Below the pieces are notes generated by a model. That model made no database searches. It was not told the origin of the DNA and saw only the letters and a list, made by a program, of their open reading frames with translations. A DNA stretch of 64,000 nucleotides, taken from Pseudoalteromonas sp. N1230-9 (GTDB lineage: Bacteria > Pseudomonadota > Gammaproteobacteria > Enterobacterales > Alteromonadaceae). Made by a program: the position numbers and the translations under genes. The stretch is from positions 2,792,001-2,856,000 of the forward strand of contig NZ_CP090419.1 of the NCBI RefSeq assembly GCF_032716425.1. Reading direction: 5' to 3'. Below, piece after piece: positions 1 through 64,000 of this stretch (position 1 is its first letter; every line of letters starts with the position of its first letter).

Positions 1-33
1 GCCAGGTACTCTATCCAGCTGAGCTACGCGTCC
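1..33 (-). tRNA. tRNA-Arg (ACG), 5' part only, cut by window start
   Basis: These 33 bases match the corresponding part of the two complete tRNA-Arg genes that follow. They correspond to the acceptor 5' strand, the D arm and the start of the anticodon arm. The rest of the gene lies outside the window. It is one more unit of a tandem tRNA-Arg array transcribed leftwards. Confidence 0.9.
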
Positions 34-95
34 GCAAGTTGCATTTTATAATCTTGCAATGATTTCATCTTTATACTCGATGTGAGTTTCAAATA

Positions 96-172
96 TGGCG
101 GACGCGGGAGGATTCGAACCTCCGACCGCCTGGTTCGTAGCCAGGTACTCTATCCAGCTGAGCTACGCGTCC
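96..172 (-). tRNA. tRNA-Arg (anticodon ACG)
   Basis: The 77-nt reverse-complement sequence folds as a cloverleaf: a GGACGCG acceptor strand pairing with CGCGTCC, a T arm with GGTTCGAATCC, and an encoded CCA end. The anticodon loop reads CTACGAA, giving ACG, which is normally edited to ICG for CGN arginine codons. It is identical to the next copy and is the middle unit visible in a tandem array. Confidence 0.97.
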
Positions 173-228
173 ACACGCACATTTGAACATTGCTAATTTA
201 TTCTCTTAGCAAGAGTTAAAGTAAAAAG

Positions 229-305
229 TGGCGGACGCGGGAGGATTCGAACCTCCGACCGCCTGGTTCGTAGCCAGGTACTCTATCCAGCTGAGCTACG
301 CGTCC
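229..305 (-). tRNA. tRNA-Arg (anticodon ACG)
   Basis: This is a second complete 77-nt copy, identical to the one at 96-172, with an encoded CCA and anticodon ACG. The 56-base spacer between the two copies is AT-rich and differs from the next spacer. The array therefore looks like repeated gene units with diverged spacers, probably processed from one transcript that also carries tRNA-Ser. Confidence 0.97.
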
Positions 306-343
306 ACACATATTACTTTCAAGACATGCCATTTTAGGAAAAA

Positions 344-436
344 TGGTGGAGAAGGAGGGATTCGAACCCTCGATAGAGCTACAAACCCTATACTCCCTTA
401 GCAGGGGAGCGCCTTCGGCCACTCGGCCACCTCTCC
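344..436 (-). tRNA. tRNA-Ser (anticodon GCT)
   Basis: This is a 93-nt class II tRNA with a long variable arm. The acceptor GGAGAGG pairs with the 3' strand before an encoded CCA, and the anticodon stem-loop CTCCCCTGCTAAGGGAG gives GCT, which reads AGC/AGU serine codons. It is the first gene of the leftward tRNA cluster, directly downstream of a strong promoter. Confidence 0.97.
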
Positions 437-450
437 ATCTTGTGGGGCGT

Positions 451-478
451 ATAATAAAGATTTCAGGCAATATGTCAA
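451..478 (-). promoter_or_regulatory. Promoter of the tRNA-Ser/tRNA-Arg cluster
   Basis: On the minus strand a perfect -35 box TTGACA (473-478) is followed after 16 bases by TATTAT (451-456). A GC-rich discriminator (CGCCCC) lies just downstream, and the tRNA-Ser gene starts about 15 bases further on. A GC-rich discriminator is typical of stable-RNA promoters under stringent control; that regulation is inferred. Confidence 0.85.
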
Positions 479-549
479 ACACTTTTCAAGGAAAATAGTG
501 TAGATGGTCACAGAATGGTCATAACAACAAAAAACAGACAATTTTTTGC

Positions 550-747
550 TCAGTCTTTCGCTGGTTTTTCCTTATTAGTCAATATATCCAAGCCTGTTAA
601 AGGAATTAGCTCATCAGTCATTTCTGCGAGATATTGATCTTGATAACCCAATTGTTGAAATTCAGCAATACACGCACGATAAAACGCATCACGCTGGTGA
701 TCGCTTTTATTCGCTTCAGTAGGCAACTGCGAAGGCTTCTTTTTCAT
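550..747 (-). CDS. Small conserved-looking hypothetical protein (65 aa)
   Basis: I do not recognise this protein. It is a charged, soluble 65-residue product if translation starts at the ATG giving MKKKPSQ; an upstream ATG would add five residues (MDFII). There is no signal peptide, membrane segment or cysteine pair; the single cysteine is in ACIAEF. The middle is aromatic- and Gln-rich (FQQLGYQDQY). It stands alone between the tRNA cluster and the lysS terminator. The length, start codon and codon usage fit a real small gene, but nothing visible gives a function. Confidence 0.5.
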   Translation of the reverse strand: MKKKPSQLPTEANKSDHQRDAFYRACIAEFQQLGYQDQYLAEMTDELIPLTGLDILTNKEKPAKD

Positions 748-956
748 TATTATAAAGTCCATTTACGCATTGGATGATAATCGCGCAATTTTCTCATAAC
801 CAGGTTAAAAATAACACTATTACAATTACACTTTAGAATAAAAAGTTAAAACTAAGTTACTATGAAAAAATAGCAATTCAGTAACTCTTTTTAGATCAGC
901 TAATTAAAAAAAGAATGTAAGGGGATAAGTGGAAAATTTCAGAATTTTCTGATAAC

Positions 957-983
957 AAAACGCCGCTTAAAAGCGGCGTTTTA
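957..983 (-). terminator. Intrinsic terminator after lysS
   Basis: A perfect inverted repeat AACGCCGCTT / AAGCGGCGTT is followed on the minus strand by a T run. It lies about 15 bases beyond the lysS stop codon. The flanking A and T runs make it usable in both directions. Confidence 0.85.
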
Positions 984-997
984 AAGACATTAGCTGA

Positions 998-2533
998 TTA
1001 ATCAGCTTGAGGACGCATGTGTGGGAATAGGATCACGTCTTTAATTGTTGGTGAGTCAGTAAATAACATCACTAGACGATCGATACCAATGCCCTCACCC
1101 GCTGTTGGCGGTAAGCCGTACTCTAACGCACGAATGTAATCTTCGTCGTAGTGCATTGCTTCATCATCACCGGCGTCTTTCTCTTCAACTTGACGCGAGA
1201 AACGCTCAGCTTGGTCTTGTGCATCGTTAAGCTCAGAGAAACCATTGGCTAATTCACGGCCGCCAACGAAGAATTCGAAACGGTCAGTTACAAATGGGTT
1301 TTCATCGTTACGACGTGCAAGTGGTGACACTTCCCACGGGTAAGCTGTGATGAAAGTTGGTTGAATTAACTTGTGCTCAGCTGTCTCTTCGAAAATTTCA
1401 CATAAGAACTTACCTGGGCCCCATACGCAGTTTTCTGGCACTTTAACGTGTACTTGCTTCGCGTACGCTTTAAGTTCTTCAAAATGGTTTTCAGGGTCAT
1501 TAAATACAGCCGCATCAAAGTCGGGATTGTACTTAAGAATAGCTTCGCTCATTGTTAGGCGTGCAAAAGGCTTCCCAAAATCATACTCTACTGAGTCTAC
1601 CACTTCACCGTTTTCATCTTTCGTTGTGTTTACAACAATAGGTGAGCCAAGTACGTCTGTCGCAACAGTGCGTAGCATGTCTTCTGTGATGTTCATCAGA
1701 TCAATGTAATCAGCGTATGCTTGGTAGAATTCGATCATTGTGAATTCTGGGTTATGACGCGTTGATAAACCTTCGTTACGGAAGTTACGGTTAATTTCGA
1801 ATACACGTTCAAAGCCACCCACAACTAAACGTTTTAAGTAAAGCTCTGGTGCAATACGTAAGTACATGTCGATATCAAGTGCATTGTGATGTGTTACGAA
1901 TGGACGTGCAGACGCACCACCTGGGATCACTTGTAGCATCGGTGTTTCAACTTCCATGAAGTCACGCTCAGCTAAGAAACGACGGATACCTTCAACAACT
2001 TTTGAGCGAATACGGAATGTTTCACGCGTCGCATCGTTAGTGATTAAGTCAACATAACGTTGACGGTATTTAGTTTCTTGGTCAGATAAACCATGGAATT
2101 TCTCTGGTAATGGACGTAATGACTTAGTAAGTAACTCGTACTCTGTCATTTCTACGTATAGATCGCCTTTACCTGACTTATTAAGTGCGCCTTTAACACC
2201 GATGATGTCACCGATATCAAGTTGACCGTATTTTGCTTTTAACTCTTTTTGTACGTCTTTTGACGCGTACGCTTGAATTTGACCTTTCATGTCTTGTAAC
2301 GCAAGGAAAGGACCACGTTTCGCAAGAATACGACCCGCTACTGATACAACGTGCTGCTCAGCAACTAATTCTTCTTTCGATTTATCACCAAACTCAGCTT
2401 GCAAATCAGCCGTGTAATGTTCACGACGGAATTGGTTTGGATGACCGTTGGCTGGGCAATTTTCGCGGATTGCGTCTAATTTGCCACGACGCTCAGCGAT
2501 TAACTTATTTTCGTCTTGGATTTGATCAGTCAT
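998..2533 (-). CDS. lysS: Lysyl-tRNA synthetase, class II
   Basis: LysRS charges tRNA-Lys with lysine in the cytoplasm. The 511-residue length is normal. An N-terminal OB-fold anticodon-binding domain (about residues 60-150, including the GRILAKRGP stretch) precedes a class II catalytic core. Motif 2 is visible as [15 protein letters not shown] and motif 3 as GIGIDRLVM near the C-terminus. The gene lies 26 bases downstream of prfB, the same pair and order as prfB-lysS in E. coli, so the two are probably cotranscribed. A clear terminator follows. Confidence 0.97.
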
Positions 2534-2559
2534 TTTTTAGCTCTTTTTTAGCTTGGTGG

Positions 2560-3658
2560 TTATAGGCCAGATTTAAGGCTGGCTTCAATAAATTTATCTA
2601 AGTCGCCGTCAAGAACCGCTTGAGTATTACGATTTTCAACGCCTGTACGTAAGTCTTTAATGCGCGAGTCATCAAGCACGTATGAACGAATTTGACTACC
2701 CCAGCCAATGTCTGACTTTGCATCTTCTTGGCTTTGTTTCTCTGCATTTTGCTTTTGTAGCTCAAGTTCAAACAATTTCGCTTTTAGCTGTTTCATTGCT
2801 TGGTCTTTATTCTTGTGCTGTGAACGCTCATTTTGGCACTGAACAACCGTATTGGTTGGCACGTGAGTAATACGCACCGCAGATTCAGTGGTATTTACGT
2901 GCTGACCACCGGCACCAGATGCACGATAAACGTCAATACGTAGGTCAGCCGGATTAATATCAATTTCGATATTATCGTCGATTTCTGGGTAAACGAATGC
3001 CGATGCAAACGAGGTATGACGACGACCACTTGAGTCGAACGGGCTCTTACGCACTAAACGGTGAACACCTGTTTCTGTACGTAACCAACCGTATGCATAT
3101 TCGCCAACGAAGCGCACTGTTGCGCCCTTGATACCAGCCACATCACCATCAGTTGCTTCAACAAGTTCAACTTTAAAGCCTTTTGCCTCACCCCAACGTA
3201 AATACATACGCAGTAACATGTTACACCAGTCTTGTGCTTCAGTACCGCCTGAGCCTGATTGTAAATCAAGGTAAGCATCGTTTTGATCTTGCTCGCCAGA
3301 GAACATACGACGAAACTCAAGCTTTTCAAGTTGTGCATTTAAATCTTCAAGTTCAGCTTCAGCTTCTTGGAAAGTTTCTTCGTCTTCAGCTTCCACTGCA
3401 AGTTCAACTAAACCTTCAACATCGTCTGTGCCCGTAACGAGATTATCAATGGTCTCAACGATAGCTTCTAGTGATGACTTCTCACGGCCTAACGCTTGCG
3501 CACGCTCTGGCTCATTCCATACTGCTGAATCTTCAAGTTCTGCGTTAACTTCTTCTAACCGCTCTTTCTTAAGAGGGTAGTCAAAGGTACCCCCGAAGCA
3601 GTTCAGTACGTTCGCGAATTTCCTTGATTTGGTTAATCACAGGATTCACTTCAAACAT
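2560..3658 (-). CDS. prfB: Peptide chain release factor 2, with programmed +1 frameshift
   Basis: RF2 recognises UAA and UGA stop codons. The gene is in two frames. A 25-codon leader starts at the ATG at 3658 ([13 protein letters not shown]...LRGYL) and meets an in-frame TGA at 3583-3581. Skipping one base continues into a 340-codon frame ending at 2560, so the full protein is 365 residues, the same as E. coli RF2. The GGQ loop is visible as SGAGGQHVN. Reading only the long frame gives a false 278-residue start. The gap to recJ holds a terminator, so prfB-lysS probably has its own promoter. This is conserved autoregulation and not a broken gene. Confidence 0.97.
3580..3595 (-). promoter_or_regulatory. 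prfB +1 frameshift site
   Basis: The minus-strand codons read CGG GGG TAC CTT TGA C. This is the conserved RF2 slippery site: a Shine-Dalgarno-like GGGGG stretch just upstream, the CTT slip codon, the TGA stop, and a C after TGA that makes it a weak stop. Low RF2 would favour the shift to GAC. Confidence 0.95.
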
Positions 3659-3733
3659 GTACATTACTCCAAAATGGCTGATTTACCGCGCACAGCTTAC
3701 GACAATAATTACGGTAAATTATCTACAAATATT

Positions 3734-3770
3734 AAAAACGCCCGATTTTAACAAAAAACCGAGCGTTTTA
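3734..3770 (-). terminator. Probable terminator between recJ and prfB
   Basis: On the minus strand AACGCTCGG pairs with TCGGGCGTT (with G-U wobbles), and the inner UUUU/AAAA bases can extend the stem. A TTTTT run follows. It sits 32 bases past the recJ stop codon and upstream of prfB. Confidence 0.7.
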
Positions 3771-3801
3771 TTAGCCTTTTATGCCGATAAAGACGATATT
3801 T

Positions 3802-5523
3802 TTATGTCACTTTTTGTAGCTCTCGAATAATCAGTTGTAACGAAAATTTGCCACGGAATTCATTTATATCGAGCTGATAAGCAGCTTTGACGTATCTCAC
3901 TTCAGTGTCTGGCCATGCTCGTACGTCAACACCAAATGCAATACCGTCAACTAAGCGCCCTGATTGATGCTTTAAAACCAGTTTTAAGTGCTTTTCACCG
4001 ACAATACGCTGCTGTATTACTTCGAAAACATGTTCAAACACAGGTTCTGGAAATTGCTGCCCCCAAGGTCCTGCATTTTTTAGCTGATTGGCGAACTCCA
4101 TCGAAAAGCAGTCATTGGGCAGTTCACCGTCGGTTAGCAAAATGCTTTGTTTATGCTCATCAGTCAGTGTGTCTGTCACCATTTGCTCAAACACGGTTTT
4201 AAATTCAGTAAAACACTGCTCATTGATACTCAGTCCGGCCGCCATAGCATGACCACCAAATTTACTTATCAAATGCGGATAGAGTGTATTTACTCGCTCT
4301 AATAAGTCACGCATATGCAGCCCTTCAATAGAGCGGCAAGAGCCTTTTATTTCGCCGTTATCGCCAGCGGCAAAAATAACCGTAGGACGGTGATACTTCT
4401 CTTTTAAGCGCCCAGCCAATATGCCTATCACACCTTGGTGCCAATCGGCTTGGTATAAACAAATGGCATCAGGTACTGACTCAGTTTTAAATGCTAAACG
4501 GTCAAGCACAGCTTGTGCCTCCGTTTGCATGCCTTGCTCTATTTCACGGCGCTCATGATTGAGGCTGTCGAGCTCACCAGCAATTCGGCGTGCTTGGTTT
4601 ATATCATTAGATAACAAGCAGGCTATACCTAAACTCATATCATCTAAACGCCCTGCTGCATTTAAACGTGGCGCCAATGAAAAGCCAAAGTCGCTGGCAC
4701 TTAAACGGGCTGCATTGCGATTTGCCACTTCGATAAGGGCACTAATACCAGGTCGTGTTTTACCACTACGAATACGTGCTAAACCTTGATGCACTAAGGT
4801 GCGGTTATTGGCATCAAGCGCAACTACATCAGCTACAGTGCCAAGAGCAACAATATCAAGTAATTCGGCCAAATTAGGCATTGGATTATGCTGAAAATAC
4901 CCTTGTTCACGTAAATGGCTGCGCAGTGCAATTAATAAATAGAACGCCACGCCAACCCCAGCAATGGATTTTGATGGGAAAGAGCAGTCATGGCGATTAG
5001 GGTTCACTATCGCATCGGCATTTGGTAATGCCTCACCTTGCAAGTGATGATCAGTGACCAGCACTTTAATACCTGCTTGCTTTACAATCGCAATGCCATC
5101 AATACAGGAGATACCATTATCGACGGTAATCACCAGCTCAGGCTGCATTGTCACGATTTGCTCAGCAAGTGCAGGGCTCAAACCATAACCAAGGCTAAAC
5201 CTGTCCGGCACTAAATAGTCAAGGTTCTGTAAACCAAACATAGCCAAACCTTGCATCAAGGTTGCGGTGCTCGTTGCACCGTCGGCATCAAAGTCACCCA
5301 CTATTAGCACACGGCTTTGTGATGCCAGCGCGTCTTGTAATAACAACACAGCTTTGTCTATGTCTTTAAACAGCTTAAAGTCATGTAATGTTGCTGCACT
5401 ATTATCTAATTCTTTGGCATCTTGAACCTGACGAGAGGCATAAATTTGCTTGATAACAGGATGTAAGTGATGTGGAAGATATGAGTCATCAACACGAGGG
5501 CGAACTTGGATTATTTTTTCCAT
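3802..5523 (-). CDS. recJ: Single-stranded-DNA-specific exonuclease RecJ
   Basis: RecJ is a 5'-3' single-strand DNA exonuclease of recombination and mismatch repair. The 573-residue length fits (E. coli 577). DHH-family metal motifs are visible: DFDADGATS near residue 78, VTVDNGIS, and VTDHH. The DHHA1 region carries the FGGHAMAAG motif near residue 405. It lies in the xerD-dsbC-recJ-prfB-lysS order also found in E. coli. The start is the ATG giving MEKIIQVRPR. Confidence 0.96.
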   Translation of the reverse strand: MEKIIQVRPRVDDSYLPHHLHPVIKQIYASRQVQDAKELDNSAATLHDFKLFKDIDKAVLLLQDALASQSRVLIVGDFDADGATSTATLMQGLAMFGLQNLDYLVPDRFSLGYGLSPALAEQIVTMQPELVITVDNGISCIDGIAIVKQAGIKVLVTDHHLQGEALPNADAIVNPNRHDCSFPSKSIAGVGVAFYLLIALRSHLREQGYFQHNPMPNLAELLDIVALGTVADVVALDANNRTLVHQGLARIRSGKTRPGISALIEVANRNAARLSASDFGFSLAPRLNAAGRLDDMSLGIACLLSNDINQARRIAGELDSLNHERREIEQGMQTEAQAVLDRLAFKTESVPDAICLYQADWHQGVIGILAGRLKEKYHRPTVIFAAGDNGEIKGSCRSIEGLHMRDLLERVNTLYPHLISKFGGHAMAAGLSINEQCFTEFKTVFEQMVTDTLTDEHKQSILLTDGELPNDCFSMEFANQLKNAGPWGQQFPEPVFEHVFEVIQQRIVGEKHLKLVLKHQSGRLVDGIAFGVDVRAWPDTEVRYVKAAYQLDINEFRGKFSLQLIIRELQKVT

Positions 5524-5560
5524 GTTGGACGTATTACTTTCTTAGCTTAAAGCGGATTAA

Positions 5561-5584
5561 AGGCCTACCTAAATAGGCCTTTTT
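5561..5584. terminator. Hairpin between dsbC and recJ, weak terminator
   Basis: AGGCCTA and TAGGCCT form a perfect 7-bp stem with a 6-base loop. The T run is good on the plus strand, but only a short TTTAA follows on the minus strand, where both flanking genes lie. It may only partly terminate dsbC transcription before recJ. Confidence 0.45.
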
Positions 5585-5593
5585 ATAAAAAGA

Positions 5594-6328
5594 TTATGAA
5601 GATGTTTTTGGCAATGCATCAAGTGCTTGGCTGATTTGCGCAGCTGATTGATAACCGGGGATCATCGTACCATCTTCTAAAATAATAGCCGGCGTACCTG
5701 ACATACCAAAGCTTTGACCTAATTGGTAATGCTCTGCTATTGGCGCACTGCACCCTTCAACAGCGGCAACATCTGCACCCGCTTTGGCTTCTGTAAGCGC
5801 TTCAGCAGGGTCTTTTGCACACCATACATTCATTAAATCTTGGTAACCTTTTCCACGTAAACCACCACGTGGGAAAGCAAGGTATTTAACTGTGATACCT
5901 GCATCTAAAAAGTCATCTAATTCACGGTGTAATTTACGACAGTAACCACAGGTGATATCAGTAAATACGGTAATTGAGTGTTTCTCATTCTTTGCTTTGT
6001 AAACAATCATTGAATCTTCATATTCAGCAATACCGGCTTTACGTACATCGCTTAATGCATGTTCTGTTAGGTTTACGCGATTTTCTAGATCGATTAATGT
6101 ACCTTGCATTAAAAATTGACCATCAGGGCTTGCGTAAAGTACCCCTTTATCTGTAATCAGTTCTTTAAGACCAGCGACAGGGCTTGGATTTACTTGCTTT
6201 ACGGTTACACCTAATTCGGCAAATTTAGCGATGATAGGCGCATCTGCAACGTCGGTGGTCGATACACCATTGGCAATCACATTAAGACTTGTGCCAAGCA
6301 ATGCCGTGGCTAAAACTAACTTTTTCAT
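5594..6328 (-). CDS. dsbC: Periplasmic disulfide isomerase DsbC
   Basis: DsbC rearranges wrong disulfides in periplasmic proteins and is kept reduced by DsbD. The protein has 244 residues (E. coli 236). A signal peptide (MKKLVLATALLGTSLNVIANG) is followed by the dimerisation domain to about residue 80. A thioredoxin fold follows with the active site CGYC at about 127-130 and a cis-proline in GTPAI. A second cysteine pair is visible (WCAKDP and GCSAP). The gene lies 59 bases downstream of xerD, as in E. coli, so cotranscription is likely. Confidence 0.95.
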   Translation of the reverse strand: MKKLVLATALLGTSLNVIANGVSTTDVADAPIIAKFAELGVTVKQVNPSPVAGLKELITDKGVLYASPDGQFLMQGTLIDLENRVNLTEHALSDVRKAGIAEYEDSMIVYKAKNEKHSITVFTDITCGYCRKLHRELDDFLDAGITVKYLAFPRGGLRGKGYQDLMNVWCAKDPAEALTEAKAGADVAAVEGCSAPIAEHYQLGQSFGMSGTPAIILEDGTMIPGYQSAAQISQALDALPKTSS

Positions 6329-6387
6329 AACTATCCTATATCCTGATCATTTCTAGTATAGACCGGTACATCTTTAAAAATCTTGCA

Positions 6388-7323
6388 CTACGCACGTGGG
6401 TGATGTTGCTCGTGTACCGACTTCAATCTCTCATTGGCTACATGGGTATAAATTTGGGTTGTTGATAAGTCACTATGACCTAACATCATTTGTACCACCC
6501 TCAAATCAGCTCCATGATTAAGCAAATGCGTTGCAAACGCATGACGCAGCGTATGTGGTGATAATGGCGATTCAACTGATGCCAAAATAGCATAGTGTTT
6601 AATACGATGCCAAAAGGTTTGTCGTGTCATGCCGATTCCACGTTTAGATGGAAACACAAAATCAGTGGCATGCTTAATCATATGTGAACGGCCCACTTTT
6701 AAAAACTGTTCAAGCCAATACATGGCTTCTTCACCTAGGGGAACTAAACGTTCTTTATTACCTTTACCTTTTACAAACACCACAGCTTGACGCAAGTTAA
6801 TCTGCTCCATTCGAAGCCCCACTAGCTCTGTAACACGAAGTCCTGTAGCATATAAAAGCTCAAGCATAGCTTTATCGCGAAGCCCCATTGGATCTTCGAT
6901 ATCAGGAGCACCAAGGAGTGCTTCAACCTCGGCTTCAGACAGCGTTTTAGGTAATGACTGCCCTGCTTTTGGCTGAGCAATATTGACCATCGGCGAATCA
7001 GCTATCGCTTTTTCGCGAACAAAATACTGATAAAAACGTTTAAGTGCGCTAATACTACGCGCGGTACTGCGTGATTTTAGCCCTAAATCAACGCGATATG
7101 CTAAATACGCTTCAATATCTTCATTACTCACAGCTAGAAGATCTTTATCTTTTAAAAATTGACAAAACTTTTCAAGGTCGCTGCGATAAGCCGCGAGTGT
7201 ATTTTCGCTGACTCCCTGCTCAAGATACAGCGTATCTAAAAATAACTCTAAATGTTCGGCGTTATTTGCTGTTATTACACCTTTTTGGGCTTGTGAATTA
7301 TTATCAGCCACGCGTACTCTCAT
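6388..7323 (-). CDS. xerD: Site-specific tyrosine recombinase XerD
   Basis: XerD, with XerC and FtsK, resolves chromosome dimers at dif. The N-terminal SAM-like core-binding domain (about residues 25-110) precedes the catalytic domain. The tyrosine-recombinase residues are visible: R in [23 protein letters not shown], the GH of [12 protein letters not shown], and the final catalytic Tyr in IYTHV. I start at the ATG at 7323, giving 311 residues; a TTG three codons earlier is also open. XerD is favoured over XerC because the neighbours dsbC-recJ-prfB are those of E. coli xerD. fldB is divergent. Confidence 0.95.
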
Positions 7324-7403
7324 CCTTATCAAGGTATCAATTGATTATACCTTACGGTAAACTTGCGCCTATCATATCAGGCAAATACACAGTGATAAAT
7401 ACG

Positions 7404-7925
7404 ATGCAGATTGGTTTATTTTATGGTTCTACAACCTGCTACACAGAAATAGCAGCTGAAAAAATTCGCGATATTATCGGCCAAGACATAGTGAGTCTTC
7501 ACAATATCAAAGATGAGCCATTAAAAAATGCTGAGCAATTCGATTTTGTTATTTTCGGCATTTCAACGTGGGACTTCGGTGAATTACAGGAAGATTGGGA
7601 ATCAATCTGGGACGACATTAAAGATGTTAACCTAAATGGTAAAACCGTGGCTCTGTTTGGTATGGGCGATCAACAAGGTTACGGCCAGTGGTTTCAAGAT
7701 GCGCTCGGTATGTTACACGATGAAATTTGTGACCAAGCGATCACTTTATTAGGTAAGTGGCCAAATGATGACAGTTATGAATTCGAAGCTTCAAAAGCAC
7801 TCACTGAAGATGGTAAACAGTTTGTTGGCTTAGCACTTGATGAAGACAGTCAATATGAACTGAGCGATGAACGCATTGCCTCGTGGGTTGAGCAAGTCAT
7901 GACTGAGTACAGCGAAAGCTTGTAA
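7404..7925 (+). CDS. fldB: Flavodoxin 2
   Basis: This is an FMN-binding electron carrier of 173 residues, the long-chain flavodoxin size. The FMN phosphate loop GSTTCYTE lies at residues 8-15, and the FMN-contacting loops include STWDFGE and [10 protein letters not shown] use the ATG giving MQIGLFYG; an upstream in-frame start would add 46 residues with no family match. It is divergent from xerD, as fldB is in E. coli, which supports FldB over FldA. A terminator lies 15 bases after the stop. Confidence 0.93.
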
Positions 7926-7939
7926 AACTCACGCATATT

Positions 7940-7964
7940 AAGCCAAGCATTGCTTGGCTTTTCT
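7940..7964 (+). terminator. Intrinsic terminator after fldB
   Basis: AAGCCAAGC and GCTTGGCTT form a 9-bp stem with a very short loop, followed by TTTCT on the plus strand. It sits between the convergent fldB and the DUF2147 gene. Confidence 0.75.
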
Positions 7965-7969
7965 CTTAT

Positions 7970-8398
7970 TTACTCTACACGCTGCCAATACTGGTTACGG
8001 TAGAAAAAAGCAATATAACCGCGAACTTCAAGTACTTGACCTTGCTCTTGTGGCGTTAGTTTTAAGGTATAGGTCTTACCGCTATTCGGGTCAAGAATCT
8101 CACCATCTTGCCAGCTTCCATCTCCCGCATCGGTTGCACCTTCAATTATTGTCATGCCAAGAATTGGTTGGTTTTTTTTATCACCATCGCATTCTTCACA
8201 AATAGCATCCTGCTTTGCTGGATTGAGAATTTTTTCTACTTTCCCTGTTAATACGCCATTTTGTTCGCTAATGCGTACCAGTGATTTTGCTTCGTTTGTC
8301 TCTTCATTTATTGTTTTCCAAAGTCCCACAGGACTCAACGCAGCAAAAGTATATTGAGAGAAAAGTAATGCACTTAAAGTTATAGATAAACGTAACAT
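7970..8398 (-). CDS. DUF2147 family secreted protein
   Basis: This is a 142-residue protein with an N-terminal signal peptide ending near TFAA (residue 20). The mature part starts with LSPVGLWKTINEET, the typical opening of DUF2147 proteins, and has a short cysteine pair (ICEEC) in an acidic loop. It ends with the family-like RGYIAFFYRNQYWQRV. DUF2147 proteins are small exported proteins of no established function. It stands alone between convergent fldB and codirectional trmN6. Confidence 0.85.
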   Translation of the reverse strand: MLRLSITLSALLFSQYTFAALSPVGLWKTINEETNEAKSLVRISEQNGVLTGKVEKILNPAKQDAICEECDGDKKNQPILGMTIIEGATDAGDGSWQDGEILDPNSGKTYTLKLTPQEQGQVLEVRGYIAFFYRNQYWQRVE

Positions 8399-8468
8399 AA
8401 ACAGCTCTTATAATTTTAAAACGCCACCACTATAGCAAGGCTTGAGTAAACACTCTATTTTTAGATGG

Positions 8469-9167
8469 TTACATTTTTAAATAGAAATCCTTACACAAAG
8501 AAACATACTCATCACTATAGCCGCCTTCTGCAGCATGAATAGTCAAAGAACTTGTCTGACAAACCTCAGGCTGTAAAGAAAATAACATTAAACTTCGGCT
8601 AGGTGATTTTTTTAATGTGGTTCGTACATTACACATACGCGCCAAGTTCCACCCTTTACACTTAGCTTGTTCAATAAAAGAAGATGCCTCTTTGCAGGGT
8701 AAAATTACATTGAGTAAGGTGTTGGCGTGACTTAACTTAGTACAACACTCAATTAACTCAGAAAAACCAAGACCATCTGTATGACGCGCCGTATTACGTG
8801 CTTCATTGTCCCCTTTTAGACTCGCATTAAAATACGGAGGGTTAGTAATAATTACATCAAAGGGCTGTGTTGATTGAAAAGACTGTATGGCACCATGATG
8901 TAAACAAATCTCAGGCCAAGGACTATTTGCAAAGTTAAACTTAGCGTCAATGCACGCCTCAGCATCTACTTCGATTGCCACCACTTTCGCCTTTGGAGCA
9001 CGCTGTTTTGCCATCAAAGCAAGCAACCCCGTTCCTGTACCTATATCGAGAAGGGATTTTGCATTTGCCAATTCAGCCCAAGCACCTAATAAAATACCAT
9101 CTGTCGAAACCTTCATCGCAGAACGAGTTTGCTCAACTGTAAATTGTTTAAACACAAAGCCTGACAT
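8469..9167 (-). CDS. trmN6: tRNA1(Val) A37 N6-methyltransferase
   Basis: The enzyme uses S-adenosylmethionine to methylate N6 of A37 in tRNA1-Val (E. coli YfiC/TrmN6). The 232-residue protein has a Rossmann methyltransferase fold: motif I is LLDIGTGTGLLAL (about 40-52) and the N6-adenine motif IV is NPPYF (about 109-113). The N-terminal FKQFTVEQ and MKVSTDGILLGAW are typical of the family. It is divergent from srmB, with about 76 bases between, as yfiC and srmB are in E. coli. Confidence 0.92.
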   Translation of the reverse strand: MSGFVFKQFTVEQTRSAMKVSTDGILLGAWAELANAKSLLDIGTGTGLLALMAKQRAPKAKVVAIEVDAEACIDAKFNFANSPWPEICLHHGAIQSFQSTQPFDVIITNPPYFNASLKGDNEARNTARHTDGLGFSELIECCTKLSHANTLLNVILPCKEASSFIEQAKCKGWNLARMCNVRTTLKKSPSRSLMLFSLQPEVCQTSSLTIHAAEGGYSDEYVSLCKDFYLKM

Positions 9168-9243
9168 TTTTTCACCTTTTCATTCACCACAGTGCTGATA
9201 GCTAGTATAATCAAGTCTAATTGTCCTCTATTTATGTCACTCT

Positions 9244-10476
9244 ATGCAATTTTCTGAATTTGATATCGATAACAAGCTGTTAAATGCCATCAATAAAATG
9301 GGTTTTGATACGCCAACAAGTATTCAACAACAAGCGATCCCTGAAGCACTACAAGGTCGTGATATTTTGGCATCTGCCCCTACTGGTACGGGTAAAACAG
9401 CCGCGTTTTTGATTCCTGCAATTCAATACTTGCTTGACTTCCCACGTCGCGATCCAGGTTTTGCACGGGTGCTGATCATGACACCCACTCGTGAACTTGC
9501 TTATCAAATTCATGAACAATGTGAACTGCTAGCTGCACAAACGCACTTAAAAATTGGTGTTGTAACGGGCGGTATTAACTACGGGACACATAAAGAGATT
9601 TTTGAAAGCAATAACGACATTCTTATTGCGACACCAGGTCGCTTAATGGAATACCTCGAAACTGAGAACTTCCACGCTGAAAACGTCGAAATGCTCATTC
9701 TCGATGAAGCGGATCGCATGCTTGATATGGGCTTTCGCAAAGAAATGCTACGTATCTGTGATGAAGCACGTAATCGTCGTCAGTGCTTCTTATTCTCTGC
9801 CACATTAGAAGGCGACAGCGTTGAGTTATTTGCCGAGCGCATTTTGAATGATCCTGCACTACTCGAAGCAGAATCGTCACGCAAAGAAAAAGGCAAAATT
9901 CATCAATGGGTGCACTTAGCAGATGATTATAATCATAAATTAAAGATGCTCATTGATACGCTTAACAGTGACGATCTGCAAAAAGCCATTGTCTTTGTAA
10001 AAACACGTGAGCGCCTTGAAACTCTGATTGGCGCTCTAAATAACGAAGGGCTTCGTGTTGCTTGGCTACGTGGTGAAATGCCACAAGATAAACGCATGAA
10101 AGCAATGGAAAACTTCCATTCTGGTCGCAATAAAATTTTAGTTGCAACTGACGTAGCGGCGCGTGGTATTGATGTAGCTGATATTAGCCATGTAATTAAC
10201 TTTGATATGCCCCGTACAGCAGATGTGTATGTGCACCGAATTGGCCGTACCGGTCGTGCAGGTAAAAAAGGCACAGCAATTTCATTTGTAGAAGCACATG
10301 ACGTTGCTATTTTGGGCAAGGTTGAACGCTATATTGAACAAAAGTTAAAGCGTCGTGTTATTAAAGGATTAGAGCCACAACACAAAGAAGCAAAGATCCC
10401 GTCGAAAAAGAAAAAGGATCCTATAAAGATGAAGGCTAAAAAGAAAGCAAAGGTAAAAGCGAAAAAGAAAAAATAA
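9244..10476 (+). CDS. srmB: DEAD-box RNA helicase SrmB
   Basis: SrmB is an ATP-dependent RNA helicase that helps early assembly of the 50S ribosomal subunit. Its motifs appear in order: the Q motif (TSIQQQAIP), Walker A SAPTGTGKT, PTRELA, DEAD (LILDEADRMLDMGF), SAT (LFSATLE), ATDVAARGID and HRIGRTGRAG. The C-terminal 40 residues are very Lys-rich, which fits RNA binding. The PTGTGKT and LLDFPRRDPG stretches resemble SrmB more than RhlE or DeaD, and trmN6 next door is the E. coli neighbour. Confidence 0.93.
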   Translation: MQFSEFDIDNKLLNAINKMGFDTPTSIQQQAIPEALQGRDILASAPTGTGKTAAFLIPAIQYLLDFPRRDPGFARVLIMTPTRELAYQIHEQCELLAAQTHLKIGVVTGGINYGTHKEIFESNNDILIATPGRLMEYLETENFHAENVEMLILDEADRMLDMGFRKEMLRICDEARNRRQCFLFSATLEGDSVELFAERILNDPALLEAESSRKEKGKIHQWVHLADDYNHKLKMLIDTLNSDDLQKAIVFVKTRERLETLIGALNNEGLRVAWLRGEMPQDKRMKAMENFHSGRNKILVATDVAARGIDVADISHVINFDMPRTADVYVHRIGRTGRAGKKGTAISFVEAHDVAILGKVERYIEQKLKRRVIKGLEPQHKEAKIPSKKKKDPIKMKAKKKAKVKAKKKK

Positions 10477-10500
10477 CCTTCGTAGATGCTGTAATAACTA

Positions 10501-10529
10501 AAAAATGCCGTGCTTGTCACGGCATTTTT
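10501..10529 (+). terminator. Intrinsic terminator after srmB
   Basis: ATGCCGTG and CACGGCAT form an 8-bp stem with loop CTTGT, followed by TTTT. It lies 25 bases past the srmB stop. Confidence 0.9.
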
Positions 10530-10696
10530 GTGTGTACTTTTTGCTGCCATTTTTACTAACTAGTGTGTAATTAATTCATAGCTTTTTTACTGAAAAAACT
10601 ATAAAAAATATATTACTTTTTAAAATCAATGCATTACATCTTGGAACAAAAATTGTAACTGGTTCAGCATATGCTCATCATTCACGAGGGAATCGT

Positions 10697-11035
10697 ATGA
10701 ACCGTTTCAAACTAACAGTAGTACTTACATCATTTTGTTGTATTTTTTTACTTGCATGCGCAACACAAGTTAGCGCTAATACCAGTGTATTAACTACTAG
10801 CACATCGGCTCAGCCTCGACTTCAGCAATTAGCTCTTCAAAAGCTGATGAGTAATCCTAATTTTTCTATCGAGAACCTACAAGTTATTGTTAACGGCGAT
10901 ACGATTGAATTATATGGCTCCACGGAAACGGGCTTTAAACGCGCATTAGCACAAAAGTTTTTAGAGCACAGTCAAGGAGTTAATCGTGTGAAAAACAACC
11001 TTAAAGTTAGCCAGTCTAATACAGCTAACCTTTAA
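10697..11035 (+). CDS. BON-domain lipoprotein or secreted protein
   Basis: This is a 112-residue exported protein. The N-terminal hydrophobic segment ends in the lipobox-like LLAC at Cys21, so an outer-membrane lipoprotein is likely; cleavage after VSA near residue 27 is an alternative. Residues about 45-105 form one BON domain: a helix (QQLALQKLM), then VIVNGDTIELYGST, and a closing RVKNNLKV. BON domains bind phospholipid surfaces. The gene stands alone, with its own upstream AT-rich region. Its exact role is unknown. Confidence 0.75.
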   Translation: MNRFKLTVVLTSFCCIFLLACATQVSANTSVLTTSTSAQPRLQQLALQKLMSNPNFSIENLQVIVNGDTIELYGSTETGFKRALAQKFLEHSQGVNRVKNNLKVSQSNTANL

Positions 11036-11050
11036 GGCCATTTTCTAGAA

Positions 11051-11081
11051 GAATAAGTAACTTAACGTTAGTTACTTATTC
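11051..11081. repeat. Near-perfect palindrome at a gene end
   Basis: GAATAAGTAAC and GTTACTTATTC are exact inverse complements around TTAACGTTA, which is itself nearly symmetric. The palindrome overlaps the stop codon of the minus-strand gene ending at 11076 and lies 16 bases past the convergent BON gene. It has no strong T run. It could end both transcripts or protect their 3' ends. Confidence 0.6.
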
Positions 11082-12008
11082 TCCTTTAGCGTCTAAATTA
11101 ATAAATTTAGCAAGTTCTTCTGGTTGACCAGCTAGGCTCATAATTTGTTGGTTAATTTCTAGCATCGTTTTGCCCTCAGGTAAACTTGCAGACAAAGATA
11201 ATGAAGATAAACCATTGGCAAAATTAGTAATCGCTGTCGCTAAATCTGCGCTAACAGGGGCCTGTTGCAGCTGCATTGTGACCATTTGCTGAAATTGCTC
11301 ATGTGTCATACCTTGCGCTTCTAAAAAGCTTTCTACTACCGCTTTTAATTCCCCTTCGTTTTCAATCGCAAACTCAACGCTACGCGGCTCTAACTCTGAC
11401 ATAGCAGCCATCATTTTTGACTGCTGCTGAAGCTGCTGCTCAAGGGTTGGTTGTGCACCGCCAGAGGCTTTTTGTTGTTGGCTAATAGCAAGGGATGCTT
11501 CCATCAAAGGGGTAGACTTGGCTAATCCTAAATTAAACGTAACATCAGCTACATCTGCTGCGGTTACTTTCAGTGCAAAGTCACTATCACCTGAGTCTTT
11601 ATTGTAATCAAGCGATGAGTTTACGTTGTAGCTCGTAGAGGCTAGTTTACTATTGGCACTTTGTGGCAGTTGCGTTAAGAAAGAATCGCTAAAGCGAAAG
11701 TTAGTCATTACAAACCCAGTGTGTGGAGGAATGGCATCTTCCTCATAGCCTGTCACTTCAATGGTATCAATACTGGCAACTTGCTCATCCCCTTCAACAC
11801 TTTGCACTTTGATGCCAGATAGCTGCACACTGTTATTAAATACACTTGCTGAAATATCGTCATACATCACCTCAACACCACTTTGAGCTGAAAGTGCAGC
11901 GATTTGCTGATCAACCACTTTTTTCACTTCCTGTGTTGCTGTGTAGTTCGCATAATATGCGCCACCTGCAACAGCTGCGACAGCAACTGCAATTACTAAC
12001 TTCTTCAT
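11076..12008 (-). CDS. Unknown membrane-anchored or secreted protein (310 aa)
   Basis: The first 20 residues (MKKLVIAVAVAAVAGGAYYA) form a signal peptide or uncleaved anchor, so the body should be periplasmic. Residues about 30-110 have a beta-rich look (VEVMYDDISASVF, VQLSGIKVQ) that recalls DUF945/AsmA-like repeats, but I cannot confirm membership. Residues about 180-260 are Gln-rich and helical (EQQLQQQSKMMAAM, FQQMVTMQLQQ). It has no cysteine and no visible catalytic motif. It lies 82 bases downstream of radA on the same strand. No function can be assigned. Confidence 0.7.
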   Translation of the reverse strand: MKKLVIAVAVAAVAGGAYYANYTATQEVKKVVDQQIAALSAQSGVEVMYDDISASVFNNSVQLSGIKVQSVEGDEQVASIDTIEVTGYEEDAIPPHTGFVMTNFRFSDSFLTQLPQSANSKLASTSYNVNSSLDYNKDSGDSDFALKVTAADVADVTFNLGLAKSTPLMEASLAISQQQKASGGAQPTLEQQLQQQSKMMAAMSELEPRSVEFAIENEGELKAVVESFLEAQGMTHEQFQQMVTMQLQQAPVSADLATAITNFANGLSSLSLSASLPEGKTMLEINQQIMSLAGQPEELAKFINLDAKGE

Positions 12009-12042
12009 TTTATTTCCTTTAAGTTGGTGCTAATTTCTTGAG

Positions 12043-12068
12043 AGTGTTGAGCTTAAAGGTTCAACACT
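12043..12068 (-). other. Intergenic hairpin between radA and the next gene
   Basis: AGTGTTGA (12043-12050) and TCAACACT (12061-12068) form an 8-bp stem with a 10-base loop. No T run follows on either strand, so it is not a clear terminator. It could be a processing site or a protein-binding dyad. Confidence 0.35.
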
Positions 12069-12090
12069 GCCCTAGCTTATCAAATTGTCA

Positions 12091-13476
12091 CTAATTAATT
12101 AATGACAAGAGCTCATGCACCGTTTTCACTGGTGTAATTTTTGCTCCTAAACCTTCCATTGATTTATGGTAGTTTCGATATGGAATAAATATCTCTGTAA
12201 AACCATGCTGTGCAGCCTCTTTTACTCGCGGCACACCACTATCTATTGGTCTGACATCACCGTTTAAGCTCAGTTCCCCCATGATGCAAGTTGTCCTAGG
12301 CACAACAAATTCATTGAGGCTGCTTAACAGTGCCGTGACTAAGGCAAGGTCAATACAAGTCTCTGACTCATCTATCTTTAAACCGCCAACAATATTGAAA
12401 AAAGTATCATGGAAAATTTTCGTTTTTGTATGTTTGCGTAAAATACCTGTCAGCATTTTAATTCGATTCATATTCAATCCAACGCAAACACGTTGCGGAA
12501 ACTCGGCTTCAGTTTCTGTTGTTAAACATTGAATTTCTAGAAGGAGGTTACGGTTCCCCTTGCGAATACAGGTGATTGCTGAACCTGGCGACTCAGTGCT
12601 TGAACCCGATAAAAATATCTCACTTGGATTATCAACACTGAGCATACCGCGCTCACACATTCTGAAAATACCCACCGTATCAATATCACCAAAACGGTTT
12701 TTGTTGGCACGTAAGGTACGTATTTGTCCGTCGTTAGTGTCTATATGCAGCAGTGCATCAACAATATGCACTAACGTTTGCGGACCCGCTATTTCATTAT
12801 TTTTATTAACATGAGCAATGATAAACATAGTCACGTCATGTTGCTTACAGTATTGTGTTAACGCTTGTGCTGCGCTTTTTACTTGCGATGGTGAACCTGG
12901 GCTGCCGTTTGCTGTTTCAGTTACCACAGCTTGAATTGAGTCAATAACAGCAAACTTAATTTTATTTTTATCAAGCTCTTCGATAATCGCTTCAACACTG
13001 GTTTCAGAGAGTAAGTAAAGCTCATCTTGGTTATAATCCAAACGCAAGCGATTAACTCGATTTTTAAACTGCGATAATGATTCTTCAGCAGTACAGTACA
13101 AAGAAGGCATTAATTTTGACATACGCGCAATTAAATCGGACAACAAAGTCGTTTTACCTGCCCCTGGATCACCAGAAATAATATTCACCGAACCTGTCGT
13201 TACACCGCCACTAAGCACGCGATCAAGTTCGCCTATTTCAGTCAGACGTTTTTCAGCTTCCGCTGTTTCTACCTCATTAATTTTTTTGGAACCGCCACCA
13301 GCGCCTCCCGCATAGCCTGCCACCGCAGCGCGACTTGCAGCCTGTTTAGATTGCCCTGCTGAAGGTTTAAATTCTGCCAGCGTATTCCAAGCACCGCATT
13401 TACATTGCCCCTGCCAACGCTGATAGTTCATGCCGCACTCAGTGCAGACAAATTCGATTTTTGCTGATTTTGCCAT
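12091..13476 (-). CDS. radA: DNA repair protein RadA (Sms)
   Basis: RadA is a RecA-like branch-migration helicase that processes recombination intermediates. The 461 residues show an N-terminal C4 zinc finger (CTEC...CKCGAW), Walker A GDPGAGKTTL near residue 103, the RadA-specific KNRFG motif, and a C-terminal Lon-protease-like domain. The link after the zinc finger is rich in Gly and Ala. The neighbourhood serB / PilZ gene / radA resembles that of vibrios, where a PilZ gene also lies between them. Confidence 0.96.
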   Translation of the reverse strand: MAKSAKIEFVCTECGMNYQRWQGQCKCGAWNTLAEFKPSAGQSKQAASRAAVAGYAGGAGGGSKKINEVETAEAEKRLTEIGELDRVLSGGVTTGSVNIISGDPGAGKTTLLSDLIARMSKLMPSLYCTAEESLSQFKNRVNRLRLDYNQDELYLLSETSVEAIIEELDKNKIKFAVIDSIQAVVTETANGSPGSPSQVKSAAQALTQYCKQHDVTMFIIAHVNKNNEIAGPQTLVHIVDALLHIDTNDGQIRTLRANKNRFGDIDTVGIFRMCERGMLSVDNPSEIFLSGSSTESPGSAITCIRKGNRNLLLEIQCLTTETEAEFPQRVCVGLNMNRIKMLTGILRKHTKTKIFHDTFFNIVGGLKIDESETCIDLALVTALLSSLNEFVVPRTTCIMGELSLNGDVRPIDSGVPRVKEAAQHGFTEIFIPYRNYHKSMEGLGAKITPVKTVHELLSLIN

Positions 13477-13813
13477 TGAGCTTTACCTATTTTGGTCGCT
13501 GATTTGTGATGTATTTAAATGTACAATAGATAACAGAACTAACGATTTAAGATGTCGGCATCTCTAGTGACGACACACAACGGACGTACCTCAAATCAAT
13601 TCCCTTAAGGCTTTATTCGCTTAACTGCGTAATAACGCTATATTTTAGGGCATAGTTTTTGCTTACAAATAAAGTTTTACAGTGCTTGCCATTTATTTGG
13701 CGAATACCTATAACAATAACTAATGAAATAAAAAGTGGTTCGCAAGGCGTTTTAACACTGTGGTTGCCTGCTAGTATACCTACTTTTTTCGATTGACGGT
13801 GATGGTTTTATAA
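13477..13813. other. Divergent intergenic region, radA / PilZ gene (337 bp)
   Basis: This AT-rich stretch separates radA (leftward) from the PilZ gene (rightward) and must hold both promoters. I see no RNA gene, repeat, or convincing -35/-10 pair. The AGTATA around 13773 is a possible weak -10 for the rightward gene, without a good -35. Confidence 0.4.
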
Positions 13814-16291
13814 ATGGCTGAAGACATACTGCTTAAATATGAAGACCTTGTTGAAGAACTCAAGGCACATTTAGGCACTCCCCAGTTCGACAAACTATTT
13901 AAATCAAAGACAGCTAGCTTAACAAAGCCAGAGCAGTTTTTGATCAAAATGGAAATGTCACGTTTATCTCAGCCTGTGGCTCGTTTTATTGATTTACGAG
14001 GTCAAGTTACCGGTCAAGTAAGGCCTTACGAACACGAAGGCAAACAGCATTTTATGGACGACATGGCCATTGAGGTGTTCGAAGACGCAATCAAACGCCA
14101 CGGTGGTTACACGCTTGCTGTATACGAAGCGGTTATGAACACCGAAAATAACCACAGAGTAATGCAAAAAAAAGCAAACGAAAATACCTCTTCAATCGAA
14201 GATAACGGCGACTTACCTGCCAAAGTAATCAAATTTGCCTCTTATGAAAGTCGTCGTGAAGAGCGCATGAACTACTCAATAAAAATTACTGTTGAGCTAG
14301 ATAAGAGCGGCAAAATATCGGCTTCAACTTCAGACATCTCCCTAAGCGGCGCAAAAATCAAGCTCTCACCTAAATACAAAGTCACCAAGGGACAATTAAT
14401 TGGTTTACGCTTAGTTGGGCTTGAACAAGACTTTGAGTTAGGTTTAAAAAACGGCATTCAATACGAAGTTGTTGCTGTAGAGCAAGTGTCGCGTGAGTAC
14501 AATCATGTTCGCTTAAAACGCACCTTTATTGAGAATAATGAACAATTCGATAGCTTTCTAAAAAGCTTTATTCACGGCAATAAGCGCCGCTACAAGATTA
14601 ACCTCGATAACACCTTGGATGCAGTTGTTTCGAAAGGCTATGAACAATACTATATCCCGCGTGTTACCTCGCTTTACACTTTTTTAAGCTTACAAGGTAA
14701 TAAGTTATACCCCACTTTAGCATTAACAACCGAAAATAATGCGTTTATACATCGTTATTTTTGTGATGAACGTAAGCTGTCATGCTTATATAGCATTATA
14801 AACCAACAGCGCATAGGTCATCTGTTAAGCACTACCGATGCGGTAAAAGAGGAGTACCTGTATACCTTTACACATGTGGTCGCTGGAAAGATTTACTATT
14901 ACTCAGCCACACGAACGGAACTTGATAGCCAACCTGAAATTCGCAATTTATTTTTTGGTTTTGGTAGTCAAAAAGAAAGCTGGCAATGCTTTAAGTTACA
15001 ATTAATGCCAAGCCACCCTGAAGATTCATATATTCCGCTATCTTTACCGAGTAGTGCAGGTAAAGATATCGAAAAGCTAAATAAGCCACCAAGCCCTAGA
15101 GTTCAGGGGCTTATTAAAGATGTTAAGTACTTATTGATTCTAACCGCTGTTGGTTCGAAGTATGAGCAACACACTTACCAGCAACGTACATTCGACAAGC
15201 GCTTAGTGAATCAATTAAAGCAGTTTGGTCATACTAAACATAAAACACCGCCACCACTTACACCTGTCGCACTTGAGTACGTCAATTTACGCGCTCATAA
15301 ACGCTATTTATATAAAACAGCGGTCTCTGTTGCTCATAATGACAAATTAATTTCAGGCTATACTCGTGATCTATCGGTCATGGGCCTACAAATTGAGTGT
15401 GATAACCCTGTTGAGTTTAAAAAAGGCGATATAATTAAGTTAGGCCTTCCCGATTTACAAAAAATAACTAAAAAACATGACTTATCAAGCCTTGCTTATG
15501 AAGTGATGGCGATAAGCAAATCACTAACAACAGTTAACTTAAAAGTACACCGTCTTACTGACTTACCCCATATGGGCATTCAATTTTTTACGGCTCTAAT
15601 TGAAAACAATAAAGATAAGTTGCACGCCTGTGAAGAGTCCCCAAAAATTCCAGGGCTTTCTACAGCACTAAGAAACATGGTGACTAAAAGTGTTTGCCAG
15701 CTTCCGTTGTACTTCCATAAAGAAGCCGCTCATTTTAAGGCAGGCGCGATCGGGCTTGGCTTGTATCCGACGCCATTACATATACTTTTACAAAACTTTG
15801 CCCTGCTAAATGAGCAAACTCAGATCGATGGCTTTTTATCTACCGATCAGATCACAGAGGTGATCACACCACTGATTAAAGATCGTAGTCGCCAAGATCC
15901 GCCTTTACCATTTACTTTATTTGTACGTTTTGATCCACGTAAAGCAACAATCAACGAAGCAATAACCAGCCGCTGTATTAGTGAAGATGACTATCAGCCA
16001 CAAACCTTGTTTATAAAAAAAGCACTCAAAAATGATTTAGTGTTTATCTTTCGTTTATATGTGTCTCGCACCGGCCGCCCAGATATAGACTATTTATCAA
16101 ATGAGCTTAAATATGTAAGCCAGTATGCGCTACATAAAGCAAAAGACCTTGAAGAAGCACTCTGGGCTGTTGCTGGGGTTGGTGATGTAATTGACATTAC
16201 GGATGAAGCGCTTACTCATTTTGATATTGATGAGGTACTCAAAACTGAAATGAATAAGCGTAAAAAAATATGGTTAAAGCGTGTAATCTAA
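13814..16291 (+). CDS. Large double-PilZ c-di-GMP receptor protein
   Basis: This is an 825-residue cytoplasmic protein with two PilZ domains, each keeping the c-di-GMP-binding signature. The first has RREER at residues 147-151 and DISLSG at 174-179. The second has RAHKR at about 493-497 and DLSVMG about 30 residues later. The N-terminal 130 residues and the 300-residue C-terminal part are not recognised. Its place between serB and radA matches, from memory, that of V. cholerae PlzD (VC2344). Its last 18 bases overlap the convergent serB end. Its output partner cannot be read from the sequence. Confidence 0.85.
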   Translation: MAEDILLKYEDLVEELKAHLGTPQFDKLFKSKTASLTKPEQFLIKMEMSRLSQPVARFIDLRGQVTGQVRPYEHEGKQHFMDDMAIEVFEDAIKRHGGYTLAVYEAVMNTENNHRVMQKKANENTSSIEDNGDLPAKVIKFASYESRREERMNYSIKITVELDKSGKISASTSDISLSGAKIKLSPKYKVTKGQLIGLRLVGLEQDFELGLKNGIQYEVVAVEQVSREYNHVRLKRTFIENNEQFDSFLKSFIHGNKRRYKINLDNTLDAVVSKGYEQYYIPRVTSLYTFLSLQGNKLYPTLALTTENNAFIHRYFCDERKLSCLYSIINQQRIGHLLSTTDAVKEEYLYTFTHVVAGKIYYYSATRTELDSQPEIRNLFFGFGSQKESWQCFKLQLMPSHPEDSYIPLSLPSSAGKDIEKLNKPPSPRVQGLIKDVKYLLILTAVGSKYEQHTYQQRTFDKRLVNQLKQFGHTKHKTPPPLTPVALEYVNLRAHKRYLYKTAVSVAHNDKLISGYTRDLSVMGLQIECDNPVEFKKGDIIKLGLPDLQKITKKHDLSSLAYEVMAISKSLTTVNLKVHRLTDLPHMGIQFFTALIENNKDKLHACEESPKIPGLSTALRNMVTKSVCQLPLYFHKEAAHFKAGAIGLGLYPTPLHILLQNFALLNEQTQIDGFLSTDQITEVITPLIKDRSRQDPPLPFTLFVRFDPRKATINEAITSRCISEDDYQPQTLFIKKALKNDLVFIFRLYVSRTGRPDIDYLSNELKYVSQYALHKAKDLEEALWAVAGVGDVIDITDEALTHFDIDEVLKTEMNKRKKIWLKRVI

Positions 16292-17293
16292 TGGGATTGC
16301 TAGTAGGTATGCAACTTGTAACAGAGAACCTTCATTGATAGCTGTATCTGCCTGTTCAACTACTTTAGGTTTACCATGAACAGCAACACCAAGCCCTGCT
16401 TTAGCCATCATTTTTAAATCATTAGCGCCATCACCCATGGCAACGGTTTGACGGTTATCAAGCCCGAGTCTTTGTTGAATTTGCTCGAGAACGCGTGCTT
16501 TTTGCTCGGCGTCAACAATCGTTCCAGTTACATTACCTGTCAGGCGGTTATCTTTAAATTCGAGTGTATTTGCGTGTACTTCATCAAGACCAATAAGTGA
16601 TTGAACGTGTTCTGCAAATGGTACAAAACCGCCAGAAGCAATAGCAAGGTGCCAATTGTGCGCTTTTAGATACTGGCACAATTCGGTAATGCCAGGCATC
16701 AGAGGTAGATTTAGTTTTAGCTCATTGATTAACGCTACATCGATACCTGCAAGCTTTGCTACTCGTTGATTTAAGCTTTGTGTAAAGTCAAGTTGACCAG
16801 CCATCGCTTGCGCAGTTACAGCTGCAACATCATCGTACACATCAGCTAAACGTGCTATTTCATCAATGCACTCAATCGTAATCGCTGTAGAGTCCATATC
16901 CATTAATAAAAGCCCTGCTTCATTCACGTTAGCAGGGTTTGTAAGTTGCACTAACTGATAACCTTGCTCAGCAGAAAACGCTTGCAATAACAAAGGACTC
17001 AATGGCTTTTGTGAATCACTGTATAGGCACCATGCTGGTAACAATGTTTCTGTAGGCTGGTAGCAACAAATAGATAGATTACTAAAACCATGTTGCGACA
17101 AAAACTCTACAAGATTAAGCAACTTAGCCGCTGAGAAGTCACAACCAAATGCAACACTTGCTACGCCATGATTTGCTTTAGGTAGTAAATTGGTTTGAAT
17201 AAGATGATTATTTTTAATTTCATACCAGCAATTTAGTATTATTTCTTCGGCTAAATTTGCTGAACTGGTTGCAGCTAAGCTAAGCTGTGACAT
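16274..17293 (-). CDS. serB: Phosphoserine phosphatase
   Basis: SerB removes phosphate from O-phospho-L-serine, the last step of serine synthesis. It is a HAD-superfamily enzyme with the DxDxT motif in LLMDMDSTAIT (about residue 128). Motif II is IASGG, and motif III/IV is GDGANDLKMM. The 339 residues include an N-terminal extension of about 120 residues before the HAD core, somewhat like E. coli SerB (322). It is divergent from ytjB, as in E. coli. Confidence 0.96.
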   Translation of the reverse strand: MSQLSLAATSSANLAEEIILNCWYEIKNNHLIQTNLLPKANHGVASVAFGCDFSAAKLLNLVEFLSQHGFSNLSICCYQPTETLLPAWCLYSDSQKPLSPLLLQAFSAEQGYQLVQLTNPANVNEAGLLLMDMDSTAITIECIDEIARLADVYDDVAAVTAQAMAGQLDFTQSLNQRVAKLAGIDVALINELKLNLPLMPGITELCQYLKAHNWHLAIASGGFVPFAEHVQSLIGLDEVHANTLEFKDNRLTGNVTGTIVDAEQKARVLEQIQQRLGLDNRQTVAMGDGANDLKMMAKAGLGVAVHGKPKVVEQADTAINEGSLLQVAYLLAIPLDYTL

Positions 17294-17426
17294 AGTGGCT
17301 CCAATTAGACTTATGTCTGTGATTAAACGCGTATTTGCTACTCGTAATCAATTAACTAATAAGGTTATTATACAGACTTAGTTGTATCATCAATCATAAA
17401 AGCTGTCAGCAGCGCATTCGGTGACT

Positions 17427-18047
17427 ATGAAAAATAACCATCTTAAGCCTCCTTTTTCCGCCAGCTATCGCCAACGACTTGTGCGATTAAGCTTAGCGGC
17501 CGCATGTTTTGTGCTTTTAAGTTGGGTTGCGGTTAATAGTAGTTTTCAGTCTCATCAACTACTTTATGACAGTTCAAATAGCACCGCTATCAGCCTAACT
17601 AAATTTATGGCTCTCAATGCTCAGACCCCTCTACAGGAGAAGAATAAGCCTGCGCTAAATATGCTGTGTAATAACATAGCTGAAGATGAGTTTGTTTTAG
17701 CAGCAACGATTTATGATCAACAAGGGATACAAATAGCCGCAAGTGATAACTGGCAAAGCCATCACACCTTTGGCCTACTGCCAGATTCAACACCTGGCAT
17801 TAGCCGCTTAAAAACCCCTTTCGTAGAACCTGTGATAAGTGATGACGAGCGCCCTATTGGCTTTGTTGCTATTACTTATTTAACACAAGCTTCAATAGCG
17901 ACAAGCCACAGCAGCTTTCATGATTTAGGCCGCCAAGTGCTTCTTATGCTTGTAATTACTTGTATTTTTACTTGGCAACTTGGCCGAGGATTAAAACGCT
18001 GGCAAGTTAATCGTTATATGCGAAAAAGTGCGGAGCAAGACTCATAA
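17427..18047 (+). CDS. ytjB: YtjB/Smp family membrane protein
   Basis: This is a roughly 206-residue inner-membrane protein. A first membrane segment (LAAACFVLLSWVAV) lies near residue 30 and a second (QVLLMLVITCIFTWQLG) near 175-192. The domain between them is periplasmic and includes AATIYDQQGIQIAASD, a typical small sensor-like fold. E. coli ytjB (smp) also lies divergently beside serB, which supports the name. The start is the ATG at 17427; a GTG two codons earlier is possible. The 3' end overlaps the convergent TatD gene by 34 bases. The function is unknown. Confidence 0.8.
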   Translation: MKNNHLKPPFSASYRQRLVRLSLAAACFVLLSWVAVNSSFQSHQLLYDSSNSTAISLTKFMALNAQTPLQEKNKPALNMLCNNIAEDEFVLAATIYDQQGIQIAASDNWQSHHTFGLLPDSTPGISRLKTPFVEPVISDDERPIGFVAITYLTQASIATSHSSFHDLGRQVLLMLVITCIFTWQLGRGLKRWQVNRYMRKSAEQDS

Positions 18048-18787
18048 AGTGCTTGAGCAAACTCTTCTTGGGCATCGCCCGTTATACCTTTAAGTTCGCA
18101 TAAATACCTGAATACATCACGCACTTTAAGTGGTGTATTTACCAGCCCTTGAAAACCAGCTAGCGGCATTGAGGGTGAATCGGTTTCAAGCACTAAATGC
18201 TGTGACTCAATTGCGCTTATAACTTTACGAGTTTTACCCGCTCGCGGGTAACTTATCACGCCACCGACCCCCAACTTAAACCCTTGTTTTATATAACTCT
18301 GGGCTTGTTGTTCAGAGCCTGAAAAGGCATGAATAACACCACCGTATTTGGGTTTACAGCGCTTAAATGAGCGAGCTATTAAATCATGACTTTGTCTGTG
18401 ATGCACAATGAGTGGTAAAGCAAGTTGGTTGGCAAGCTCTATTTGTCCTTCAAAAAGCTGCGTTTGTTTATTAAGGTCATCAATACTACGATCTAGGCCA
18501 CACTCACCGATGGCGATAAATTGCCCTAAATGGGCTTTTGCTAGCTGCTCTAATTCAGCAAGGTGATGAGTTTGGTGATCAGATAAAAAATAAGGATGTA
18601 AGCCTAAAGCAACTGAGATACTTGGCTCTGATTGAGCAAAAAAGAATAGTTTTGTAGATTGTGCCAAGCTCACACCCGGCACAATAAAATGCTCGATCCC
18701 CACTTGCTTACATGCTTTGATAAGCTCTGTGCGAGTCTCATCAAATTCGCTAAAATCAAGGTGGCAGTGGGAATCAATAAAACGCAT
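18014..18787 (-). CDS. TatD-family metal-dependent hydrolase (YjjV-like)
   Basis: This is a 257-residue TIM-barrel deoxyribonuclease-type protein. The metal-binding residues are visible: FIDSHCHLD at residues 3-11, IGECGLD near 95, the His of LIVHHRQ, IHAFSG near 150, and LETDSPSMP near 200. It starts exactly one base after the pdxH stop codon, so the two are cotranscribed. YjjV of E. coli lies in the same general genome area, but the exact TatD paralogue is not certain. Its 3' end overlaps the convergent ytjB by 34 bases. Confidence 0.88.
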   Translation of the reverse strand: MRFIDSHCHLDFSEFDETRTELIKACKQVGIEHFIVPGVSLAQSTKLFFFAQSEPSISVALGLHPYFLSDHQTHHLAELEQLAKAHLGQFIAIGECGLDRSIDDLNKQTQLFEGQIELANQLALPLIVHHRQSHDLIARSFKRCKPKYGGVIHAFSGSEQQAQSYIKQGFKLGVGGVISYPRAGKTRKVISAIESQHLVLETDSPSMPLAGFQGLVNTPLKVRDVFRYLCELKGITGDAQEEFAQALYESCSALFRI

Positions 18788-19426
18788 TTAAGGATTTAAA
18801 CGACCAAACTGCCAACTGCCATCGGCTTGGCGTTGATACATAAAGCGGTCGTGTAAGCGATGTGCACCGCCTTGCCAAAATTCGATTTTAGTCGGCTCAA
18901 CACAATAGCCCCCCCAAAAATCGGGGAGTGGAATTTCACCCTCTGAGAACTTTTGCTTCATTTTCGCGAATGTTTCCATCAACACCTTGCGTGATGAAAC
19001 AGGACGACTTTGCTCTGATGCCCATGCAGCTAACTGGCTTTCTTTTGGACGCGATAAAAAGTACTTCGCCACAGCCGTTGTTGGTAAGGGTTTAGCCTCA
19101 CCGTAAACAATGACTTGTCGCTCCATATGGTGCCACGGAAAGTGCAGAGAAATTTTGTTATTACCTTTTAGCTCCTGCGCTTTGCGCGAGCCGGTATTGG
19201 TAAAAAATACAAAGCCATTTTCATCAAGATGCTTTAACAGCACGATACGCTGCGAAGGCTGACCATGCTCATCAACGGTTGCTACCACCATCGCCGTAGG
19301 ATCAGGCAAATTAGTTGCAACAGCTTGCTCAAGCCATTTTTCAAACTGCTTGATTGGAGATGCATCAAGCATCTCTTCAGATAAACCATCCTGTAAATAT
19401 TCACGGCGAATATCTTCAAGTTTCAT
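18788..19426 (-). CDS. pdxH: Pyridoxamine 5'-phosphate oxidase
   Basis: PdxH oxidises pyridoxine or pyridoxamine phosphate to pyridoxal phosphate using FMN. The 212 residues match the family length (E. coli 218). Typical stretches are [12 protein letters not shown] at the start, [20 protein letters not shown] for FMN binding, [16 protein letters not shown], and the C-terminal substrate-binding RLHDRFMY near residue 195 with the ending FGRLNP. It is followed without a gap by the TatD gene. Confidence 0.97.
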
Positions 19427-19482
19427 ACAATTCCCTCTATCGCTATCAGCTAAAGATTAATCAAGGTTATTGAGCTGTCAAT

Positions 19483-19520
19483 TTTGTTGGGGTTCGCTTA
19501 GCTCTACCCAACCTACAAAG
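19483..19520. repeat. REP-like inverted repeat
   Basis: TTGTTGGGG...CTACCCAACCTACAAA forms an imperfect hairpin around GTTCGCTTAGCT. Sequences with the TTGGG/CCCAA arms and a GCTTAGC centre are common intergenic repeats in many gammaproteobacteria. It is the left end of the repeat island upstream of pdxH and downstream of argS. Confidence 0.5.
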
Positions 19521-19630
19521 CTATGAGTTCTTAAACGTTCTGCAGGTGTAGGAGTGCTTTCAAAGCGAACTATACGAAGCAGAATTCACCTAAGTAGTTT
19601 AGCCTAAGACAAGGCGGAAAACCGACTTAT
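19521..19630. repeat. Tandem repeat unit 1 (110 bp)
   Basis: This is the first of two tandem units. Its 70-base core (19561-19630, starting CAAAGCGAACTATACGAAG) matches the second unit at 67 of 70 positions. The 40 bases before the core are more diverged and carry a 6-base length difference. It contains no ORF. Confidence 0.8.
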
Positions 19631-19734
19631 CGTTGAGTACTTAAGCCTCCTGCAAGTGTTCTGTCAAAGCGAACTACACGAAGCAGAATTCACCTAAGTA
19701 ATTTAGCCTAAGACAAGACGGAAAACCGACTTAT
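19631..19734. repeat. Tandem repeat unit 2 (104 bp)
   Basis: This is the second tandem unit. Its core at 19665-19734 differs from unit 1 at three positions, all transitions. The right half of this unit also serves as the left arm of a long palindrome that runs towards the end of argS. Confidence 0.8.
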
Positions 19735-19808
19735 CCCTATGAGCATACGTGGCTTGTATGTGATTAGGGTCAGTCGGTTTGACAACGCAGTATTAGGTTA
19801 AAATACGA
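19690..19808. repeat. Long imperfect palindrome next to the argS stop
   Basis: The right arm is an imperfect inverse complement of the left arm. The core pairs are AAACCGACT with AGTCGGTTT, CCCTA with TAGGG and CATAC with GTATG. The outer arms (TTTAGCCTAA against TTAGGTTAAA, and CACCTAAGTA against TACGACGGTG) also match in part. It ends 7 bases before the argS stop codon, so it may serve as the argS transcript end. The shape suggests a MITE-like or REP-derived element. Confidence 0.7.
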
Positions 19809-19814
19809 CGGTGA

Positions 19815-21557
19815 TTACATTTGCTCCATGACTTCGATACCTAAAAGATCCAACCCTGAGTGCAGTGTCTTCGCAACCAAATTACACAGTACTAAACGGC
19901 TGTCACGAATACTTGGCTCTACGCCTTCTTTTAGAACTGGGCATGCTTCGTAGAACGTCATGTATAGGCTTGCTAGTTCATATAGGTATCCACATAATAC
20001 GTGCGGTGTTGCTTCGCTGATCATTAGATCAAGTACTTCTTCTAACTGAAGAAGTTTAAGTGCCAGCGCTTTTTCTTGTGGCTCGTTGATTGCAACATCA
20101 GCTGTTAATGACGCCGCATCAATACCTGATTTACGGAAGATACTGCGAACACGCGTATATGCATATTGTAAGTAAGGCGCTGTCGCACCTTCAAAGCTCA
20201 GCATAGTGTCCCAGTTAAAGATATAGTCGCTAGTACGGTGCTTAGACAGATCCGCATATTTCACTGCGCCAATACCTACTTTACGAGCAATTTCGCTACG
20301 CTCTTCGACACTTAAATCAGACTCACGCTCAGCAAGTTTAGCCGCTGCACGGGTAATTGACTCTTCAAGTAAATCAGCAAGTTTAACTGTACCGCCCGTA
20401 CGTGTTTTGAATGGCTTGCCATCTTCACCCATCATGGTACCGAATGGGCAGAATTCATAACTTGTTTCATCACGTAATAAACCCGCTTTACGTGCTGTTA
20501 GCTCAACTTGATTAAAGTGTAAGCTTTGACGCGCATCGACAAAGATTAAGATACGATCAGCACCCAGTTTATTCGAACGGTAATCACAAGCAGCTAAGTC
20601 AGTTGTTGCATATAAGAAACCACCACCTGATTTCTGTACGATAAACACTGAAGGCTCGCCGTCTTTGTTAGCCAGCTCATCTAAAAACACCACTTGTGCG
20701 CCTTCAGACTCAACGGCAATATTTTTGTCTTTTAATAGCGCGATAATGTTGGCAAGTTCGCTGTTGTAGGCACTTTCTGCCATGATGTCATCTTGCGTAA
20801 GTGTTACGTTTAGACGCTTGTAAACTTCTTCAGAGTGCTTTACAGACGTGGCAATGAATAACTTCCACAGTTTTTCACAGTGTGCATCGCCACCTTGTAA
20901 TTTAACAACGTAATCACGGGCTTTATCAGCAAAGCCTTCTTCATCATCAAAGCGCTTTTTCGCATCACGGTAGAAGGTTTCTAAATCAGCTAACGCCACT
21001 GATTCTAAATCAACACCTTGCTTGATTTGATCTTCTAAGTGCGCGATTAACATACCAAACTGTGTACCCCAGTCACCCATGTGGTTTTGACGAACAACGT
21101 CATCGCCACGGAACTCAAGGGCACGAACAACTGCATCACCAATGATGGTTGAACGTAAGTGACCTACGTGCATTTCTTTGGCAAGGTTAGGAGATGAGTA
21201 ATCAACCACTACTTTTTGCGCCGTTGCATGTGGTGCAACAGCCAGCTTTTCGTCTTCGTTTGCCGCTTTTAAGCTTGCTGATAAAAACTCAGGCTTTAAG
21301 TGAATATTGATAAAACCAGGGCCTGCGATTTCAGTTTTTTCTGAGATATCAGTAAGGTCTAGATTATCGATAATTTTTTGTGCAAGTTCACGCGGGTTTG
21401 ATTTTAATTTTTTAGCCGCGCCCATTGCACCATTGATTTGGTAATCACCAAACTGTGGGCGTGTGCTTTGCGTTACCGCTGGGTTAGTGTCTTCAGGTAA
21501 CCCTGCTGCAACCATAGCAGCAATTGCTTTGTCGATTAAAAGAGTACGAATATTCAT
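19815..21557 (-). CDS. argS: Arginyl-tRNA synthetase
   Basis: ArgRS charges tRNA-Arg. I choose the ATG at 21557 ([12 protein letters not shown]), giving 580 residues (E. coli 577); an upstream start would add 12 unrelated residues. The N-terminal Add-1 domain is followed by the class I HIGH-type motif HVGH in [10 protein letters not shown] (about 120). The C-terminal DALR anticodon-binding domain includes [13 protein letters not shown] and ends at LGIEVMEQM. The KMSK motif is not obvious, which is usual for ArgRS. Several tRNA-Arg genes lie at the start of the window. Confidence 0.96.
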
Positions 21558-21618
21558 TGTAATTTTTACCTTTATGGCCCGCTGTACGGGCACTTAAATT
21601 TGAAGCAGACTTAGCGTA

Positions 21619-23202
21619 TTAGTTTTCGCGCGTATGGTTAAACTTGATGTCAGGATAGCGCTCCATCGACAAGTTTAGGTTTACACGGCTTGGCGCGATA
21701 TAAGTAAGGTTATCGCCACCATCAAGCGCTAAGTTGCTTTCGCACTTACGCTTAAACTCTTCAAGCTTTTTAACATCGTCCGAGCTTACCCAACGTGCAG
21801 TGTTAACACTCACACCTTCGTAAATCGCATCTACGTTGTATTCTGCTTTTAAGCGCGCAACAACCACATCAAACTGTAGTACACCGACCGCACCAACGAT
21901 AAGGTCGTTATTGATAAGCGGTCTGAATACTTGCACAGCACCTTCTTCAGAGAGCTGAACTAAGCCTTTCAACAATTGCTTTTGTTTTAATGGATCTTTT
22001 AAGCGAATACGACGGAATAATTCTGGTGCGAAGTTAGGAATACCGCCAAACTTCATTTTTTCGCCTTGCGTGAAAGTATCACCAATTTGAATCGTACCAT
22101 GGTTATGTAAACCAATGATGTCACCTGCGTAAGCATCTTGCGCTCGTTCACGATCACCGGCCATAAAGGTTACCGCATCAGAAATACTCACTTGTTTACC
22201 AATACGCACATGGTTCATTTTCATACCTTGGCTATATTTGCCAGATACAATACGCATAAAGGCAATACGGTCACGGTGTTTAGGGTCCATGTTCGCTTGG
22301 ATTTTAAATACGAAGCCAGAGAAGTTATCTTCAGTTGCTGAAACTTGGCGGTCTTCTGTTTCGCGAGGTAATGGCGCAGGTGCCCACTCAGTTAAGCCAT
22401 CAAGAACATGGTCAACACCAAAGTTACCAAGTGCCGTACCAAAATACACAGGTGATAGCTCGCCTGCTAAGAACAGATCTAAATCAAACTCGTGAGATGC
22501 GCCAATAACAAGCTCGAGCTCTTCACGTAGTTGCTCAGCAAGTTCACTACCAATTGCATTATCAAGTTCAGGGTTGTCTAACCCTTTGATAACGCGCACT
22601 TCTTGAATTGTGTGGCCTTGGCCTGTGCTGTATAAAATCGTTTCTTCACGGTGAATGTGATACACACCCTTGAATTCTTTACCACAACCAATTGGCCAAG
22701 TAACAGGTGCACAAGCGATGTTTAGCTCAGTTTCGACTTCGTCTAATAACTCCATTGGGTCACGAATATCACGGTCACACTTATTCATAAAGGTTACAAT
22801 AGGTGTAGTACGTAAGCGTGTTACTTCCATTAATTTACGAGTACGATCCTCAACACCTTTCGCCGCGTCGATTACCATTAAACATGAATCAACCGCAGTC
22901 AATGTACGGTAAGTATCTTCAGAGAAGTCTTCGTGTCCTGGAGTATCAAGTAAATTAACTAGACGCTCATTGTAAGGAAATTGCATAACAGACGTAGTTA
23001 CCGAGATACCACGTTCTTTTTCCATTTCCATCCAGTCTGATTTTGCGTGCTGGTTTGAGCCACGGCCTTTTACGGTACCGGCTTTTTGAATCGCTTGTCC
23101 GAATAACAGAACTTTTTCTGTAATAGTGGTTTTACCCGCATCTGGGTGCGAGATGATCGCAAAGGTGCGTCGTTTATTAATTTCGGTAGTTAAATTAGAC
23201 AT
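21619..23202 (-). CDS. prfC: Peptide chain release factor 3
   Basis: RF3 is a GTPase that recycles RF1 and RF2 from the ribosome after peptide release. The 527 residues match E. coli RF3 (529). The G motifs are G1 [10 protein letters not shown]3 DTPGHEDF and G4 NKCDRD. An EF-Tu-like domain II and the RF3-specific C-terminal domain follow. A good -10 box lies upstream, with a 247-bp gap to the divergent kinase gene. It is 61 bases upstream of the argS start on the same strand. Confidence 0.97.
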
Positions 23203-23295
23203 GTAAGCCGCTTTTAGTCAGAACAAAGTGCCACTGATACTCACTCCATAAAAAGTAAGCAGTGCACACTGTAAAAATAAAATAGAATTGCGGGC

Positions 23296-23324
23296 ATTAT
23301 ACCCTGTTTGTCTTAGCCAAAAAA
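23296..23324 (-). promoter_or_regulatory. Probable prfC promoter
   Basis: On the minus strand a perfect TATAAT (23296-23301) is followed by a GC-rich GCCCGC. The -35 region 17 bases upstream is only TTTTTT. It is about 95 bases upstream of the prfC start. Confidence 0.5.
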
Positions 23325-23449
23325 GCAGCGATTGTAAGTAATTATTCAACCTTTTTGTTGTTTTAGTTGTTCATCTTTTTCTAAGCTTGTGTAATCAAGT
23401 TGTAACGCATACTATTGGTAAATTACACGGAGGGAAATAAAGTTAGGTC

Positions 23450-26104
23450 ATGAAAACCAGTAAACTCAGCATTCGATTATTATGGTATATCACGCCGCTT
23501 GTGATCTTACCTTTGTTATTTTTAGGCGGGTTTACGCTGACCAATGTAACTAACTCCACAAAAAAACAAGCTGAACTTATTGTCAGCCGCTTTGTTGAGC
23601 AACAACAACAAAAAATATTTAACTATATTGACTCCTTCCACTCGATCACCCGACTTTTATCAACATCCCCTGTGCTTGCTGATTTTTTAGCTCGCGATAC
23701 AGACTCAAAAACCCAATATATTGAACATTTGGGTGAGTTAATGAATGTATTTGCAAGCTATTCGGAGGCCTATCCTGATATTGTAAGTATTAACTACTTA
23801 GCGCCAGATGGGACAAGTGATGCCTTCTATTCGAGTCAATTAACACCCGCTCCAAAAGAGTATCCATTTTTTAAACAAGTACAGCAGTCAAACTTACGAC
23901 AACAACAGTTTATGATCCCGAAAGAGGATGGCTCCACCAGCCTGTATTTTGTGCATCCAATTTACAACATAGACTATTATTTGAAGCGCCCGCAGCAACT
24001 AGGCTTTATTGTTGTACATGTTGAGCCCTCGATTTTAAACACTAGCATTCTAGAAGCGCCTTTTAATAACACCTTAAATTTGTTTTTAACCACTAAAGGG
24101 CAAATTCTTTTTAGCTCTGACTATGATTTACGGGGTAGTTATTTAAGTGAATATGAGCTAGAGCAAATTAAGAGTCTTGCTGACTATGGCAAACTTGCCA
24201 GTATTGAACTTTCTAGCATTGATAAAGAAGAACGTATTATTTACGCAGTACAAATGACTGATGGTGATTACTTTGTATCAACCACACCTAAAAACCTTCT
24301 CTACCAGTCTGGCAAAGCGATTAGCCTGATCACAGCTTTAATTGTCATTATTTCAGTGATCGCTTTACCCATTCTTATTTATATTGTTGTTCGCAACTTA
24401 CTCCTCACCCCTGTTGAGTTACTTGGTGAAGCGAGCCACCGTGTTGGGGATGGCGATTTATCCGTGTATTTGCCAGCCCATACAAACGATGAAGTCGGCG
24501 TGCTTTTCAACGACTTTAACCACATGGTGAATCAAATTCGTCATTATCAAGACGAGCTTGAAGAATACAAACATCACTTAGAAGAAAAGGTAGAAAGCCG
24601 TACAAAAGCCCTTGAAGCAATGAACAGCAAGCTTGAGGTGGCCATTGCGCAAGCCGAACAAGCAAACCAATTAAAAAGCCGCTTTTTAGCTAATATGAGT
24701 CATGAAATTCGTACACCACTCACCGCAATTATGGGTTTTACAGAGCAACTCTTACATAATAAAAATGCAGTCAATGATGAGCAGCACTTAAGCACCATTT
24801 TACGTAATTCAAAACACCTACTTGAACTGATTAATAATATTCTCGACTTGTCTAAAATTGAAGCCGAAAAACTGGCCGTAGAGTGTAGTCCTTGTCACGT
24901 TGTGCAGCTTGTACATGACATAGACTCAATTATTCGCCCTCTAGCGAATGAAAAACAACTGCAATTTGATATCGATTACAGTTTACCTATCCCCAAAATC
25001 ATCAACAGCGACACCACTCGTTTAAAACAAATTTTGATCAATATTGCTAGTAATGCAGTGAAATTTACCGAACACGGCTCTATCTCTATTAGTATTTGCT
25101 ATAACAGCAGCAAACAATTCTTAGAGTTTGCAATTAAAGATACCGGTATTGGCATGTCTGAGCGTGAAGTTGAAAGGGTATTTAAGCCATTCGAACAAGC
25201 CGATGCCACCACAACTCGTCGCTTTGGTGGTACAGGACTTGGGTTATGTATTTCAAAGAATTTAGCGCAATTATTAGGAGGTGATGTCCATCTTGTTAGT
25301 GAACCTGGCAATGGAAGTTGCTTCACAATTCAAGTAGCTTGCCACCTAAACGCTAAGCAATTACAGGATGACGCCTTTATTTATGATAATAAACAGCTGT
25401 CGCCCGGAAAAGATTTACTCTTATCATTTGCTGAAAATAACTTTGATGCCAGTATTTTGGTTGCTGAAGATAATCCCGATAACCAGTTACTGATCAAGCT
25501 ATTATTACAGACATGGGGGCTTGAGCCTGATATAGCCAAAAATGGCGCAGAAGCTGTAGAAATGGCATTAGTTAATGACTACCAACTAATTATAATGGAT
25601 ATGCAAATGCCTGTGATGGGTGGCTTAGAAGCGACCCAAATGCTTCGACACGCAGCCTATGATGGCCCTATCATCGCGTTAACAGCCAATGTAATGAAAA
25701 CCGATGTTGACAGGTATATCAAAGCTGGCTGCAACGAAGCTTTGGCAAAACCCATTGACAAAAGTGCCCTAGAACAAGTTTTAGTAAGTTATTTAAATAT
25801 AGAAAAGGACAGCCAGAATAAGTGGGAAAACTTACTAAAAAGTGAGAAATTCCAACAGATTAACGAAAACTATCGTTCAAAATTACCAGACTATTTGAGT
25901 CAAGTCATTCAGCTTTATCGTGCTAAGGAATGGGAAGAACTGCGCTCATTAGCACACAGCTTAAAAGGCAGTGCGGGATGTTTTGGCTTTGAAGCTATTC
26001 ATAAAACCGCAGGGCAACTTGAAAGCGCGCTACGTAGTAATGATACTGAGCAGGTTGATGCAAGCTATGAATCACTTATTAGTGCACTTGAAAACGCCGC
26101 TTAA
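23450..26104 (+). CDS. Hybrid sensor histidine kinase (sensor-HAMP-HisKA-HATPase-REC-HPt)
   Basis: This is an 884-residue inner-membrane phosphorelay protein. Membrane segments lie at about 10-30 and 285-310, enclosing a 250-residue periplasmic domain that looks like a double-Cache sensor (SINYLAPDGTSDAFY, GDYFVSTTPK). HAMP (about 310-365) and a coiled coil lead to the HisKA box with His418 (SHEIRTPL). The ATPase N and G boxes follow (NIASNAVKFTEHG, DTGIGM, GGTGLGL), then a receiver with the IIMDMQMPVMGG Asp near 719. A C-terminal HPt domain carries His836 (AHSLKGS). No response regulator is adjacent and the ligand is unknown. Confidence 0.9.
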   Translation: MKTSKLSIRLLWYITPLVILPLLFLGGFTLTNVTNSTKKQAELIVSRFVEQQQQKIFNYIDSFHSITRLLSTSPVLADFLARDTDSKTQYIEHLGELMNVFASYSEAYPDIVSINYLAPDGTSDAFYSSQLTPAPKEYPFFKQVQQSNLRQQQFMIPKEDGSTSLYFVHPIYNIDYYLKRPQQLGFIVVHVEPSILNTSILEAPFNNTLNLFLTTKGQILFSSDYDLRGSYLSEYELEQIKSLADYGKLASIELSSIDKEERIIYAVQMTDGDYFVSTTPKNLLYQSGKAISLITALIVIISVIALPILIYIVVRNLLLTPVELLGEASHRVGDGDLSVYLPAHTNDEVGVLFNDFNHMVNQIRHYQDELEEYKHHLEEKVESRTKALEAMNSKLEVAIAQAEQANQLKSRFLANMSHEIRTPLTAIMGFTEQLLHNKNAVNDEQHLSTILRNSKHLLELINNILDLSKIEAEKLAVECSPCHVVQLVHDIDSIIRPLANEKQLQFDIDYSLPIPKIINSDTTRLKQILINIASNAVKFTEHGSISISICYNSSKQFLEFAIKDTGIGMSEREVERVFKPFEQADATTTRRFGGTGLGLCISKNLAQLLGGDVHLVSEPGNGSCFTIQVACHLNAKQLQDDAFIYDNKQLSPGKDLLLSFAENNFDASILVAEDNPDNQLLIKLLLQTWGLEPDIAKNGAEAVEMALVNDYQLIIMDMQMPVMGGLEATQMLRHAAYDGPIIALTANVMKTDVDRYIKAGCNEALAKPIDKSALEQVLVSYLNIEKDSQNKWENLLKSEKFQQINENYRSKLPDYLSQVIQLYRAKEWEELRSLAHSLKGSAGCFGFEAIHKTAGQLESALRSNDTEQVDASYESLISALENAA

Positions 26105-26109
26105 TGGGC

Positions 26110-26568
26110 TTAAAAACTCAGCGTTAACCCCATTAAAATAGCGTCTTCATTGCCTGTTGCTGTTGGGTAGTAATTTTTTCGCACTGACATATGTGAGAAG
26201 CCCGCACGTTCATATAAAGCAATTGCACGATTGTTAGATTCGCGTACTTCCAAAAATAGGTTCTCAGCGTCATGCTGTTCACCATATTCAATAAACGCCG
26301 TTAGTAATTGCCTTGCTATCCCCTGCCCTTGGTATTTAGGCGCAACACAAATATCCATCAAGGTATAATCAGGGCCTGCCTTCTCACCAATATAGAAACC
26401 CAGCATGTCATCGCCTTGAAAAGCAGCAAGATTAAAATAACGACCCGCTAAACACGATAACATGGTTTTTTCTGTCCACGGATGACTATGACAGGCATTT
26501 TCAATGACCATTAGCTGTGCAATATCGTTTGCATCAACAGATTTAAAGTTTATCAAGTTGTTCACCAA
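26110..26568 (-). CDS. rimI: Ribosomal protein S18 alanine N-acetyltransferase
   Basis: RimI acetylates the N-terminal alanine of ribosomal protein S18. The 152-residue protein is a GNAT fold: ACHSHPWTEKTM near the start, CVAPKYQGQGIARQLL as the acetyl-CoA loop (about 90-105), and LFLEVRESNNRAIALYERAGF as the RimI signature. The start is a GTG that overlaps the holD-like gene by 26 bases, so the two are translationally coupled, as holD-rimI in E. coli. Confidence 0.92.
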   Translation of the reverse strand: MVNNLINFKSVDANDIAQLMVIENACHSHPWTEKTMLSCLAGRYFNLAAFQGDDMLGFYIGEKAGPDYTLMDICVAPKYQGQGIARQLLTAFIEYGEQHDAENLFLEVRESNNRAIALYERAGFSHMSVRKNYYPTATGNEDAILMGLTLSF

Positions 26569-26845
26569 TTAAAGACCAAAGTTGCTTTTTCTGCTCACTA
26601 GTCAGCTTATCGCTTGGCAAGCTTAAACAGCCCTCTTGCCAACTTATACTGGTGGCCTTAACAATTTGCGTTATTACTAAAGGAGACAGCGCTTTTTCAA
26701 GATCTTGATGAAGCTGTAACGGCAGCGTTATAGGCGTTTGTTGAGGCGTAGGTATGTGTTCAAGCGAAGCGTCAGACACAGTTTGAAAGTGTTGATTTAA
26801 TTCTAAAGGTTGTACAGAAAATATCGCAGCGTAACTTGGGTTCAT
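26543..26845 (-). CDS. holD: Probable DNA polymerase III psi subunit (HolD-like), short
   Basis: The psi subunit links the clamp loader to chi and SSB. The assignment rests mainly on position: a small gene overlapping the start of rimI, the holD-rimI arrangement of E. coli. The 100-residue length is short against 137 in E. coli. The C-terminal KKQLWSLIGEQL resembles the LWQQI region of psi. The usual N-terminal chi-binding motif (around LGITQW) is not visible, and an in-frame stop lies just upstream of the start. It may be a diverged HolD or an unrelated small protein. Confidence 0.5.
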   Translation of the reverse strand: MNPSYAAIFSVQPLELNQHFQTVSDASLEHIPTPQQTPITLPLQLHQDLEKALSPLVITQIVKATSISWQEGCLSLPSDKLTSEQKKQLWSLIGEQLDKL

Positions 26846-26913
26846 AACAACTCAATCATGATTAAGAGCAAGTAATATAAGAAGATTTGCGATTAAAGTA
26901 AAGTAGGAAGAAA

Positions 26914-26990
26914 TGGCAGGGGCGGAGAGATTCGAACTCCCAACCGTCGGTTTTGGAGACCGCTGTTCTACCAATTGGAACTACGCCCCT
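26914..26990 (-). tRNA. tRNA-Trp (anticodon CCA)
   Basis: This is a 77-nt gene with acceptor AGGGGCG pairing with CGCCCCT, a T arm GAGTTCGAATCTC and an encoded CCA. The anticodon loop CTCCAAA gives CCA, which reads UGG. It is a lone tRNA gene between holD and the LysR gene. Confidence 0.97.
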
Positions 26991-27003
26991 GCAATGACGA
27001 TGA

Positions 27004-27031
27004 ATTATATAGAGCTTTTTATAAAGGTAAA
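27004..27031 (-). promoter_or_regulatory. Promoter of tRNA-Trp
   Basis: On the minus strand a perfect TATAAT (27004-27009) lies 13 bases before the tRNA start. A weak -35 TTTACC (27026-27031) is 16 bases upstream, with a run of T beyond it that could act as an UP element. Confidence 0.65.
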
Positions 27032-27174
27032 GTAAAAAAACACGGTTTGCAGTTCAATTGCTTTCAAAATAAACAAAACGGCGAATTAGCAAGCTAACAA
27101 AGCTTTTTTAAACATACCCAAGCTATCTGCAAAAACTAAAAGAACCAAACACAGTTATAATCATTTAAAGCGCT

Positions 27175-28077
27175 TCATTCGCTTGAAAGATAATGTTGCT
27201 GAATAACAAGTTGAAGGTACTCAAGAAATGCTTTTACTTTTTTGAACGGATATCTACGCCCAGAATAAAAAGCATACAAAACCAAATCTTCAGGCTCATC
27301 TGCTAAGGAATCTATTTTAGTTAACAGCCCTTCTTCTAACTCTTGTCTGCACGCATCATAAGGAAGTATCGCAAAACCTAACCCTTTAAGTGCAGCAGAC
27401 TTTGCCATATGCCCACTATTTACTTTGTAACGGGATGCAACATTAACTGTGCCTGCTTGTTTGAATTTCCATGGCATTCCTTGTAAGACTGATAAGCTTG
27501 TAATACAAGGAAGCTTACCAAGTTCAATCGTTGAATTTGGTTTAGGGTGTTTATCTAGTAAATGAGGAGAAGCTACGACACAACTTGGCCAACGCACTAG
27601 CTCTTTTGCAACCCATCCAGAGTCCTCCACAGGGCCTCGTCCAAAACGTATCACTATATCAAACCCTTCTAATAGCCCCTCTTCGGGATTAAGCTGAGTA
27701 TCACAACTTAACTGAATGTTAGGGTGTTTATAACAAAACTCAGCCATAGCCTCTGCCAAAAACGGTAAATCAGGTGTAATGACTTTTAAATGCCCTGAAA
27801 CTAAATCACTATTTTGATAGGTTTCTTGTAAAACATCCCCCATAGCAACAAGCAGCGGAGTTAAGTTTTGGTAAAGAAGTTCTCCCGCTTCTGTCGCAAC
27901 CATTTTTCGTGTTGTACGTTCCAATAACCGTACATTCAACGCTTGTTCTAAAAGTGCAACATGACGGCTCACATTCGATTTGGGAATTTGGCACAGCTCT
28001 GCGGCCCGCTTAAAACTTAATTGTTCAAATACTTTCTGGAAGCTAAGAAGCCACTGTAATTCAATATTGTTTAGCAA
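27175..28077 (-). CDS. LysR-family transcriptional regulator
   Basis: This is a 300-residue LysR regulator. The N-terminal winged helix-turn-helix (about 15-60) reads SFKRAAELCQIPKSNVSRHVALLEQ in overlapping parts, followed by LERTTRKM. The effector domain runs from about 90 and includes DIVIRFGRGPVEDSGWV. Translation seems to begin at a TTG, as no in-frame ATG exists before an upstream stop. It is divergent from the flavin monooxygenase gene with 102 bases between, the usual arrangement of a LysR regulator and its target. The effector is unknown. Confidence 0.92.
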   Translation of the reverse strand: MLNNIELQWLLSFQKVFEQLSFKRAAELCQIPKSNVSRHVALLEQALNVRLLERTTRKMVATEAGELLYQNLTPLLVAMGDVLQETYQNSDLVSGHLKVITPDLPFLAEAMAEFCYKHPNIQLSCDTQLNPEEGLLEGFDIVIRFGRGPVEDSGWVAKELVRWPSCVVASPHLLDKHPKPNSTIELGKLPCITSLSVLQGMPWKFKQAGTVNVASRYKVNSGHMAKSAALKGLGFAILPYDACRQELEEGLLTKIDSLADEPEDLVLYAFYSGRRYPFKKVKAFLEYLQLVIQQHYLSSE

Positions 28078-28179
28078 AACTATCTCAAAAAATGGGATTT
28101 ACAAACCAAAATTACCATATTTATCCTATCTATTGGACCAGTGATAATCATTTTTTTCTTAAAAACTGGGAAGATTTAA

Positions 28180-29304
28180 ATGAGTTCAATTAAACACATA
28201 GCCATTATAGGTGCAGGTATTGCTGGCCTTGCGTTAGCGATATTTGCAAGAAAACAAGGTATCAAGGTTACCTTATTCGAAAAAAACAACAGCTTTTCGA
28301 CAATCGGTGCAGGTGTTACGTTATGGCCTAATGCGACCTTTGTGCTTGAGCAGCTAGGTTTAATAGATGATTTCAGCCAGCATGGTGGTCAACCAGTTGC
28401 TATGCGACATTACGACAAACAAGCTATTCAGCAAAGTGAGTTTAATATTCAAACACTAAACTCTCTGTGTGGCTTTTCAACTATTAGCATATTACGTCGT
28501 GACTTAATAAAGATACTTGCTGAGCGACTAAAGAAACTGGGTGCCACTATTCACTTCAACCAAGCCGTCAATACTCAAGACATTGCGCAATTAAAAGATA
28601 AGTTTGATCTTGTGGTAGGATGTGATGGACGAATGCAATCGAAAGCTCGAGAGTATCTATATAAAGTGCCTATGCCAACTAAATACCAAGGCTTCATTAA
28701 TGTAATAGGCACCAGTGAAATTGAGCTGACTCCTTTTGAGCAGACAATTCATGACTTTAGAGATAATAATGAACGCTTTGGTATAGTACCTGTAGCAAAC
28801 CAACATTGTTACTGGGCTGCTGCATGGCCTAGTAACCTTGATAAAACGAAACCAATGGAGCAGTGGTTTGAAGAAATGCATGAGCGTTTTCAAGATTGGC
28901 CTAAAAAAGTTCAACAGGTACTTAATAGTTATAATCCACGCAGCTTAAAGCGCATATTTGTACATGATATTGACCCACTACCCTATTGGCACAAGGAGAA
29001 TCTCATTATTATCGGCGATGCTGCACATGCTTCCTTACCCACATCGGGGCAAGGTGCTAGCCAAGCACTTGAAGATGCTTGGCACCTAGCTCAATTATTT
29101 AAGACCGAATTTAGCCTCAATATTATTTTGAAGAAGTTTTATGAAACTCGTATTCATAAAACCTCCAGCGCCCAAAACATGGGTAGACTAATAGCTCAGC
29201 ATATCTTTCAACAATCATCTAATTCGGCCACAGATGCACCAAGTATATCCGCAGAAGAGCTCAGTCAACTCTATATGCAAGGACTAGAGTGTTATACCAA
29301 ATGA
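28180..29304 (+). CDS. FAD-dependent monooxygenase, class A
   Basis: This is a 374-residue flavoprotein hydroxylase of the salicylate/p-hydroxybenzoate hydroxylase type. The FAD dinucleotide fold is IIGAGIAGLALA (about 9-20) ending with the acidic LFEK. The DG motif is VVGCDGR, and the second FAD motif is IIGDAAHASLPTSGQGASQA near residue 283-302. Such enzymes hydroxylate aromatic or related rings using NAD(P)H and O2. The substrate cannot be read from the sequence; no aromatic-degradation genes are nearby. It is probably controlled by the divergent LysR gene. Confidence 0.88.
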   Translation: MSSIKHIAIIGAGIAGLALAIFARKQGIKVTLFEKNNSFSTIGAGVTLWPNATFVLEQLGLIDDFSQHGGQPVAMRHYDKQAIQQSEFNIQTLNSLCGFSTISILRRDLIKILAERLKKLGATIHFNQAVNTQDIAQLKDKFDLVVGCDGRMQSKAREYLYKVPMPTKYQGFINVIGTSEIELTPFEQTIHDFRDNNERFGIVPVANQHCYWAAAWPSNLDKTKPMEQWFEEMHERFQDWPKKVQQVLNSYNPRSLKRIFVHDIDPLPYWHKENLIIIGDAAHASLPTSGQGASQALEDAWHLAQLFKTEFSLNIILKKFYETRIHKTSSAQNMGRLIAQHIFQQSSNSATDAPSISAEELSQLYMQGLECYTK

Positions 29305-29320
29305 TAACGACTAAATAACA

Positions 29321-29348
29321 AAAAACCCGCTTATATAAGCGGGCTTTT
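29321..29348. terminator. Bidirectional terminator between the monooxygenase gene and guaA
   Basis: CCCGCTTAT and ATAAGCGGG form a perfect stem flanked by AAAAA on the left and CTTTT on the right. It lies between convergent genes and can serve both. Confidence 0.88.
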
Positions 29349-29392
29349 GTGTCTTTATAAATATTCAGTACAAGTGACTAGCTTAAAGTGAA

Positions 29393-30970
29393 TTATTCCC
29401 ACTCGATTGTTGCCGGTGGCTTACCTGAAATATCGTAAACAACACGTGAAATACCATCGATTTCGTTGATGATACGGTTAGAAACCACACCTAAGAACTC
29501 ATAAGGTAGATGTGACCAACGTGCCGTCATAAAGTCGATTGTTTCTACACAACGTAGTGATACAACCCAGTCGTATTTACGCGCATCACCCATTACACCT
29601 ACCGATTTAACTGGTAAGAATACAGTGAAGGCTTGACTTACTTTGTGGTAAAGCTCTGCTTTGTGTAGCTCTTCAATGAAGATAGCATCTGCGCGACGTA
29701 GTAAGTCACAGTACTCTTTCTTGATTTCACCAAGTACACGAACACCTAAACCAGGTCCTGGGAATGGGTGGCGGTAAAGCATGTCGTAAGGTAGGCCAAG
29801 CTCAAGACCAATTTTACGCACTTCATCTTTGAATAGCTCACGTAACGGCTCTACAAGACCCATTTCCATGTCGTCTGGTAAACCACCTACGTTGTGGTGA
29901 GACTTGATTACGTGTGCTTTACCTGTTGCTGATGCAGCAGATTCGATTACGTCTGGGTAGATAGTACCTTGACCTAACCATTTAGCGCTTTTCAGCTTTT
30001 TAGCTTGCTCGTCAAATACTTTAATGAAGGTATGACCAATCGCTTTACGCTTATCTTCTGGGTCTGACTTACCTGCTAAGTCTGCTAAGAATTGATCTTC
30101 AGCATCTACTTTAACAATGTTTAGGCCAAACTTGTTACCGAACATGTCCATAACTTGCTGACCTTCGTTTAAACGAAGAAGACCGTTATCAACGAATACA
30201 CACGTCAGCTTGTCGCCAATTGCACGGTGAATAAGCATGGCTACAACAGATGAATCAACACCACCTGATAAACCTAAGATAACTTCATCATCACCTACAG
30301 TTTCCTTAATACGCTCAATCGCATCGTCGATGATTTTAGCTGGTGTCCATAGCTTTTCACAGCCACAGATATCAATTGCAAAACGCTCAAGTAAACGTTG
30401 ACCTTGATGCGTATGAGTTACTTCAGGGTGGAACTGTACGCCGTAGAAACGCTTTTCTTCCCAAGACATTGCAGCATGTGGGCATGTTGACGTTTTAGCC
30501 GTTGTTTTGAAAGTCTCTGGTACTTCCATCACTTTATCGCCGTGGCTCATCCAAACGTCAAGTACGCCTGCACCGCCGTCAGTAATGTGGTCTTCGATAG
30601 CGTCAAATAACGCACAATCACCTACTTTTTCAACCTGCGCATAACCAAACTCTTTCTTATCAGAGCTGTGTACACTACCACCCAGTTGCGTTGCCATTGT
30701 TTGCATGCCGTAACAAATACCAAGTACTGGAACGCCTGCGTTAAATACATACTCAGGAGCACGTGGGCTGTTTTCAAGTGTTGTAGACTCAGGGCCACCC
30801 GACAAAATAATACCTTGTGGATTAAATTCGCGGATTTGCTCTTCAGTTACATCCCATGCCCATAGCTCACAGTAAACACCAATCTCACGTATACGACGTG
30901 CGATTAACTGTGTGTATTGCGAACCAAAATCTAAAATGAGAATTCGTGAATCGTGAATGTCTTTGCTCAT
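29393..30970 (-). CDS. guaA: GMP synthase (glutamine-hydrolysing)
   Basis: GuaA aminates XMP to GMP using glutamine and ATP. The 525 residues equal E. coli GuaA. A class I amidotransferase domain carries the nucleophile in LGICYGMQ (about residue 86) and the His-Glu pair in QFHPEVTH. The ATP-pyrophosphatase P-loop is LSGGVDSSV near residue 234. The C-terminal dimerisation domain ends with KPPATIEWE. It lies 101 bases downstream of guaB, forming guaBA. Confidence 0.97.
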
Positions 30971-30996
30971 GGAGTATCTCGTTAGTCAGGAACTGC

Positions 30997-31045
30997 TCTC
31001 CCAAAGGGAGATGATAAATAAATTAGGGCTAGCAAAAGCTAGCCC
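30997..31045 (-). promoter_or_regulatory. Two hairpins in the guaB-guaA intergenic region
   Basis: Reading the guaBA transcript, GGGCTAGC pairs with GCTAGCCC (31026-31045) around TTTT. About 15 bases later TCTCCC pairs with GGGAGA (30997-31011) around a 3-base loop. The first hairpin is followed by a loosely T-rich TAATTTATTTAT, so partial termination or mRNA processing between the two genes is possible. Confidence 0.5.
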
Positions 31046-31071
31046 ATTGTAATTTCAATACCTTAAGGTTA

Positions 31072-32541
31072 TTAACCTAAGCGGTAGTTTGGCGCTTCTT
31101 TAGTGATTTGCACATCGTGAACATGTGATTCACCCATACCAGCTGAAGTAACACGAACAAATTGAGGTTTAGTATTTAACTCTTCAATTGTTGCACAGCC
31201 AGTTAAGCCCATTGCACTGCGAAGACCGCCCACTTGTTGATGGATGATTGTCGCGATAGGGCCTTTATAAGCAACACGGCCTTCGATACCTTCAGGAACA
31301 AGCTTGTCTGCTTCGTTCGATTTTTGGAAGTAACGGTCTGATGAACCTTCTTTTTGGTTCATAGCGCCAAGGCTACCCATACCACGGTAAGACTTGTAGT
31401 AACGACCTTGGTATAGCTCAACTTCACCTGGTGCTTCTTCAGTACCCGCTAACATTGAACCCACCATTACACATGATGCACCGGCAACAAGTGCTTTTAC
31501 GATGTCACCTGAGAAACGAATACCACCGTCAGCGATAACAGGAATATCGCGGCCTTTTAAGCCTTCAACTGCGTCAGAAATCGCTGTAATTTGTGGTACA
31601 CCACAACCTGTTACGATACGAGTAGTACAGATAGAACCTGGGCCAATACCTACTTTAACAGCGTCAACACCCGCATCAGCAAGGGCAATCGCACCTTCAG
31701 CTGTTGCAACGTTACCTGCTACGATTTGTAGATCTGGGTATGCTTGACGTGTTTGAGCAACACGGTCGATTACACCTTGTGAGTGACCATGTGATGTATC
31801 GATAAGTAATACGTCAACACCTGCTTCAACAAGAGCTGCGATACGCTCGTCAGTACCTGCGCCAACACCAACAGCGGCACCTACACGAAGACGACCTTGC
31901 TCATCTTTACATGCGTGTGGCTTGTCTTGTGCTTTTTGATAATCTTTTACAGTGATCATGCCTTTTAGTTTAAATGCATCATCAACAACAAGAATTTTTT
32001 CGATACGGTGCTCGTGCATTAAACCTAAGATCTCATCACGGTCTGCACCTTCTTTAACAGTTACTAACGAATCTTTTTTCGTCATCACTGTAGAAACAGG
32101 CTGCTCAAGTTTCGTTTCAAAACGCATATCACGGCTTGTAACAATACCTACAAGGTTATTGTCAGCGTCGGTTACAGGGAAACCTGAAAAACCTTTATCT
32201 TCTGCTAATGCCATGGCATCAGCAATTGTTAGATCCGCAGTCACAGTAACAGGGAAAGAAACAATGCCTGCTTCGTACGTTTTAACTTTACGTACGTTTT
32301 TAGCTTGCTCTTCAATTGTCATGTTTTTGTGGATGAAACCTAAACCGCCCTCTTGCGCTAGCGCAATCGCTAAACGAGCTTCTGTTACAGTATCCATAGA
32401 TGCTGAAACTAGTGGCAAGTTAAGATTGATACCACGCGTTAAGCGAGTTGAAATATTTGCCGTGTGTGGCAAAACAGTAGAATGACCTGGTACTAGTAGT
32501 ACGTCGTCAAAGGTAAGAGCTTCTTTAGCAATTCTAAGCAT
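31072..32541 (-). CDS. guaB: Inosine-5'-monophosphate dehydrogenase
   Basis: IMPDH oxidises IMP to XMP with NAD, the entry step of GMP synthesis. The 489 residues match the family. Two CBS domains lie at about 95-205 ([19 protein letters not shown]). The catalytic loop is [11 protein letters not shown], with the active Cys near residue 305, and the mobile flap contains [10 protein letters not shown]. The gene is divergent from xseA and is followed by guaA. Confidence 0.97.
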
Positions 32542-32658
32542 ATTGGCAACTTCTCACATGTGGATCTGAGTATAAGGAATTGCGGCCAAATTTTATCAGC
32601 GTTCTAAACCCGAGTAAATAAAATTGTGCAATTATTTATGATAAAGTAGCCTTAGTTT

Positions 32659-34011
32659 ATGGCAAAGAGATTAAATTTAGCTGCAATGGGTAATTCACAA
32701 GACATTTATACCGTATCACGCCTTAATAAAGAGATCCGAAGTGTGCTAGAACGCGGCTTTTCTTCTTTAGTGTTAAGTGGTGAAATTTCAAACTTTATTG
32801 CGCCTGCTTCAGGGCATTGGTATTTCACATTAAAAGACGATCGCGCACAAGTAAAAGCAGCTATGTGGCGCGGTAATAATCGTGGCCAAACATTTCGCCC
32901 AGTAAATGGCGCACAAGTCACTGTGCGTGCCCGTGTATCTTTGTATGAACCACGTGGTGATTATCAACTGATTGTTGAGCATATGGCACCTGCTGGTGAA
33001 GGCTTATTAAAACAAGAGTTCGATGCGCTTAAAATGCGCCTTGCCGCCGAAGGCCTGTTTAGCTCGGCTTATAAAAAGCCATTGCCAACAAATATCAATC
33101 GCGTTGGCGTGATTACCTCAGCCACAGGTGCGGCCATCCGCGATATTTTAACCGTTTTGAAACGCCGTGCTCCCCAACTTGAAGTGGTGATTTATCCGGC
33201 CATGGTGCAAGGCGCTGATGCTCACAGCCAACTAATAGAAAAAATAAACATCGCTAATCAACGTAATGAAGTAGATGTACTGATATTGGGTCGTGGTGGA
33301 GGTTCATTAGAAGATTTATGGTGTTTTAACCATGAGTTACTGGCACGCGCCATTTATGCCAGCAACCTGCCTATTGTCAGTGCTGTGGGTCATGAAGTAG
33401 ATACCACTATCAGTGACTATGTTGCAGATATACGCGCTGCCACACCTTCTGCAGCAGCCGAGTTGGTCAGTCCAAATAGTGAAGAGTTACATAGCAGAGT
33501 AAATCAGCTTGTTAGGCATTTAAATCATGCCTTTAAACATGCTTTGGCAGTTAAACGTACTACAGCGACGCAATTTGAGCATCGCTTACAACTTTGTCAC
33601 CCTCGAAATCAACTCAATCAGCAGGCACAAAAGCTGGATGAATTAAGCCTTGCTTTACATCGTGCTATGCAAAGTAAAATTCAGCGCCATGAACGAGTAC
33701 TTGGCAACCTTACTCCTCGTTTAATGCAAAGCTCACCAGAAAAACAACTTACTCGCTATGAGCACTTGCTTACACAGCTTCAAGGTCGTTTAACACAAGC
33801 TATAAAGCACCAACTTACAACATCCCGTAATCATCTATCACTGCAGGCGAGCCGCTTAGATTCAGTCAGTCCACTAAGTGTATTAGCACGTGGTTATAGC
33901 ATTACTAAAAACAAACAAGGTCAGGTGGTGAAATCAGTGTCACAGGTTAATAGCGGAGAATTGCTCACCACTGAATTGGCAGATGGCCAGTTGCAATCAA
34001 AAGTGGTTTGA
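32659..34011 (+). CDS. xseA: Exodeoxyribonuclease VII large subunit
   Basis: XseA with XseB degrades single-stranded DNA to short oligonucleotides. The 450 residues fit (E. coli 456). The N-terminal OB-fold starts with DIYTVSRLNKEIRSVLE and includes SGHWYFTLKDDRAQVKA. The catalytic domain includes GVITSATGAAIRDI, LILGRGGGSLEDLW and AVGHEVDTTISDYVAD. A long coiled-coil region follows, and a C-terminal segment has LARGYSIT. It is divergent from guaB, as xseA is in E. coli. xseB is not in the window. Confidence 0.96.
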   Translation: MAKRLNLAAMGNSQDIYTVSRLNKEIRSVLERGFSSLVLSGEISNFIAPASGHWYFTLKDDRAQVKAAMWRGNNRGQTFRPVNGAQVTVRARVSLYEPRGDYQLIVEHMAPAGEGLLKQEFDALKMRLAAEGLFSSAYKKPLPTNINRVGVITSATGAAIRDILTVLKRRAPQLEVVIYPAMVQGADAHSQLIEKINIANQRNEVDVLILGRGGGSLEDLWCFNHELLARAIYASNLPIVSAVGHEVDTTISDYVADIRAATPSAAAELVSPNSEELHSRVNQLVRHLNHAFKHALAVKRTTATQFEHRLQLCHPRNQLNQQAQKLDELSLALHRAMQSKIQRHERVLGNLTPRLMQSSPEKQLTRYEHLLTQLQGRLTQAIKHQLTTSRNHLSLQASRLDSVSPLSVLARGYSITKNKQGQVVKSVSQVNSGELLTTELADGQLQSKVV

Positions 34012-34659
34012 TTAGTCTGTACTTACAACGATGACTAGCTCATCGTCACTCGATGTGGTGGAAGTATATTTAAACTGTTTCCACCAGCTTTGCAGCATTA
34101 AATCATCTGTTATATTTCGCCAATAATGCTCAGGAAGTACTGCAACGTCATCTGGGCGTTGTAACTTAAACTGACAAACAGAACTTTTACACTTAGAGAT
34201 GCTAACATTTGGCTGTATAGGTAAGTCAGCCATAATTAAAAAGTCACTCATAGCTGTTTCAACTTGATAGGCCCATGCTTCATTGCGTTCTTGCTGTGCT
34301 AAAAGCGTGTAAAGCTTATCAAGGTGGGAGTCTATTTCATCGGATGTAAGTGCGTTAGTGCGATAACTTGCAATCACAGCCTGCTGGCTCTCGACTTGTA
34401 ATTCAAGTTCGACAATTTGCTGCTTAAGCGCTTCTTGAGTTAATTCTTCAGGTGAAGTTTGATGCCCAACCTTAGAAACTCCACTCACACTAATAGGTGC
34501 AACTGGTGCTGCTTGCTCAGAAATAGCCGGCTCTATAACACTTATTTGCGTCCGCTCTGAAGTTGGTAAAACGGTGTTATCAGTTTGAAGCATAAACATG
34601 ATGATAGCGCCACAAATAAATGACGCTACAATCGACAAACCAAACGCTAATTTAGACAA
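34012..34659 (-). CDS. Unknown membrane-anchored coiled-coil protein (215 aa)
   Basis: I do not recognise this protein. It starts with a hydrophobic anchor (LSIVASFICGAIIMFML, residues about 7-23). A Pro/Val-rich linker follows, then a predicted coiled coil (about 75-105, LKQQIVELELQVESQQAV) and a compact C-terminal domain with a close cysteine pair (KCKSSVC, about 158-164) that could form a disulfide in the periplasm. Translation must begin at a TTG, since no in-frame ATG precedes the anchor after an upstream stop. It lies 27 bases downstream of cysE and abuts the convergent xseA stop with no gap. Confidence 0.65.
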   Translation of the reverse strand: MSKLAFGLSIVASFICGAIIMFMLQTDNTVLPTSERTQISVIEPAISEQAAPVAPISVSGVSKVGHQTSPEELTQEALKQQIVELELQVESQQAVIASYRTNALTSDEIDSHLDKLYTLLAQQERNEAWAYQVETAMSDFLIMADLPIQPNVSISKCKSSVCQFKLQRPDDVAVLPEHYWRNITDDLMLQSWWKQFKYTSTTSSDDELVIVVSTD

Positions 34660-34686
34660 GGTTCTTTTGCTCTTTATTGTAAAGAA

Positions 34687-35511
34687 CTACAGCATTGCAC
34701 TGGTATGAGATGCATTGCTTGCGCTTGTGGTGCTGTCATCAAGAAAGTTTTGATTCATACTTTCCGCTGGACAAGGGCAGCTCGGTTTACCCACCACTTT
34801 AGCAGGTACCCCAACAACGGTTGTATGTGCTGGAACAGGACTTAATACCACAGAGTTTGCACCTATGCGTGCGCCCTCTCCTACTTCAATGTTACCCAAC
34901 ACTTTCGCACCGGCACCAATCAACACACCCGCGCGAATTTTAGGATGGCGATCACCTTGTTCGTTGCCCGTACCACCTAAAGTAACTGATTGAAGAATCG
35001 ATACATTATCTTCAATAACCGCTGTTTCACCGATTACAATCCCTGTTGCATGGTCAAACATAATACCATGACCCACTTTACAAGCAGGGTGAATATCAAC
35101 ACCAAACACTTCAGAAGTTCTACTTTGAATAAAGCGAGCAAGTTCTTTTCGGTTCTGTAACCAAAGACAGTTTGCAAGTCGGTGTGCTTGTATTGCATGA
35201 AAGCCTTTTAAGTTAAGTATCACCGTTAAGTAGCTATCTGCGGCAGGGTCACGATCTTTTACTGCTTTTATATCATGAGCGACATGGGTCAACATCAAAT
35301 CACACTTAACAAAGGCCTGGTCAAACAATTCACGAATTGTGAATGCTGAAACCACTGCATCCGCCAACTTATTAGCAACAATAAAACTTAGCGCCGAGCC
35401 CAAACACTCATGATTTAACACACACGAATAAACGTGACTTGCTAAAAGAGGTTCACGAGTAACGACTTCGTTTGCTTCTTCGCGAAGCTTTTGCCAAATT
35501 TCATGACGCAT
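34687..35511 (-). CDS. cysE: Serine O-acetyltransferase
   Basis: CysE makes O-acetylserine from serine and acetyl-CoA, the committed step of cysteine synthesis. The 274 residues match E. coli CysE (273). The N-terminal helical domain starts IWQKLREEANEV. The left-handed beta-helix shows hexapeptide repeats, with DIHPACKVGHGIMFDHATG and ETAVIEDNVSILQSV. The C-terminal tail, normally the contact for CysK, ends SASNASHTSAML. SerB, which makes its substrate, is also encoded in this window. Confidence 0.96.
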   Translation of the reverse strand: MRHEIWQKLREEANEVVTREPLLASHVYSCVLNHECLGSALSFIVANKLADAVVSAFTIRELFDQAFVKCDLMLTHVAHDIKAVKDRDPAADSYLTVILNLKGFHAIQAHRLANCLWLQNRKELARFIQSRTSEVFGVDIHPACKVGHGIMFDHATGIVIGETAVIEDNVSILQSVTLGGTGNEQGDRHPKIRAGVLIGAGAKVLGNIEVGEGARIGANSVVLSPVPAHTTVVGVPAKVVGKPSCPCPAESMNQNFLDDSTTSASNASHTSAML

Positions 35512-35647
35512 AATTTTGCCTTTCTGGTTGTACCTAACTGCTATTACTTAAGTTTAACGGATTTGTAGCAAGATGTACTAACCCGTTGTTTATTTGTTCT
35601 GGTTATATCTAATAACCAGAGTGTCATCGTTATTTGCTATTAAACAT

Positions 35648-35673
35648 AAAAAATGCCCCTAGACAGGGGCATT
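35648..35673 (-). terminator. Intrinsic terminator after the M16 peptidase
   Basis: AATGCCCCT pairs with AGGGGCATT around a 4-base loop, with a TTTTT run on the minus strand. It lies 10 bases past the peptidase stop codon. Confidence 0.9.
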
Positions 35674-35682
35674 GATTAGTTA

Positions 35683-38568
35683 TTATTGAAATACTTTTTC
35701 GACATCAAGTACTTTAATATTTTTCGCCGGTATCGCAAGTTTATAGTCTGCAATCACTTTATCTTCAGCTACAAGCTCTGCTGGTTTTTCAGCGTTGTAC
35801 ACCATAGGCGATGTTTGCTCTGATGCTAAGCGTTTTTGCATGTCTTTGCCGTCACCAGTAATAAACACATAGTGGATATTCTCTGTTTGCAAGTTATCGC
35901 GAATAACACGGTTAACATCATCAAGGGTTAGCTTTTCAAGCTTGCCGCGCACATAGTCAACAAAGCTCTCTGTGTTATAGAACTCACTATCAAGCGCATA
36001 GCCTAATTGGCGATCTTGGCTTGCAACCATTTGTGGCACAAAGTTAATTAAGAAGTTACGCGTCGCTTCAAAGTCTTCTTTACTAATACCCTCTTTAATT
36101 AGCTTATCAAGCTCAAACAGCGCCGTACGTGTTGCAAAGTGCGCGTCGTTATTTGAACGAAGCGGACGTAACCACACTTGGAAAATTTGTTCTGAACGAC
36201 CTAAGTTAGCATCAGGTTTAGTTTGGAACATACCACGCGGGAAGTACTCAATATATGCATAGTCACCATAGTTCATACCACGGGTTTGACGAATACGCTG
36301 ATACAAGAAGCTGTTTGAGCTGCGATGTTCACCAAAGTAAGAGCGTACTAACCAAAGTGCGGTCCAATCATCACTGCTACGAATAGTATCGATTGGGAAA
36401 CCAAATGACACAGCGGTAGATTGCGCTGATTTTTCAACAATCGTTGCATGATGCCCTTTTAGCACTGGCGCATCAGGGATCGTTAAGCGGCTTTCTTTAC
36501 CATGTGGAAGCGATGTTAAGTCTTTCAGCATAGTTGATTTAACATCACTCGGAATCGCACCAATTAAACCCACAGTTAACTTAGATTGGGTAAACTGATT
36601 AGCATAAAACGCTTTTACATCGTCAAGCGTCAACGCTTCAAGATCTGATAAATCACCATAGTTATAGCTTTCGTATGGATGGCCTTTATAAAGCTGATGA
36701 TAAAGCACTTCTTTACCTAACTCTTCGTCATTTGACGCTTTCAGACCCGCTTTAATGCTATCAATAAGCTCTTTTTTCAGACGCTTGAAATCATCTTCTC
36801 TAAAGCCAGGATTTAACAATTGATCGCTAACAAGTGCATACCACTTGGCAGCATTGTCTTTATGCACACGACCACGTAGTGAAATCATCTCTTTATCGAT
36901 TTGATAGCCAAAGCTTCCCGCCAGTGGGTATAACGCTTTTTGAATATCTTTGTAGCTCATAGTTTCAGAGCCACCTTGCGCTAGCATTGCAGCAGTGAGT
37001 ACCGCTAAGCCTTTTTTGCCTTGTGGATCAGCCGCTGCACCGGTATTGAATAACCAGTTAACATCAACCAGTGGCGAGCTATTTGTTTTATCAAGTACTT
37101 TAAAATGACGCTCTGTTGGGGCTTGCTCAATATTCGCCACTGCCTCGTTTAAGTCAACCTCGTGATCAAAGCCTGCCACTTTATCAAGCGCCGACATTGT
37201 CACTGTGGTGCGGCTTGAATCAACAAAATATTTGTTTGCTACCGCTTTGATATCTTCTGGAGTGATGCTATCAGCAGTTGCATACAGTTGGTTTATCACT
37301 TCAGGGTCGCGCTCAAAGTGCATGTAGCTTGCAAGCGTTGAGGCAATTGACTGCGATGAATCAAGACCATTAATAAAACTGTATTTTAAGTTAGATTTTA
37401 AATCAGCTAACTTTTGCGCATCAACAAGCTCCGTGCGCGCTTGTGCATAAGTACGGTTAATCGCATCACGCGCTTTTGCAAGGTCCGCTTCGTTTTCGAC
37501 TTTTACAAAAACATGTAATAACCCAGGATCTTTAGTATCAGGGTTATAGGTAAACATTTGGCTGGCAATTTGTTTATCAACAACAAGCTCTTGATAAAGT
37601 GCCGAGTTGTTTGAGAAATAAAGCTGTGAGATCAAACCAAGGGCTGCGCGGTCTTTTTGAGTTGGATCCCATGCTGTGCCTTTGTAAGACACAAGCAACC
37701 AGTGACCTGGTAAACCATCATTTTTTTCATGCACATATTTTGCTGCTTGTTGTTTTGGTTCAACAGGAATATCAGCTTGGTAATCACCTTTTTCCCAGTT
37801 GCCCCAGTGCTTTTTCACCATTGCCATGGTTTCTTGTGGATCAACATCACCAACAATAACTAAAGATACATATTCAGGTTTATAAAACTTAGCGAAGAAC
37901 TCTTTACCATACGCCATTTGATCAGGCATAGCTTCAATGTCTTCAAAAAAGCCCATAGTGGTATGCTTATACGTATGCTTTTCGAATGCTTCATTACGAA
38001 CAGCAGAAAGTAATTTACGAATTGGGCTGGCATTATTCTTTAGATATTCCCCTTTTACAGTCAGCGCTTCAGTGCGGAACTGCTCTTCGCTGTACGTCAG
38101 ATTTTGAAAAATATCCGCTTCGATTTCGAGTACTTTATCTAAGTGTTCTTTTGAGAAGTTTAAGTGGTAGTTAGTGTAATCATTGGTTGTGTATGCGCGA
38201 TTATCAACACCTGAGTTTTTTAGAATATCTGAATACACATCTTGCGGGAATTTTTCAGAGCCTTTAAACATCATATGCTCAAAGAAGTGTGCAAAACCGG
38301 TTTTACCTGCTTCAACCTCATTACGTGAACCAACCGATACTGGAATTTGCAGTGATACAACATCTGGGTAATCTGTTTTTACCACCATTACACGAAGACC
38401 GTTTTCAAGCTCTTCTAATAGGTAATCTTGGCTAAATACACGATTATCATCTTGGCTTACTGACTGCTCAACCTCGACTTCTTTAACCATCGTTGACTGT
38501 GAATTGCTTGCGCATCCGCCGAGCGCTAGCGTGACAGCAACGGCTGTTGCTAATAATCTAAATTTCAT
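35683..38568 (-). CDS. M16-family zinc metallopeptidase lipoprotein
   Basis: This is a 961-residue two-lobe pitrilysin/insulinase-type peptidase. The signal peptide ends in a lipobox (LALGGC, Cys near residue 19), so it is probably anchored in the outer membrane facing the periplasm. The inverted zinc motif HxxEH is present in AHFFEHMMF near residue 90, with a downstream Glu expected near EALTVKGEY. The C-terminal half is a second M16 domain without the zinc motif (LGRSEQIFQVWL), as usual for the family. It is a lone gene with its own terminator. The substrates are likely to be short peptides in the periplasm. Confidence 0.9.
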   Translation of the reverse strand: MKFRLLATAVAVTLALGGCASNSQSTMVKEVEVEQSVSQDDNRVFSQDYLLEELENGLRVMVVKTDYPDVVSLQIPVSVGSRNEVEAGKTGFAHFFEHMMFKGSEKFPQDVYSDILKNSGVDNRAYTTNDYTNYHLNFSKEHLDKVLEIEADIFQNLTYSEEQFRTEALTVKGEYLKNNASPIRKLLSAVRNEAFEKHTYKHTTMGFFEDIEAMPDQMAYGKEFFAKFYKPEYVSLVIVGDVDPQETMAMVKKHWGNWEKGDYQADIPVEPKQQAAKYVHEKNDGLPGHWLLVSYKGTAWDPTQKDRAALGLISQLYFSNNSALYQELVVDKQIASQMFTYNPDTKDPGLLHVFVKVENEADLAKARDAINRTYAQARTELVDAQKLADLKSNLKYSFINGLDSSQSIASTLASYMHFERDPEVINQLYATADSITPEDIKAVANKYFVDSSRTTVTMSALDKVAGFDHEVDLNEAVANIEQAPTERHFKVLDKTNSSPLVDVNWLFNTGAAADPQGKKGLAVLTAAMLAQGGSETMSYKDIQKALYPLAGSFGYQIDKEMISLRGRVHKDNAAKWYALVSDQLLNPGFREDDFKRLKKELIDSIKAGLKASNDEELGKEVLYHQLYKGHPYESYNYGDLSDLEALTLDDVKAFYANQFTQSKLTVGLIGAIPSDVKSTMLKDLTSLPHGKESRLTIPDAPVLKGHHATIVEKSAQSTAVSFGFPIDTIRSSDDWTALWLVRSYFGEHRSSNSFLYQRIRQTRGMNYGDYAYIEYFPRGMFQTKPDANLGRSEQIFQVWLRPLRSNNDAHFATRTALFELDKLIKEGISKEDFEATRNFLINFVPQMVASQDRQLGYALDSEFYNTESFVDYVRGKLEKLTLDDVNRVIRDNLQTENIHYVFITGDGKDMQKRLASEQTSPMVYNAEKPAELVAEDKVIADYKLAIPAKNIKVLDVEKVFQ

Positions 38569-38745
38569 TATGTTCCCTTGTTAGTTATTTTTCTCATAGT
38601 TATTAACCGTTGATTATGCACCAAAGTACCAGAAAATATGAGGGTTGAAGGCAGAATTAATGTAAACAGGTGTGTCAGTTTTTACGAACAACGGCCTTTT
38701 AAGTTGAGCAAAATTCATAGTCATTGAAAAACTTTCACGAAAAAA

Positions 38746-38769
38746 ATCTATCTAGACGTCTAAATGGCT
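38746..38769 (+). promoter_or_regulatory. MetJ operator (tandem met boxes)
   Basis: The central box AGACGTCT (38754-38761) is a perfect MetJ met-box. The adjacent 8-base units ATCTATCT and AAATGGCT match the consensus at 4 and 5 positions. MetJ binds at least two tandem boxes. The site ends just before a TATATT/TATTAT -10 element (38772-38779), so MetJ would block RNA polymerase. It lies 45 bases upstream of the MTHFR-like start codon. Confidence 0.8.
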
Positions 38770-38813
38770 GCTATATTATCCTCATAGACGCAACTACAGC
38801 TGGAATGAGGATT

Positions 38814-39770
38814 ATGGCTTTATCATTACAAGAGAAAATTGAAGACACCAATCAAGGTGTTTACCTTATTGGTACCACACCGCCTAAATCTGGCACTGAT
38901 AAAGCTCAGCTTGAAACCATTGCGCAAAAGCTATTAGGTCGTTTACACGAAATTGAATACGATGGTGTGATTATCTATGACATTCAAGATGAAAGTAGTC
39001 GTACGGCAAAACCACGCCCATTTCCATTCAAAGAAACCGTCGATCCACGTGAGTACTCTCATTTATTACGTAACTTGTCTCAACAAGATGTTATTACGTA
39101 CAAAAGCGTTGCTCAACGCGGTGAAGCTGAGTTTAACGAATGGCTAGCAGAAACTCGTAATGATTTTGATTTAAAAAACTTAGTGTTAGTTGGTAGCCCA
39201 TCATCTCATGGCGATATCAAATTGAGCCTGCCTGATGCTTATAAAACACTTCAAAAACAAGATAATGATATATTTTTAGGTGGCGTTACCATAGCTGAGC
39301 GTCATGCTAGCAAACGCAATGAGCATGAGCGATTGCTTGAAAAAACTGAGCAAGGTTGTCAGTTTTTTATCTCCCAAGCTGTGTATAACGCACAGGCTAC
39401 AATCGACTTAATCACCAGTTATGCGCGTAGCTGTAAAGCACTTGGCATTTCACCGAAACGAATCATTCTTACTTTCACCCCCTGTGGTGGTGAGAAAACA
39501 CTTGAGTTTATGCAGTGGTTGGGTATATCTGTACCAGAGGCAACAAAATGGCGCATGCTTGATTCCGCGAACCCACTAAGCGAGTCTGTACGTATTTGCC
39601 GTGAAAACCTCGACCTAATATTGCAAAGTTGCGCTCATTTAAATGTACCGCTTGGCTTAAATATTGAGAGTTTAACTAACCGTAAAGAAGAAATTGATGC
39701 ATCTATCAATCTTTACCGTTTACTTAAAGCAACGATGGAATTAAACCTAGCAGAGAAGCAAATAGCCTAA
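38814..39770 (+). CDS. Methylenetetrahydrofolate reductase-like protein
   Basis: This 318-residue protein looks like a TIM-barrel of the MTHFR family: TTPPKSGTDKAQLETIAQ near the start, GVIIYDIQDESSRT (about 47-60), GGVTIAERHASKRNE (about 156-170) and CQFFISQAVYNA. The exact branch is uncertain; it is not a standard MetF, whose opening FEFFPP motif is replaced by LIGTTPP. I start at the ATG with SD TGAGG; the longer reading would put the MetJ operator inside the gene. Control by MetJ suggests a role in methyl supply for methionine. The 3' end overlaps the convergent cyclase by 4 bases. Confidence 0.75.
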   Translation: MALSLQEKIEDTNQGVYLIGTTPPKSGTDKAQLETIAQKLLGRLHEIEYDGVIIYDIQDESSRTAKPRPFPFKETVDPREYSHLLRNLSQQDVITYKSVAQRGEAEFNEWLAETRNDFDLKNLVLVGSPSSHGDIKLSLPDAYKTLQKQDNDIFLGGVTIAERHASKRNEHERLLEKTEQGCQFFISQAVYNAQATIDLITSYARSCKALGISPKRIILTFTPCGGEKTLEFMQWLGISVPEATKWRMLDSANPLSESVRICRENLDLILQSCAHLNVPLGLNIESLTNRKEEIDASINLYRLLKATMELNLAEKQIA

Positions 39771-40732
39771 TCACGTTTATAGGCTTGCTTTTTCTCATAC
39801 ATATCTTCGTCTGCACGTTTTAGAAGATCAGCAAATGTTTCATTATGTTGAGTAAGCATCGCATAGCCGATACTGAGGCTAAGTTCTGGCAAGCCCTGAC
39901 TTTGCAGGTTTGCCTTAAACTTGGTCTCAAGCTTTTTCATAATCGTATCGATACAATCACCACTCGTTGCTTGAAGAAGGGCAACAAACTCATCACCACC
40001 TAGTCGACCGATAATATCAGCCTCTCGTAAGGTGCCTTTCATTGAGTCAGCAAGGCTAATTAGAGCTTGGTCTCCCACCTCATGACCAAAATTATCATTA
40101 AGCGGTTTAAAGTTATTAACATCAATAAATAAGCAGCATACTTCAAAGCCTAGACGAGCTGCTAGATTTAATTTATGTTGCGAGAGTAAGTCCAAGGCGC
40201 GACGGTTATAAATATTCGTTAATGGGTCTAGCATGGCAATTTCACGCATTTGTGCGAAGCTATCTAACAATGCTAAATCATCTTCAACCATGTCTCTGAG
40301 TTGCTTTATGAGTTCTATTAGGCTTGGTTGATAATCAGTTTGTTCAAAATCCATCACACAAAATGTGCCAAATGGTTCTCCATTAGGCCAACAAATTGGC
40401 ACACCTAAATATGATTCAATGCCATCTTTACTATAAGGACTGTCATGCCATTGACTGTCCTCACTCACATGAGGAACATAAAGCGGTGCTAAGTCGCGCA
40501 AAACTTGCTTGCAAAAGATATTATCGTCAGCATTTGATTCTGCCCCCACATCATAGGGGTTTTCTTGTTGTTTGCTTGACACAATGATGCGATACGCACC
40601 ATTGTTTTTTTGCACGATAAAACCAGCTGGTGCGGAAAATAGCTCAGTCATTAAATCAATTGTTTTTTGCCACTTTTGTAGCGAAAACTGGTTGTCCGGT
40701 TGACGAAATGCACATTTATTGGCTTCAAACAT
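39767..40732 (-). CDS. GAF-domain diguanylate cyclase
   Basis: This soluble 321-residue protein is predicted to make c-di-GMP. A GAF sensor domain (about 20-155) includes YLGVPICWPNGEPFGTFCVMD. The GGDEF domain (about 165-320) has the intact active site RLGGDEF and the product-inhibition I-site READ placed five residues before it. The start is the ATG giving MFEANKCAF; a GTG three codons earlier is open. No membrane segment is seen. It overlaps the end of the MTHFR-like gene by 4 bases. Confidence 0.9.
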   Translation of the reverse strand: MFEANKCAFRQPDNQFSLQKWQKTIDLMTELFSAPAGFIVQKNNGAYRIIVSSKQQENPYDVGAESNADDNIFCKQVLRDLAPLYVPHVSEDSQWHDSPYSKDGIESYLGVPICWPNGEPFGTFCVMDFEQTDYQPSLIELIKQLRDMVEDDLALLDSFAQMREIAMLDPLTNIYNRRALDLLSQHKLNLAARLGFEVCCLFIDVNNFKPLNDNFGHEVGDQALISLADSMKGTLREADIIGRLGGDEFVALLQATSGDCIDTIMKKLETKFKANLQSQGLPELSLSIGYAMLTQHNETFADLLKRADEDMYEKKQAYKRD

Positions 40733-40779
40733 ACTACACACTCAAATTAACCAGTGGATAGTTTAAATATACGCCAAAT

Positions 40780-42015
40780 TTAACGACGTCTCGGACTTTT
40801 TTTTCCTAAAATACGTTTTTTATCTCGTGAACGACGTGCTTTATTGGTGTTTTTTCTGATTTGTTTCGGCTCTTTGCTTAAATCAGGTTCATAACCTGGT
40901 AACCATTGAGGTGTAAGGCGTGTATCGAGCAAAATATCAATCTCATCAAGCAGGTATTGTTCGTCAATACTCACCAGCGACATTGCAAAACCTTTCTCAC
41001 CCGCTCGCCCTGTGCGGCCAATTCGGTGCACATAATCCTCTGCAACATAAGGCAGCTCATAGTTTATCACGTACCTTAAAGAGGCAATATCAAGACCACG
41101 TGCAGCAACGTCTGTTGCCACAAGCACACGCGTTGCGCCAGATTTAAAGTTTTGTAGTGCCTTGTCACGTGCGCCTTGGCTTTTATCACCGTGAATGGAT
41201 TCTGTTTTTAAGCCGTCTTTGCACATTTCTTTAGCAAGTAAATCAGCGGTTTGTTTGGTGCGGGTAAATATCAGCACTTGTTGCCAGTTTTTCATACCAA
41301 TCATATGTGACACCAGCTCGCGCTTACGGTCTTCATCAACCGCATAAACAACTTGCTCTACTTCTGTCGCAGCGGAATTACGTTTATTCACCTCAACCAG
41401 CTTAGGGTCATTTAAGAGCTGTTTGCTAAGGTTAAAAATGCTGTCGTCAAATGTGGCTGAAAAAAGTAAGGTTTGACGCGCTTTTGGCACATGTCGCAAG
41501 ATACGTTTTATCTCGTCGATGAACCCCATATCAAGCATGCGATCAGCCTCATCAAACACCAAGGCATTAATGTTTGAAAGCTTAATACTGCCTTTAATCA
41601 CATGATCAAGTAAGCGCCCAGGTGTTGCTACCACAAGCTGTGCGCCTTTTATGGCTTTGATCTGTGGCCCAATACTGGCACCGCCATAAGCAAGAGCTGC
41701 TTTTATATCAGTATGCGCAGCATAGCGCTCTACACTTGCAAATACTTGCTGAGCAAGCTCGCGAGTAGGCGTTAAAATAAGTATTTTAACCGTGTCAGGA
41801 AGTGTCTCTTCAGATAACAAATTATGCAGCAGAGGTAACACAAACGCTGCTGTTTTACCTGTTCCTGTTTGTGCACTGCCCATCACATCAGCGCCCGATA
41901 AAATAAGCGGGATTGTCTGCGCTTGAATTGCAGTTGGGGTTTGATAATTTTCCGCTTGCAGAGCTTCTAAAAGTTCGGGGGCAAGGTTTAATTCTGAAAA
42001 AGTCGCTACTGACAT
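40780..42015 (-). CDS. DEAD-box RNA helicase, RhlE type
   Basis: This 411-residue helicase starts at the ATG giving MSVATFSELNL; the longer frame adds 17 unrelated residues. Its motifs are Q (TAIQAQTIP), SAQTGTGKTAAF, PTRELAQQ, DEADRMLDMGF, LFSATFD, ATDVAARGLD and HRIGRTGRAG. The C-terminal tail is short and strongly basic (KNTNKARRSRDKKR). The architecture fits RhlE-like helicases, which act in ribosome or RNA turnover; a precise name would need phylogeny. It is the second DEAD-box gene in the window, after srmB. Confidence 0.9.
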   Translation of the reverse strand: MSVATFSELNLAPELLEALQAENYQTPTAIQAQTIPLILSGADVMGSAQTGTGKTAAFVLPLLHNLLSEETLPDTVKILILTPTRELAQQVFASVERYAAHTDIKAALAYGGASIGPQIKAIKGAQLVVATPGRLLDHVIKGSIKLSNINALVFDEADRMLDMGFIDEIKRILRHVPKARQTLLFSATFDDSIFNLSKQLLNDPKLVEVNKRNSAATEVEQVVYAVDEDRKRELVSHMIGMKNWQQVLIFTRTKQTADLLAKEMCKDGLKTESIHGDKSQGARDKALQNFKSGATRVLVATDVAARGLDIASLRYVINYELPYVAEDYVHRIGRTGRAGEKGFAMSLVSIDEQYLLDEIDILLDTRLTPQWLPGYEPDLSKEPKQIRKNTNKARRSRDKKRILGKKSPRRR

Positions 42016-42068
42016 GATATGAAGTACATTGGCTATAAAGCGAGTATTGTACGCACATGGCCACAAAC

Positions 42069-42092
42069 AAAAAAGGCGCTAATGCGCCTTTT
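42069..42092. terminator. Bidirectional terminator after the DUF3581 gene
   Basis: AAAAGGCGC and GCGCCTTTT form a perfect stem around TAAT. A long T run follows on the minus strand and TTTTAT on the plus strand. It ends the DUF3581 transcript upstream of the helicase gene. Confidence 0.9.
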
Positions 42093-42108
42093 ATCTAAAA
42101 CAGTACTA

Positions 42109-42810
42109 TTAAGCGTGGTTTAATGTACTTTTACGTTGATTATAAAAACTAATTAATTCATCAACCGTTGCTTGGCAATACTCGCGAATGCCAGAAACAA
42201 CCATGTGTTTTTCACCTGAACCGACTTTCTCACCATTTTCTAGTAAATTAAATCGTAAGATAATTTTTCCGCGCTTGCCTGTGTAAGTAAAATCAGGTTC
42301 AACAAACTCAAGCTCTGGCTCTTCGATATCAAGACGCTCTAGATTAATTAGCATTGATTCATAAATAACCATAGGTCTTGCAGGGTTAATCATTACATCT
42401 TGTTTCGCCATTAATGGGATAATAACATGCGGAAATGCGGCACCTGAAAACTCAACATAGTTCTTAATCAAACTATTTGTAAGTTTAGCGCATTGGCTTA
42501 CAGCCCCTTCACGCTTCACTTTAAGCATGATTTTATCACCATCAGTAATGGCAAATTCATCAGCCCCAGCAGGAAAAGTTAATTGCGATGTTTCATCCAC
42601 CATGCCTGCAAAAGTAAATTCCATTTTCTCACTGATGCCGTATTGGTTTAATACAAGTGAAAAAAGAAGATCACCGGGTACACAAAACTTTTTTGCATCG
42701 ATGTCGTGAAGAGGATTGAAATCATCCGCTACAGACTTAGCAAAACGACTTCCCTGCTCACGAGAGATAGAAACGTAATCAGCGTGCTGCTGATAATAAG
42801 GACTTAACAT
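42109..42810 (-). CDS. DUF3581 family protein
   Basis: This is a soluble 233-residue protein of a family common in marine gammaproteobacteria. The N-terminal region (about 10-55) reads YVSISREQGSRFAKSVADDFNPLHDID, which resembles the hot-dog MaoC-like pattern with an acidic-Asn-Pro-His cluster (DDFNPLHD). Two such halves may be present, the second starting near YESMLINLERL. An acyl-thioester-binding role is possible from the fold resemblance, but no activity is known. It is a single-gene unit with a terminator downstream. Confidence 0.75.
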   Translation of the reverse strand: MLSPYYQQHADYVSISREQGSRFAKSVADDFNPLHDIDAKKFCVPGDLLFSLVLNQYGISEKMEFTFAGMVDETSQLTFPAGADEFAITDGDKIMLKVKREGAVSQCAKLTNSLIKNYVEFSGAAFPHVIIPLMAKQDVMINPARPMVIYESMLINLERLDIEEPELEFVEPDFTYTGKRGKIILRFNLLENGEKVGSGEKHMVVSGIREYCQATVDELISFYNQRKSTLNHA

Positions 42811-43329
42811 AATTGTTCACTGCTTAAACTACTCATAACCTGACTATACTACCAGAAAAAACATGTTGAGAGGTCGAATCTGTTCACAATTCAACTTTTG
42901 AGAGCAAAATGTATATGAATGATTACGAAGAATGCTTGAAAAACAACCAGGGGTATTTTGTATCTTTTTGTACACAACTGTTAACAAGTAAAGACTGATG
43001 AACAATTTTCACACAAAGTAATTTAATGATAAATTACTAGCAAAGAATAAATTGATATTCATTTTTCTATAAAAAACAATCCCCTATTTTTTACAGCAAC
43101 ATCTCCCTTAAGTGAGGCCATATATAACAAGCGTCAATTTGTTGCAAAAGTTTAAAATAAGGTATGATAAACATGCTTTTTTATTATGTATTCACCACAC
43201 TCTCCCTGCTACAAATTAAAATAACAACATAAGTAATTGGGCTCATACATTGAGTTTGGCTGAAAAAACAGTATTTAATGGTTTATATCACTTTGCACAA
43301 ACACATCAAAAAGAGAAAGGTTTGATTAA
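42811..43329. other. AT-rich intergenic region (519 bp) upstream of the DUF3019 operon
   Basis: This is the longest gene-free stretch in the window. It must hold the DUF3581 promoter (leftward) and the DUF3019-operon promoter (rightward). It is rich in A/T runs and includes GGTATGATAAACATG near 43160 and an inverted AGTAATTTA..TAAATTACT pair at about 43018-43039. A 29-codon ORF (42909-42998) is present but weak. I see no RNA gene or mobile element. Confidence 0.5.
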
Positions 43330-43731
43330 ATGATCAACCAATTAAGTTGGATATCACTGCTTTTATGTTTATCAGTAATATCAACAAACTCTCAGGCACA
43401 AAAAATCGATGCTCCTTTTTTTAAGGTATCACCGGTTTTGTGTATTACTGATGTAAAACAAAAAATGTGTGAATTTAAAGTACAAATACACTTTAGAATT
43501 GCACCATACCGTGAGCTTTGCTTAGAAATAACACAACGTCCACAGCACACTCAGTGTTACACACAAACAAGTTTGATCATTGAAAAGCTGAATATCAAAA
43601 CAGAGCACCCACTAACAATAAAGTTAATCAACCCATTAAATAATAAAATTGTTCAACAACAACTTCTATCGATAGCAAGTTATGAAGCTAAAGATTTCCG
43701 TATAAAACGACGCTTTGGCTGGAGTTTATGA
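43330..43731 (+). CDS. DUF3019 family secreted protein
   Basis: This is a 133-residue exported protein. A signal peptide of about 23 residues ends at SQAQ. The mature part has four cysteines (CITDVKQKMC and CLEITQRPQHTQC), compatible with two disulfides, and the typical DUF3019 end RIKRRFGWSL. Its stop codon overlaps the start of the response-regulator gene (ATGA), so translation is coupled. Such proteins are often encoded with a two-component system and a MipA/OmpV protein, as here. A role as periplasmic accessory of the sensor is inferred. Confidence 0.82.
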   Translation: MINQLSWISLLLCLSVISTNSQAQKIDAPFFKVSPVLCITDVKQKMCEFKVQIHFRIAPYRELCLEITQRPQHTQCYTQTSLIIEKLNIKTEHPLTIKLINPLNNKIVQQQLLSIASYEAKDFRIKRRFGWSL

Positions 43732-44414
43732 TGCAGCATATTTTTTTAATTGAAGATGATATTAAGCTAGCCAGCTTAATCCAAAAATTTTTATTAAAGC
43801 ACGGCTATACAATTGATGTTTTCAATACCGCTCAAGCTTACCACAATGGTGAGATCACGTTTCTACCCTCTCTAATTATCTGCGATATCATGCTACCTGA
43901 TGGGAATGGCTTTGAGTTAATTACTCAATTAAAAGAAAAGTATAGTTGTCCTGTGATTTTTTTAACCGCTTTAGACTCAGTACAATCTCAGATAAAAGGC
44001 CTTGATCTCGGCGCTTATGATTACCTGATTAAGCCAATAAAACCGGAGCTTTTATTAGCAAAGATTAAAACAATTATTGCCCACACAGTAGGTCAAAGTG
44101 ATAACTCTGACACACATGGTCCTTTGCGGATTGATAATCTTAAGAAGGACATTTATTTCCAATGTACGGCACTTAACCTTAATGAAAGCGAGTTTGAAAT
44201 TATCGCCTATCTTGCAAAAAACAGCCCGTTACCCGTCTCCAGAGAAATCCTTTTTAAGCATGTTATAGGCCGAGAATATGATGGTTTAGACCGTGCTATA
44301 GACTTAAAAATTAGTCGCTTACGAAAAAAACTAAAAGACACTATCAACCAACACAGTAACTCTCTTGATATTAAGTCTGTTCGCGGCAAAGGGTATAGCT
44401 TGGATATAACATAA
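43728..44414 (+). CDS. OmpR-family response regulator
   Basis: This 228-residue regulator has a receiver (1-120) with the acidic pair EDD near the start, the phospho-acceptor Asp in ICDIMLPDG, the Thr in FLTAL and the Lys in LIKPI. A C-terminal winged helix follows (about 130-228), with the recognition part DRAIDLKISRLRKKL and the wing SVRGKGYSL. It is followed after 2 bases by the kinase gene. The likely targets are its own operon and the adjacent mipA-like gene. Confidence 0.93.
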   Translation: MMQHIFLIEDDIKLASLIQKFLLKHGYTIDVFNTAQAYHNGEITFLPSLIICDIMLPDGNGFELITQLKEKYSCPVIFLTALDSVQSQIKGLDLGAYDYLIKPIKPELLLAKIKTIIAHTVGQSDNSDTHGPLRIDNLKKDIYFQCTALNLNESEFEIIAYLAKNSPLPVSREILFKHVIGREYDGLDRAIDLKISRLRKKLKDTINQHSNSLDIKSVRGKGYSLDIT

Positions 44415-44416
44415 AA

Positions 44417-45607
44417 ATGAAACAGCAATTTTTTAAGCTCTATCTGATCATTACCGTTAGTCTAATCGCTTTGGTGCTTGCATTTGGCCAATTATACAAT
44501 GAGTTTTTTTCAGAGCATTCACCGAGTATACAAATCAGCGTAGATGAACTGGCTCAAATTGCACAAGATAAAGACGTGCGCATTCAATCGTTTAATGCGA
44601 GTGAATTAATACTCCCAGAGAGTTTGCAAATTTCTTTTAATAAAGATGGCATTATTAGTGTTACAGAAAACGGCCAACAGTTTATTTATTTAAAGAGCAA
44701 CAATGGGAGTATTCAACGTATAGGTCCTGTCGAGCTAATGACGCAAAGCTCAACTGATTGGTTGGCTTTTTTTGCTTTTTACAGCTTATTAGCTGCAATG
44801 ATCCTAGTCTTTATACGCCCTGTGTTTAGGGACTTAAGCCTATTACAACAGGCAGCCTATCGCTTTAGTAAAAAACCACACCCCATTACTTTAGATATCA
44901 AGCCTAGCTCCTCAATAGCGCCACTGGCTAATACGTTTACTCATATGTCAGAGCGAATAAACCGGTTTGTACAACTGCATAATGATTTATCACGCATTAT
45001 TTCACATGAAATTCGTACGCCACTGTCTCGTATGCGCTTTGCACTTTCAATCACCGACATAGAGTTAGAACAAAGTAGTCAAATTGAACGAGACATTGAT
45101 GAAATTGAGCTGCGTCTAGAGCAATATCTTTCATTTGCACGACTAGAGCATCAACAAAGCTTCTTTACTCAAGAAAAAACCAATCTTCATGAATTAATAA
45201 GTTATGAAGTGAGTAAATTCGACCTCTATAAAGAGTTCACATTCGATCTCCAACTGCACGAAACGAGTGCATATTGCGAAAGCAGCTTTATGGCAATTGC
45301 AGTACAAAACCTGCTTATAAATGCAACAAAATATGCAAGACAAACGATTACTATCCAAAGCAAAAGTGAGCAAGGCAATTATGTTATCCGTGTAATAGAT
45401 GACGGCCCAGGCTTACCTGTTAACGCTGATGCACTCATAGAGCCTTTTAAGCAAGGCGAAGGTGATAAGTTAGCCAGTGGTTATGGTCTTGGATTATATA
45501 TAGTTTATCGTATCGTCAGTTGGCACGGAGGAAAGGTTTCTTTAAATAATAACAGCCCAACTGGCGGAGCTGCTATCTCTATTACTTGGCCTAAAAGTGG
45601 TAAGTAA
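44417..45607 (+). CDS. Sensor histidine kinase of the DUF3019 operon
   Basis: This 396-residue inner-membrane kinase has a membrane segment at about 7-27, a short periplasmic domain of about 85 residues, and a second segment at about 115-135 (LAFFAFYSLLAAMILVF). HAMP follows. The HisKA box is ISHEIRTPLSR (His near residue 196) and the ATPase boxes are NLLINATKYA, DDGPGLP and GYGLGLYIV. Its last 17 bases overlap the convergent MipA-like gene. The signal is unknown; the small periplasmic domain suggests direct sensing near the membrane or via DUF3019. Confidence 0.92.
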   Translation: MKQQFFKLYLIITVSLIALVLAFGQLYNEFFSEHSPSIQISVDELAQIAQDKDVRIQSFNASELILPESLQISFNKDGIISVTENGQQFIYLKSNNGSIQRIGPVELMTQSSTDWLAFFAFYSLLAAMILVFIRPVFRDLSLLQQAAYRFSKKPHPITLDIKPSSSIAPLANTFTHMSERINRFVQLHNDLSRIISHEIRTPLSRMRFALSITDIELEQSSQIERDIDEIELRLEQYLSFARLEHQQSFFTQEKTNLHELISYEVSKFDLYKEFTFDLQLHETSAYCESSFMAIAVQNLLINATKYARQTITIQSKSEQGNYVIRVIDDGPGLPVNADALIEPFKQGEGDKLASGYGLGLYIVYRIVSWHGGKVSLNNNSPTGGAAISITWPKSGK

Positions 45608-46439
45608 CTCCTGCAAAACCTGAGAAATATCCCCCTTTGTCTACCATCTGTGAGTGGGCAAGGTTACTATCAAGCCAAGTATGCTTAAGTTTTAAATCAA
45701 TGCTTACACTCTCGTTTATTGGGTAACTATAACTTGCTTTAACATGGTAATTAATGGCACTGGTTAAATTATAATGAGGCAGACGTGTCTTACTTTCCCC
45801 AGCTGCCACAGTATAATAATACTCAATTAACTCGCTATTTTTATAAACAGCACCTATTTCAAGGCTGGCCAGTCCAAAAAGCATCTCGAAATTACAATAC
45901 ACATTAACAAAGAACTCATGGCCATTGTGTACATCAGTTACATCTTGCACGAATGCCGTGTTCAGCCACACATCGTCATACAACTGAACAGCAGAAGATA
46001 ATCCCACCATATAAGACAAATCACGCTCTATCGCCGTCAGGTTTATTGGTGTTGCTGAAGGGATACTCGGCCTACCGCCTGATTTACTAGAGACTGCACT
46101 TACCGCAAATAATTTGTCGATGCCATCCAACTCAAAGAAAAAACCATCGTCATTAAAACGACCAAAGAGATCAAGGTAGTAACTAGGCGTTTCTAATAGA
46201 CTGTAGCCAACTGAAAAATCATCAAAATACCAATGTTCTCCATAGTAAGCCAAGCTTGGTAAAACAGGTGAGGTAATATTGTCAGCATTGATAACTGGGT
46301 TTTCTATGCCACCATAGCCAAGCGTTATACTGGCATTCAAGGTAGATTTTTCGATGTAGTGAGGTTGCTCTAAATCTGTCTGCGCATATGTGATTAATGA
46401 GGTTAAACAACATGCTATGCCAAGTAAGTTTTTTATCAA
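45591..46439 (-). CDS. MipA/OmpV family outer-membrane protein
   Basis: This is a 282-residue predicted outer-membrane beta-barrel with a signal peptide ending at TYAQ. Typical features are SPVLPSLAYYGEHWYFDDFSVGY, alternating hydrophobic strands, and a C-terminal aromatic end (GYFSGFAGVTYHF) recognised by the BAM complex. Translation probably starts at a TTG with an SD-like AGGGTG 9 bases upstream. It is convergent with, and overlaps, the kinase gene. MipA/OmpV proteins may scaffold cell-wall enzymes or respond to antimicrobial or osmotic stress; the role here is open. Confidence 0.87.
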   Translation of the reverse strand: MIKNLLGIACCLTSLITYAQTDLEQPHYIEKSTLNASITLGYGGIENPVINADNITSPVLPSLAYYGEHWYFDDFSVGYSLLETPSYYLDLFGRFNDDGFFFELDGIDKLFAVSAVSSKSGGRPSIPSATPINLTAIERDLSYMVGLSSAVQLYDDVWLNTAFVQDVTDVHNGHEFFVNVYCNFEMLFGLASLEIGAVYKNSELIEYYYTVAAGESKTRLPHYNLTSAINYHVKASYSYPINESVSIDLKLKHTWLDSNLAHSQMVDKGGYFSGFAGVTYHF

Positions 46440-46674
46440 CTTTATTCACCCTGTTGGTATCAAAATGTATTTATATGGCAACAATTAATGCGACTAAAAA
46501 GCGCCTCTACCCTTGCGATCATAACGTTTGAATACACCTTTGTATATTTCTTTAGCTCAAGGTGAGCGACTTATTCACACACCCGTTAATGAAATTATCA
46601 CACTAAAGAAAATATGAAATACCTTGTACATTTTGCTACATAGCCATTTCAACATTTTATATTACCTAAAATAC

Positions 46675-46696
46675 AAAAAGGGCCCGTAGGCCCTTC
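46675..46696 (-). terminator. Intrinsic terminator after the sulfatase gene
   Basis: AAGGGCC pairs with GGCCCTT around a 4-base loop, followed by TTTTTG on the minus strand. It lies 30 bases past the sulfatase stop codon. Confidence 0.88.
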
Positions 46697-46725
46697 TTAG
46701 CTGTAAACGACACTTTAAACTATTA

Positions 46726-48252
46726 CTAACGATTAAGTGCTTGTTTTGAAATCATTTCAGCGACACTTCCAACCTGTACCGACATACTTTCTTGGCTTGG
46801 TGGGAAAGCTTTAAAGGTTTTCACAAACTCTGCAATTTGATTGCCCGCAGGGCCTAAAATCCAGCTACGGTTTTCAGCCCATTCATCATAACCCCGAGCA
46901 TCAATAAAACGCTCAAATGGATCCATTTTTAAGTTAATAATGTAAGGAGAAGTAAGTGCATTTTGTGTTGATCTAAACCAGTGGTTTTGCTCAGTGAAAA
47001 TAAGCTTCCAATCCCCATAACGCATGCCATGGAAAGTAGTTTCGGTGAAATAATAAAACTCTTTACGCTTTGTTTTACCGTTATTTAGTAAGATATCACT
47101 TTGATCAAAACCGTCTAAATGCACTTTATACTTTTGACCATTAATTTTGGTGCCTTTCAATAAATTAGCTTTGAGATCTTTATCACCCACCCATGACATA
47201 ATTGTAGGCATCCAATCTTCCATTGTCATGAACTCACCGGTGCTTACACCTTTTGGAATATGACCAGGCCACTTCACAACTAAAGGCACTCTGAAGCCCC
47301 CTTCCCAGCCACCAACACCTTTTTCACCGTGAAATGGTTGGTTACCACCATCAGGCCAAGAGTTTGATGCCGCGCCATTATCAGTCGAAAACATCACGAT
47401 CGTGTTATCTGCGACTTTTAACTCATCAAGCAAGTTAAGTAATTCACCCACATCGTCATCCATTTCGGCCATACCATCAGCGTATAAACCATAGCCAGTC
47501 TTACCATCATACGCTTTATTTAAGTTAGTTTGATAATGCATACGTGTGGTGTTATGCCAAACAAAGAAAGGCTTATCTTGTTTGACTGCATCACGAATAA
47601 AACGCTTTGATTCGACAAGTACTTCTTGGTCTAAGTTGCGCTGACGCTCTTTACCAAACTGTCCTAGATCTTTAATTTCTTGCTTACCGTTAGCAAGCGC
47701 TTTTGAGTGGATCACACCACGCATTTTTAAACCAAATTTCTCTTGTGTTTTAGCGTTTTGCGGATAATCTTGCTGCTCAACATATTCACCAGCATTGAGG
47801 TGATACAAAATACCAAAGAACTCATCAAAGCCATGATTAGTTGGTAAGTGCTCATCAAGGTCACCTAAATGGTTTTTACCAAATTGACCTGTTACATACC
47901 CTTTGGATTTAAGCATAGTTGCAAGTGTTGGATCTTTCTTTTGCAAGCCTTGCGGTGCACCAGGAAGGCCTACAGTACTAAGTCCTGTACGCATCGGGTA
48001 CTGACCTGTGATAAATGCTGCACGCCCTGCGGTGCAAGAGGCTTGTGCGTAGTGATCCATAAATATCATGCCATCATTGGCAATGCTATCTATGTTAGGG
48101 GTACTGCCTCCCATCATACCGCGATGATAGGCACTGATATTCCACATACCGACATCATCCCCCCAAATAACGAGTACATTGGGCTTATCGGCGGCGTAGC
48201 TGGGTAGACTAAAAGCCAGTATGGTCATACAGACCACAAGATACTTAAACAT
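46726..48252 (-). CDS. Secreted arylsulfatase-type sulfatase
   Basis: This roughly 508-residue exported enzyme has a signal peptide ending at SYAA. The alkaline-phosphatase-like core starts with PNVLVIWGDDVG (metal-binding Asp pair). The formylglycine signature is SCTAGRAAF, with the Cys near residue 73; Ala replaces the usual Pro of CxPxR, a known subgroup. GQFGKNHLG and the metal-binding FSTDNGA also fit. It should cleave sulfate esters, perhaps from algal material, in the periplasm. It is a lone gene, and no sulfatase-maturing enzyme is in the window. An ATG and a GTG are adjacent at the start. Confidence 0.9.
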   Translation of the reverse strand: MFKYLVVCMTILAFSLPSYAADKPNVLVIWGDDVGMWNISAYHRGMMGGSTPNIDSIANDGMIFMDHYAQASCTAGRAAFITGQYPMRTGLSTVGLPGAPQGLQKKDPTLATMLKSKGYVTGQFGKNHLGDLDEHLPTNHGFDEFFGILYHLNAGEYVEQQDYPQNAKTQEKFGLKMRGVIHSKALANGKQEIKDLGQFGKERQRNLDQEVLVESKRFIRDAVKQDKPFFVWHNTTRMHYQTNLNKAYDGKTGYGLYADGMAEMDDDVGELLNLLDELKVADNTIVMFSTDNGAASNSWPDGGNQPFHGEKGVGGWEGGFRVPLVVKWPGHIPKGVSTGEFMTMEDWMPTIMSWVGDKDLKANLLKGTKINGQKYKVHLDGFDQSDILLNNGKTKRKEFYYFTETTFHGMRYGDWKLIFTEQNHWFRSTQNALTSPYIINLKMDPFERFIDARGYDEWAENRSWILGPAGNQIAEFVKTFKAFPPSQESMSVQVGSVAEMISKQALNR

Positions 48253-48429
48253 CACTTTCTCCTTGAAAATAAACTGATTTTAATAACCAGTAATTATTTA
48301 AATCCTCGCTTGCAGCCACCTTATACTGCTACTTAAAGTTGTTTCTACAAGTGATAATTGTACATATTTAATACTAAACAAGTAGTATTATATTTCAATG
48401 AAGAAGAGAAAAAAGTTTGATTTAGCTAC

Positions 48430-48454
48430 AAAAAAGCCGAGCGATGCTCGGCTT
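48430..48454 (-). terminator. Intrinsic terminator after gltX
   Basis: AAGCCGAGC and GCTCGGCTT form a 9-bp stem with a 3-base loop, followed by TTTTTT on the minus strand. It lies 21 bases past the gltX stop. Confidence 0.92.
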
Positions 48455-48475
48455 AAAATAGATTACCTAGTAAAA

Positions 48476-49960
48476 CTATGCTTGCGGATAATCCCGATAA
48501 GCACGCTCAATATTTTTCGCTTGCTTTTTCGACACACCAATATGCGCCAGTGCAACACGTAAGCGAGCACGAGATAGGTCAGAGCCTAAAATTTCCATCG
48601 CATCAAGTACTGATGTTGATGAAGTCTTCCCTGTGATAGCCACAAAGATTGGCTCAAGAAAGTCTTTAATCTTCAATTCATGGAAAGTTGCAACCGCTTT
48701 TGCAATCGCAAAAATCTCTGACTTCTCCCAGCTACGTAAGCCTTCTAGTTGCCAGATAAAGAACTGTAATGCTTGACGAGTTGCATCTTCACCCGCTTTA
48801 CCCGCTGTTAATAGCGCAGGGTCGTAGCTTGGAATACCACCCACAAAGTGACCCGCAAGGTCAACCATGTCAGAAAGCGTATTAATACGCGTTTTTGCTT
48901 CTGGTAATACTTTAGCGAATAGCTCAGTATTAAACTTCCAATCAACAAAACGTTGCATTAATTCTGCATCAGATAAGTTTTCACGGATCCACATACCGTT
49001 TAACCAGCTAAGCTTATCGATGTCGAAAATTGGGCCGCCCAGCGACACACGTTTCATATCAAAGTGTTCAATCATCTCTGCTAAGGTGAACTTTTCACGC
49101 TCATCTGGCATTGACCAACCCATACGGCCTAGATAGTTTAATAGCGCCTCTGGTAGGTAACCCATTTCTTTATAGTAATTGATTGACGTTGGGTTTTTAC
49201 GTTTCGATAATTTTGACTTATCTGGGTTACGAAGTAACGGTAAGTGGCCAAGTACTGGCGCTTCCCAACCGAAATCTTCGTATAATTTTAATAGCTTAGG
49301 CGCTGAGTTGATCCACTCTTCACCACGGAAGATGTGGCTAATTTGCATGTGGTGATCATCAACAACGTTGGCAAGGAAGTAAGTCGGGAAGCCATCTGCT
49401 TTAAGTAGCACTTGCATGTCTACATTTTCCCATGGGATCTCAATTTCACCACGTAGGTAGTCGTTAAACTTAAACGTGCCTTCGCTTGGGATCTTCATAC
49501 GGATTACGTAAGGCTTACCCGCTTCAAGATTTGCTTTAATTTCATCTTCAGAAAGATTTAAACCACGACCATCGTATTTAGGGCGCAGGCCTTCGGCCAT
49601 TTGCTCTTCACGCATTTGGTCTAGTTCTTCGCTCGTAGCAAAGCAATAAAACGCTTTACCTTGTTCAACAAGTTGATGCGCAAATTTCTTATATAAATCG
49701 CTACGTTCAGATTGACGGTATGGACCAAACTCACCGCCCACATCTGGACCATGATCCCAGTTTAAGCCTAACCATTGTAAGCTATCCATAATAGCTTGCT
49801 CTGATTCTGGTGTACTACGAACTTGGTCTGTATCTTCAATACGTAACACAAACTCACCGCCTTGCTGCTTAGCAAAACAGTAGTTAAATAATGCGATGTA
49901 TGCAGTACCTAGGTGCGGGTCACCTGTTGGTGACGGAGCAACACGGGTGCGAATTGTCAT
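48476..49960 (-). CDS. gltX: Glutamyl-tRNA synthetase
   Basis: GluRS charges tRNA-Glu. The ATG giving [13 protein letters not shown] leads to 494 residues; an upstream frame extension adds 16 unrelated residues. The HIGH-type motif is [13 protein letters not shown] and the KMSKS motif is KLSKRKN. The sequence resembles the Pseudomonas-type GluRS ([23 protein letters not shown]) more than the E. coli form (TGYLHVGGART). A strong terminator follows. Confidence 0.96.
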
Positions 49961-50040
49961 GGTTATATCTCTCAAAAGACAATTAAAAATTTGCCCAAAT
50001 GCTAGCACAGCACGGGCTATAATCGAAGTGAAAAGCCGCT

Positions 50041-50400
50041 TTACGCAGCGACTTTATCTAAATAAGCAATGATATCGTTTGATTCGTACAACCAAGTTAC
50101 TTGGCCGTTTTCTTCAATACGTAAACAAGGCACTTTAATTTTTCCACCCTGCTCGTGTAACTCTTGACGAAATTGCTGGTTACCTTTCGCATCACGGGTT
50201 TCAATGGCTAAGCCTTGACGCTTAATAGCACGGCGTACTTTTACGCAAAAAGGACATGCTTTGAATTGGTATAATTTAAATTGCGATGTCACTGAATCAA
50301 GTGCAGCTTGCTCTGCTGCTGGACGCTTCTTACTACGTGGTGTGAATACAAAATCAAAAAACAAAATGATGCGACCGAGTAACCAACGAACAAACTTCAT
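50041..50400 (-). CDS. Membrane-anchored glutaredoxin-like protein
   Basis: This 119-residue protein starts with a short hydrophobic segment ([14 protein letters not shown], residues about 5-18) that may attach it to the inner membrane. A glutaredoxin fold follows with the active site CPFC near residue 54 ([13 protein letters not shown]), the cis-Pro in KVPCLRIE, and the GSH-site-like ESNDIIAYL. The active site faces the cytoplasm if the anchor is a simple tail. It lies 80 bases upstream of gltX on the same strand. The start used is the ATG at 50400. Confidence 0.85.
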
Positions 50401-50468
50401 GTAAAATCTCATACTGATTAAAATTGATGGTGGGCAATTTTAACACAGCAATAATCGCGACAACAGAT

Positions 50469-51437
50469 TCAAAAAAGCTCTATTGAGTCATCAGAGCGTT
50501 TGCTATCTTGAATCCCAAGCTCAGCGTACGATGTCACCTGATTACGACCATTATTTTTAGAATGATATAGTGCGACATCTGCTTTTTGAACAAGGCTTGC
50601 GACCATTTCAAACTCACAAATAGGTAAAAAACCGCAACTGACGGTTAGATTTCCAACTTGAGGAAAAGGATACTCTGCCACACAAGCACGAAAACGATTA
50701 AGTGCATTGCGCGCATCTGTTTCATCAGACGCTTGAAACAAAACAGTAAATTCCTCACCACCGTAACGAAAAACATAGTCTTCAATGCGAAAATTATTTT
50801 TAAGCAATTGGGCTACCAGTAAAATAACTTCATCACCAATAACATGACCAAAATTATCATTAACACGCTTAAAATGATCAATGTCCACCATCGCCAGATA
50901 CCAGTGAGGATGATATTGATGATCTTTTGGCTCAAGTGTCGCTTCTGCTGCGATATCAATCACCTTTTTATCAAAGGTTTGTCTATTTAATAACTCAGTA
51001 AGGGGATCTAATTTAGACTTGTGTAGCAATGACAATTGGTTAGCATAGATATTTAGCATATAAATGGCTAACATACTTGAGCGCTCTGAAAGCTCTTTTT
51101 CAGACTCTATCACCAGCACCCCCATCACATTTCCTATATGGTAAATAGGCACATAGGTAGAAATAACCCCATAATTACGGCTAATGCGAATTTTGTTGCG
51201 ACTGACTTTCTCTATTAACTCACTGACTTCATGCTCATTTAACTCTTCAATAACTGAGTCTTTGTTAAGTAAACGAGCTGGTAGCCCTGGTTTGAATAAC
51301 TTGTTCACATAAATAGCGAACCGTGAAAACTCTTCGAGCTCCGTCACCGCATTGATAAGCGCCTGATCAAGTTCAGGCTCTTCTTCTTGTTGCGTAATTG
51401 AGATTATCCAGTCATGTCCGCAAGCGTTTGCTGGCAT
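50469..51437 (-). CDS. Diguanylate cyclase with GAF-like sensor domain
   Basis: This is a soluble 322-residue predicted c-di-GMP synthase. The first 145 residues look GAF-like (RNYGVISTYVPIYHIGNVMGVLVIESE). The GGDEF domain (about 150-300) includes DPLTELLNRQTFD, VDIDHFKRVNDNFGHVIGD and the active site YGGEEF. The inhibitory I-site RIED lies exactly five residues before the active site, so product feedback is expected. The protein has no membrane segment. It lies 64 bases downstream of proB on the same strand. Confidence 0.9.
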   Translation of the reverse strand: MPANACGHDWIISITQQEEEPELDQALINAVTELEEFSRFAIYVNKLFKPGLPARLLNKDSVIEELNEHEVSELIEKVSRNKIRISRNYGVISTYVPIYHIGNVMGVLVIESEKELSERSSMLAIYMLNIYANQLSLLHKSKLDPLTELLNRQTFDKKVIDIAAEATLEPKDHQYHPHWYLAMVDIDHFKRVNDNFGHVIGDEVILLVAQLLKNNFRIEDYVFRYGGEEFTVLFQASDETDARNALNRFRACVAEYPFPQVGNLTVSCGFLPICEFEMVASLVQKADVALYHSKNNGRNQVTSYAELGIQDSKRSDDSIELF

Positions 51438-51501
51438 TTAGAAAGCCCTCTAAACTAACTATAACTTTAGTCTAGTTAACTTTATAAAAATTACTAAAAA
51501 A

Positions 51502-52605
51502 CTACAGTAAAATCATATCATCTCTGTGAATGACTTCGCTGCTAGGTGCAAATGCAAGTAACTGGGTAATTTGTGATGAATGGCAGCCTTTAATTTGATC
51601 AATTTCTTGGTGATTAAAATTAACAAGACCTTTAGCAATACACTGTCCTTGATTAGACACTACTTCAATCACATCGCCGCGCTCAAACTGTCCTCGCACA
51701 GTCTTTACACCTTTTGCTAGTAAGCTCGCGCCACGCTCTTTAAGCGCAAGGCTTGCACCATCATCAATCACTAATTGCCCCGTACTTTTAGGCCCTGCAA
51801 GTAACCATTTTTTGCGGCCATCTTTTGGTGCAGTGAGCTTTAAAAAACGTGTACCAGGAAGCTTGTCGGCCATGCAATTTAAAATCACATTTTTACCAGC
51901 ACCTTTGGCAATGATCACCTCAACACCCGCGCGACGTGCAATATCGGCAGCTTGCAGCTTGGTTGCCATACCACCGGTTCCAAGTGTTGTACCACTACCA
52001 CCAGCAAGCTCTCTGAGCTCATCATTAATATGCTCAACTTCATTGATAAGTGTTGCATTGGCATCAGAGCGAGGATCGCCTGTAAATAAGCCTTCTTGAT
52101 CAGTTAACAATAACAGCTTTTCTGCATTCGCTAAAATCGCCACTAAAGCAGATAAGTTATCGTTATCACCGACTTTAATTTCGGCGGTGGCCACGGCGTC
52201 ATTCTCATTAATAATAGGCACCACATCATGCGCAAGTAGCGCATTTAAGGTATCGCGGGCATTTAAGTAACGTTCACGGTCTTCTACATCGGCGCGAGTC
52301 AGTAGCATTTGCCCAACATTCACGCCATACAAAGCAAACAAGCTTTGCCAAATATGAATAAGCTGCCCTTGACCAATTGCGGCCAGCATTTGTTTTTCAA
52401 TCAAAGAATGGCCACAGGGGGTAACTAATTGCTCGCGCCCAGCAGCAACCGCGCCACTTGATACTAAAACAACCTGATAACCCTGTTTTTTTAATTCGCA
52501 ACATTGGCGAACAAGTTCAACCATGTGTGCTTTATCTAATTTGTCTGTACCGCCAGTCAATACACTCGTACCTAGCTTAACAACAACGACGTGTGGCCTT
52601 TGCAT
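51502..52605 (-). CDS. proB: Glutamate 5-kinase
   Basis: ProB phosphorylates glutamate in the first step of proline synthesis and is feedback-inhibited by proline. The 367 residues equal E. coli ProB. The amino-acid kinase domain (about 1-255) includes [33 protein letters not shown] and [14 protein letters not shown]-terminal PUA domain (about 275-355) follows. proA is not in the window, so proB is here separated from its usual partner. It is divergent from the EamA transporter gene. Confidence 0.96.
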
Positions 52606-52727
52606 GTGCGTTTTAAAGTCTGTAATAAATAATAGGGAATTTATATATACCAGTTAACAGTTTTTGAACAAGTAAAAAAAATTCATGCTAGGATCACGCT
52701 CTCGTTTTTTACTCAATATCGACACCT

Positions 52728-53675
52728 ATGCCAGCCAGTATATGCTTAATTATCGCGACCTTTTTATGGGGTAGCTCTTACATTGCGTTAAAGCACGCAA
52801 TCAATATTTACGACCCTGTGTTAGTGATTTTTTTAAGAATGCTAACCACATTACTGATTTGCTTATGTTTATGGCGATATGTGATCCGCTTTGAGTTTAA
52901 ACAAGGTGACTGGAAGTATTTAATTGGGATGTCACTGGCTGAGCCTTGCTTTTATTATTTATTTGAGGGGCATGCCCTAGAGTACACGTCAGCATCGCAA
53001 GCTGGGGTTATTGTCTCTTGTTTACCAATTATCGTTGCTATTTTGGCGTTCTTAATATTAAAAGAGTACATCAGTAAAGCCATTGTCGTTGGTTTTACCT
53101 TATGTATTGGTGGCAGTATTTTATTAACGCTATTATCACCAAGCACTGAGCAAGCCCCTAACCCTTTGCTTGGTAACTTTTTAGAATTGATGGCGATGGT
53201 GTGCGCGGCATTTTATACCGTGAGTGTAAAACACTTAGTCGCTCGTTACTCGCCGCTTACCTTAATTGCAATTCAAGGGTTTAGTGGTAGTTTGTTCTTT
53301 GCGCCTTTTTTATTTTTCATCGAACTACCGAGCGAAAATCAGCACGATTTAAGTGCCCTAATGAGCATTTTATATTTAGGCTCATGTGTCACGTTAGGTG
53401 GCTATGGCATGTACAATTACGCCATCAGTAAAGTGTCGGTGTTAACCGCTGCCGCCTACTCTAATCTTATTCCAATTTTTGCGTTAATTTTGTCAGCCAT
53501 TCTACTAGGCGAGGTGCTGACTGTTTGGCAATGGGTGAGTATTGCAGTGGTATTTGCAGGTGTTATTGTTAGCCAACGTCATCAAGAGCTCAAAGTTGAA
53601 GTAGACGACGATAATTTATCAGCCGATACCAATAGCCTAAACTCAGTGCCTGACGCTAACGAGTCAAAAGGGTAA
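52728..53675 (+). CDS. EamA/DMT-family transporter
   Basis: This is a 315-residue inner-membrane protein with ten predicted membrane segments in two repeats. The first EamA motif is ATFLWGSSYIALKHAI and the second repeat starts near NFLELMAMVCAAFYT. It is likely a metabolite or drug exporter of the drug/metabolite superfamily; the substrate is unknown. The hydrophilic C-terminal tail (about 290-315, VDDDNLSADTNSLN) is encoded in the 94 bases that overlap the convergent sortase gene. Confidence 0.88.
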   Translation: MPASICLIIATFLWGSSYIALKHAINIYDPVLVIFLRMLTTLLICLCLWRYVIRFEFKQGDWKYLIGMSLAEPCFYYLFEGHALEYTSASQAGVIVSCLPIIVAILAFLILKEYISKAIVVGFTLCIGGSILLTLLSPSTEQAPNPLLGNFLELMAMVCAAFYTVSVKHLVARYSPLTLIAIQGFSGSLFFAPFLFFIELPSENQHDLSALMSILYLGSCVTLGGYGMYNYAISKVSVLTAAAYSNLIPIFALILSAILLGEVLTVWQWVSIAVVFAGVIVSQRHQELKVEVDDDNLSADTNSLNSVPDANESKG

Positions 53676-54169
53676 CAGGTTAATAAATAAAGGCCTGATT
53701 GCGCTAAAAAGCCCTGTTCGCTTTGATGAATAACATCAATGCTGCGAACTTGATAGTGTTCAATCTGGCCATTTTGCAACTGCATAGAGAATTGCTCACC
53801 TACTGCGACATGTTTTAAAAATGCAAAGTGGGTGTCGTTATGGCCCGCAATCAACACCCCTTTTGTACTGCCAAGCTCTCCACTTGGTAAAAAGTGCCCG
53901 GGGGCAAACGCAAGGTTTCGCCCCGATGCACCAGCAAGTACTGTTAACTCTTGCTGCTGGCTTGGCCAATTTATGTGTGCGGTGACATAACCATCGGCGT
54001 AAAACCATGGCCTCACTTGCTCATTAGGACTTTGCAAAGCTTGCTGCCAAGCTGACTCAATTAGCGCCTGTGCCAGCCAAGCTTTCGCCTGCATATAGCC
54101 ACCATTAACAAACAATGCGATGCCAAGTAAGGCGCTGCAAACTGGCAGCGCTTTTTTTAGCGTCGCCAT
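53582..54169 (-). CDS. Class GN sortase (marine proteobacterial sortase)
   Basis: This sortase transpeptidase is predicted to cut its substrate at an LPxTG-like motif in the inner membrane. It has an N-terminal membrane anchor (VCSALLGIALFVNGG) and the catalytic residues His in AGHNDTHF, Cys in LLTCYPF and Arg in GTEFRLLV. I use the ATG giving MATLKKALP (195 residues); in-frame ATGs 2 and 4 codons earlier overlap the substrate gene further. It follows the substrate gene with an overlap. Its last 94 bases overlap the convergent transporter gene. Confidence 0.92.
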   Translation of the reverse strand: MATLKKALPVCSALLGIALFVNGGYMQAKAWLAQALIESAWQQALQSPNEQVRPWFYADGYVTAHINWPSQQQELTVLAGASGRNLAFAPGHFLPSGELGSTKGVLIAGHNDTHFAFLKHVAVGEQFSMQLQNGQIEHYQVRSIDVIHQSEQGFLAQSGLYLLTCYPFDSLASGTEFRLLVSADKLSSSTSTLSS

Positions 54170-56157
54170 TGCCATAACCATGAGAATGTAAGCAGCAACA
54201 ACCCAAGTAGCATAAACACTCGGCTTTGTCCGTCGGTTTGCGGTAGCGCCATGCCGTTAGGGAGTTTGTTTCGTACTTGCATTGAACGCTCTGCAATCTC
54301 ATTACCCGCGTAGTTATCAACTGCAATAAAGGCTGTAAATGGGCTAAGTAAATTGTGCTGAAGTGCCAATGCTTCGACTTCTGCTCGTACCGTTTGTTTT
54401 TCGTTATAAAGCAACAGCGATTTAATTTTTTGTCTTGCCCAGAGCCTAGCGATACCTTCGCCGTTTGCGGCATTGGCCGTTGCTAAGTTAATGGTCATGG
54501 GTCCTGAGTTTGTTTGCCCTTTTAACGTTAAGTGCTGACTGCCATCAAGCTTTATGGCAACCAAAACCGGCTCTGAAAAATACAAGTCAGGTAATGGCGA
54601 TGGCCAGTATTCAAGTGCTGCTTTATCGCCTTCAAGAGCAAGCTCTGTAACAGCAGGATGTGCCAGCTTATCAAAAAGCAGCTGCATTTTTGGCTGTACT
54701 TGGCTGGTGCTACTAATAAAAGTGAAAGTACCACGGCCAATATCAGCCGCTCTTGTCATAAAAAAGCTATTAGGCGCACTGCCAATACCCACAGTAAAAA
54801 GCCTGCTGTCACCTAAGTCAGATTGAATTTGCTTAAATAACTGCGTTTCGTTACCCACACTGCCATCGGTTAAAAATACCACTTGGCGTACAAAGCCATC
54901 ATGCTGTTTACCATCAAGTACCTGCGTCAGTGCTTTTGCGATTTCGGTGCCACCATCGGCTTGTAAACCATAAATAAAGCGCTCAGCGCGGCGAATATTA
55001 AAATCATTAGCAATCATCGGCGTGTCACTTAATAGCGAGACTTCGTTATCAAAACCTATGATATTAAAGCTGTCGTTTTCATCCAGTAACGATAAGGCAT
55101 AAAACAAGGCCTGCCTTGCCTGCTCCATAGATTGACCATGCATTGAACCTGAAGTATCAACAACAAACACCATTTCGCGAGGCAGCCGTGCTTGCGAGGT
55201 AAAGTGATCGCTTGGCGGCACTAGCATTAATAAGCCATACTTTTGCCCTGCGACTGTTTCGGTAAAAAATGCAGCCTGTGAGTGAGCTTTATCATGGGGC
55301 TTAAATGTTAGCTCAAAGTCTCTATCCATCGGAATGTCACGATTAAGCGATAATTGATAACGGCCAAAACTTGGGTTATCGACTTGCATACCATCTAAGT
55401 TGGCGTTGATGTAACTAAGCTCTAGGCCAATATCCATCGAAATAGCAAGGTTTAGGCTCGCATCAGACTCTTGGCTTTTAGCATGGTGAAAAACAGGTTT
55501 TAGCCACGCTGATGCCACTTGCGCTTTATTAGCCGCTGGTTCACTCTGTTGTTCTGTGTCTTTTTTTTCTAGATACGTTTTTTGCTGTAATTCTGCCGTT
55601 AAAGGTTCGTAGCGCGGCGTAATAGTGGTCGGAAAACGCAACGAAAACACACCATCACGAAAGCCGATGATCTCTTGGTATTGCAAAGTAATTTCAATTT
55701 CTTCACCAGCTCCAAGATTTGCCACATCAGTAGAGAAAATATTAGCACGTTGCTGACGCACTAAAGCGGCGCGTTTACCCTGCTTTTGAGCTTGCTCAAA
55801 TTGCTGTTCAGCCTGCTGCTTAAGGGCAATATTGCCTGTGATAATGCGCTCACCTATTTGCATTTGCATGGCATGCACAGCACTTTCATCAGGTAACGGA
55901 AACACATAGCGAGCATTGACCGCAAATGGATGCGGGTTTTGATAACGCTGTTTAACAACAACATGATTAATCAGCCCCGTGAGTGTCATAGTGACATCGT
56001 TTTTCATTAGTAACCCCGACGACACTTGGCTATTTGAGTCATCATAAAAACGCAGTTCGGCACTGGCATTAGCAGCGAACACAGGGTTAACAGCATAACC
56101 TAACAGCAGGATAAAAAGGCTCATATACATGAGCCTTTTGGTGCGTTTACTCAACAT
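54157..56157 (-). CDS. Marine proteobacterial sortase target protein (VIT-vWA)
   Basis: This 666-residue exported protein is the predicted single substrate of the adjacent sortase. After a signal peptide (ending VFAANA near residue 30) comes a VIT domain (about 35-165, VVKQRYQNPHPFAVNARYVFPLPD). A von Willebrand A domain follows at about 325-500, with an intact metal site (VDTSGSMHGQS, GGTEIAKAL, LTDGSVGNE). The C-terminus has the sorting signal LPQTDG, a membrane segment (MLLGLLLLTFSWLW) and basic QWRR. SD GGAG precedes the start. An odd terminator-like hairpin lies within codons 7-15. Such proteins may act in adhesion or as envelope scaffolds. Confidence 0.93.
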   Translation of the reverse strand: MLSKRTKRLMYMSLFILLLGYAVNPVFAANASAELRFYDDSNSQVSSGLLMKNDVTMTLTGLINHVVVKQRYQNPHPFAVNARYVFPLPDESAVHAMQMQIGERIITGNIALKQQAEQQFEQAQKQGKRAALVRQQRANIFSTDVANLGAGEEIEITLQYQEIIGFRDGVFSLRFPTTITPRYEPLTAELQQKTYLEKKDTEQQSEPAANKAQVASAWLKPVFHHAKSQESDASLNLAISMDIGLELSYINANLDGMQVDNPSFGRYQLSLNRDIPMDRDFELTFKPHDKAHSQAAFFTETVAGQKYGLLMLVPPSDHFTSQARLPREMVFVVDTSGSMHGQSMEQARQALFYALSLLDENDSFNIIGFDNEVSLLSDTPMIANDFNIRRAERFIYGLQADGGTEIAKALTQVLDGKQHDGFVRQVVFLTDGSVGNETQLFKQIQSDLGDSRLFTVGIGSAPNSFFMTRAADIGRGTFTFISSTSQVQPKMQLLFDKLAHPAVTELALEGDKAALEYWPSPLPDLYFSEPVLVAIKLDGSQHLTLKGQTNSGPMTINLATANAANGEGIARLWARQKIKSLLLYNEKQTVRAEVEALALQHNLLSPFTAFIAVDNYAGNEIAERSMQVRNKLPNGMALPQTDGQSRVFMLLGLLLLTFSWLWQWRR
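56114..56139 (-). promoter_or_regulatory. Terminator-like hairpin inside the sortase-target gene
   Basis: In the minus-strand transcript AAAAGGCTCAT pairs perfectly with ATGAGCCTTTT (11 bp) around a 4-base loop, followed by a TTTTT run. It covers about codons 7-15 of the target gene, just after its start. The shape is that of an intrinsic terminator, so attenuation linked to translation is possible. Confidence 0.6.
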
Positions 56158-56183
56158 AATTAGTCACTCCATCGACCGATGAA

Positions 56184-56921
56184 TTAGTGGTTACTTTGCG
56201 CTGTACGCAAACTACTTTGTGTCACAGGGCGCGTCGTCAATGTTACGCGGCGGTCAAAGATGTTGTCTTCGTAGTTATTTGAATCAGCAACACTTTGCTG
56301 CTCACCAAAGGCGGTTGCGGTTAAGCGGGTATGCGGCACGCCTTGTTTAATTAAGTAGCTTTGCACGGCATTTACACGCTGCTTTGAAAGCATTAAATTA
56401 GCCAACTCATCACCGCGCTGATCTGCAAAGCCATTTAAGTCGATAGCCAGATTTGGCTGGGCAATCAGTAACTGAGCTACTTTGTCGAGTTGATTAGCAA
56501 AGTGCGGGGCAATTTCACTAGAGCCAGTTTTAAACTGCACCGTCATGGCTAGTAAAGTATTAAGCTGGGCTTGCAATAACTGCTCTTTTTCATCCGCTAA
56601 TAATTCAAGCTGCTCACTTAGGGCGGCGTTATCAGCAATCACTTGTTGGTAATCAGCGGTTTGCTCTTTCATTACGACTAATGCGTGAGCTTGTTCATCA
56701 ATGGTGTTTTCTGCCGCTTCTTTTTCACCAATTAAGCCGCCTGCAAATGCCCCCACAAACGCGCCAATTGGACCACCTACTAAGCCGCCAACAACGGCAC
56801 CAGCACTAAGGCCTATCGCTGTTTCTTTTGGTGTATCTTGCTTTGTTTGATTTGCAGCAACCGCATACTGTGTTGTTGATAAAGCAGTGGTAATGACAGC
56901 GGCAATAATTAATTTTTTCAT
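56184..56921 (-). CDS. pdsO: Sortase-system OmpA-family protein PdsO
   Basis: This 245-residue exported protein has a signal peptide ending near YAVAAN. A glycine-zipper segment (about 37-66, AGAVVGGLVGGPIGAFVGAF) could insert in a membrane. A short coiled coil follows (QTADYQQVIADNAAL, LEQL), then a C-terminal OmpA-like domain (about 130-230) with FKTGSSEIAPHF and LNGFADQRGDELAN, expected to bind peptidoglycan. It lies 26 bases upstream of the target gene on the same strand. The name PdsO is used for OmpA proteins of dedicated sortase systems. Confidence 0.9.
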   Translation of the reverse strand: MKKLIIAAVITTALSTTQYAVAANQTKQDTPKETAIGLSAGAVVGGLVGGPIGAFVGAFAGGLIGEKEAAENTIDEQAHALVVMKEQTADYQQVIADNAALSEQLELLADEKEQLLQAQLNTLLAMTVQFKTGSSEIAPHFANQLDKVAQLLIAQPNLAIDLNGFADQRGDELANLMLSKQRVNAVQSYLIKQGVPHTRLTATAFGEQQSVADSNNYEDNIFDRRVTLTTRPVTQSSLRTAQSNH

Positions 56922-56951
56922 GGTTTAATCCTTTTTGTACTTAATTGCTTG

Positions 56952-56971
56952 GCAACATTGGTTGGTGTTGC
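56952..56971. other. Dyad in the pdsO/pdsR divergent promoter region
   Basis: GCAACA and TGTTGC are inverse complements with an 8-base spacer. The dyad lies 31 bases upstream of the pdsO start and about 170 bases upstream of pdsR. It is a candidate binding site for PdsR or another regulator; no function is shown. Confidence 0.3.
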
Positions 56972-57140
56972 GAACTTGGTATGGAGCTATTAAAACAAAT
57001 CGAAATGGCAATAAAGGGGATCAAAAAAGGCAAACTGCTGAGCAATTGTGGCAGAAAAATGGCAATCGCATTTTTGCCAGTACGCAAGGCAAAAAATTAG
57101 GTATAGTTCGCTGTAGAAAGAATTTAAGTAAGTATTAACA

Positions 57141-57830
57141 ATGAAGAAAATAGCAATCGTTGAAGATGAAACAGCAATCCGCGAAAACTACACAGAAATG
57201 CTCAGCACTCAGGGCTATCAGGTTGTAGGCTTTGCTGACAGAGCCAGTGCTGAACTGGCATTTAATCAATCTTTACCAGATTTAGCCATTGTTGATATTG
57301 GCCTTGGCCATGAAGTAGATGGTGGTTTTTTACTTTGCCAAACTCTACGCAGCCTTTCTAAAACCTTACCGATTATATTTTTAACCGCCCGCGATAGCGA
57401 AATTGATACCGTGTGTGGCCTGCGCATGGGAGCAGACGACTACTTAACCAAAGACATCAGTATGGCGCATCTTGCTGCTCGCATTGGCGCATTGTTTAGA
57501 CGCCTTGATGCCTTCGATCAACCCGCCGATCAAACCGCTCTTTTACATCGCGGCCCGTTAAAGTTAGATACCCAGCGCATGCAGGTTTTTTGGCAAGAGC
57601 AACTGGTTGATTTAACTGTGACAGAATTTTGGATGGTGCATTCACTTGCGCAGCGTCCAGGCCATGTAAAAAGCCGCAACGAATTAATGAGTGATGCAAA
57701 AATTTATGTTGATGACAGCACCATTACTTCGCACGTAAAACGCATTCGTAAAAAGTTTATTGCTTTAGATGATGCATTTGATTGCATTGATACCGTTTAC
57801 GGTATGGGTTATCGCTGGGAGCAAGCTTAA
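57141..57830 (+). CDS. pdsR: Sortase-system response regulator PdsR
   Basis: This is a 229-residue OmpR-type regulator. The receiver (1-120) has EDE near the start, the acceptor Asp in AIVDIGLGHEVDGG, the Thr in FLTAR and the Lys in LTKDI. The winged helix covers about 135-229 (TVTEFWMVHSLAQRPG, TITSHVKRIRKKF, YGMGYRW). Its TAA stop overlaps the ATG of pdsS by one base. It is divergent from pdsO and the sortase-target genes, which are its likely targets. It matches the regulator type found with proteobacterial dedicated sortase systems. Confidence 0.93.
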   Translation: MKKIAIVEDETAIRENYTEMLSTQGYQVVGFADRASAELAFNQSLPDLAIVDIGLGHEVDGGFLLCQTLRSLSKTLPIIFLTARDSEIDTVCGLRMGADDYLTKDISMAHLAARIGALFRRLDAFDQPADQTALLHRGPLKLDTQRMQVFWQEQLVDLTVTEFWMVHSLAQRPGHVKSRNELMSDAKIYVDDSTITSHVKRIRKKFIALDDAFDCIDTVYGMGYRWEQA

Positions 57831-59956
57831 TGCTGCGTTTGGGGCTTAGAACAAAGTTTATTTTCTTATCCTGCTTTTTATTTTTATTGCCTTGGCTTGG
57901 CTATGAGTATGTATGGGAAATGGAAAAGTTCTTAAGACAAGGGCAAGAAAAAACCTTAGTGGGCACAACCCGCGCACTCGCTACCGCATTACATGAGCGC
58001 CCCGCTTTGTTTGACTCACAAACCAACTTTTTAGATCAAGTGGTAAAAGGCCGAGATTTATATGCTTACAACCTAAATAATCCGATTCAACTTGATGGCA
58101 AACTGTCGGAGTGGCAGCCTTATCAAAGCTTATTTTGGCATTACGACAAGCGCTACTTACAGGGGTTAAATAATGATCATCAAGATAGTGATCTAAGTTT
58201 TGATCACATGGTAGGCAAATACGAAAACTACCTTTATGCGGCATTTAAAGTCACTGACAGCTCACTGGTGTATCGCGCTAAAAATGTGCTCAGCTTTACC
58301 CGTAATGATCACTTACAGATCATGTTAAAAACACCCGAAGGTGAATTTAAACGTTATGTGGTGGCTGCCCGCCAAGATGGTTGGGTTAATGCCTTTGATG
58401 CTTCGACACAAGAGCCGGTCACTAAAATTCAAGGCTATTTTAAAAGCACCAACGCGGGTTACAACATAGAGCTGCGTTTTCCGCTTTCGATGTTAGGTAA
58501 TAAGCTCGGTTTTGCGATTGAAGATTGGGATGAAGGCAAAGCTGAGCCTCAGCTTATGTCGACCTCAAACCTACAAAACCCCAATGATATCGGCTCAGTT
58601 TTAGTGCCGTCACCAGAAATTAACCGTATTTTGAAAGGCATGGGTCACAGTGGTAGTCGAATATGGGTCGTAGATAACCATCATCGTGTACTTGCGCAAT
58701 CAGGCTCAATTCATCATGCTGATGGCGTTTGGGCAGATGGCCTTAAAGATGCGCCTGCAACAACGTGGTGGCAACGCTTTGAGCAAGATTATTTGCATCC
58801 TCTTTACTATAAAATATTAACTCGCCCAGAAAATGAATTTATTGATACCTTACATGATGTCGCCGCGATGCAAGGCACTCACATAGCCAGTGCTTTAAAT
58901 GGTAAACCCGCATCATCATGGCGTTTAACCCCAGATAACAAAGCCGTTATTTTATCTGCCGCCTACCCTATTTGGATCCAAGATAAAGTGATTGGTGCAG
59001 TAATCGCAGAAGAAACCACCAATGGCGTGCGCACTCTGCGTAATAAGTCACTAGAGAAGCTATTTAATGTCATTTTAGCGGTAATGCTTGTTGGCACCGT
59101 GACACTGTTCTTTTTTGCGTCACGAATTTCCAGCCGTATTCGCCGCCTGCGTGATAATGCCGAACAAGCCATTGATGCCCAAGGGCGGATCACCGGCAAA
59201 ATAACCTATGCCGATTCGAATGATGAAATTGGTGACCTTTCTCGTAGCTTTGCCAACATTGTTAGTCGTTTAAGTGGTTATACTGATTACTTAGAAAATA
59301 TGTCATCACGACTTTCCCATGAACTACGCACGCCTGTGGCTGTTGTTCGCTCATCACTTGAAAACTTACAAATGCAGCCACAATCTGAACTAAGTCAAAA
59401 ATATCTCGACCGTGCCAGTGAAGGGGTTGAGCGGTTGGGTAAAATTATTACCACCATGAGCGAAGCAACGCGTCTTGAACAAAGTATTCAAAGCGCCGAA
59501 GCTGAAGAATTTGATCTGACCAAGGTGATCACCGGCTGCATGCAAGGCTATCAAATAACCTACGGTGAAAGTCTATTTACCTTGTCGCTTTGTAAAGAGC
59601 CGTTAAATGTCAGTGGCGCACCAGAGTTTATTGCCCAATTGCTTGATAAGCTCATCAACAATGCACTTGAGTTTAAAACTCCACAAAGCACAATTTCCGT
59701 TAGCTTAATCAAGCAAGAGCAACATGCATTATTAAAAATTAGCAACCAAGGACCTCTGCTACCTGACGGTTTAGTTGAACACATTTTCGACTCAATGGTC
59801 TCGGTGAGAAGTCAGCAACATCAACAGCAGCCTCACTTAGGCTTAGGTCTTTATATTGTAAGGCTTATTTGCGATTACCATCATGGTAAAGTAGCCGCTG
59901 AAAATTTAGATGATGGTACGGGTGTTGTGTTTACTGTGGAGCTGCCTATTAAATAA
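57830..59956 (+). CDS. pdsS: Sortase-system sensor histidine kinase PdsS with CBM9-like domain
   Basis: This 708-residue inner-membrane kinase has a first membrane segment at about 10-25. Its periplasmic part of roughly 385 residues includes a CBM9/DOMON-like domain (about 78-235: LDGKLSEWQ, NDHLQIMLKTP, YNIELRFPLSML), a fold known from carbohydrate binding. A second domain follows before the membrane segment at about 407-427. HAMP comes next, then HisKA with LSHELRTPVAVV (His near 497) and an ATPase with LINNALEFK and LGLGLYIVRLI. The ATPase G1 region is short (KISNQGPLLP). The sensor may detect a glycan or the sortase substrate state; this is inference. Confidence 0.92.
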   Translation: MLRLGLRTKFIFLSCFLFLLPWLGYEYVWEMEKFLRQGQEKTLVGTTRALATALHERPALFDSQTNFLDQVVKGRDLYAYNLNNPIQLDGKLSEWQPYQSLFWHYDKRYLQGLNNDHQDSDLSFDHMVGKYENYLYAAFKVTDSSLVYRAKNVLSFTRNDHLQIMLKTPEGEFKRYVVAARQDGWVNAFDASTQEPVTKIQGYFKSTNAGYNIELRFPLSMLGNKLGFAIEDWDEGKAEPQLMSTSNLQNPNDIGSVLVPSPEINRILKGMGHSGSRIWVVDNHHRVLAQSGSIHHADGVWADGLKDAPATTWWQRFEQDYLHPLYYKILTRPENEFIDTLHDVAAMQGTHIASALNGKPASSWRLTPDNKAVILSAAYPIWIQDKVIGAVIAEETTNGVRTLRNKSLEKLFNVILAVMLVGTVTLFFFASRISSRIRRLRDNAEQAIDAQGRITGKITYADSNDEIGDLSRSFANIVSRLSGYTDYLENMSSRLSHELRTPVAVVRSSLENLQMQPQSELSQKYLDRASEGVERLGKIITTMSEATRLEQSIQSAEAEEFDLTKVITGCMQGYQITYGESLFTLSLCKEPLNVSGAPEFIAQLLDKLINNALEFKTPQSTISVSLIKQEQHALLKISNQGPLLPDGLVEHIFDSMVSVRSQQHQQQPHLGLGLYIVRLICDYHHGKVAAENLDDGTGVVFTVELPIK

Positions 59957-60071
59957 GCAAATTTGTGTTACATATGATTACAGTTTAATGACGCATTATT
60001 CACCGATAATTCAGCTTCAACTGCTTAGTATTTGTCGTATAAATGGCAAATTCGACATTAAGGGGGGTATC

Positions 60072-60233
60072 ATGCAGTCTGGATTACAACGCGAGGAAAT
60101 AGAATTTATTATGGGACTGTATAATTGCAATGATACAGCCGACAAACCAGTAAAACCTAAAAAGCCAGTAAAAAAAGCGGCCAATAAAAAAATTGATGCA
60201 GCGCAATATAAGTCACCAAGTTATTTGACCTAA
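60072..60233 (+). CDS. Small Lys/Pro-rich hypothetical protein (53 aa)
   Basis: I do not recognise this protein. It has a very strong Shine-Dalgarno (AGGGGGG, 60061-60067) at good spacing, which supports translation. The 53 residues start MQSGLQREEIEFIMGLYN, look helical, and continue into a basic Lys/Pro-rich middle (KPVKPKKPVKKAANKK). There is no signal peptide or membrane segment. A weak -10 TATAAA lies at 60038-60043. It is 115 bases downstream of pdsS on the same strand, but its own promoter is likely. A nucleic-acid- or ribosome-associated role could be guessed from the charge only. Confidence 0.6.
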   Translation: MQSGLQREEIEFIMGLYNCNDTADKPVKPKKPVKKAANKKIDAAQYKSPSYLT

Positions 60234-60283
60234 TCAATCTTAGCTCATTACAATAGCGCACCTTTGCAATGTGACGCTTTGTT

Positions 60284-60493
60284 ATGAAAAAACACTCTCC
60301 AAAAAAAGAACTGATCTTACTACCTGTTTTATTCGTCGCTATTCTGCTTTGTGTCGTAGGACACTTCTTACTTCAGCCAAATTATCAAGACAATCATACA
60401 GTAGAGTATTTACTTGCGGCATTGCCTTTTGCTTTATTTGGCCTAGTGATTATCGCCTTTAAAATTGCTAGTAAAAGCGATAATCAAGATTAG
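60284..60493 (+). CDS. Small membrane protein (69 aa), two membrane segments
   Basis: This is a hypothetical small inner-membrane protein. A basic N-terminus (MKKHSPKKE) precedes a membrane segment (LILLPVLFVAILLCVVGHFL, about 10-29). A short periplasmic loop (QPNYQDNHTVEYL) leads to a second segment (LAALPFALFGLVIIAFKIA, about 44-62), and a short polar tail ends DNQD. The positive-inside pattern places both ends in the cytoplasm. It ends one base before the convergent DUF1543 stop. The function is unknown. Confidence 0.6.
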   Translation: MKKHSPKKELILLPVLFVAILLCVVGHFLLQPNYQDNHTVEYLLAALPFALFGLVIIAFKIASKSDNQD

Positions 60494-60494
60494 T

Positions 60495-60995
60495 TTATAA
60501 AACGTGATAACCAAACCAATCCGGTTTCATTGCTTGTGATTGTCCGCTTGGGGTTAATTTGATTGATAAGTTACTATCGAGCAAGTCAATCGCGAAACAA
60601 TCATCGACATCGTGTAAATCATCCTTATGGAGATGGCTTAACCCTGCAAGTAAAGACTCTTTTGCACGTTGTTTAGCTTCTTCACTGCTGCGTGCAACAT
60701 AAAGTGCAAAATCATGCTGCTCTGCCAACCTATCAGCACGATAGGCACCTAGATTCACAAAGTATAATTTTTCAGGTTGTGAATGCGCTTCTTCAACAAC
60801 CTCGACCTTGTATCCATCAATGTGCTGGATTTGCATGTAACTATCCATGTGCACATTGTTTTTATCACCGACCCACTGTGCTTTTAATTTTGAGTATGTT
60901 TGTTCAATCGTACTTCCCACAACAAATCGCACATCATGCATTTCTATGTGGCAACCTTGAATACGTCCACCAAGGTAGACTAAAAAAAGCGACAT
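60495..60995 (-). CDS. DUF1543 domain protein
   Basis: This is a soluble 166-residue protein with the DUF1543 opening LFLVYLGGRIQGCHIEMHD and VRFVVG (residues about 3-30). A second copy-like half begins near LYFVNLGAYRADRLAEQHD (about 97), suggesting an internal duplication of a beta-alpha unit. It has a single Cys near residue 15 and one near residue 138. The family has no known function. It is a single-gene unit, codirectional with glrR downstream but 22 bases convergent-free from it on the left side. Confidence 0.82.
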   Translation of the reverse strand: MSLFLVYLGGRIQGCHIEMHDVRFVVGSTIEQTYSKLKAQWVGDKNNVHMDSYMQIQHIDGYKVEVVEEAHSQPEKLYFVNLGAYRADRLAEQHDFALYVARSSEEAKQRAKESLLAGLSHLHKDDLHDVDDCFAIDLLDSNLSIKLTPSGQSQAMKPDWFGYHVL

Positions 60996-61015
60996 GAATT
61001 TTCCTTATGCTAGCT

Positions 61016-62359
61016 CTACATTAAGTTTTCGACATTAATGTTGTGTTTTTTTATTAACTTATAAAAATCTGAACGGTTCCGTTTTGCAAGCTTAGCGGCC
61101 TCTGCGACATTGCCGGCTGCCATCTTTAAGGTATTGATTAGATAATCTCGTTCAAACTCTTTTTTCGCATCATTCAGCGAAAGTGGTTCCGCAATACTTA
61201 CATTACTATTGAGTGCAGACTCCACCAGTTGAGCAGAAATAACTCCGCCTGGTGTCAAGGCAACAACTTGTTCAATCACGTTTTGTAGTTGGCGAATATT
61301 ACCTGGCCAATCATACCTCACTAGCGCATGCATCGCATCGCTTGCAAAGCGTTTTTCGTCTTGATTCATGCGCTTTGCTATCTGCCCTGCAAAATGCTGT
61401 GCCAACAAACTTATATCTTCACGGCGTTCACAAAGAGGTGGTAGCTTTAAATTAACAACGTTCAATCGATAATAAAGATCTTCCCTAAATTGTTGGTTAT
61501 TTATCGCTTCGGGAAGGTTTTTATGGGTGGCAGATACAACTCTGACATCAATTGGAATTTCTTCTTGGAAGCCAACAGGGCGAATCGTTTTCTCTTGTAA
61601 TACGCGTAATAACTTCACTTGTAAGTTCAGTGGCATATCACCAATTTCATCTAAAAACAGTGTGCCGCCTTGTGCTTGCTGAAATAAACCTTGATGATCT
61701 TTCACAGCCCCTGTAAACGCGCCTTTTTTATGCCCGAATAATTCCGACTCTAGTAGCTCACCGGGTACTGCACCGCAGTTAATCGCCACGAATGGACCGT
61801 CACTAACGTGACTATGCTGATGGATTGCTTGCGCAAGTAGTTCTTTACCTGTGCCACTGGCACCAGATATGAGTACGTTAACCTGTGTCGGCCCCAGTAG
61901 CTTAACCTGTTCAAGTAAATGCAGCATCGCCCCGCTTCGCGTCACGATATTGGTTTGAGTTGGCGCTTCCTCCCCATGCACTCCATGGATCTCTATTGCT
62001 TTTGCTAAGCTGTCAAATAACTCATCTTTATCAACAGGCTTTGTGATAAATGCAAAAATTCCCTGCTTTGTCGCCTCGACTGCATCTGGAATCGAACCAT
62101 GCGCTGTCATCATGATGACAGGCATAGATGGGTAGCGGCTTTGCAACTGACGATGCAGCGCCATTCCGTCCATTTCGTCCATTCTTAAATCGGTAATTAC
62201 CGCGTCGTAGGTTTTATTTTTAAGTTCTTGAAGAGCCACAATGCCACTTTCAGCAGTACTCACTTGATAGCCTTTAGACTCGATTCTTATTGCTAACAGC
62301 TTTAATAAACTCGCGTCATCATCCACTAGTAACACGCGAGGTTTACTTACTTCATTCAT
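61016..62359 (-). CDS. glrR: Sigma-54-dependent response regulator GlrR (QseF)
   Basis: This 447-residue NtrC-type regulator has a receiver (1-120) with the Asp in AVITDLRMDEMDG. The AAA+ domain (about 135-370) shows Walker A GASGTGKELL, the sigma-54 contact loop GAFTGA and Walker B FLDEIGD. A C-terminal Fis-type helix-turn-helix follows (NVAEAAKLAKRNRSDFYKL). It activates sigma-54 promoters such as glmY in E. coli. It starts 2 bases after the qseG-like stop, matching the glrK-qseG-glrR order of E. coli. Confidence 0.94.
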   Translation of the reverse strand: MNEVSKPRVLLVDDDASLLKLLAIRIESKGYQVSTAESGIVALQELKNKTYDAVITDLRMDEMDGMALHRQLQSRYPSMPVIMMTAHGSIPDAVEATKQGIFAFITKPVDKDELFDSLAKAIEIHGVHGEEAPTQTNIVTRSGAMLHLLEQVKLLGPTQVNVLISGASGTGKELLAQAIHQHSHVSDGPFVAINCGAVPGELLESELFGHKKGAFTGAVKDHQGLFQQAQGGTLFLDEIGDMPLNLQVKLLRVLQEKTIRPVGFQEEIPIDVRVVSATHKNLPEAINNQQFREDLYYRLNVVNLKLPPLCERREDISLLAQHFAGQIAKRMNQDEKRFASDAMHALVRYDWPGNIRQLQNVIEQVVALTPGGVISAQLVESALNSNVSIAEPLSLNDAKKEFERDYLINTLKMAAGNVAEAAKLAKRNRSDFYKLIKKHNINVENLM

Positions 62360-62361
62360 AC

Positions 62362-62898
62362 TTACTGCTCCTTAGTCTCTTCGCGAAGAAGAAGTTGCTG
62401 CTCAATCGTAGCCAGTGACGACAATGTTTTTTCCATTTTTTCGGTTAATGCTTGCTTTGCTTGTTTCGCTTTTAAATGCTGCTTAACACTTTGCTTTTGA
62501 AGCCAAAGGTACTGCTTTATATCATCTGGCCAATAGTAAGCTTGATCTGTTTTGTCTAGTAAAGCCAACGTTTTTTCTGGACTTGCTTCGCTCTCTAGAC
62601 ACAGTGATTTAAACAACGCTTTGATTTCTTTTTCACCTACATAACTTACTTTTTTATGTGTGCTCTTATAGCCTCCACATTGCTGGGCATGCCAAGCAAT
62701 AACAATATTTGCAGGTGGATACATCGGCTCACTTTTCGGACGCGGCTTGGGATTAGGCTCTCCCTCTTCGGGTGTTACATGTTTTTTATTAACTACTTGC
62801 TGCGCTTGTTCTGTTACGGGCTTAGTTTCTAGCAACGAACAGCCCGAGAGCATTAGTGCAGCAATCATCATAAAACTGGCTTTATTAGCTAAGCCCAT
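62362..62898 (-). CDS. qseG: QseG-like lipoprotein
   Basis: This 178-residue lipoprotein has a lipobox LSGC (Cys near residue 20) and a mature domain that is Lys/Glu-rich and probably helical, with a long coiled-coil end (KAKQAKQALTEKMEKTLSSL). Two further cysteines lie in HAQQCGG and KSLCLES. It sits between glrK and glrR, the position of E. coli qseG (yfhG), whose lipoprotein product interacts with the kinase. The sequence itself is too diverged for me to confirm by motif. Confidence 0.75.
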   Translation of the reverse strand: MGLANKASFMMIAALMLSGCSLLETKPVTEQAQQVVNKKHVTPEEGEPNPKPRPKSEPMYPPANIVIAWHAQQCGGYKSTHKKVSYVGEKEIKALFKSLCLESEASPEKTLALLDKTDQAYYWPDDIKQYLWLQKQSVKQHLKAKQAKQALTEKMEKTLSSLATIEQQLLLREETKEQ

Positions 62899-62899
62899 A

Positions 62900-64000
62900 T
62901 CAGTTAACTCCCTGGGTTAATTGAATTGGTAATATTACGGTAAAACAGCAGCCATGGGGGTCATTGTCTTCGAGCTTTAGCTCACCGTTTAGTTGTTCAA
63001 CTGTTTCTTTCACAATAGTAAGTCCTAAGCCACTGCCCATCTCAGCTTGGCTTTTGGCATTTTTACCTTGATAAAATGCACCAAAAATAGACATTTTTTC
63101 GGATTCATCAACACCAATGCCAAGATCGCTCACCGACACCATAAGCTTACTGTGTTTAAATGTCACCTTAATGGTAACTGCTTCTTTTTCTGGTGAAAAT
63201 TTTAATGCGTTGGAAATAAGCTGCACTAAAATCATTTCTAATAATTCCGTTGAAATATAAAGAGAGCGGCTAGGTAATTCATTTAACCAAAGCAACGATT
63301 GATCTCGCGCTATTAGGCGATGTTCAAAATGTCGCTCTATTTTGCCCATCATCACCGAAAAGTCTAATTCGGTGATGCTCTCCTTACTGGTGCGAATTGC
63401 ATTATAATTTAAAAGGCTTTCAATCATAATGCGTAACCGCGCCATACTTTGTGTAATAAGCTCTAATACAGCTTGCTGCTCTGCATTGATAGGCCCCACA
63501 ATTTCATCAGCGAGGAGATCTGTTCCTTCAACCATAGAAGCCAATGGGGTTTTTAATTCATGTGTAACATGGCGTAAGAATGTATCTTTTTGCTGCTCAA
63601 GCATATGAAGTTGTGCTTGTACCCATTGTAACTTATTGCCTAACTCAATAAGCTCAGAAGAACCTTTAACAGAAATATTTTGTTGCCAATGACCTTGTCC
63701 CAGTTTATCGATAACAGATGTCAATTCGCGTAAACGCCCACTGATCCGCCATAAAAACCCGCCACTCACCAGCAAAGTAATAGGGATCAATGCCAATAGC
63801 CAATTTATAAATGACGCTTGTAAGGTTTTTAAGTGTTGTTGGTTTTTCGTGATGCGTAATTCATTCTGATCACGTAGCCACACTGTTTGCTCTGCAATCA
63901 GTTTACTGGCTGGTGCAAACAGCTCACCATCTTGTTTTTGTTCATGTACCAAGTGTTGCTGAGCAAAGCTCAACACATCGGCTAGCTGCTGCCATTGGTT
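62900..64000 (-). CDS. glrK: Sensor histidine kinase GlrK (QseE), partial
   Basis: The frame is open through the window end, so the N-terminus is missing; the visible GTG at 63976 is not the true start. Visible parts are the end of the periplasmic domain, a membrane segment (WLLALIPITLLVSGGFLW), HAMP (RELTSVIDKLGQGHW), HisKA with VTHELKTPLASM, and the ATPase boxes LISNALKFS, SDLGIGV and GSGLGLTIVKE. It is upstream of qseG-glrR in the E. coli order. It should phosphorylate GlrR in response to envelope signals. Confidence 0.92.
   Translation of the reverse strand, partial: NQWQQLADVLSFAQQHLVHEQKQDGELFAPASKLIAEQTVWLRDQNELRITKNQQHLKTLQASFINWLLALIPITLLVSGGFLWRISGRLRELTSVIDKLGQGHWQQNISVKGSSELIELGNKLQWVQAQLHMLEQQKDTFLRHVTHELKTPLASMVEGTDLLADEIVGPINAEQQAVLELITQSMARLRIMIESLLNYNAIRTSKESITELDFSVMMGKIERHFEHRLIARDQSLLWLNELPSRSLYISTELLEMILVQLISNALKFSPEKEAVTIKVTFKHSKLMVSVSDLGIGVDESEKMSIFGAFYQGKNAKSQAEMGSGLGLTIVKETVEQLNGELKLEDNDPHGCCFTVILPIQLTQGVN

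Follow-up and report, generated by a model that had tools for sequence, protein, structure and literature searches.

A Gram-negative sortase cassette of Pseudoalteromonas that may attach a single VIT/vWA protein to peptidoglycan

Sortases are commonly taken as anchoring enzymes of Gram-positive bacteria, and a complete sortase locus in Pseudoalteromonas raises the question of what a Gram-negative sortase joins its substrate to. The original prediction for this locus described the function of the family as unsettled, in agreement with a 2023 publication which, in its accessible part, states that the role in Gram-negatives "remains unknown" (PMC10581121). Among the papers listed in our literature searches, outside which most subscription journals lay, none described experiments on a class GN sortase.

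All five genes named in the original prediction (sortase, VIT/vWA target, PdsO, PdsR and PdsS) are present and intact in the window, the whole stretch of 64,000 nt that was analysed. Each product passes the NCBIfam cut-off of its family: 212.4 bits against 158.25 for the sortase (TIGR03784), 737.7 against 551.65 for the target (TIGR03788), 254.8 against 152.2 for PdsO (TIGR03789), 413.0 against 335.7 for PdsR (TIGR03787) and 1056.5 against 612.2 for PdsS (TIGR03785). Family membership places the set among the proteobacterial dedicated sortase (PDS) systems, a kind already described and named in 2011 (Haft 2011, PMC3237569). The five genes lie together as stated, but they do not form one unit: pdsO-target-sortase and pdsR-pdsS are two divergent units 219 bp apart. 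The start of the sortase gene overlaps the 3' end of the target gene by 25 bp.

Table 1. Features of the sortase locus, in positions within the 64,000-nt window
Feature	Position	Strand	Description
Class GN sortase	53582..54181	-	199 aa; sortase domain preceded by an N-terminal membrane helix that extends unbroken to about residue 50
VIT/vWA sortase target	54157..56157	-	666 aa; signal peptide, VIT, vWA, tail
Target tail			LPQTDG, hydrophobic segment and basic end; C-terminus reads LPQTDG...TFSWLWQWRR
PdsO	56184..56921	-	245 aa; signal peptide, glycine zipper, OmpA C-terminal domain (PF00691)
PdsR response regulator	57141..57830	+	229 aa; PF00072 and PF00486, Trans_reg_C (OmpR/PhoB-type)
PdsS sensor histidine kinase	57830..59956	+	708 aa; large periplasmic sensor region
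Candidate PdsR operator	57006..57065	+	four TGGCAA-like half-sites, conserved block

The catalytic residues of the sortase (His114, Cys169 and Arg182) are intact, as had been predicted, and are invariant in an alignment of 91 sequences (A2). The best solved sequence relative of the enzyme was 2ln7, named LPXTG-site transpeptidase in its file, which we take to be the Bacillus class D sortase SrtC. The nearest solved relatives appear to be class D-like sortases; the class D models score below their cut-offs (NF033746, 50.8 of 165 bits; NF058671, 56.8 of 140 bits). In the structure comparison, class C structures were only about 1 Z unit lower, and 2ln7 was absent among the 50 structural matches listed but may still occur beyond them. 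Covariation of sortase residue 112 with position 4 of the target motif is suggestive only: by parsimony, Gly at residue 112 changes eight times and the motif residue six times, and three rows with Gly in the motif carry Ala or Ser at residue 112.

The target contains the Pfam domains PF08487 and PF13768, and its residues D334, S336, S338, T404 and D431 are invariant in 60 sequences. Its tail passes the LPXTG anchor model TIGR01167 (20.5 bits, cut-off 15.9), while the GlyGly-CTERM model TIGR03501 was not listed for it (tail LPQTDGQSR) at E values up to 10. The claim of one dedicated substrate was borne out by a genome-wide search with tail profile A6, of limited sensitivity (the true tail of G406 reached only E 0.10), in which the window target was the single clear match and nothing else fell below E 0.19; since the 20 rows of the profile include the window tail, its own match (E 6.1e-15) arises by construction. 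Among 129 targets examined, the commonest motif was [LFYM]-P-x-T-A-T, with LPQTDG as a local variant; two of these targets (L178 and L197) had no motif, the regular expression presets P or A at position 2 and T or G at position 4, and at least one pick looks wrong (PAGTDT of L217, beside its MPQTGL). Set beside the LPxTA-type motif of class D, the family mostly carries xPxTAT and the window target LPQTDG.

For comparison across the family, the best 80 of 574 confirmed relatives were used as named loci, a sample that leans to close relatives. The sortase with an adjacent target was present in 79 of them; this pair is the core of the system and PdsO is optional.

The next best equivalogs of PdsR and PdsS are CreB and CreC, respectively. 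A Pfam scan of 39 aligned PdsS sequences (E up to 0.01) gave HisKA and HATPase_c in all 39, Cache_WalK in 16, dCache_1 in 8 and CBM9_1 in 4; the Cache and CBM9 signals of the sensor region are weak, and the 60 PDB matches listed for PdsS covered only the HAMP and kinase part. Between pdsO and pdsR, TGGCAA-like half-sites follow each other at spacings of 22, 21 and 11 bp; they precede the pdsR start by about 135 bp and lie in a block conserved in the window and ten close loci. Allowing up to five mismatches in 24, the array was matched in 36 of 64 intergenic regions and not found in the other 28; 0.0 matches were expected from shuffles that preserved base content only. Besides the window, 63 of the 80 loci contributed such a region; the others had no divergent pdsR or fell outside 30-700 bp. 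Independent support comes only from the 21 regions of other genera, as the motif was derived from the window. Genome-wide, the array occurred in 26 of 28 sortase-bearing relatives against 1 of 32 others, once per genome. The last two half-sites are also similar to a -24/-12 promoter, but a response-regulator array is preferred because of the 22/21/11 phasing and the PdsR domain, and the phased array is a candidate PdsR operator. Scans for promoters and terminators found no excess over shuffled sequence.

The absence of a thick wall as attachment target, regarded earlier as leaving the acceptor open, is no obstacle, because the m-diaminopimelate (m-DAP) used as acceptor by SrtC is also present in the peptidoglycan of the Gram-negative periplasm. 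SrtC of Bacillus anthracis, encoded in the operon basI-srtC-sctR-sctS, cleaves LPNTA behind its Thr and couples the product to peptidoglycan m-DAP (PMC3297441). By analogy, we see an even chance that the LPQT motif of the VIT/vWA target is cleaved behind its Thr and that the protein becomes attached to m-DAP of the periplasmic peptidoglycan. PdsS would sense an envelope signal, and PdsR would switch the divergent pdsO-target-sortase unit via the one phased TGGCAA candidate operator, whose sequence is conserved and whose binding is presumed. The VIT/vWA protein would be exported by Sec and, judging from its parts, its C-terminal segment would keep it in the inner membrane, where the sortase may cleave between LPQT and DG to give a thioacyl intermediate on Cys169. 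The target would then be passed on to meso-diaminopimelate, at its free amine, either in lipid II or in nascent peptidoglycan of the periplasm, and a metal-binding VIT/vWA module would finally stand covalently on the thin Gram-negative sacculus, like Braun's lipoprotein but sortase-made. PdsO, where present, would probably be a helper with non-covalent peptidoglycan binding and not the acceptor.

An unlikely alternative takes a lipid amine, for example phosphatidylethanolamine, as the acceptor to which the sortase transfers the target; the product would be a lipid-anchored protein that may reach the cell surface, in line with the proposal made for products of rhombosortase. Among 19 fetched VIT/vWA paralogue regions (second matches scoring at least about 110 bits, the weaker, mostly vWA-only ones being left out), 15 end by eye in GlyGly-CTERM-like tails; of these 15, TIGR03501 exceeded its cut-off in 5, stayed below it in 6 and was unlisted in 4; the tail of L192 was unreadable, and L180, L196 and L197 had none of the known tails. 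In six genomes a rhombosortase over its cut-off directly adjoins the paralogue, mirroring the sortase-target pair. LPXTG, GlyGly-CTERM and PEP-CTERM tails are described in the VIT/vWA family in the accessible part of Haft 2011 (PMC3237569). Rhombosortase also sorts members of this family, and the only product of it that has been studied, VesB, bears glycerophosphoethanolamine and is found at the cell surface after type II secretion (PMC6219818), which speaks for a lipid amine. On the other side, 13 genomes hold a sortase-type target together with a GlyGly-like paralogue (by eye; TIGR03501 over cut-off in 5), and this co-occurrence suggests two destinations. Type II secretion also seems not to be required for the system, since the sortase persists in some near-complete genomes with the secretin GspD below its cut-off, GspD being the sole marker used, with which diverged secretins may be missed. 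Furthermore, we know of no sortase that uses a lipid headgroup amine.

Somewhat less probable still is that the sortase mainly hydrolyses, so that the target leaves the inner membrane for the periplasm in a regulated release and no attachment takes place. Water can resolve sortase thioacyl intermediates, and the neighbourhood of the pair yielded no universal acceptor gene: when neighbouring ORFs of the 80 loci were clustered, no further universal neighbour was found in the top 30 clusters, the largest of which reached 22 of 80 loci. However, sortases of known function are, to our knowledge, transpeptidases, and the conserved juxtamembrane stretch of the enzyme (K33 and A34 invariant, A37 and L40 at least 90% in the sortase alignment) suggests a position fixed near the membrane, although transfer is not proven thereby.

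PdsO, the partner put forward originally, could receive the target and hold it on peptidoglycan through its OmpA domain; this reading is very improbable. In the OmpA domain of PdsO, Asp167 and Arg182 are conserved (alignment A4). PdsO adjoins the sortase-target pair in 39 of the 80 named loci, and in 26 of 28 sortase-bearing relatives it passes its cut-off; among 49 further loci, 8 have a PdsO-like gene next to the pair. Against this, 56 of the named loci extend at least 6 kb to either side of the pair, and in 21 of these PdsO does not adjoin it; Bowmanella and Kangiella are among the loci that have the pair without an adjoining PdsO. Among 56 sortase-bearing genomes of the class, PdsO is over cut-off in 4 and present at E up to 1e-25 in 14. 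The most shared PdsO lysine outside the signal peptide occurs in 18 of 31 PdsO rows. Being optional, PdsO is a poor acceptor candidate. In nine loci (Woeseiaceae and other MAGs), a supposed PdsO several kb downstream of the sortase has a lipobox-like signal, looks YiaD-like and was rejected as PdsO. Polymerisation of the target, or its crosslinking to itself as by class C pilus sortases, is the least probable reading of all, given that the loci inspected have one target per cassette and that the class C model matches weakly, at 26.5 of 160 bits.

The comparison makes PdsO unlikely as a general acceptor and places most of the family with a TA-type motif; it suggests independence from type II secretion, and the acceptor to which it points is peptidoglycan m-DAP. 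If attachment to m-DAP is true, the system would provide a sortase-made covalent protein-peptidoglycan link in the Gram-negative envelope.

Several known systems can be compared with the locus. As in the PDS system of Haft 2011 (PMC3237569, accessible part), a single target shares the cassette with its sortase, and no excluding feature was present; LPQTDG is a variant of Pseudoalteromonas loci, the commonest form in the family being xPxTAT. The rhombosortase/GlyGly-CTERM system shares the VIT/vWA family, a tripartite C-terminal signal and, in the six genomes, the layout of enzyme beside target, but rhombosortase is an unrelated enzyme, a rhomboid serine protease, and the motif is Gly-rich. The target profile also matches ITIH4 and ITIH1 and, with E 1.5e-70, covers residues 613-1185 of vault PARP4. 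ITIH heavy chains are covalently attached via their C-terminal residue to glycosaminoglycan; these proteins are eukaryotic, the bond is an ester and no sortase takes part, so that the likeness is at most an analogy. In SrtC/BasI of Bacillus anthracis, target, sortase and two-component pair are encoded together, as here (PMC3297441, accessible part), the motif is of TA type, as in most of the GN family, and 2ln7 is the best solved relative of the window sortase. The window system differs in its Gram-negative host, VIT/vWA substrate, presence of PdsO and sub-cut-off class D scores, and the residue after Thr is Asp, whereas it is Ala in class D motifs. We tentatively propose, at somewhat less than an even chance, that the locus is a Gram-negative counterpart of the SrtC cassette, in which one ITIH-like, metal-binding VIT/vWA protein would be tied to m-DAP under a two-component system with its sole strong operator at its own locus, while the VIT/vWA paralogue that some relatives carry in the same cell would be sent elsewhere by rhombosortase.

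The original prediction of a five-gene sortase system at window positions 53582-59956 was correct: all five genes are found there, each above the cut-off of its own NCBIfam family, and they represent the named proteobacterial dedicated sortase (PDS) system. The genes stand together as predicted, but not as one unit; they form two divergent units separated by a 219 bp gap, and the first 25 bp of the sortase gene overlap the 3' end of the target gene. The identity of the PDS system is already known, while a narrowed mechanism and a candidate operator are new here. The genome consists of two contigs (4.63 Mb). Among the matches listed, which may omit the window's own genome, the closest named sortase is that of Pseudoalteromonas shioyasakiensis (97% identical). 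A neighbour related to the EamA-type transporter was also seen in 15 of the 80 named loci (the best 80 of 574 confirmed relatives).

Features of the PDS locus and its surroundings
Feature	Window position	Strand	Remark
pdsO, target, sortase		-	one unit
pdsR, pdsS		+	one unit
Candidate PdsR operator, phased TGGCAA array	57006-57065		between pdsO and pdsR; block conserved across genera
EamA-type transporter gene	52728-53675	+	convergent to sortase gene
Overlap of sortase and EamA-type transporter 3' ends	53582-53675		94 bp
Sigma-54-activator-looking response regulator and histidine kinase, small lipoprotein-like gene between them	61016-63976		near PDS locus; read from ORFs

The target adjoins the sortase in 79 of the 80 named loci, the remaining one beginning at a contig end. 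In the relatives search, full-length target matches (E < 1e-100) were found in the same 28 of 60 genomes as the sortase, own genome counted. The class sample contained the sortase in 56 of 369 genomes, with one match each (48 above the cut-off), and the phylum sample (completeness 90% or more) in 42 of 397 (37 above the cut-off), with a single match in 41 and a second, weak match in G571. Since 22 of these 42 genomes lie outside the class and two of the 80 best loci belong to Myxococcota MAGs, the PDS sortase extends beyond marine gammaproteobacteria. Locus L199 (genome G410) carries a partial, weak class GN-like sortase (77.6 bits), with no target found adjoining.

PdsO is an accessory of some lineages, because it is often absent beside the pair or below the cut-off in sortase genomes. 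In the 56 named loci flanked by 6 kb or more in both directions, PdsO stands beside the pair in 35, and PdsR and PdsS in 45 each; a PdsO-like gene adjoins the pair in 8 of 49 fetched class-sample loci having sortase and target, some with short flanks. PdsO exceeded its cut-off in 26 of 28 sortase-bearing relatives (exceptions G041 and G054) and in 4 of the 56 class-sample sortase genomes, 14 of which reached E 1e-25; G047 has PdsO without sortase. Asp167 and Arg182 of PdsO are invariant in 40 aligned sequences; they lie 15 residues apart, a spacing shared with m-DAP-binding OmpA domains. The best-conserved lysine outside the signal peptide is common to at most 18 of 31 PdsO rows.

The pdsO-pdsR gap contains a block common to the window and 10 close loci, in which half-sites resembling TGGCAA lie at 0, 22, 43 and 54 bp. 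When up to 5 mismatches in 24 positions were allowed, it was found in 36 of 64 such gaps (15 Pseudoalteromonas including the window, 15 Shewanella, 6 other lineages) against 0.0 expected from shuffles, and was not found in 28. At up to 2 mismatches the pattern occurs once per genome in 26 of 28 sortase-bearing relatives, always no more than about 200 bp from the pdsO match. Of the 32 relatives without sortase a single one has it, also once; the reversed control pattern gave no match in these genomes. The match in the relative without sortase (G045:C33:213192-213251) has 2 mismatches. By score, the next best equivalogs of PdsR/PdsS are CreB/CreC, and CreB binds direct repeats with an 11 bp pitch. 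The block is offered as a candidate PdsR operator.

The target combines VIT and vWA domains, and most of its sequence shows homology to vault PARP4 and to ITIH heavy chains. The metal-site (MIDAS) residues D334, S336, S338, T404 and D431 are invariant in 60 sequences. A homologue in Ensifer, annotated as 'marine proteobacterial sortase target protein' (SMc01580 in Sinorhizobium meliloti), is tabled as differentially expressed in an excerpt of PMC6637203 and could offer a laboratory-strain entry point.

The target's own family raises the rival of a lipid-type attachment, as with rhombosortase, which leaves a glycerophosphoethanolamine end on VesB (excerpt of PMC6219818). By eye, GlyGly-CTERM-like tails end 15 of 19 fetched regions of VIT/vWA paralogues, five of the 15 scoring above the TIGR03501 cut-off, and in six genomes a rhombosortase gene directly adjoins the paralogue; a tail swap across this family was already shown by Haft 2011 (excerpt of PMC3237569). 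However, sortase-type target and GlyGly-like paralogue coexist in one genome in 13 cases, which suggests two destinations. Rhombosortase was above the cut-off in 38 of 65 genomes searched, the window's own among them. The GlyGly-like paralogues are loci L181-L191, L193-L195 and L198, in genomes where a class GN sortase was matched as well; at L197 (G226, 2480-4774) the second VIT/vWA protein is PDS-like (507 bits against the target model TIGR03788) and apparently without any sorting tail.

GspD was above the cut-off in 56 of 65 genomes searched. In G303, one of the nine others, its gene is apparently split across two contigs; G270 is 86% complete, and G152, G114 and G348 90-93%. Completeness reaches 98-99% in G161, G199, G278 and G422 (G161 and G278 sharing a genus), so a cell lacking type II secretion can apparently still make use of the class GN sortase.

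Among 127 readable tails the commonest motif is [LFYM]-P-[QARK]-T-A-T, with Pro replaced by Ala in 16 and Thr by Gly in 14; LPQTDG was found in Pseudoalteromonas loci. Gly at sortase residue 112, two positions before the catalytic His, accompanies 10 of 13 Gly motifs against 4 of 77 others, and this tracking is consistent with sortase and neighbouring target having evolved together.

Peptidoglycan m-DAP is present in the Gram-negative periplasm, and SrtC of B. anthracis is a class D sortase. According to an excerpt of PMC3297441, SrtC (operon order basI-srtC-sctR-sctS) cleaves LPNTA between Thr and Ala, with m-Dpm as acceptor. The PDS system resembles SrtC in how its genes are grouped, in the motif type commonest in its family and in sequence, and these three respects agree in suggesting, by analogy, m-DAP as a candidate acceptor.
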